This document shows positions 1 through 29,224 of a stretch of 29,224 nt of DNA, one piece after another. Within the stretch, counting starts at the first letter, position 1; every line of letters starts with the position of its first letter. This DNA is from a virus. The stretch lies in IMG/VR virus record IMGVR_UViG_3300002161_000021, positions 3,015-32,238 of that record; one strand, 5' to 3'. A program made the translations under genes and the position numbers. The notes under the pieces were generated by a model. The model searched no databases and was not told the DNA's origin. It was given only the letters and a program-made list of their open reading frames with translations.

Positions 1-1689
1 GCTAACGGTACTCTTACCGATGGTGATGAAGCTGTTTATGAAATATCTTCTGTTGAATATTCTTCTTACTTAGTATTTAATACTGTTGATTATGGATTCA
101 TCCACACAGGTGTTCCAACTACAGGTGTTAATAAAGTTGCAATTTCTGACCCTGCATACTACTTGCCTGCTGTTAGAATTAATGCATACCAAGAAGATTC
201 ATTTGTAAATGCTACACCAAAATCAGAATTTAATATTGATGGTGCTGGCGCATTCCTTAATTCAAGCGGTAATACATATTCTGCAAATACTTTAGGAATT
301 CAAACTCTTAAAGGCGCAATTAATTTAGGAATAGATATCTTAGCTGATTCTACCACTGAGCCTTTATTAAAACCTAACCAAATACTTATTGCAAGTACTT
401 CACCAGAAGCTGCTGATATTATTGTAGGAAATTACTTGTTAAACTTTGAAGGTTCTATCGCGGTTCCTCATTCAAGATTAACTAGAATTAATGAAGTACA
501 GGGTGGTAAGACTACTACACAGTTTCCTATCATTCCTCTTAATTCAACTGCATTGCTTATAACATGTCAATCAGAAATTTCTGTTACGACAGTAGGACTT
601 ACTAAAAAGGTTGAGTTATACTACCCAGTTGATACTTGGGTTGATTACTTAAACATCTTTACTTTAGAAGGTTTCCAATTAGATGTTACTAAACATGTAC
701 CAAACGGAACAAACGAACGTCAAAATCAAATCTTAAATGGTACTTTAAATGGAACTAATCTATTTAAGGCGCTAACAGACAGAGAGACAATCAATTTCCG
801 TTACATCGTTGATACATTTGGAAACGGTATTGAAAGTGGATCTAAAGCAATCTATACTAATTTATGTCAAAATAGAAAGAATGCATTCGCTATTATAAAT
901 GCACCTTCTGCTAAAGACTTTAAAGCTAACATTGATCCTTCTTTCGTTGATGCAACTGGAGCACTATCATCTAGATTTATTTCAACTGGTGGCGATTTAA
1001 GTAAAAATCCAACTGTTAGATATTCTTTACCTTCATCTACACAAGGTGGAAGTTGGGGAGCATTCTATTATCCAAACTTAGTGGTAAGAGATTTAGGTAA
1101 GAACATTATTGTTCCACCTGCTGCTTATGTATCTAATAACTTTATCGCTAAATACGAAAACGCATTGCCATGGTCACTTGTTGCAGGTGTTCGTAGAGGT
1201 GTTGTAGGTGGAACTGGAGTTGTAGGATTAGAAATTAATCTTGATAATGAAGATAGAGATTACCTAGAGCCATTTGGATTAAATCCAATTATCTTCCAAA
1301 GCGGAACTGGTCCAACTATCTTTGCAAATAAAACTGCACAGCAAACTCCAAAATCTGCGTTAAGCTCAATTAACGTTAGAGAGGTTGTAATTTACATCCA
1401 AGATGGTATTGATGCAATTCTTAAAAACTATTTGTTCGAGTTCAATACTCCACAAACAAGATTAGAGATTAAGACTCTTGCTGATAACTTCTTAGCAACT
1501 GTACAAAATGATGATGGTGTTTATGACTACAGAAACGTTATGGATGAAACTAACAATACACCTGATGTTATCGATAACAATATTGGTATCCTAGATACTT
1601 ATATTGAACCAGTAAGAGGTATGGAAGTTCTTGTACAAAGAACAACAATTCTTAGAACTGGAGCAATAAGTTCTGGAAATTTCCAATAA
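1..1689 (+). CDS. Tail sheath protein, 3' part (gene begins before the window)
   Basis: The reading frame is open from base 1 to the TAA at 1687-1689, so this is a 5'-truncated gene. The TTG at 163 is an internal codon, not a start. The C-terminal part resembles T4 gp18-type contractile sheath proteins: a segment with VRGMEVLVQRTTILRTGAIS near the end, preceded by a region about an unstructured-looking NNTPDVIDNNIGILDTYIEP. In this family that end forms the conserved inner core that packs on the tube and links neighbouring subunits. The tail tube gene follows 39 bases later, which is the usual sheath-tube order in myoviruses. The sheath is the contractile outer cylinder of the virion tail. 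The N-terminal length cannot be judged. Confidence 0.9.
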   Translation, partial: ANGTLTDGDEAVYEISSVEYSSYLVFNTVDYGFIHTGVPTTGVNKVAISDPAYYLPAVRINAYQEDSFVNATPKSEFNIDGAGAFLNSSGNTYSANTLGIQTLKGAINLGIDILADSTTEPLLKPNQILIASTSPEAADIIVGNYLLNFEGSIAVPHSRLTRINEVQGGKTTTQFPIIPLNSTALLITCQSEISVTTVGLTKKVELYYPVDTWVDYLNIFTLEGFQLDVTKHVPNGTNERQNQILNGTLNGTNLFKALTDRETINFRYIVDTFGNGIESGSKAIYTNLCQNRKNAFAIINAPSAKDFKANIDPSFVDATGALSSRFISTGGDLSKNPTVRYSLPSSTQGGSWGAFYYPNLVVRDLGKNIIVPPAAYVSNNFIAKYENALPWSLVAGVRRGVVGGTGVVGLEINLDNEDRDYLEPFGLNPIIFQSGTGPTIFANKTAQQTPKSALSSINVREVVIYIQDGIDAILKNYLFEFNTPQTRLEIKTLADNFLATVQNDDGVYDYRNVMDETNNTPDVIDNNIGILDTYIEPVRGMEVLVQRTTILRTGAISSGNFQ

Positions 1690-1728
1690 TAAATAAAGAA
1701 AAGAATAAATAAAAAAATAAGATAAGCT

Positions 1729-2283
1729 ATGCCATTACCACATTACACACAGTCTAGGGCAAGTACTCAAAAGTTTGAACCAATTTACCCTAACTTATTT
1801 GAGGTTACTATATTTTCTCCTCTTGGAGATGATACGGGTTTAATTTTGGAACATGTTAAATCAATCGGTGGTTTAAATAACCTTAACCCATCAATAGATG
1901 CAGTTGGTCAAAAATATAAATTTGCTGACCGCTCATTTGCAGGTATGCCAGCCTCTACGGTTGCAGACATTACAGTTAACTTTACACTTAACTTAAATGA
2001 AGCCAATGAGAACTACATATATAACATATTCCGCAATTGGTATAAATTAATCTATGATCCATTGACTGGAGAAATGGGATTGAAGAAAGATTATGTTGGA
2101 AGTATGATCATTGTACAGTATAACCGTGCAGGTGATATTTTCAGAAAGATTACTCTTAAAGACGTATTCCCAACTGGACAACCAACATTCTTAGATGAAT
2201 TGAATTACGAAACACAAGATCCTGCTGAGCTATCAATGACTTACCGTTGTGATCATTGGGTTGAAGAAAATGTTGGAGGTTAA
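1729..2283 (+). CDS. Tail tube protein (T4 gp19-like)
   Basis: This 184-aa protein has the size and character of T4 gp19-family tube proteins (T4 gp19 is 163 aa). The N-terminus reads SRASTQKFEPIYPNLFEV, followed by GDDTGLILEHVKSIGGL, a pattern typical of inner tube subunits. Residues about 115-160 (LTGEMGLKKDYVGSMIIVQY and RKITLKDVFP) match the tube beta-barrel hairpins. The gene lies directly after the sheath gene in an A-rich 39-base gap. A strong terminator sits right behind it, so sheath and tube probably end one transcript, consistent with the high expression that both need. The start ATG follows A-rich sequence (ataagataagct) with no clear Shine-Dalgarno, as is common in Bacteroidota. 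Confidence 0.88.
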   Translation: MPLPHYTQSRASTQKFEPIYPNLFEVTIFSPLGDDTGLILEHVKSIGGLNNLNPSIDAVGQKYKFADRSFAGMPASTVADITVNFTLNLNEANENYIYNIFRNWYKLIYDPLTGEMGLKKDYVGSMIIVQYNRAGDIFRKITLKDVFPTGQPTFLDELNYETQDPAELSMTYRCDHWVEENVGG

Positions 2284-2300
2284 TAACTAACATACTTTAT

Positions 2301-2327
2301 AAAACTGGCCTAAGGGCCAGTTTTTTT
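2301..2327 (+). terminator. Rho-independent terminator after the tube gene
   Basis: A perfect 10-bp inverted repeat, AAAACTGGCC (2301-2310) and GGCCAGTTTT (2315-2324), encloses a 4-base loop TAAG. The descending arm runs into a T stretch ending at 2327. It lies 18 bases after the tail tube stop codon. The arms are symmetrical and also A-rich at the 5' side, so it could work on both strands. Confidence 0.9.
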
Positions 2328-2371
2328 GTCATAACCCTAATATATAATATAGAATACATAATCTAAAACAT

Positions 2372-2842
2372 ATGATCATTTTTAAAGTAGAAAATATATC
2401 AGACGGTAAGGTTTACATTGGCCATGCAGTTAATGATAATCCTAATAATTTAGGTACAGGAAAATACATTAAACGTGCAGTAAAAGATTTTGGTACAACA
2501 TCATTTAATAGAGAAGTATTAGAAGAGTTTTCTAATGATGAATCATTAGGCATAATCATGGATCGCGTTGAATACTGGATAAAAAAGTATAAAGCAGATA
2601 ATCCAAAGCATGGCTACAATGAAAGTGTACAGGAAATGATACCACAAAAGAAAAGACTAACTAAAAAACTACAGGTTCTTTTAACTCCTGAGGACGAAGA
2701 TAATCTTAACACTATAATTATCCAAAAATCAATGGAGAATAGAATAAAACCTATTCCAATTTCAAGATATGTTAGAAACATTATCGTTGAACATATAGTT
2801 CATGAAATTTCACCAGAAAAACAATTAACAAAACAAAGATAA
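2372..2842 (+). CDS. GIY-YIG family endonuclease with a C-terminal ribbon-helix-helix-like region
   Basis: A 156-aa protein. Residues 1-85 carry the GIY-YIG nuclease signature: IFKVENISDGKVYIG (the YIG at 15-17; the first motif is degenerate, IIF instead of GIY), the catalytic-type Arg47 in SFNREVLEEF, the metal-type Glu67 in VEYWIKKY, and GYN at 81-83. Residues about 96-142 (LTKKLQVLLTPEDEDNL to SRYVRNIIVEHIV) look like a short ribbon-helix-helix DNA-binding region. Its position, between a terminator after the tube gene and the next tail gene, is typical of free-standing phage homing endonucleases that interrupt conserved structural modules. It stops one base before the next ATG (TAACATG). 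Homing activity is an inference; a DNA repair or restriction role is possible. Confidence 0.7.
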   Translation: MIIFKVENISDGKVYIGHAVNDNPNNLGTGKYIKRAVKDFGTTSFNREVLEEFSNDESLGIIMDRVEYWIKKYKADNPKHGYNESVQEMIPQKKRLTKKLQVLLTPEDEDNLNTIIIQKSMENRIKPIPISRYVRNIIVEHIVHEISPEKQLTKQR

Positions 2843-2843
2843 C

Positions 2844-3842
2844 ATGAGCAATTACGAAGAAGACATCAAAAAAGAGTTTGAAGCGGCTGAAGGTATCGTA
2901 ACACCTGAAGTTACTGAAGTTACCGAGGAAAAGATAACTTCCTTAGGTAAAGTTGATATGACTAGAGGTAGCGGTATTACTTCACCAGACGATCCTGAAA
3001 TTAAAAGAATTCAGGAATTAGCAGGTCATATTAGATTAGATTTATCACAATTACCATCAGGTGGTCGTTTTTATAGAGAAGATTTTGAAATTCATATAAG
3101 AGCAGCGAGAGTTGGCGAAATTAGAGATTTTTCAACAGTTGATGACGAAAACCTTAAAGATGTGGATGATAAACTTAATTCTATTTTGGTATCATGTACA
3201 AAGATTATGTATGGATCTCAAAAAGGATCATATAGAGATCTACTTGAAGAAGACCGCATTTATGTTATCTTATCAATTAGAGAACTTACATTTAAAAATG
3301 GTGAGGCAAAGATTCTGATGCCAGTAGGTAAAAAGAAATGCGCAACACCTTCATGTAAAGCACAAGATAACATGGAATTAAAAACTGAAAATCTTCAGTT
3401 TAACCATGTAGATGAATTAATTGAAAGATACTATGATGACGTTAACCGTTGTTACACAGTACCAACAAAGAGTCATGGTGAACTTACTTTAGCACCACCT
3501 ACAATTGGTGTAATGAGAGCAATCACTGATTACGTAAGGAAACGTGAAGAAGAAAATAAATCTTGGGATAAATCTTCAATTTCAATTTTACCTTACATTC
3601 AACGTGAATGGAGAGGATTTAACGATAGAGAAATATTTTCTGCAATGACAAATTTCCAAGGATGGGATACTGGTAAGTATTCATTAATATACAGATTGGT
3701 TGAAAAAATGAAAATTGGTATAAAGCCAGAATTCGTTTATCCATGTCAATCTTGTGGCGGGGAGGTCACTGTTCCGCTTTCCTTTCCCGGGGGAATCAAG
3801 TCTCTGTTCATTATTCAAGATATCTCATCTGAATTATTATAA
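2844..3842 (+). CDS. T4-type baseplate hub/assembly protein (gp26-like family), possible tail-assembly chaperone
   Basis: A 332-aa protein with the pattern I associate with the T4 gp26-type baseplate family: LPSGGRFYREDFEIHIRAA (residues 70-88), GEIRDFSTVDDE (92-102), a helical stretch ending ILVSCTKIMYG, and DRIYVILSIRELTF (137-150). Two cysteine pairs, C166-x4-C171 and C301-x2-C304, flank a central insert and could bind one zinc ion. The gene sits between the tube and tape measure genes, the slot used by tail-assembly chaperones in many tailed phages, and it overlaps an open frame that leads into the next small gene. The 3' end (3757-3795) is unusually GC-rich for this genome. The family call is from memory of motifs, so moderate certainty. 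Confidence 0.6.
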   Translation: MSNYEEDIKKEFEAAEGIVTPEVTEVTEEKITSLGKVDMTRGSGITSPDDPEIKRIQELAGHIRLDLSQLPSGGRFYREDFEIHIRAARVGEIRDFSTVDDENLKDVDDKLNSILVSCTKIMYGSQKGSYRDLLEEDRIYVILSIRELTFKNGEAKILMPVGKKKCATPSCKAQDNMELKTENLQFNHVDELIERYYDDVNRCYTVPTKSHGELTLAPPTIGVMRAITDYVRKREEENKSWDKSSISILPYIQREWRGFNDREIFSAMTNFQGWDTGKYSLIYRLVEKMKIGIKPEFVYPCQSCGGEVTVPLSFPGGIKSLFIIQDISSELL

Positions 3843-3858
3843 ACTCAGAGTACTATTA

Positions 3859-4092
3859 ATGGAAAAACTGCATATCCAGCCAACTGAGCTGGATATGCTT
3901 CCATACTATGAATACGAGTACACTGTTGAAATTTACAATGACATTATCAAGGAGCGTAATGATGAAGAGAAAAAACAAAACGCAAGTGCTGAGGATAAAT
4001 ATAATGTAAATGGAATGCAAAAGAATATGTCTAAAAACATGTCCAATTACAAAAATCCTTCAATGCCTAAGATAAGCATGCCAAGGTTCTAA
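3859..4092 (+). CDS. Small tail-assembly protein, 77 aa (GT-like or gp51-like position)
   Basis: A 77-aa acidic-to-neutral protein, MEKLHIQPTELDMLPYYEYE..., lying directly before the tape measure gene. The LPYYEYEYTVEIYNDIIKE segment resembles the short helical second domain of tail-assembly chaperones that bind the tape measure protein. The tail (about residues 40-77) is Met, Asn and Lys-rich and probably disordered. ATG 3859 is chosen because it starts cleanly 16 bases after the previous stop; ATG 3895 (MLPYYEYEY) is an alternative. The frame is open upstream to at least 3754, overlapping the end of the previous gene, so it might also be made by frameshifting. A perfect 11-bp hairpin covers codons 4-14. 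Function is inferred from position. Confidence 0.6.
   Translation: MEKLHIQPTELDMLPYYEYEYTVEIYNDIIKERNDEEKKQNASAEDKYNVNGMQKNMSKNMSNYKNPSMPKISMPRF
3870..3898 (+). promoter_or_regulatory. Perfect 11-bp hairpin just inside the 77-aa gene
   Basis: GCATATCCAGC (3870-3880) and GCTGGATATGC (3888-3898) form a perfect 11-bp stem with a 7-base loop, starting 11 bases after the ATG at 3859. There is no T-run, so it is not an intrinsic terminator. It would hide the alternative start codon at 3895 and could slow early elongation or protect the RNA end. Confidence 0.6.
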
Positions 4093-4106
4093 ATATATAA
4101 CTATGG

Positions 4107-7100
4107 ATGGCAGTAGTAACTCTTAAAGATTTAATGGATCCGCTAGTAAAGATAGCGGCCGCAACAGAAAAGACCGCTCAAAAAATTGACGCGGTTGTTG
4201 CAGCTGTAGCTGGTGGTACAGGATCTTCTTTAAATCAGGAGATTATGACAGAATTAAAAATCCAAACGGATTTATTAAGAGTTATAGCTGGTAATTCAAA
4301 AGGTGGCGGTGGCGGAATAAAGGTTGGTGGTAAAGAAGTAGACCAAGATAAACTTAAGGAAGGTGCAAATGCAATTAAACTATTAGGTGGTGGTGCTGCT
4401 TCTCTTGCTATGGGTCTATTAACCTTTATGTTAGTTCCAAAGAGTGTTATTAAGAAATTTGTAACAACTATTCAAGATCTGATGGCTGCCTTTGATCAAA
4501 TAGACATAAAAAAGGTAGAAAAAGGTAGCCAAGCATTTGAACTAATTGCTAGATCAATCGGTCAATTTGCAAGAGGGCTTGCATTGGCTGGGATCCTATT
4601 TATACCTGCATTAATTGGTGTTGGTCTTATTAAACTAGCAATAAGTATTTTATTACCTACATTCCAAATGCTAGGTGATTCTGAAAAGAAGGTAGATAAA
4701 GGCGCGCAAACATTGTCTTTAATGGGTGGAGCTTTAATTAGTTTTGCAAAAGGTTTAGTTCTTGCTGCGATTGGATCTGCTATCGGTATTTTATTTACAC
4801 CTCTTATCGTTTTAGCAATGATTATTGTTGGTGGAGCATTTGCTTATCTAGGAGCAATGGATAGAACTATTGAAAACGGCGCAAGAGTAGCTAAACGAAT
4901 GGGTCGTGCCCTTATATGGTTTTCGGCTGGGTTAGTTATTGCTGCAATAGCATCTGCTGTTAGTATTTTATTTACACCTCTTATTGTTTTATCATTGGTT
5001 CTTGTTGGTGGTGCATTTGCCCTTCTAGGTGTATTTGATAAATCTATCAGAAAAGGTGCAGTTGCGTTATTTGTTATGAGTATATCTCTAGTCCTATTTT
5101 CAATAGGATATCTTATATTTTCTTCTGTTGTTAAGGACGTAACATTAGAAGATATTGCCATGCAAGCAGGCCTTTTAGTAGGTACAGGTATTGCATTTGG
5201 TATTCTTGGTAAAATGGCTTTATCTATCGTTGAAGGTGCTCTTGCTATTGCTGCTGTCGGTATTGGTCTACTTGTGTTTAGTTTAGGATATCTACCATTC
5301 GCGGCAGTTACTAAAGATATGACACTGGAAAGTGTTGCTACGCAAGCAGGAATTTTATTAGCATTAGGTGTGGAATTTGCCGCAGCTGGTGTTGGTGCAT
5401 TGTTCATAGCGGCTGGTGCTGCGGCATTTGCTTCTGTTGGAGTTGCATTATTATTGTTGGCACCAGGTCTTTTAGCAATAAAAAAGGTTAACTTTACAGA
5501 ACAGGATTCTGTTAAATTGGCTACAATGTTATCTGGTGTAAAAAGCGGATTCTTAGGAGGTAAAGGATCAGATGAAGGTTTCTTCGCTAAAATAGGTGGA
5601 GCAATAACTGGAGCTATTGATTCTGTTAGAATGATTGAAGCTGCTGCTGGATTTATGGCAGCTGGTGTCGCACTTAAAATGTTGGCATGGGGTCTTAACG
5701 CATTCAAAGGTGTTAAATGGAACGATGAATTATCAAAGGAATTAGTAACTATGCTAAATGGTGTTACCACCGCATTTGCATTGGCGGGTTCAAGCCAGCA
5801 GGTACCTAGTTCATCTTTCTTTGGTCAAATGTTCGGATTTAAAAGAACTGCAGTTGAAGAAGGTATTAATTCTGTACTAGGAGCAGGGCGAGCATTAAAA
5901 GATATTGCTAAAGGTCTACAGGCATTTCAAGCTCTTATTGATAAAGGTGTTAATTTTGGAACCCCTGATGATAAAGGTCGTTATGAAAAAGGAACTCTAG
6001 GCTACGCTGTTGTAAATACAATTGGATTTATTAATGAAGCATTTGCTGCTGTTGCAGAACAAGGTAATGTTGATGCAGGTGGCATCTTTGGTTCATTATT
6101 CGGTATTAAAAAGAATAAGGTTGCAGAAGGTATTGATTCTGTTAAAGGTGCAGGGAAGGAATTAAGTAATATTGCAACAGGTCTTAAGTCATTCCAATCA
6201 ATGGTTGATAAAGACATTAATTGGGATAAATTAGGAGACGCTATTACAAAAGCAGTAGGCTTTGTAGGATCTGCATTTGCTAAAATAGGTGGTATGGAAT
6301 CTACCGATACTAATGCTTTGGCTAGTGTATTTGGTATAAGTTGGGATGAAAATAAAGTAAAAAAGGGCGTTGATGCAGTTCAGGGCGCCGGTAAGGAACT
6401 TATGCAAATTGCAAAAGGTCTAGAAACATTCCAAAAATTAATTGATAGCAAAATTAATTTTGATACATTAGGTAAAGCTATTAAAAAATCCCTAATGCTC
6501 GTTGGTGAAGCATTTGCAGTGATTGGTGGTAAAGAACAAACTGATAGTACATTATTTGGTTTAATTAAATGGGACGAAAACCTTGTTAATAAAGGTATAA
6601 AAAATGTCAAAGGCGCTGGTCACGAACTTATAAGTATTGCAAAGGGCTTACAGACTTTTGAGAAGCTAAAGGATCCTGCAGCTATTGCAAACAGTATTAA
6701 GACACTTTTTTCATCAATTGGCGATACTTTTTCGTTCTATTATGAAAAACCTAAATTCAAAGCCCAAGTAGATCATATGCAAGGTTTTATTAATACCGTG
6801 TCTCTTAATGCTAAAAAAGGTTATATCCATAAAGCTGCAGATGGTATGAAAGGAATTGCAAAAGCAGTTAACTCAATTGATTCGGTTAAAGCTGAAGCCT
6901 TTGCAAATTTATTTAAAGGCGCAGGTGATTTGACTGACAACAAGGCAGCCTTTAAGTCATTAGTTCAAGCAGTCGAAGATATTAGAACAGCATTAGGTGC
7001 AAATACCACAGCAACTACTACACCTGCTGCTGGTGGTACCACAACACCTGCCCCAAGTGCTGCTGGATTAGGTCCTACACTTAATAACATTAATGCCGCT

Positions 7101-7175
7101 CTTGGCCGACTTAATGGTACCATGAGTAATTTACCAGGCGCAATACAGTCAATCAAGATTATTGTACAAGATTAA
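4107..7175 (+). CDS. Tail tape measure-like protein, 1022 aa, with internal repeats
   Basis: This is the longest gene in the window and follows the sheath, tube and hub/chaperone genes, the standard place of the tape measure, which sets tail length and is ejected at infection. Residues 1-95 are helical with a Gly run. Residues about 95-480 are very hydrophobic, with Ala/Gly/Leu/Ile segments of membrane-spanning length; two neighbouring copies of a 58-residue unit share ILFTPLIVL...VGGAFA. From about residue 580 at least four copies of a 75-90 residue module occur (EGINSVLGAGRALKDIAKGL, EGIDSVKGAGKELSNIATGL, KGVDAVQGAGKELMQIAKGL, KGIKNVKGAGHELISIAKGL). A Thr/Pro/Ala-rich linker precedes the C-terminus. 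ATG 4107 is used; ATG 4103 is in another frame. A structural alternative such as a hub spike is less likely. Confidence 0.75.
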   Translation: MAVVTLKDLMDPLVKIAAATEKTAQKIDAVVAAVAGGTGSSLNQEIMTELKIQTDLLRVIAGNSKGGGGGIKVGGKEVDQDKLKEGANAIKLLGGGAASLAMGLLTFMLVPKSVIKKFVTTIQDLMAAFDQIDIKKVEKGSQAFELIARSIGQFARGLALAGILFIPALIGVGLIKLAISILLPTFQMLGDSEKKVDKGAQTLSLMGGALISFAKGLVLAAIGSAIGILFTPLIVLAMIIVGGAFAYLGAMDRTIENGARVAKRMGRALIWFSAGLVIAAIASAVSILFTPLIVLSLVLVGGAFALLGVFDKSIRKGAVALFVMSISLVLFSIGYLIFSSVVKDVTLEDIAMQAGLLVGTGIAFGILGKMALSIVEGALAIAAVGIGLLVFSLGYLPFAAVTKDMTLESVATQAGILLALGVEFAAAGVGALFIAAGAAAFASVGVALLLLAPGLLAIKKVNFTEQDSVKLATMLSGVKSGFLGGKGSDEGFFAKIGGAITGAIDSVRMIEAAAGFMAAGVALKMLAWGLNAFKGVKWNDELSKELVTMLNGVTTAFALAGSSQQVPSSSFFGQMFGFKRTAVEEGINSVLGAGRALKDIAKGLQAFQALIDKGVNFGTPDDKGRYEKGTLGYAVVNTIGFINEAFAAVAEQGNVDAGGIFGSLFGIKKNKVAEGIDSVKGAGKELSNIATGLKSFQSMVDKDINWDKLGDAITKAVGFVGSAFAKIGGMESTDTNALASVFGISWDENKVKKGVDAVQGAGKELMQIAKGLETFQKLIDSKINFDTLGKAIKKSLMLVGEAFAVIGGKEQTDSTLFGLIKWDENLVNKGIKNVKGAGHELISIAKGLQTFEKLKDPAAIANSIKTLFSSIGDTFSFYYEKPKFKAQVDHMQGFINTVSLNAKKGYIHKAADGMKGIAKAVNSIDSVKAEAFANLFKGAGDLTDNKAAFKSLVQAVEDIRTALGANTTATTTPAAGGTTTPAPSAAGLGPTLNNINAALGRLNGTMSNLPGAIQSIKIIVQD

Positions 7176-7257
7176 AACTTTTTCTTAGAAACTTAAAACT
7201 AAGTTATCCTGTTACTATATAAAATTATCGGATTGTTCCACTAAAAGTATAGTAATT

Positions 7258-8052
7258 ATGGATAAAAGTATTGTTTGGTTTGATTTAGAAACTACTGGTG
7301 TTAACACAGCAACAGATAGGATTATTGAGATCTGTATGATAAAAACAGATTTTGAAGGTAATGAGATATCTTCCTTTTATACACTCGTTAATCCTGGCCC
7401 AAATGTTGAGTGGCGCCAAGAAGCCATTGATAAACATGGCATAACCCCTGATCTATTAGAAGATCAAGATCGATTTGAATTTATTGCAAAAGAAGTGGTT
7501 GACTTTATTGGAGATAGTCATCTTGGTGGTTATAATGCACTTTATTTTGATATCCCAATGCTTACTGAAGAACTTATGAGAGCCGGTATTGTTTTCAATT
7601 ATAGAGAACGTGCTGTATTGGATCCTTTCTTAATATATTCAAAATACGAAAGGAGAGACTTAAGTACCGCTTACACTAAGTACACTGGTAAGACCCTAGA
7701 AGGTGCGCATAGAGCTGAAACGGATATTCGTGCGACCATGGAAATATTCCAGGCTCAGCGTCAGTTATACACTATGCCACAATCACCAGAAGAAATTGAT
7801 AAAGAAGTAAACGAGTCCAGACAGAATCAAGTAGATCTTAGTGGTAAGTTTAAATTTGCTGAAATCAATGGTAAACGCGAGGTTGTATTTAGTTTTGGTA
7901 AATGGGCAGGTAAACCTTTCCGTGAAGTTTATGAAGCAGATGCTCGATATATCGAATGGATGATTGATAAAGGTGAATTTGCAAAAGAAACCAAAATCAT
8001 TGCAAGAAAGCTTATGGACAAAATGAAGGCTGAAAGGGCAATGCCATTATAA
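7258..8052 (+). CDS. DnaQ-type 3'-5' exonuclease with C-terminal ExoX-like domain
   Basis: A 264-aa DEDDh exonuclease. Exo I is WFDLETTG (Asp9, Glu11), Exo II is GGYNALYFDIPML (Asp98), Exo III is GAHRAETD (His151, Asp156), so all catalytic carboxylates and the general-base His are present. Residues about 205-255 (VFSFGKWAGKPFREVYEADARYIEW) match the small domain found at the C-terminus of exodeoxyribonuclease X-like proteins. It would hydrolyse single-stranded DNA (or RNA) from the 3' end with two metal ions, in proofreading, repair or host DNA breakdown. It stands alone between the tape measure gene and a terminator-like hairpin, with an 82-base leader. Confidence 0.9.
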   Translation: MDKSIVWFDLETTGVNTATDRIIEICMIKTDFEGNEISSFYTLVNPGPNVEWRQEAIDKHGITPDLLEDQDRFEFIAKEVVDFIGDSHLGGYNALYFDIPMLTEELMRAGIVFNYRERAVLDPFLIYSKYERRDLSTAYTKYTGKTLEGAHRAETDIRATMEIFQAQRQLYTMPQSPEEIDKEVNESRQNQVDLSGKFKFAEINGKREVVFSFGKWAGKPFREVYEADARYIEWMIDKGEFAKETKIIARKLMDKMKAERAMPL

Positions 8053-8065
8053 ACCAATTGTTAAT

Positions 8066-8112
8066 AACTTTTTTCACAAAATAAGAAAAAAGTTCTCTCT
8101 AGATTTTTTTTT
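8066..8112 (+). terminator. Terminator-like hairpin after the exonuclease gene
   Basis: AACTTTTTTC (8066-8075) and GAAAAAAGTT (8085-8094) form a perfect 10-bp stem with a 9-base loop. A run of nine T (8104-8112) comes ten bases later rather than directly, so efficiency is uncertain. The stem is A/T-rich; the T-run doubles as the upstream box of the next promoter. Confidence 0.55.
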
Positions 8113-8146
8113 CCCAAAAATTTGTATTATATTTATATTATATTTA
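8104..8146 (+). promoter_or_regulatory. Promoter-like site upstream of the 73-aa gene
   Basis: TATATTTA at 8128-8135 lies 24 bases after TTTTT at 8104, the same spacing as in four other sites in this window. A second TATATTTA at 8139-8146 has TTTG (8121-8124) 18 bases before it, also a fair Bacteroidota -33/-7 match. Either would start a transcript just before the ATG at 8160. Confidence 0.5.
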
Positions 8147-8159
8147 AAACAACGGAAAA

Positions 8160-8381
8160 ATGGAAAACAATCAAACATCAACTGAAATCAACTGCGGATC
8201 AATTGTAAAATTTGAAGGTGGATTTTATCGAATCTCTCGCTGTACAAAAAACAAAGTAAATTTGGCATCTGTCTTTGGTGGTCGAATCTACCACAAAGGA
8301 ATCGCTAAAGCCGAGGTTACTGAAGCTGGGGCTGAATGGTACAATCATTGGAGTCAATCTGAAACTTATATGTGCATGTAA
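8160..8381 (+). CDS. Hypothetical protein, 73 aa
   Basis: Not recognised. A 73-aa protein with a beta-rich look (CGSIVKFEGGFYRISRCTKNK...VNLASVFGGRIYHKGIA), resembling small SH3- or KOW-like folds, and a short C-terminal helix. The ATG at 8160 follows the promoter-like site and the A-rich leader aacggaaaaatg. It is the first of four closely packed small genes ending at 9403; the next ATG begins two bases after its stop. Confidence 0.7.
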   Translation: MENNQTSTEINCGSIVKFEGGFYRISRCTKNKVNLASVFGGRIYHKGIAKAEVTEAGAEWYNHWSQSETYMCM

Positions 8382-8382
8382 T

Positions 8383-12788: not shown

Positions 12789-13238
12789 ATGAAAGTATTT
12801 AAGAAAACAAATGGGGAAAAGGTTAATGTGGTTGATCATACGCTTTCACAATTAAAAGAATCTCCTACAGTAACAATACATATCGGTACTGACTCTCAGA
12901 ATGTTGGCGAAAATACCGTGTATAGTACTGTCATCGCTTATCGTTTTGGAAGTAATGGTGTACACTATATTGCTCACACGGAAAAAGTTCCTAAGATTCT
13001 TGATATGTGGACACGATTGTGGAAAGAGGCAGAAATGAGTATTGAAACGGCAGAATGGCTAACACAACAAATAAGCGTTAAAGTTCAAATAGACATGGAC
13101 TATAACGGGGACGAAGAATATAAATCAAACAGATTAATTTCAGCTGCCAAAGGGTGGGCAAATAGTCTTGGTTATGCGGTGAATGTAAAACCTAATAATC
13201 AGATTGCAACTAGAGCTGCAGATTATCAATGTCGCTAA
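12789..13238 (+). CDS. RNase H-fold protein of the YkuK / DUF458 type
   Basis: A 149-aa protein with the YkuK-like opening VTIHIGTDSQN (Asp35 at the first acidic position of an RNase H-like strand), then TVYSTVIAYRFGSNGVHYIAHTEKV, a strand-turn-strand typical of this fold, and a later QIDMDYN with further acidic residues. Proteins of this group are predicted nucleases; activity is not established. The gene is embedded in the tRNA array, between tRNA-Trp and tRNA-Ser(GCT), with its stop only one base before the latter. That placement suggests co-transcription and perhaps a role in RNA metabolism, but this is inference. The ATG follows tttaagcc without a Shine-Dalgarno. Confidence 0.7.
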   Translation: MKVFKKTNGEKVNVVDHTLSQLKESPTVTIHIGTDSQNVGENTVYSTVIAYRFGSNGVHYIAHTEKVPKILDMWTRLWKEAEMSIETAEWLTQQISVKVQIDMDYNGDEEYKSNRLISAAKGWANSLGYAVNVKPNNQIATRAADYQCR

Positions 13239-13239
13239 T

Positions 13240-13327
13240 GGAAGGTTACCCAAGTTGGTGAAGGGGACGGTTTGCTAAACCGTTAGGTCGAGTAATCGGC
13301 GCGAGGGTTCGAGCCCCTCACCTTCCG
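13240..13327 (+). tRNA. tRNA-Ser (GCT)
   Basis: Acceptor GGAAGGT/ACCTTCC, discriminator G, anticodon loop TTGCTAA, class II variable arm, T-loop GGTTCGAGCCC. Last tRNA of the island; the following promoter-like site starts 3 bases after it. Confidence 0.94.
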
Positions 13328-13329
13328 CA

Positions 13330-13361
13330 CTTTCAGAAATGATCTTTGTAGTTTATATTTA
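13330..13361 (+). promoter_or_regulatory. Promoter-like site after the tRNA array
   Basis: CTTTC (13330-13334) and TATATTTA (13354-13361) are spaced 24 bases start to start, as in the other sites of this type. It would drive the 65-aa gene and perhaps the topoisomerase operon. Confidence 0.5.
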
Positions 13362-13379
13362 AAAAATAACCATAAAAAT

Positions 13380-13577
13380 ATGAAAAAAGACTTTCTTTGG
13401 TTAAGGGCGGTTATTAATCATCCAGAAAACACAGGTAAACACACGGAGGCTATCTATACTCTTATTCAACTTTTTAAGAAAAAATGGAGTCATTTAGAGA
13501 ATCATCCAACTATCGGTGGCAAGTATGCATTGTACTTATCGTACTTTCGTATTACAATGAAATCAATAAATAATTAA
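13380..13577 (+). CDS. Hypothetical protein, 65 aa
   Basis: Not recognised. A small basic, mostly helical protein (DFLWLRAVINHPENTGKHTE, then YTLIQLFKKKW). Supported by a promoter-like site just upstream, an A-rich leader and clean spacing to the topoisomerase gene 35 bases downstream. It has no membrane segment. Confidence 0.6.
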   Translation: MKKDFLWLRAVINHPENTGKHTEAIYTLIQLFKKKWSHLENHPTIGGKYALYLSYFRITMKSINN

Positions 13578-13612
13578 ACTAAGATAAGAACATACATATA
13601 AAAATAAAAAGA

Positions 13613-15496
13613 ATGGCAGTAAGTATAGAAAAAAGATATCAGAAGCTTACAGATACTGAACATGTATTATTAAGACCTGGTATGTATATTGGCTCAATTA
13701 AACCACATACCGAAGAGGTTTACCTCTTTAATGAAAAGAAGAAAAAATTTGAACCAACTGAGATTACTTATAACCCAGGGCTTCTCAAAATGTTTGATGA
13801 GATTGTATCAAACTCTGTTGATGAACATAAAAGAAATCCTAAACTTAATCAAATTAAAATTACAGTTGATAAATCTACCGGTAGAATATCCATTTGGGAT
13901 AACGGTGGTATTCCTGTAGAAATCCATAAAGAATACGATGAGTGGGTACCTGAAATGATTTTCAGTAACCTAAAAACCGGAAGTAACTTTGATGATTCCG
14001 AAGATCGTGTTGTGGTCGGTACCAATGGTGTTGGTAGTACACTTACAAATATTTTTAGTAAAGAATTTCGTATTGAAACATGTGATGGTAAAAAACATTT
14101 TACTCAAGTTTTTACTGATAACATGTCAAACCGTAGCGAGCCTATAATTAAACCTTCAAAAAAGGGTTTTACTGAAATCTCATACATCGCTGATTTTCAA
14201 AGATTTGGAATGAAAGGAATTGATGATGCATCAATCCAAATGATCCAAAAACGTCTTTATGATATTGCTGCATGTAATCTAGGCGTTAAAATTTATCTGA
14301 ATGAAACACAAATTTCATTTGGAAGTTTTAAAGAATACGCAGAACTTTATACCGACTATGTTTTCTATGAGCAGTCACCTAACTGGAAAGTTGGTATTGG
14401 TCATTCAACCGTAGGGTTCAAAGCAATATCATTTGTTAACTCTGTTGAAACAAAAGACGGTGGTACCCATGTTAATAATATAACACATCAAATCATACAG
14501 GATCTTCGTGAAAGGATCAAAAAGAAATACCGAGTTGATGTAAAGCCTGCTGAACTTAAGCAGCATCTATTCCTTTTCATTGATTGTACAATTATTAATC
14601 CTGCGTTTTCATCTCAAACTAAAGAGAAGCTTATTACTGAACCTAAGGATTATGGAAGTATCCATGAATTATCTGAAAGAACACTTAAGCAAGTATTTTC
14701 ATCCGAGATCATTCAATCTGTATTGGATTGGATAGAGAGAAAAAAGGCGGCTGAAGAACGGGCAAAACTTAGGAAGCTTAATAATAACCTAGATAAGTCT
14801 AAAGTAATTAAACTTATTGATGCTAAGAAGAGCGGAGACCGAAAGAACTGTACTCTTTCAATATTTGAAGGTGACTCTGCATCATCTGCCTTTCGTCGAT
14901 ACCGTGAACCGCAAACACAAGGTGCATTTCCACTTCGTGGTAAATTTATTAATGTAAGGGAAATTCCTGATTCGAAGGTTGTTCAGAATAAAGAAGTACA
15001 ATCTCTTATGGCTGCAATCGGACTTAAGATTGGTCATGAACCAAAGGACTTAAGATACGGTAAGATTTTGTTTTACACCGATGCTGATGTTGACGGTAAT
15101 TCCATATCTGCATTGTTAATAAATTTCTTTGGTAAGTATTGGCCGGAATTATTTGATGAGGGCAGAATGTTAAAGGTTGAAACACCTCTTATGGTTGCAA
15201 AGAAAGGAAAGGAAACTCTAAGCTTTTATTCTGATGAAGACTATAAGGCATGGGAGAGTAAACAAAAATCCTTAACATCATGGAATATTGAATATAAGAA
15301 AGGATTGGCCGCATTGGAAGATGAGGAATACCAGGAGATAATTAGAAGCCCTAAATCGTTCATTCTTACTAAAGATAATGGATTTAACAGCACTTTAGAG
15401 ATATGGTTTTCAGGTGACTCTAGCCCTCGTAAAAAGAAGATTTTAGGAGAAGAAGTAGAAATTAAAAGTAATAGTAATAAGAAATCACTATTTTAA
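13613..15496 (+). CDS. Type II DNA topoisomerase large subunit (T4 gp39/gp60-like, fused)
   Basis: A 627-aa GyrB-type subunit. The GHKL ATPase motifs are present: DEIVSNSVDEH (N-box), WDNGGIP, and VGTNGVGSTLTNIFS (G-rich box). A transducer region follows, and the TOPRIM part has LSIFEGDSASS (Glu of the first motif) and YTDADVDGNSI (the DxD metal site). T4 divides this protein into gp39 and gp60; here both parts are in one frame, as in most relatives. With the medium subunit it would relax or segregate replicating phage DNA using ATP. Stop and the next start overlap (TAATG), indicating translational coupling. Confidence 0.95.
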   Translation: MAVSIEKRYQKLTDTEHVLLRPGMYIGSIKPHTEEVYLFNEKKKKFEPTEITYNPGLLKMFDEIVSNSVDEHKRNPKLNQIKITVDKSTGRISIWDNGGIPVEIHKEYDEWVPEMIFSNLKTGSNFDDSEDRVVVGTNGVGSTLTNIFSKEFRIETCDGKKHFTQVFTDNMSNRSEPIIKPSKKGFTEISYIADFQRFGMKGIDDASIQMIQKRLYDIAACNLGVKIYLNETQISFGSFKEYAELYTDYVFYEQSPNWKVGIGHSTVGFKAISFVNSVETKDGGTHVNNITHQIIQDLRERIKKKYRVDVKPAELKQHLFLFIDCTIINPAFSSQTKEKLITEPKDYGSIHELSERTLKQVFSSEIIQSVLDWIERKKAAEERAKLRKLNNNLDKSKVIKLIDAKKSGDRKNCTLSIFEGDSASSAFRRYREPQTQGAFPLRGKFINVREIPDSKVVQNKEVQSLMAAIGLKIGHEPKDLRYGKILFYTDADVDGNSISALLINFFGKYWPELFDEGRMLKVETPLMVAKKGKETLSFYSDEDYKAWESKQKSLTSWNIEYKKGLAALEDEEYQEIIRSPKSFILTKDNGFNSTLEIWFSGDSSPRKKKILGEEVEIKSNSNKKSLF

Positions 15497-16839
15497 TGGA
15501 TAAAAGAACAGTAACATCATTCTTTGATAAAGAGTATTTGGAATATGCCAAATATGTAGTAGAGAACCGTGCAATTCCAAGTTGCATAGATGGACTAAAA
15601 CCTACACAACGAAAGGTAGTCCATGTGGCAAATAAAATATGGAAAGGCGGTAATGAAAAACCTATGAAGCTTTTCCAATTGGCCGGTATGGTTGCAGCAC
15701 AGGCGTATTATCATCACGGTAATACATCTCTTGAGTCTGCTATGATTGGTATGGCACAGAAGTTTAAAAATTCATTACCTCTTCTTGATGGTATTGGTCA
15801 ATTTGGATCTTTACGAAGCCCATCTGCAGGTGCACCTCGTTACATCAGTGGAAAGTTACATCCTAACTTTAGATTAATCTATCAGGATTTTGAATTACTA
15901 AATAATAAGATTGAAGAAGGTGAAGAAATTGAACCTGATTTTTTCTTACCTATTGTTCCTACTGTTATTCTTAATGGATCTTCTGGTATTGCGGTTGGTT
16001 TTGCAACAAATATATTAAACCGAAATCCTAAAGATGTGGTTGATGCTTGCCTAGCGGTTCTTACTGATAAGAAAATAAAAACCCTTTCTCCTTGGTTAAG
16101 TGAATTCACAGGAACTTTTACCCGTGATCCTCAAAATCCAAATACATGGAAAATAAGTGGATCATATGAAGTTGTAAATAGTACAACAGTTAAGGTAACA
16201 GAAATTCCACCTTCATTTACTTACGAAAGATATGAAGAGTGGTTAAATGCTCTGGTTGAAAAAAGAATCATTGTTGATTATGAAGATAATTCATCAGATA
16301 AGATTGAATACATTCTTAAATTCCAAAGGGCAATTCTTAAGGATTATATTTCAAAATCTAAATTGGATGCATTACTAAAAATACATTCACAGGAAACTGA
16401 AAACTTAACTACAATCGATGAAACAGGTAAACTTAAGATTTTTACTAAAGCAGAAGATATTGTAACACATTTTGTAAGTGTAAGATTAGGATATTACGAT
16501 AAGAGGAAAGAATACTTATTGGCTAAATTAGGTAGAGAACTTTTAGTTATTTCAAATCGTGCAAGATTTATTAAAGATATCATTGAAGGAAAACTTAAGG
16601 TGAATAATGTACCTAGAGAAACTATCATTGACTATTTAACAAAAAATAAGTATGATCAGGTTGACGGTAGTTATGGTTATTTACTAGGAATGGCAATCTA
16701 TACTTTAACAAAGGAAAAGTTTGAAGAATTGTTAAAGCAGAAAAGCGATAAAGAAGCCGAGGTAGAAGTAATTAAGAAAACCGATCCAAAGGACATGTAT
16801 GTTAAAGATTTAGAAAAACTTAAAAAATCTCTTGCATAA
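15496..16839 (+). CDS. Type II DNA topoisomerase medium subunit (T4 gp52-like)
   Basis: A 447-aa GyrA-type cleavage subunit. RAIPSCIDGLKPTQRKVVH (residues 26-44) is the conserved winged-helix start, YYHHGNTSLESAMIGMAQ matches the core, and the catalytic tyrosine is Tyr116 in SAGAPRYISGKL. NGSSGIAVGFATNI follows. It lacks the GyrA C-terminal beta-pinwheel, as expected for T4-type enzymes that do not supercoil. The C-terminal 60 residues are coiled and charged. Translationally coupled to the large subunit. Confidence 0.95.
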   Translation: MDKRTVTSFFDKEYLEYAKYVVENRAIPSCIDGLKPTQRKVVHVANKIWKGGNEKPMKLFQLAGMVAAQAYYHHGNTSLESAMIGMAQKFKNSLPLLDGIGQFGSLRSPSAGAPRYISGKLHPNFRLIYQDFELLNNKIEEGEEIEPDFFLPIVPTVILNGSSGIAVGFATNILNRNPKDVVDACLAVLTDKKIKTLSPWLSEFTGTFTRDPQNPNTWKISGSYEVVNSTTVKVTEIPPSFTYERYEEWLNALVEKRIIVDYEDNSSDKIEYILKFQRAILKDYISKSKLDALLKIHSQETENLTTIDETGKLKIFTKAEDIVTHFVSVRLGYYDKRKEYLLAKLGRELLVISNRARFIKDIIEGKLKVNNVPRETIIDYLTKNKYDQVDGSYGYLLGMAIYTLTKEKFEELLKQKSDKEAEVEVIKKTDPKDMYVKDLEKLKKSLA

Positions 16840-16886
16840 CATAAAACACGGATAGGTTTTTTCAATATAAATAAAAAATAAAGTAT

Positions 16887-17063
16887 ATGAACAAGTATAT
16901 TATTGTAAGCCCAGGTGTTACATGGACATGTAATGCTAACTCGGAGGAAGAAGCATGGGAATCCTTAGGCCAATTAAAAAGATTACCTGTAAAAGAACTT
17001 AAGAAACTATTTAAGTGTATTAATGAAGATGATCCTAAACAAGAAACAAATCAAACTAAATAA
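16887..17063 (+). CDS. Hypothetical protein, 58 aa
   Basis: A small ORF reading MNKYIIVSPGVTWTC and then NSEEEAWESLGQLKRLPVKE, ending in a polar tail. The beta-strand followed by a helix with EEEAW resembles small proteins that process noisy strand-helix units, but no family is recognised. It fills an otherwise empty gap, starts 47 bases after the topoisomerase stop behind an A-rich leader containing TATAAATA (16866-16873), and ends 3 bases before the next ATG. Confidence 0.6.
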   Translation: MNKYIIVSPGVTWTCNANSEEEAWESLGQLKRLPVKELKKLFKCINEDDPKQETNQTK

Positions 17064-17066
17064 AAT

Positions 17067-17294
17067 ATGTTAATAGAACAAGTAACAACCACAGATTCAT
17101 CAATGATTAAAAAGGCAGTATACAATTTTTCTGCTAATACATTGAAGATTGAATTTAATTCAGGTGCCGTATATGAATACGCAAATATGGACCAACAAAC
17201 TTATGATGAATTCTGTAAAGCAGAATCTCAAGGTAAATTCTTTAACGAAAAAATCAAAAATAATTATCCAAATTCCAAATTAATTAATAGCTAA
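17067..17294 (+). CDS. KTSC-domain protein, 75 aa
   Basis: Matches the KTSC family pattern: SSMIKKAVYNFSANTLKIEF, then NSGAVYEYANMDQQTYDEF, then KAESQGKFFNEKIKNNYP. The family consists of a single small domain of unknown biochemical role that is common in phages and bacteria and sometimes fused to lysyl-tRNA synthetase. It stands in a run of small, closely packed genes (1-4 base gaps) ahead of the nucleotide kinases. Confidence 0.8.
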   Translation: MLIEQVTTTDSSMIKKAVYNFSANTLKIEFNSGAVYEYANMDQQTYDEFCKAESQGKFFNEKIKNNYPNSKLINS

Positions 17295-17295
17295 C

Positions 17296-17529
17296 ATGGG
17301 AACATCTAACATTATGTATGAAGCGCTTAAGGCTCAATTTGAAGCACAAAGACAATTGGCATTGGCCACATTAACAGTTTACTTTACAAATCCGGTAGGT
17401 ATCGGAGAACATCCTCAACATATTGAAGAAATGGTAAAAATGACCAGAATTCTTGCTGAGGCAAATGATTGTATTGCAACTCTAAAGGAAACGTTTGAAG
17501 TTAACGAAGGTGGAAATGACAGTAAGTAG
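17296..17529 (+). CDS. Hypothetical protein, 77 aa
   Basis: Not recognised. Helical throughout (MYEALKAQFEAQRQLALATL and EEMVKMTRILAEANDCIATL), probably a small helical bundle. Begins one base after the previous stop. Its 3' end overlaps the next gene by 14 bases, and its last codons supply that gene's Shine-Dalgarno-like AAGGTGG. Confidence 0.6.
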   Translation: MGTSNIMYEALKAQFEAQRQLALATLTVYFTNPVGIGEHPQHIEEMVKMTRILAEANDCIATLKETFEVNEGGNDSK

Positions 17530-17779
17530 TATTGTACAAGGGCTACTTGAAAAGGGCCACATTACGGCTGAGGAGGCGTTAGTTTTACTTAAAGCTGAAC
17601 TTAATAAGACATGTTGTCCTATTACTCCAGCTGCTCCGTATAATCCACCTAATCCGTACAGCCCACCATTTCAACCTTATGTAGGAGATCCGGTTTTTCC
17701 TAACCAACCGAAAATTTGGTATACAAGCGGAACCTATAATCCAGGTAGTACAATAAATGATAATCTTACAAATAAGTAA
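17516..17779 (+). CDS. Hypothetical proline-rich protein, 87 aa
   Basis: Start set at ATG 17516 because AAGGTGG precedes it by four bases; the TTG at 17495 is less likely. Residues 1-33 form a helical head (SSIVQGLLEKGHITAEEALV, a pattern like short SHOCT-type helices), followed by a Cys-Cys pair and a Pro/Tyr/Asn-rich tail (PYNPPNPYSPPFQPYVGD). The tail resembles short linear linkers of virion or scaffold proteins. Function unknown. It abuts the guanylate kinase-like gene with no gap. Confidence 0.6.
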   Translation: MTVSSIVQGLLEKGHITAEEALVLLKAELNKTCCPITPAAPYNPPNPYSPPFQPYVGDPVFPNQPKIWYTSGTYNPGSTINDNLTNK

Positions 17780-18259
17780 ATGAATAAAGTAATTTTAGTA
17801 GGAAAGGCTGCTGCTGGTAAAGATCATATGAGAAAAGTAATGGAGAGCCGTGGATTCGTCTACGGCATTTCTTTTACCACACGACCACCAAGAGAAGGTG
17901 AAGTACATGGTAAAGATTATTACTTTCTAACAGTAGAGGAATTTGAGCAAAAGATAAAGGAAAACTTTTGGTATGAATATGTTACTTTTAACGGATGGTA
18001 TTATGGAACTTCAAACGAACAGTTTTACGATACATGTAACCTATTCATTATGACTCCTATTGGAATATCTCACATTAAACCTGAAGACAGACATGAATGC
18101 ACTATCTTCTATATTGACATTCCAATTGAAGTAAGACGAGAAAGATTGTTAAATAGGCATATGCCCGGAGATTCTTTAGATAGAAGAATTGAGGCAGACG
18201 AAAATGATTTTAAGAATTTTATCGATTACGATATTAAAATAAACAATCCTAACTTCTAA
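17780..18259 (+). CDS. Guanylate kinase-like nucleotide kinase
   Basis: A 159-aa P-loop kinase of the guanylate kinase family: Walker A GKAAAGKDH (8-16), the GMP-binding signature SFTTRPPREGEVHGKDYYFLT (31-51), and YEYVTFNGWYYGTS, where family members bind the guanine base. RRERLLNRH near 115 is the lid-type arginine region. It is about 40 residues shorter than cellular enzymes. Expected reaction: ATP plus (d)GMP gives ADP plus (d)GDP, supplying precursors for phage DNA. With the next gene it covers the role of T4 gp1, a broad dNMP kinase. Confidence 0.88.
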   Translation: MNKVILVGKAAAGKDHMRKVMESRGFVYGISFTTRPPREGEVHGKDYYFLTVEEFEQKIKENFWYEYVTFNGWYYGTSNEQFYDTCNLFIMTPIGISHIKPEDRHECTIFYIDIPIEVRRERLLNRHMPGDSLDRRIEADENDFKNFIDYDIKINNPNF

Positions 18260-18273
18260 CATATAAAAATAAA

Positions 18274-18873
18274 ATGAGTAAATTCATTATCATCGAGGGT
18301 ACCGATAATACAGGTAAAGACACTCAACAGAATCTAATCATTGAAAAACTAAATAAGCTGGTTTTTCATAAAATTCATTATTCATCGCTTCCGTTTAAAA
18401 ACGATGTTGAAAAACATACAGAGTATTCAAAGAAGATGTATGATGATATGTTTAAGCTAATGATGTCAGTAAAAAATAATGACATTAATATTATCTTTAA
18501 CCGCTCTCATTTAGGAGAAACGGTTTACTCTCCTTTATACCGAGGATATTCAGGTGATTACGTATTTGATATCGAAAAGAATTATGTAAATGCTCTTCGT
18601 GAAAATCTTTATCTTATTACTCTTACTAATGATCCTCATATCATTTGGAGTAGAGACGATGGTCAATCATTTTATAAAAATGAAGAAGGTATCAAAGCAG
18701 AAGTTGATGGTTTTCAAAGAGCTCACCGCTTAAGTAAGATTAAGAATAAACTTATGCTTAATATTGGTACTATGGGTGCGGATGATGTTTCAAAAATTAT
18801 TGTAGATTTTTTATCTCACTCAAACACTATCACTGGGGAAAGTAAACAAATCACAATGTTTGAAAATGAGTAA
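18274..18873 (+). CDS. Thymidylate kinase-like deoxynucleotide kinase
   Basis: A 199-aa P-loop kinase: FIIIEGTDNTGKDTQQN with Walker A GTDNTGKDT (9-17) is close to the dTMP kinase start, and FNRSHLGETVYSPLYRG (76-92) corresponds to the DR(Y/H/S) nucleobase-binding strand. The C-terminus is polar. It would phosphorylate dTMP or a modified pyrimidine deoxynucleotide. Given the TS-family enzyme two genes on, the substrate might be the product of that enzyme. The stop overlaps the next start (ATGAGTAA). Confidence 0.82.
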   Translation: MSKFIIIEGTDNTGKDTQQNLIIEKLNKLVFHKIHYSSLPFKNDVEKHTEYSKKMYDDMFKLMMSVKNNDINIIFNRSHLGETVYSPLYRGYSGDYVFDIEKNYVNALRENLYLITLTNDPHIIWSRDDGQSFYKNEEGIKAEVDGFQRAHRLSKIKNKLMLNIGTMGADDVSKIIVDFLSHSNTITGESKQITMFENE

Positions 18874-19054
18874 GTGGAGAGAAGATCGTATGTTTGAAAT
18901 TATGTCTCATCTAAATGCTGATGAAAGACTAAGATCCTTATATGATATGGAATTGATGAAATCTCATGCGAAATATCCTCGTACTGAGTTTTTTGATAGA
19001 ATGGAAAAATGTTATGAAAAATCAAAACAAAAACTAAATAATGAGAGTCTATAA
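18866..19054 (+). CDS. Hypothetical protein, 62 aa
   Basis: Not recognised. Small, highly charged and helical (SKWREDRMFEIMSHLNADER, then FFDRMEKCYEKSKQK). ATG 18866 is chosen because it overlaps the previous stop in the common ATGAGTAA arrangement; ATG 18860 is possible. The gene overlaps the start of the TS-family gene by 14 bases, so it is likely translated in a coupled chain. Confidence 0.6.
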   Translation: MSKWREDRMFEIMSHLNADERLRSLYDMELMKSHAKYPRTEFFDRMEKCYEKSKQKLNNESL

Positions 19055-19922
19055 AGGTGAAACATTTGCAGATGTATATCAAACTGCATTAGGGGATGTT
19101 TTAAACAATCCTCAATATATTACCTCACCAAGAGGTATGAAAATTCATGAGGTAACTGATGCGGCTTTAGTTATTGAAGATCCTCGTTTTTATCTATATG
19201 AAAACCATAGAAGAAGCAGCCAATTCAAATACATTGGTGCTGAAATGGTGTGGTACTTTACAGGTAGAAATGATGTTGAATTTATTTCTAATTTTGCAAA
19301 ATTCTGGGAACAGATTGATAACGGTGATGGTACTGTAAACTCTGCTTATGGTAATCTTATCTTCACTGAAAAGAATCAACATGGTCTTAATCAATATCAA
19401 TGGGCATTACAGTCTCTAATCCAAGATAAAGATAGTCGTCAAGCAATTTTACATTTTAACAAACCTAATCATCAAAGGTGGGGTAATAAAGATTTTGTAT
19501 GTACTCTTAATGGAGTATTTCAGATCCGAGATAACCGTCTTAACTTTACCATTGATATGAGATCAAATGATCTTATTCTAGGTACACCAACTGATATTGC
19601 ATTCTTCTGTTTATTACAAGAACAGATGCTCCAACATCTTAAGAAGTATTATCCTGAATTAGAAATGGGTACATACACGCATATCGTACATTCTCTTCAT
19701 ATCTATGAAAGACACTTTAGCCTAATTAAGGATATGCTTAATTATTCGTTTGAACCAATGTGCTTACCTGATATGAGAGAGTTTATCATTGATCCAGATG
19801 GTAATCCATTAGAATGTATTAAAGACATTGAAACCGCAATACTTAAAAATGATGAATCTATTGCATACAATGATGATCCTTTACACACTTGGTTTGCTAA
19901 CGCAATTTTCTCTGATATATAA
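19041..19922 (+). CDS. Thymidylate synthase-family enzyme, possibly dCMP-specific (hydroxymethylase-like)
   Basis: A 293-aa member of the ThyA fold. Cys154 (KDFVCTLNG) aligns with the catalytic Cys, and MRSNDLILGTPTDIAFF holds the phosphate-binding Arg174 and Asp177. The residue eight after Asp177, Asn177 in E. coli ThyA, is Asp185 here. In T4 dCMP hydroxymethylase (gp42) the same Asn-to-Asp change gives cytosine specificity. The usual PCH around the catalytic Cys is VCT. So the enzyme could convert dCMP to 5-hydroxymethyl-dCMP or methyl-dCMP instead of dUMP to dTMP. This is a prediction from one key residue. It follows two nucleotide kinases, as in a precursor-supply operon. Confidence 0.85.
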   Translation: MRVYKGETFADVYQTALGDVLNNPQYITSPRGMKIHEVTDAALVIEDPRFYLYENHRRSSQFKYIGAEMVWYFTGRNDVEFISNFAKFWEQIDNGDGTVNSAYGNLIFTEKNQHGLNQYQWALQSLIQDKDSRQAILHFNKPNHQRWGNKDFVCTLNGVFQIRDNRLNFTIDMRSNDLILGTPTDIAFFCLLQEQMLQHLKKYYPELEMGTYTHIVHSLHIYERHFSLIKDMLNYSFEPMCLPDMREFIIDPDGNPLECIKDIETAILKNDESIAYNDDPLHTWFANAIFSDI

Positions 19923-19936
19923 TAAAATCTAACATA

Positions 19937-20482
19937 ATGAAACATATTAAATTATTTGAAGAATTTGTTGTAGAAAAAAGTGGAGACTCTTATTCTTCAG
20001 GTTGTGTCATGCTATACTTTGACTTTCCACAAATAAATAAGATTCATGATGCAATTGATCCAAATGATTTATATGAAGAAGAAGGAGATCGTACCTTCGG
20101 TTTAGAAGATGAATCTCATGTAACTCTTTTATACGGTCTTAAAGAATCAGTTACACCTGAACAAGTAAAGGAAATTTTGGATAACTTTAATTTTGGTCCA
20201 TGCAAACTTTACAATGCTTCTCTATTTGAAAATGAGTATGACGTACTTAAATTTGATGTTGAAGGAGATTCTTTACATGAGGCTAATACTGCATTGAGAG
20301 AATTACCTTATGAAAATGATTACCCAGATTATCATCCACATAGTACTATTGGTTACATAAAGAAAGGATGTGGTAAAAGATACACTGAAATGCTAAAAGG
20401 TCAAGAATTTGATCTAACTCCAACATACGCAGTTTTTAGTCAACCTGATGGAACTAAAACAAAAATGAAAATAAAAAAATAA
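19937..20482 (+). CDS. 2H phosphoesterase-family protein with N-terminal tag
   Basis: A 181-aa protein with both 2H motifs: HVTLLYG (His61, Thr63) and HSTIGYI (His135, Thr137). The fold is shared by RNA 2',3'-cyclic phosphodiesterases, LigT and the phage anti-CBASS enzyme Acb1 of T4, which cuts cyclic dinucleotide signals. Either RNA-end processing or counter-defence is possible, and I cannot choose from sequence. The first 13 residues, MKHIKLFEEFVVE, are nearly the same as in three other proteins in this window and may target the protein to the virion. It begins 14 bases after the TS-family gene. Confidence 0.8.
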   Translation: MKHIKLFEEFVVEKSGDSYSSGCVMLYFDFPQINKIHDAIDPNDLYEEEGDRTFGLEDESHVTLLYGLKESVTPEQVKEILDNFNFGPCKLYNASLFENEYDVLKFDVEGDSLHEANTALRELPYENDYPDYHPHSTIGYIKKGCGKRYTEMLKGQEFDLTPTYAVFSQPDGTKTKMKIKK

Positions 20483-20495
20483 TTTTCACAAAATA

Positions 20496-20527
20496 TTTTC
20501 AATTCTCGTTTTTTTGTTTTATATTTA
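20496..20527 (+). promoter_or_regulatory. Promoter-like site upstream of the metallophosphoesterase-like gene
   Basis: TTTTC (20496-20500) and TATATTTA (20520-20527), followed by TAC, with 24 bases start to start. It lies in an 84-base intergenic gap and would start a transcript about 30 bases before ATG 20567. Confidence 0.6.
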
Positions 20528-20566
20528 TACTGATGGTATTATACTACCGTCCTAAAATAATATACA

Positions 20567-21106
20567 ATGGTAAATAAAGAATCCAACATAGATTTTTTTA
20601 TAACATCTGATACCTGGTTTGGAAGACCACAAATCTTAGAAGTCGCAAGAAGAACTCAGTTTTCATCTGTTGATGATATGAATGAGAAGCTTATTAAGAA
20701 CTGGAACAAACAGGTAAAGAAAGGCGATATTGTTTTCCATTTAGGAAACTTCGCATGGGATCCACAAACCGCCAAGAATGTACTTAAACGATTAAATGGC
20801 GAAATTACATTCTTAGTTGGTAATGCTGATGATGCTCTATTAGAGGTCGAACATGAGTTTGACAATATTACTGTTTTAGATGATCAGATTGTTGAATTAC
20901 CTCAATTTGATTCTGTTATTTGTCATTATCCATTAGAGGTATGGAATGGCAAAGACTCAGGAACTATTCACTTCCATGGTCATACTGTATTTTCACATAA
21001 GACTGATTTAAGGTCTTCTAATCGTGTTAATGCATGTACTGATTTTTGGAATTATGCACCGCTTAAATTTTCAACTATTAAAGATTTCATAAATGGCAAA
21101 AAGTAA
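20567..21106 (+). CDS. Degenerate calcineurin-like metallophosphoesterase
   Basis: A 179-aa protein with the overall pattern of small phage metallophosphoesterases (FTSDTHFGH...VYHLGDF...GNHD...CHYP...HGHxH). Several metal ligands are changed: Asp15-Thr-Trp17 where DxH is expected, GNF (Asn61) for GDF, GNAD (Ala87) for GNHD, and HGHTV for HGHxH (second His lost). His120 (CHYP) and His139 remain. It therefore probably lacks normal two-metal catalysis and may be a binding or regulatory pseudo-enzyme. The frame is intact and the gene has its own promoter-like site, so it is unlikely to be a decaying gene. It overlaps the sigma factor gene by 14 bases. Confidence 0.8.
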   Translation: MVNKESNIDFFITSDTWFGRPQILEVARRTQFSSVDDMNEKLIKNWNKQVKKGDIVFHLGNFAWDPQTAKNVLKRLNGEITFLVGNADDALLEVEHEFDNITVLDDQIVELPQFDSVICHYPLEVWNGKDSGTIHFHGHTVFSHKTDLRSSNRVNACTDFWNYAPLKFSTIKDFINGKK

Positions 21107-21728
21107 AACGTACAAGGAACTGGCAATTGAATTTAAAAAGACAAGATCAGAAAGAGTTTATAATGAACTCTACAAAAAAATGAGACCAGGTTTATGGTCT
21201 TATGTTAACAATATCGTAAAGGATCCAACGATCGCTGACGATATTACATCAACCACATTAACTACGGTCTATCTTAAGATTGATCAATATGATGAATCAT
21301 ATCAGATCACTACATGGGCATATCGCATTGCATATAATGAATGCATTGGATGGATTCGTTTCCGTAACAAAAAGGTAAGTATGAATGTGTTTACCGATGC
21401 TGGTGTTGAACCGCCATCAAAGGATTTAGTAATCTCTCATGATCTTGCTATTAAAACCGATGATGATTTCTGGGAAGAGGAAAACATCCTAGATGAACAG
21501 GTTAGATTAACTAAAGAAGCAATAAATGCATTACCTCCTATGTATAAGAGATACATGGTAGAACGATTTATTAATCATAAGTCATACGGTGATATCTTAG
21601 ATATTATGTCTGAACATGAGAGAGATATCAATTTACAAACCGTAAAGAATCGTATCTTTAGAGGTCGTAAAATCGTTAAGAAACAATTGGAGCAAATGAA
21701 ATTATTTTCAGAGCACCAATACATATAA
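21093..21728 (+). CDS. RNA polymerase sigma factor, ECF-like
   Basis: A 211-aa protein with region 2 (ELYKKMRPGLWSYVNNIVKD, then DITSTTLTTVYLKIDQYDES, then TWAYRIAYNECIGWIRFRNK) and region 4 (EAINALPPMYKRYMVERFIN, a DIL...MSE helix, and LQTVKNRIFRGRKIVKKQL, the helix-turn-helix for the -35 box). It is an ECF-type sigma with a longer acidic linker. It would redirect host RNA polymerase to a phage promoter class, the functional place of T4 gp55. Whether it reads the TTTTC/TATATTTR sites or TATAAATA is not known. Coupled to the preceding gene by overlap. Confidence 0.88.
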   Translation: MAKSKTYKELAIEFKKTRSERVYNELYKKMRPGLWSYVNNIVKDPTIADDITSTTLTTVYLKIDQYDESYQITTWAYRIAYNECIGWIRFRNKKVSMNVFTDAGVEPPSKDLVISHDLAIKTDDDFWEEENILDEQVRLTKEAINALPPMYKRYMVERFINHKSYGDILDIMSEHERDINLQTVKNRIFRGRKIVKKQLEQMKLFSEHQYI

Positions 21729-21739
21729 AAACCTATGTT

Positions 21740-22192
21740 ATGTACATATTTGATGTAATTAGTGAAATTAACATTTGGCGAAAGGTAAGAATTATCGCCA
21801 AAGAAAATGAAAAGATCCTGAATGAATCAGGATTCCGTGTAGATTGGATTGGACGAATCTATACAGTTATTAATCTTCCTGAAGAAGTGGTTAATCAACC
21901 TATTTCTAAAGAAGGCTATATTCTTATGAAGCTTAGAGAATATGATAGGTTGTTTCTTGATATGGGAATAGCCGATGCGATTGCACCAGAAATAGAAGAA
22001 ATTCCTGGAGCAGATGCTTACTTATTAATTCTTTCACCTGATAGAGATTACGTAAAACTTAAACCATTCTTGTGGTCAATGTTAAAGACAGGTGTACTAG
22101 TACTTGGCATTCGCATTGCTTACCTTATTATATCACACTATTGGTCTGGTATTGGAGGTTCATTAAGTAATTTAATTAACTTCATATTTTAA
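21740..22192 (+). CDS. Hypothetical protein with one C-terminal membrane segment, 150 aa
   Basis: Not recognised. Residues 1-115 are soluble, with NEKILNESGFRVDWIGRIYT and acidic, helical stretches. Residues about 117-140 (GVLVLGIRIAYLIISHYW) form one hydrophobic segment with a Gly-rich end, so it is likely a tail-anchored membrane or virion protein. It starts 11 bases after the sigma factor stop. Similar proteins are common near structural genes of T4-like phages, but I have no family name. Confidence 0.7.
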   Translation: MYIFDVISEINIWRKVRIIAKENEKILNESGFRVDWIGRIYTVINLPEEVVNQPISKEGYILMKLREYDRLFLDMGIADAIAPEIEEIPGADAYLLILSPDRDYVKLKPFLWSMLKTGVLVLGIRIAYLIISHYWSGIGGSLSNLINFIF

Positions 22193-22205
22193 ACCATGAT
22201 ACCTA

Positions 22206-22958
22206 ATGGCAACTTCAGAATCATTACAACAAACAGAAACGATAAATGGTAAGAGATACTATTTAATTGGAAAACACAAATATCCCTCAGTTACTACAGT
22301 TCTAGGTAGTATGACAGATTCATCAGGCTTAGATGTCTGGCGAAAAAGAGTTGGGGAAGAAGAGGCAGATCGTATTTCTAAGTTTTCTGCTAATCGTGGA
22401 ACTATCATGCATCAAATGATAGAATATTATTTAGGATCCACATTGGAGGGTAACCGTGAAAGACTACTCGAGGCACAGAGAAAAATTTTAGAATTTGTAA
22501 AGGAGGAAGGTTTCTCCGAAGAAGAACTTGACGTTGGTCGTAGGCTCTTTTACAGTTTTTATAACAACGGCTTATTTAATAAGATTAGCAGAGTTGTAAG
22601 TATCGAAGAGACGCTCTACTCCCACCAGATGGGAGGGTACGCAGGTAGGGTAGATAATATTTATGAGAATACTTTCTCCCATCTACTCATCTTAGATTTT
22701 AAGACTAGCCGTAAACAGAAAAAGAAAGAGTGGATTAAAAACTACTTTATGCAAATTGCTGCATATTTCTTAGCTTATTGGGAGATGCATGGTGTTAAAC
22801 CTGCCGGTGGAGAAATTTGGATAGCGGTTGAAAATGATGAACCCCAAGTATTTGAGGTTACATGGGAAGATATTCAAGTCTATGGTAAAGAATTTCTATC
22901 ACTTGTAAAAAAGTATCACGAACTTAACCCACTTCCACCAGAATATATAAAAAAATAA
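22206..22958 (+). CDS. PD-(D/E)XK nuclease, MGME1/Cas4-like exonuclease
   Basis: A 250-aa nuclease. The N-terminal part has YPSVTTVLG (26-34) and RGTIMHQMIEYY (64-75, with His69 and Glu73), the motif I region of RecB-type exonucleases. GGYAGRVDNIYE carries Asp150 and LILDFKTSRK carries Asp164 and Lys166, the PD-(D/E)XK core. FMQIAAYFLAY holds Gln183 of the QhxxY motif. Relatives cut single-stranded DNA ends in replication and recombination. It lies between a membrane protein and a group of tagged small proteins. Confidence 0.87.
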   Translation: MATSESLQQTETINGKRYYLIGKHKYPSVTTVLGSMTDSSGLDVWRKRVGEEEADRISKFSANRGTIMHQMIEYYLGSTLEGNRERLLEAQRKILEFVKEEGFSEEELDVGRRLFYSFYNNGLFNKISRVVSIEETLYSHQMGGYAGRVDNIYENTFSHLLILDFKTSRKQKKKEWIKNYFMQIAAYFLAYWEMHGVKPAGGEIWIAVENDEPQVFEVTWEDIQVYGKEFLSLVKKYHELNPLPPEYIKK

Positions 22959-22967
22959 GTTTAGGAA

Positions 22968-23255
22968 ATGAAATACATTAAAATCTTTGAACAGGTTGTA
23001 AACGAAGGTAAAATTGGAGATAAACTAACCGCATTATTTACTAAACAAACTGGTATTAAACTTAATGATGATGTAAAAGATAGTGAATATCCAGGAAAGT
23101 GGACGGTAACCAGGCTATGGGCACCACAAGATACTGGTGGAATGAATCCAGGTTTACACATGGAAATTACTAAAGGGAATACAACAGCGCACTGGATGGT
23201 AATGGATGATAAAGGAAAGCTAGCCGATAGCATGAAAAGAATTAAGAAGATATAA
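22968..23255 (+). CDS. Hypothetical tagged protein, 95 aa
   Basis: Function not recognised. It begins MKYIKIFEQVVNE, a variant of the 13-residue tag found in three other genes. The rest is a small alpha/beta domain with GKWTVTRLWAPQDTGGMNPG and HMEITKGNTTAHWMVMDDKG, a strand-turn-strand unit. Its stop overlaps the next start (TAATG), which is the next tagged protein. Confidence 0.75.
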   Translation: MKYIKIFEQVVNEGKIGDKLTALFTKQTGIKLNDDVKDSEYPGKWTVTRLWAPQDTGGMNPGLHMEITKGNTTAHWMVMDDKGKLADSMKRIKKI

Positions 23256-23743
23256 TGAAACACGTAAAACTATTTGAACAATTCGTTAGCGAAAATGCAA
23301 ATCAGTTGAACGAGTATACAACCAGAAATTTCAAAGTTGCTACTCCTGCTGTAAAGGATCTAAAGGGCGCAGAGAAATGGTTAAAAAAATACATGATTAG
23401 AACTGCAGCAACTACCGAAGAAGCAACCAAGAGAATTATGGGCTTTAATGGTGGAGTAATGTTTACTCATGTACAGTATCATATAGTTAAGCCTAATGGT
23501 AATAAACCTGATCGACCAACATTTAGATTGCACCAAAGCCAAGAATGGTTAAACGATGCAAATTTACAAGGTAGAGAAGAAGTAAATGCTACACTTTTAA
23601 GTATCTATCAATTAAAACCTGGCGAGGATATAAATACATCACAGGGAGATGCATGGGAATATGTTGGTGCAATCTATGTAGATAGTAAAGCATTCTTAGA
23701 TGAATTAGGCAGATCATTTGAAGTAATAAAAAGATCATCGTAA
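23255..23743 (+). CDS. Hypothetical tagged protein, 162 aa
   Basis: Function not recognised. N-terminal tag MKHVKLFEQFVSE, then Asn-rich linker residues and a globular part with KWLKKYMIRTAATTEEATKR and FNGGVMFTHVQYHIVKPNGN. No catalytic motif is obvious. Translationally coupled to the gene before; the next tagged gene starts 3 bases after its stop. Confidence 0.75.
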   Translation: MKHVKLFEQFVSENANQLNEYTTRNFKVATPAVKDLKGAEKWLKKYMIRTAATTEEATKRIMGFNGGVMFTHVQYHIVKPNGNKPDRPTFRLHQSQEWLNDANLQGREEVNATLLSIYQLKPGEDINTSQGDAWEYVGAIYVDSKAFLDELGRSFEVIKRSS

Positions 23744-23745
23744 TC

Positions 23746-23997
23746 ATGAAACACATTAAACTTTTTGAAGACTTTCTTGATGAAGCCCAACGACATAAAC
23801 CAGTAGATCACGTAGAGGATATTGAGGTTAAGGACAAGTCAAATCAAAAGGCTGAAAAAGACGCACAACATTATATTGATGACAATATAGAATACTGCCC
23901 TCGATGTGGTGAACATCAAGATGATTGTATGTGTGGCTCCGATGACCCATGGTCAACCCAGAATTATCACCGTGTGCCTAAAGGCAAGGTTGAGTAA
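23746..23997 (+). CDS. Hypothetical tagged zinc-ribbon-like protein, 83 aa
   Basis: N-terminal tag MKHIKLFEDFLDE followed by Ala, so the sequence LDE-A fits the (L/I)xE cleavage rule of T4-type prohead protease well. The body is charged, with EYCPRCGEHQDDCMCGSD, a CxxC plus CxC cluster (Cys51, 54, 61, 63) that could bind zinc. Third in a row of tagged genes; role unknown. Confidence 0.72.
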   Translation: MKHIKLFEDFLDEAQRHKPVDHVEDIEVKDKSNQKAEKDAQHYIDDNIEYCPRCGEHQDDCMCGSDDPWSTQNYHRVPKGKVE

Positions 23998-24023
23998 ATT
24001 AACTTAATAAAACATAAATAGAT

Positions 24024-24311
24024 ATGAATAAAATTAATGCATTTTTCAAAGAACATGGTAGTAAAGTAATTACTGTACTTTTAATTTTACTTTACCTTAA
24101 ATCATGTGGAGTTGATAGCGAACTTAACAGACTTAAAAAAGAAGCTAAAGCTAATTCTGAAATAATTAAGTCTTTACCATCTGCTAATGATTTAAAAATC
24201 GAAGGTCTTAGCGCAGAGAAAAGAATGATCCAAGCAACGGATCGTAAAATGTTAGATGTTCAACGTCAAAACGAAATTGAAAAAGAGATAAAAAGATTAG
24301 AAGGTAAGTAA
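24024..24311 (+). CDS. Membrane-anchored coiled-coil protein, 95 aa
   Basis: Not recognised. A short polar N-terminus, one hydrophobic segment at about residues 14-28 ([16 protein letters not shown]), then a charged helix ([35 protein letters not shown]) likely to be coiled coil. Topology resembles spanin or inner-membrane phage proteins, but position beside the fibre gene gives no clear role. Its stop overlaps the next start (TAATG). Confidence 0.65.
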
Positions 24312-26431
24312 TGGCAAATATCATACCGGGGGTACCAACACCAAGCGATCCAAGCTGTGCATTAACTATATGTGGTAGCATAATAGCACAAGTAGATTGT
24401 ATTAAGTATATAATGCAAGGTACTTCTGCGTGTATTGATATTCAGTTTTTTGGTTCTGATGAGAAGCCTCTTGATTTAGATCGTTTTTGCGATATTCAAA
24501 TTCAATTAACAAATGAGTTTGATTGTGTTGTCGCTAATTTCTGGTACCCAGGAGTACCTACGGGTTCACGAGGATTTGATATTGAAGTTCTTCAGTATAC
24601 AACAACCGGCGGACATATAGTTAATAAAGGACTTCTTAGAATATGCTTATCTAACAATTGTACTTTAACTTCTCCTGGTGCAATTTTTGCAGAAATTCTT
24701 TTAAGAGAATGTCTGTTAACAGGCGAGCAAGGCATTTTAACTGGGGTACCAACCCCAACAGAGTACGGAGAATCTTTTGGTATTCCTTGTTTACAAATAG
24801 CAAAGATAACAGAATCAAAGATAGCCAAGAACGGTGGCGGTGGAGGTTGCTTTCCAGGATACATACCACCACAACCTGGTAGTACTGGGCTTGGGTTTGC
24901 AATAGGATCAACTGGAGCCACAGGCTTTCATGGATCAACAGGATCTACTGGGTCACAAGGTAATATAGGTGCAACCGGTAGCGGCGCAACTGGTGCAACT
25001 GGTGCAACTGGAACCCAAGGATTTATTGGATCAACTGGCGCAACTGGTAATCAAGGATTTATTGGTTCAACTGGAGCAACTGGTAATCAAGGATTTATTG
25101 GATCAACTGGAGCAACTGGTAATCAAGGATTTACTGGTGCAACTGGAAATCAAGGATTTGATGGTTCAACTGGTTTAATCGGTTCAACTGGCCCACAAGG
25201 TGCAGGTGGTACCTTAGGTTATTGGGGTAGCTTTTGGAGTACATCAACACAAAATAATGGAGGTGCGACTGTTGCTAATGTAATGACATTCAATAACACC
25301 GATCCAGATTCAAATGGAGTTTCTATACAGAATAACAGTCAGGTTACCTTTGCATACGATGGCGTTTATAATATTCAGTTTTCTGCACAGTTTGATAGAA
25401 CGAACATTTCAAACCTACCACCAGAGCGTAAGATTGATATATGGTTTGCCAAAAATGGTATTAACATACCAGATTCAAACTCGACGGTAGTAGTTCCAGG
25501 TCATCCTGTATTACCTGCATGGAATTTCCAATTAAAGTTAGATGCAGGTGATTATATTGAACTCTATTGGTCATGTCCTAATATTAATACTGCGGCTGTA
25601 TATGTTCCTTCTAATATAGCACCTACTCGTCCAGCAGTACCATCTGTAATTTTAACTGCACAGCAAGTAACATACACGCAGAAAGGATCAACTGGTGCAA
25701 CGGGTTCACAAGGTGATATTGGAGCAACCGGTTCACAGGGTAATCAAGGTGATATTGGTGCAACTGGTAATCAAGGATTTATTGGAGCAACTGGAAATCA
25801 AGGATTTATTGGTTCACAAGGTGATATTGGTGCAACTGGTTTACAAGGATTTATTGGAGCAACTGGAAATCAAGGTTTTATTGGTTCAAGCGGTTCACAA
25901 GGAACTGTTGGTTCACAAGGTGATATCGGCGCAACTGGTGGAATAGGTTTTACTGGATCAACTGGTCTTGGATCAACTGGAGCAACTGGCAATCAAGGAA
26001 ATATTGGTGCAACTGGACCTGCTACGTCACTCTATTTGCTTGAAGCGTATGCAGATGTGACATACACTTTACCGGGAAGCTTTACTGAAGATCCCTGTAG
26101 ATATAGTGTTGTGAGTAATACGGTCAATGTTTCAAGTGCATGGTTCAATACTTCAACATATAGATTTACGCCTCAAAAAGCAGGTTATTGGGAAATTACT
26201 GCATCATATGATGTTTATAGAAACGCTGAAGCAAGTATGGCAATTAAGAAAAATGGTAGTATCGTAGCAGCTGCCGGTTCTTTTAACGCGGTGGCTCAAC
26301 AAATAACAAAAATTGTGTATCTAAATGGTTCAACTGACTACATAAACATCATAAACGTTGGACAGGTTTCAACTTCAAGAGCACAATATGATAGTAGGTC
26401 CTGGTTCCAAGCTAGATGGGTAGGCGAGTAA
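24311..26431 (+). CDS. Collagen-like tail fibre or adhesin, 706 aa
   Basis: Domain order: an N-terminal beta-rich region (1-195) with several Cys, probably for attachment to the virion; collagen-like Gly-x-y repeats at about 198-298 (units such as [12 protein letters not shown]); a C1q/TNF-like globular domain at about 300-455; a second Gly-x-y block at about 457-571; and a C-terminal C1q-like jelly-roll (about 575-706). Collagen stretches give trimeric rods, and C1q-like heads are common receptor-binding tips in phages. It likely acts as a fibre or head decoration that contacts the host. Repeat-rich, so length is likely to vary among relatives. Coupled to the small membrane protein upstream. 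Confidence 0.82.
25018..25150 (+). repeat. 36-bp tandem repeats in the fibre gene
   Basis: At least three nearly perfect copies of a 36-bp unit encoding [12 protein letters not shown], differing mainly at third positions (for example ggattcaac/ggatcaac), followed by shorter variants. A second, less regular repeat block lies at 25683-26025. Such DNA favours slippage and recombination. Confidence 0.85.
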
Positions 26432-26462
26432 CACAATTAAGAATAAATATTAAAACTAAGTC

Positions 26463-27125
26463 ATGAAAAATAAACTCGTTCATTATTTTATCATAGGTAT
26501 CTTTTGTAGTCTTTATTTCTTAGTAGCTACAATCTCTATGATTAACTCTGTTGCATTTTTTGACCTAGCTCATAATGGCATTATGAACTGGGCCCTTGCT
26601 ATTGGATTTGAATTAGGTGCAGCTGCTTCTCTTGCTGCAATCATTATCCTTGATAAGACAAATAAAACAATGGTATGGACATTGTTCATACTTCTTACTG
26701 CATTTCAAATGATGGCTAATTCATTTCATGCATTCATAAATCTTGAAAACTATATGCCTTGGATAGAACTATTTGGTCTTGAAGAAGCTGAACCAATATT
26801 CCAAAAGAGAGTACTCTCAATCGTAAGTGGGGCTATATTACCTATCGTAGCCTTAGGATTTATCAAATCTCTTGTTGATTATATTAGGCCAGAACCGCTT
26901 AAAGAAGAATCAGCAGAGGTCCCATCAATAGAGGAACCTATTGAATTACCATCTGAACCACAGATAGTTAAAGAACCTGAAGTAATTCAGAAAGTTCAAC
27001 CAGTAAAAGTATCTCAACCTGAGGTCGCTGTTGACTCTTTACCTGTTATTGATGCAAAGACTGGTAATGTTGTAATTGAACCAAGGGTTACACCTCCAAT
27101 TAAACATTATAATCCTAAACCTTAA
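26463..27125 (+). CDS. Multi-pass membrane protein with proline/glutamate-rich tail, 220 aa
   Basis: Not recognised. About four hydrophobic segments (residues roughly 7-28, 40-62, 68-90, 116-136) with few charges, followed by a Pro/Glu/Val-rich cytoplasmic-type tail (EEPIELPSEPQIVKEPEVIQ). The tail is probably unstructured. Membrane proteins of this sort might be holins or host-membrane modifiers, but nothing specific supports that. It lies between the fibre gene and PhoH. Confidence 0.7.
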   Translation: MKNKLVHYFIIGIFCSLYFLVATISMINSVAFFDLAHNGIMNWALAIGFELGAAASLAAIIILDKTNKTMVWTLFILLTAFQMMANSFHAFINLENYMPWIELFGLEEAEPIFQKRVLSIVSGAILPIVALGFIKSLVDYIRPEPLKEESAEVPSIEEPIELPSEPQIVKEPEVIQKVQPVKVSQPEVAVDSLPVIDAKTGNVVIEPRVTPPIKHYNPKP

Positions 27126-27167
27126 GTAAACTACTTATGGTTTTACTAACTAAAAAAAATAAAAGGT

Positions 27168-27881
27168 ATGCCAGCTAACAAGCATGATGACGAAATATTT
27201 CGCGAAAAACGAATTATAAAAAATCCTATAAAATTTAAAATATCATTAAACGAAGAACAAAAAGCTGCAAAGGAACTTATATTAAAAAATACAATAACCT
27301 TATTAGCAGGTAGAGCTGGAAGTGGAAAAACCTTATTGGCGTGTCAAGTTGCTCTTGATGGTCTTTTTCGTAGACACTTTGAAAAAATCATTATCACAAG
27401 ACCTACTGTGTCAAAAGAAGAAATTGGTTTCTTACCAGGTGATCTTCATCAAAAGATGGATCCATGGGTTCAACCAATTTATCAGAACATGTATATCCTA
27501 TATGGTAAAGATAAAATTGACCCTTATATACAAAATGGTCAAATTGAAATTGTACCTCTTAGCTTTATGCGAGGCCGTACCTTTCTTGACTCTTGTGTAA
27601 TTGTGGATGAAGCACAAAACGTAACGAATGAACAAATGGAAATGATTGTTACTCGTGTAGGTCTTCGTTCAAAAATGATTATCTGTGGTGATGACGGTCA
27701 GGTTGATCTTAAGAATAAGAGTGATTCTGGTTTTAAGTTTCTTTATAATTGTTCAAAGAAGATTAAGAACCTTGAAGGTATTACTCTAGTTAAAAATCAT
27801 AGAGATCCTATTGTAGATGATCTTGTTCAGGTGTATGAAGAAGAGAACGCGAGAAGAAATGGGAAGACCCATAATAAATAA
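27168..27881 (+). CDS. PhoH-like ATPase
   Basis: A 237-aa P-loop protein of the PhoH family: NEEQKAAKELILKNTITLLA, Walker A GRAGSGKT (48-55), ITRPTVSKEEIGFLPGDLHQ, a signature block of PhoH proteins, Walker B CVIVDEAQN (Asp147, Glu148), and the MIICGDDGQVDL sensor region. Phage PhoH proteins are common; family members have ATPase and, in fusions, RNase-linked helicase roles, but the phage function is unresolved. It lacks the PIN domain of PhoH2-type fusions. Confidence 0.92.
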   Translation: MPANKHDDEIFREKRIIKNPIKFKISLNEEQKAAKELILKNTITLLAGRAGSGKTLLACQVALDGLFRRHFEKIIITRPTVSKEEIGFLPGDLHQKMDPWVQPIYQNMYILYGKDKIDPYIQNGQIEIVPLSFMRGRTFLDSCVIVDEAQNVTNEQMEMIVTRVGLRSKMIICGDDGQVDLKNKSDSGFKFLYNCSKKIKNLEGITLVKNHRDPIVDDLVQVYEEENARRNGKTHNK

Positions 27882-27900
27882 TTTTTGAGTATAAGTTGTA

Positions 27901-28146
27901 ATGCAATTATCAATAAATGGGTTTAGAGATTTTTTAATTTCGGGCCACACTGACTATCTAAATAGACTTAGAAAACAATTACATACTTATAGTAAAAGAA
28001 AGCGGATTTTATTGTTAATTGTACTATTAGTTTTACCACTTGGTATATTATGGGTATTTTTAATTATGAAAGCCGATAAAAACTTAAAAAATACTTTAAC
28101 CAAAAATGGCAAAGGCAAAAGCGGATTCTTCAATCAAAAGAATTAA
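27901..28146 (+). CDS. Single-TM hypothetical protein, 81 aa
   Basis: Not recognised. A polar N-terminus (NGFRDFLISGHTDYLNRLRK), a basic stretch, one strong hydrophobic segment (about residues 36-57, ILLLIVLLVLPLGILWVFLI), and a basic tail. It overlaps the start of the next small gene by 41 bases, which lowers confidence slightly, though the codon use looks normal. Confidence 0.6.
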   Translation: MQLSINGFRDFLISGHTDYLNRLRKQLHTYSKRKRILLLIVLLVLPLGILWVFLIMKADKNLKNTLTKNGKGKSGFFNQKN

Positions 28147-28246
28147 AACTAAAGTAAGTAGACCTGGCGTTCACGCTAAGACTAGAACAAGTAAAAGTAA
28201 AAAATCTAAACACTATAAGAAATCTTACCGAGGTCAAGGTAAGTAA
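28106..28246 (+). CDS. Small basic protein, 46 aa (Bacteroidota-type)
   Basis: MAKAKADSSIKRIKTKVSR followed by PGVHAKTRTSKSKKSKHYK and a KKSYRGQGK end. This very basic sequence closely recalls short conserved proteins widely found in Bacteroidota and their phages; I recall it from memory and cannot give a function. The net charge suggests nucleic-acid or ribosome binding. A terminator begins 13 bases after its stop. It supports the host assignment. Confidence 0.65.
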   Translation: MAKAKADSSIKRIKTKVSRPGVHAKTRTSKSKKSKHYKKSYRGQGK

Positions 28247-28259
28247 TAACTTTTTTCAT

Positions 28260-28290
28260 AATGGGGAGAATAAAGTCTCCCCATTCTTTT
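28260..28290 (+). terminator. Rho-independent terminator after the basic protein gene
   Basis: AATGGGGAGA (28260-28269) and TCTCCCCATT (28276-28285) form a perfect 10-bp stem with a 6-base loop, followed by CTTTT. The T-run overlaps the upstream box of the next promoter. Confidence 0.88.
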
Positions 28291-28321
28291 CAAATCCCAA
28301 CAATATGTTTTATATTTGTAC
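28287..28321 (+). promoter_or_regulatory. Promoter-like site before the coiled-coil gene
   Basis: TTTTC (28287-28291) and TATATTTG (28311-28318), followed by TAC, with the shared 24-base spacing. The second box is an exact match to the Bacteroidota -7 consensus TAnnTTTG. It lies directly after a terminator. Confidence 0.65.
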
Positions 28322-28338
28322 TATAAACATTTAGTATA

Positions 28339-28788
28339 ATGAGTAAAAAGAAACATGACCCAGTAAAGGCTTTAATCAAAGCATTTCATGATGAGGTAAA
28401 AGATACCGAATTACAAGAAAACTACAATCGTTTTGAGAGAGACCTTAAACGAGTAAAAGAACACCACAATCAATTAGTCCCTTTAATTAATTCAACTCTT
28501 CAAAAGATACAAGTGTTGAAGGATGCTGTTCTTAATCAAGCAATAAACGAGATTATTGCAACCGATGCAATCAAAAGACTTAGCGATCTTGAAAAAGAAA
28601 AGACCGAATACATTGAAAAAATAGAAATGTATAAGGAAGAAATCATAAGACTTGGTTCTTTAATGGAAAAGTATGAAGACTGGTCAGAGAGAAAACTTTT
28701 CTTATGGTGGAAAGTTATTAAAGTGGTTGATCCTGAAACCATGCCATGGGTTGATTGGAAGAAAACTTATGAAGGAAAAATCATATAA
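28339..28788 (+). CDS. Coiled-coil hypothetical protein, 149 aa
   Basis: Not recognised. Residues about 15-115 are almost entirely helical and charged with heptad-like spacing (NRFERDLKRVKEHHNQLVPL, LSDLEKEKTEYIEKIEMYKE), followed by a Trp-rich C-terminus (LFLWWKVIKVVDPETMPWVD). No signal peptide or membrane segment. It has its own promoter-like site and terminator-insulated start. Confidence 0.7.
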   Translation: MSKKKHDPVKALIKAFHDEVKDTELQENYNRFERDLKRVKEHHNQLVPLINSTLQKIQVLKDAVLNQAINEIIATDAIKRLSDLEKEKTEYIEKIEMYKEEIIRLGSLMEKYEDWSERKLFLWWKVIKVVDPETMPWVDWKKTYEGKII

Positions 28789-28793
28789 TAATT

Positions 28794-29224: not shown

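Follow-up and report, generated by a model that had tools for sequence, protein, structure and literature searches.

Four open reading frames in the 29,224-nucleotide stretch of DNA analyzed here (the window), which belongs to an uncultivated T4-like phage, share a common start of 13 residues, MK[HY][IV]K[LI]FE.[FV][VL].E, with unrelated bodies behind it. We consider it highly probable, from the sequence, that this start is a capsid-targeting propeptide of the type found in phage T4 (CTS), which would be cut after Glu13 while the cargo is kept in the head and enters the next host. As far as sequence can tell, this is a T4-CTS-type system in a form that we did not find in the published work searched, and far more genes carry such a leader than in T4. 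All four ORFs lie on the + strand, start with ATG, and encode Glu at residues 8 and 13:

19937..19975, + strand: leader MKHIKLFEEFVVE of the 2H phosphoesterase, 13 residues, predicted cut after Glu13
19937..20482, + strand: tagged 2H phosphoesterase, 181 aa, HxT/HxT tetrad H61 T63 H135 T137
22968..23006, + strand: leader MKYIKIFEQVVNE, Val in place of the second aromatic
22968..23255, + strand: tagged 95-aa protein, basic, pI about 10, no family
23255..23293, + strand: leader MKHVKLFEQFVSE
23255..23743, + strand: tagged 162-aa protein, basic, pI 9.2
23746..23784, + strand: leader MKHIKLFEDFLDE, next residue Ala, like T4
23746..23997, + strand: tagged 83-aa protein, acidic, with a Cys-rich CPRCG...CMCG motif

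A first-pass annotation had described four unrelated proteins with a common N-terminal tag containing Glu8 and Glu13, and the ORFs, positions, and N-termini proved to be as quoted there. The pattern M[KR]x(1-6)[FY]xx[FYWVLI][ILVM]xE, which retrieves IpII and IpIII from T4 as a positive control, matches 4 of the 42 called genes in the record from which the window is taken (G000, 32 kb). After permutation of residues 3–16, the mean number of matches is 0.07 and the maximum is 1. None of the 13 internal MK/MR sites of this record match, and a check of all window ORFs found no tag besides these four. Three of the window tags also match the strict aromatic-pair form of the pattern; the 22968 leader, with Val10, fails and is the weakest of the four. 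In a structural model of the 2H phosphoesterase, residues 1–16 have pLDDT values below 50, as for a disordered tag. The G006 ortholog of the 23746 protein carries the variant tag MKHIHSFEVFVTE. Judged by eye, the Cys-rich motif of this protein possibly binds zinc; the Pfam matches of the 23255 and 23746 proteins (PSD13_N, zf-C2H2) were dismissed as chance.

Residues 4 and 7 of the T4 CTS (Tyr and Phe in MKTYQEFIAE, which is followed by the cut and Ala) serve targeting, residues 8 and 10 (Ile and Glu) serve processing, and the cleavage motif of gp21 is L/I-x-E (PMC9026906). The annotation of X04567 likewise places the cut of IpII after residue 10. When the leaders are aligned at Glu, residues F7, F10, [ILVM]11, and E13 of the tag correspond to Y4, F7, I8, and E10 of T4 with equal spacing. 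Because representatives of the tagged proteins were chosen on residues 1–10 only, with one per body family (n = 81), residues 11–13 provide an unbiased test of this layout. Glu occurs at residue 13 in 64% of these families compared to 8% in the background, and the combination of [ILVM]11 with E13 occurs in 57% compared to 1.8%, a 32-fold enrichment. The commonest residue at position 12 is Asn. The aromatic pair F7/F10 is present in more than 90% of 150 diverse tagged proteins, a set that was partly selected on this pair. About 36% of the 81 families are without Glu13, and 28% are without any [ILVM]xE in residues 10–25, so that some tagged proteins may be targeted yet uncut, or may not be substrates.

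The earlier suggestion that LFE or IFE at residue 8 and LDE-A at residue 13 both fit the gp21 rule holds for Glu13, which aligns with Glu10 of T4 and with the corresponding Glu of other leaders. It does not hold for Glu8, since other tags in the wider sets have Val, Asn, Thr, or Asp there, and we rejected a cut after Glu8 as the main site. At P3, Val takes the place of Leu or Ile in three of the four window tags (V-x-E three times, L-x-E once). The lack of conservation at residue 8 suggests that cleavage most likely occurs after Glu13. A related motif, L-[NY]-E, is found near residue 46 of the capsid proteins in the clade of the window, in five of six to six of seven genomes (kept in G001, G009, G012, G013, G014, and G025; absent from G020), and resembles the FLNE form of the tags.

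Tagging extends far beyond the four window proteins. A DNA pattern for residues 1–10 matches at least 117 stretches in IMG/VR and a variant of it matches 33 stretches. In 257 Gb of prokaryote genomes the residue 1–10 pattern found three matches, two of them in Bacteroidetes/Flavobacteriales MAGs. Single linkage groups 315 tagged ORFs into 168 body families. The first-pass annotation had proposed looking for more tagged starts in whole phage genomes, and the strict 13-residue DNA pattern indeed occurs up to 24 times per genome (G013), followed by G015 and G029 (21 each) and the 462-kb phage LR756500 (20), with gene totals that are approximate because ORFs in these scans were called crudely as the longest ORF in a greedy manner. 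The reversed pattern gave no match in 28 of 28 records. The densest array seen, in a 14.8-kb stretch (L172), has 15 tagged genes in 9 kb. The strict pattern is absent from immuto, T4, PTm1, MA9V-2, Lak-A2, and Molly. We found no cultured phage with the 13-residue tag by tblastn with a doubled tag or by scanning immuto, PTm1, MA9V-2, Lak-A2, and Molly, and a literature search on the tag brought up only unrelated text.

The window contains tail genes, a topoisomerase pair, ThyA, PhoH, a tmRNA, and 22 tRNAs, and its record ends ahead of the head module. The tmRNA (9470–9875) encodes the tag GNTELAMAA and is followed by the 22 tRNA genes (10135–13328), which cover nearly all amino acids. Shortly downstream of the tagged gene cluster, positions 24311–26431 encode a 706-aa protein with long collagen-like GATG/GxTGATGxQG repeats. 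Relatives were found via ThyA, and two of them, G001 (140 kb) and G003 (118 kb), contain head genes for a portal, an S77 prohead protease, and a Gp23 capsid protein. The number of tagged genes by regex is eight in G001, six in G003, eight in G004, and four in G006. Directly after ThyA the window encodes the tagged 2H enzyme and both G001 and G003 encode an unrelated tagged protein of 316 aa, so that unrelated cargo occupies this slot in different genomes.

An S77 protease is encoded on 17 of 30 tagged contigs; among contigs of at least 180 kb only G011 is without one, and the 13 contigs without this gene may be incomplete. In tagged phages the protease is part of an open frame of about 600–770 aa, in which it precedes a scaffold-like part that usually has 14-residue repeats of the form YSEYLAENLDKSI. 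Examples of this fusion (L019:1435–3162, L200–L216) usually contain 6–14 such repeats in tandem. The huge phages LR756501 (735 kb) and LR756500 have the same architecture, the latter with fewer repeats. In three genomes a tagged acidic gene of 118–130 aa (tag MKTYIKTFEQFIFEN in G025, KLIKTFEQFIFEA in G012, and MKIYNTFESFIKEA in G014) lies between the portal and protease genes, which is the place of gp67/68 in T4. In G020 tagged genes adjoin the protease gene.

The leader is exchanged between clades. Orthologs of the window 2H enzyme start with MKHIKLFEEF, MIKLxxLLKE, MESQEFKRMQELAGIIVEE, or MIKKFTEFVNE, or have no leader at all (MSEKQTYDYGCVMLYF). In the leadered orthologs a hydrophobic-x-Glu motif falls at or beside one alignment column, and the leaderless orthologs start just past this column, hence immediately behind the predicted cleavage site. 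A homolog of the 23255 protein (L300, 8180-) with the leader MIKLKQILKE is encoded in the head cluster of the T4-like phage G069, between scaffold and protease. Thus, two cargo families of the window (2H and 23255) swap leaders by clade while [ILVM]xE is kept at the junction. In the sister clade with MIKL or RMQ-LAG leaders the protease is unfused and about 200 aa long in all five phages where it was found. The 13-residue tag is absent from the two sister-clade genomes counted (G059 and G060), and the MIKL leader is absent from the tag phages G001, G003, G004, and G006. The fusion state of the protease and the distribution of leaders indicate that leader type goes with core type. A 635-kb huge phage (L219:3944–5257) encodes a 2H phosphoesterase with a T4-like leader, MKLKKYKQFIKE, fused to an exonuclease-like domain.

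The scaffolds of immuto and G060 have C-termini (SEQVSRWQKLAGIIK and EAFLRMQKLAGII, respectively) that match the leader [F/L]xRMQxLAGII/VxE of the same phage. The scaffold ranks first of 214–227 proteins for four immuto/G060 leaders, and none of 1000 shuffled leaders reached the score. The immuto proteins gp230 (L014 25061) and gp083 (L016 11675) carry a leader with QFxRMQxLAGIITE, which is nearly the C-terminus of gp067 (L016 25626), a likely scaffold annotated as "DNA polymerase phi-like". A 474-aa protein of G060 (138667) combines the leader MKLTDILHE with a C-terminal YRMKKLAGL that resembles the scaffold tail and is possibly a C-terminal tag. In the clade of the window, N-termini and the protease-scaffold account for 9 and 7 of the 24 occurrences of [FY]xx[FY][ILVM]xE in G001, and for 6 and 8 of the 21 occurrences in G003. 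A search with a PSSM of the tag did not rank the scaffold repeats of this clade highly, and by local alignment the scaffold ranks first for three of seven G001 leaders and for none of four G003 leaders. By the same measure, T4 gp22 reaches only rank 17 of 250 for the T4 CTS, and for MIKL-like leaders the scaffold ranks 1, 7, 10, and 47. Mimicry of scaffold repeats in the clade of the window is therefore only partly supported: the likeness consists of the aromatic pair and hydrophobic-x-Glu, and fails by PSSM and local alignment. Scaffold mimicry is a matter of sequence similarity for the one leader type of immuto and G060, and an idea for the others. As a tentative generalization, which we hold to be somewhat less probable than its opposite, leaders might mimic their own scaffold (the C-terminal FxRMQKLAGII in immuto and G060, possibly an N-terminal DLLKE, and possibly the YxxY[LIV]AE repeat in the clade of the window) and add a protease site, thereby loading tens of cargo proteins, some of them inhibitors of immunity based on nucleotide signalling, into large and huge Bacteroidota-type phages to act before phage gene expression.

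The prediction that one of the tagged proteins is a 2H phosphoesterase is supported by Pfam and PHROG matches (Acb1, 2.3e-5; also 2_5_RNA_ligase2; phrog_755, 9.5e-11), by the HxT/HxT tetrad, and by the modeled fold. The Acb1 match scores 24.6 bits, below the Pfam cutoff of 27. Of 26 homologs at E 0.01, 25 match Acb1 and all 26 match 2_5_RNA_ligase2. The tetrad is invariant and equals that of Acb1 (PMC9117128). The model (pLDDT 87.6) has a 2H fold that matches Acb1, Usb1, poxvirus cGAMP phosphodiesterase, and LigT, with Acb1 as both the best sequence match in the PDB and the best-ranked fold match. Homologs of Tad3, a Thoeris inhibitor by its Pfam name, occur in 4 of 39 tagged records, all with a leader (that of G023, MKKIKLFEEFLTD, has Asp at residue 13). 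In three of these four records a tagged 2H enzyme is encoded within about 1.2 kb of the Tad3 homolog. A tagged Zeta_toxin-family kinase (L117:7016–7732) lies near tagged Tad3 and 2H phosphoesterase genes. Other cargo in the relatives includes nucleotidyltransferases and proteins with lysozyme, PAP2, or GNAT domains; most have no family. Domain names and one fold point to a putative anti-immunity role for such cargo.

The genomes themselves show a leader common to unrelated proteins, the arrangement of its residues, its specificity for phages, and its exchange as a module; in relatives they also show it on genes of the head module, and they show the protease. From these we infer recruitment, cleavage, ejection, and an early counter-defence role for much of the cargo. 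Late in infection, the leader would recruit unrelated cargo into the prohead core. The gp21-type (S77) prohead protease would then cut after Glu13 ([LIVM]-x-E), the leader would leave, and the mature cargo would remain in the head alongside the DNA, to enter the next host cell afterwards. The initial proposal of a T4-type capsid-targeting signal agrees with the layout, the enrichment of Glu13, the phage specificity, the co-occurrence with the protease, the tags in the head module, and the clade-wise swap of leaders.

The shared start could instead be another localization or docking signal, for a membrane, a replication compartment, or a host factor, that resembles a CTS. Many tagged genes are indeed far from head genes and part of the tags have no Glu13. 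Yet hydrophobic-x-Glu is enriched at the cut position, tagged genes lie between portal and protease, leader type covaries with protease and scaffold type, the leader of the sister clade copies the scaffold tail, and the tag is charged and without a signal-peptide core. We therefore regard such a signal as improbable. Still less credible is that the four genes are diverged paralogs with the tag as a remnant of common ancestry. Three of the four are adjacent (22968–23997), but the many tagged body families are unrelated, and 2H bodies of one family are found behind four types of leader or without any. Nor do we give more weight to a nucleotide feature, such as a signal for translation initiation or in the mRNA, as the source of the shared N-terminus. 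Such phages often have AT-rich early codons, but the four window tags differ at synonymous sites, so they are not a recent DNA copy. Across 124 tagged families most fixed tag residues are encoded by several synonymous codons, which suggests that selection acts on the peptide, and conservation up to residue 13 exists at the amino acid level only.

A more serious alternative, although still an unlikely one, accepts packaging and assigns most cargo to structural core filler comparable to T4 gp67/68, rather than to injected counter-defence enzymes. The tagged genes of the head module are small and acidic, as is the 23746 protein, and most cargo is without assigned function. On the other hand, among the cargo are folded enzymes whose catalytic motifs are intact, as well as Tad3 homologs, nucleotidyltransferases, and a Zeta_toxin-family kinase.

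The capsid-targeting propeptide proposed here shares with the CTS of T4 IpI–III and Alt its N-terminal position, the MK start, an aromatic pair at i/i+3, hydrophobic-x-Glu before the cut, unrelated mature bodies, and a gp21-type protease, known in this case from the genomes of relatives. In contrast to the T4 CTS it comprises 13 instead of 10 residues (consensus MKHIKLFEEFLNE), allows Val at P3, and occurs on up to 24 genes per genome, whereas T4 has three regex matches. As with IpI* (an inhibitor of GmrSD) and Alt, which T4 packages and injects as effectors, the tagged cargo is proposed to affect the host immediately; unlike these two, the predicted cargo includes, in the window, a 2H phosphoesterase and, in relatives, Tad3-like proteins and nucleotidyltransferases. 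Head proteins of phiKZ and SPN3US also have leaders that the prohead protease removes after Glu from many ejected proteins. These propeptides are mostly much longer (PMC5694885), have no short shared leader, and belong to different phages. The window enzyme resembles the anti-CBASS protein Acb1 (T4 57B) in its 2H fold and HxT/HxT tetrad. Acb1 activity in T4 infection appears from about 15 min (PMC9117128); in contrast, the tagged 2H enzyme would reach the cell together with the DNA.

Since the leader and the scaffold tail match each other in the related clade, the binding partner of the T4 CTS in the core, an old question, becomes directly testable. If the capsid-targeting reading is true, the tag would also provide an address peptide with which phages other than T4 could be loaded with proteins. 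Furthermore, this 13-letter code would reveal, among the many uncharacterized genes in T4-like and huge phages, those whose products are carried in the head and injected, and would directly yield candidates for immediate-early counter-defence proteins together with their predicted mature N-termini.
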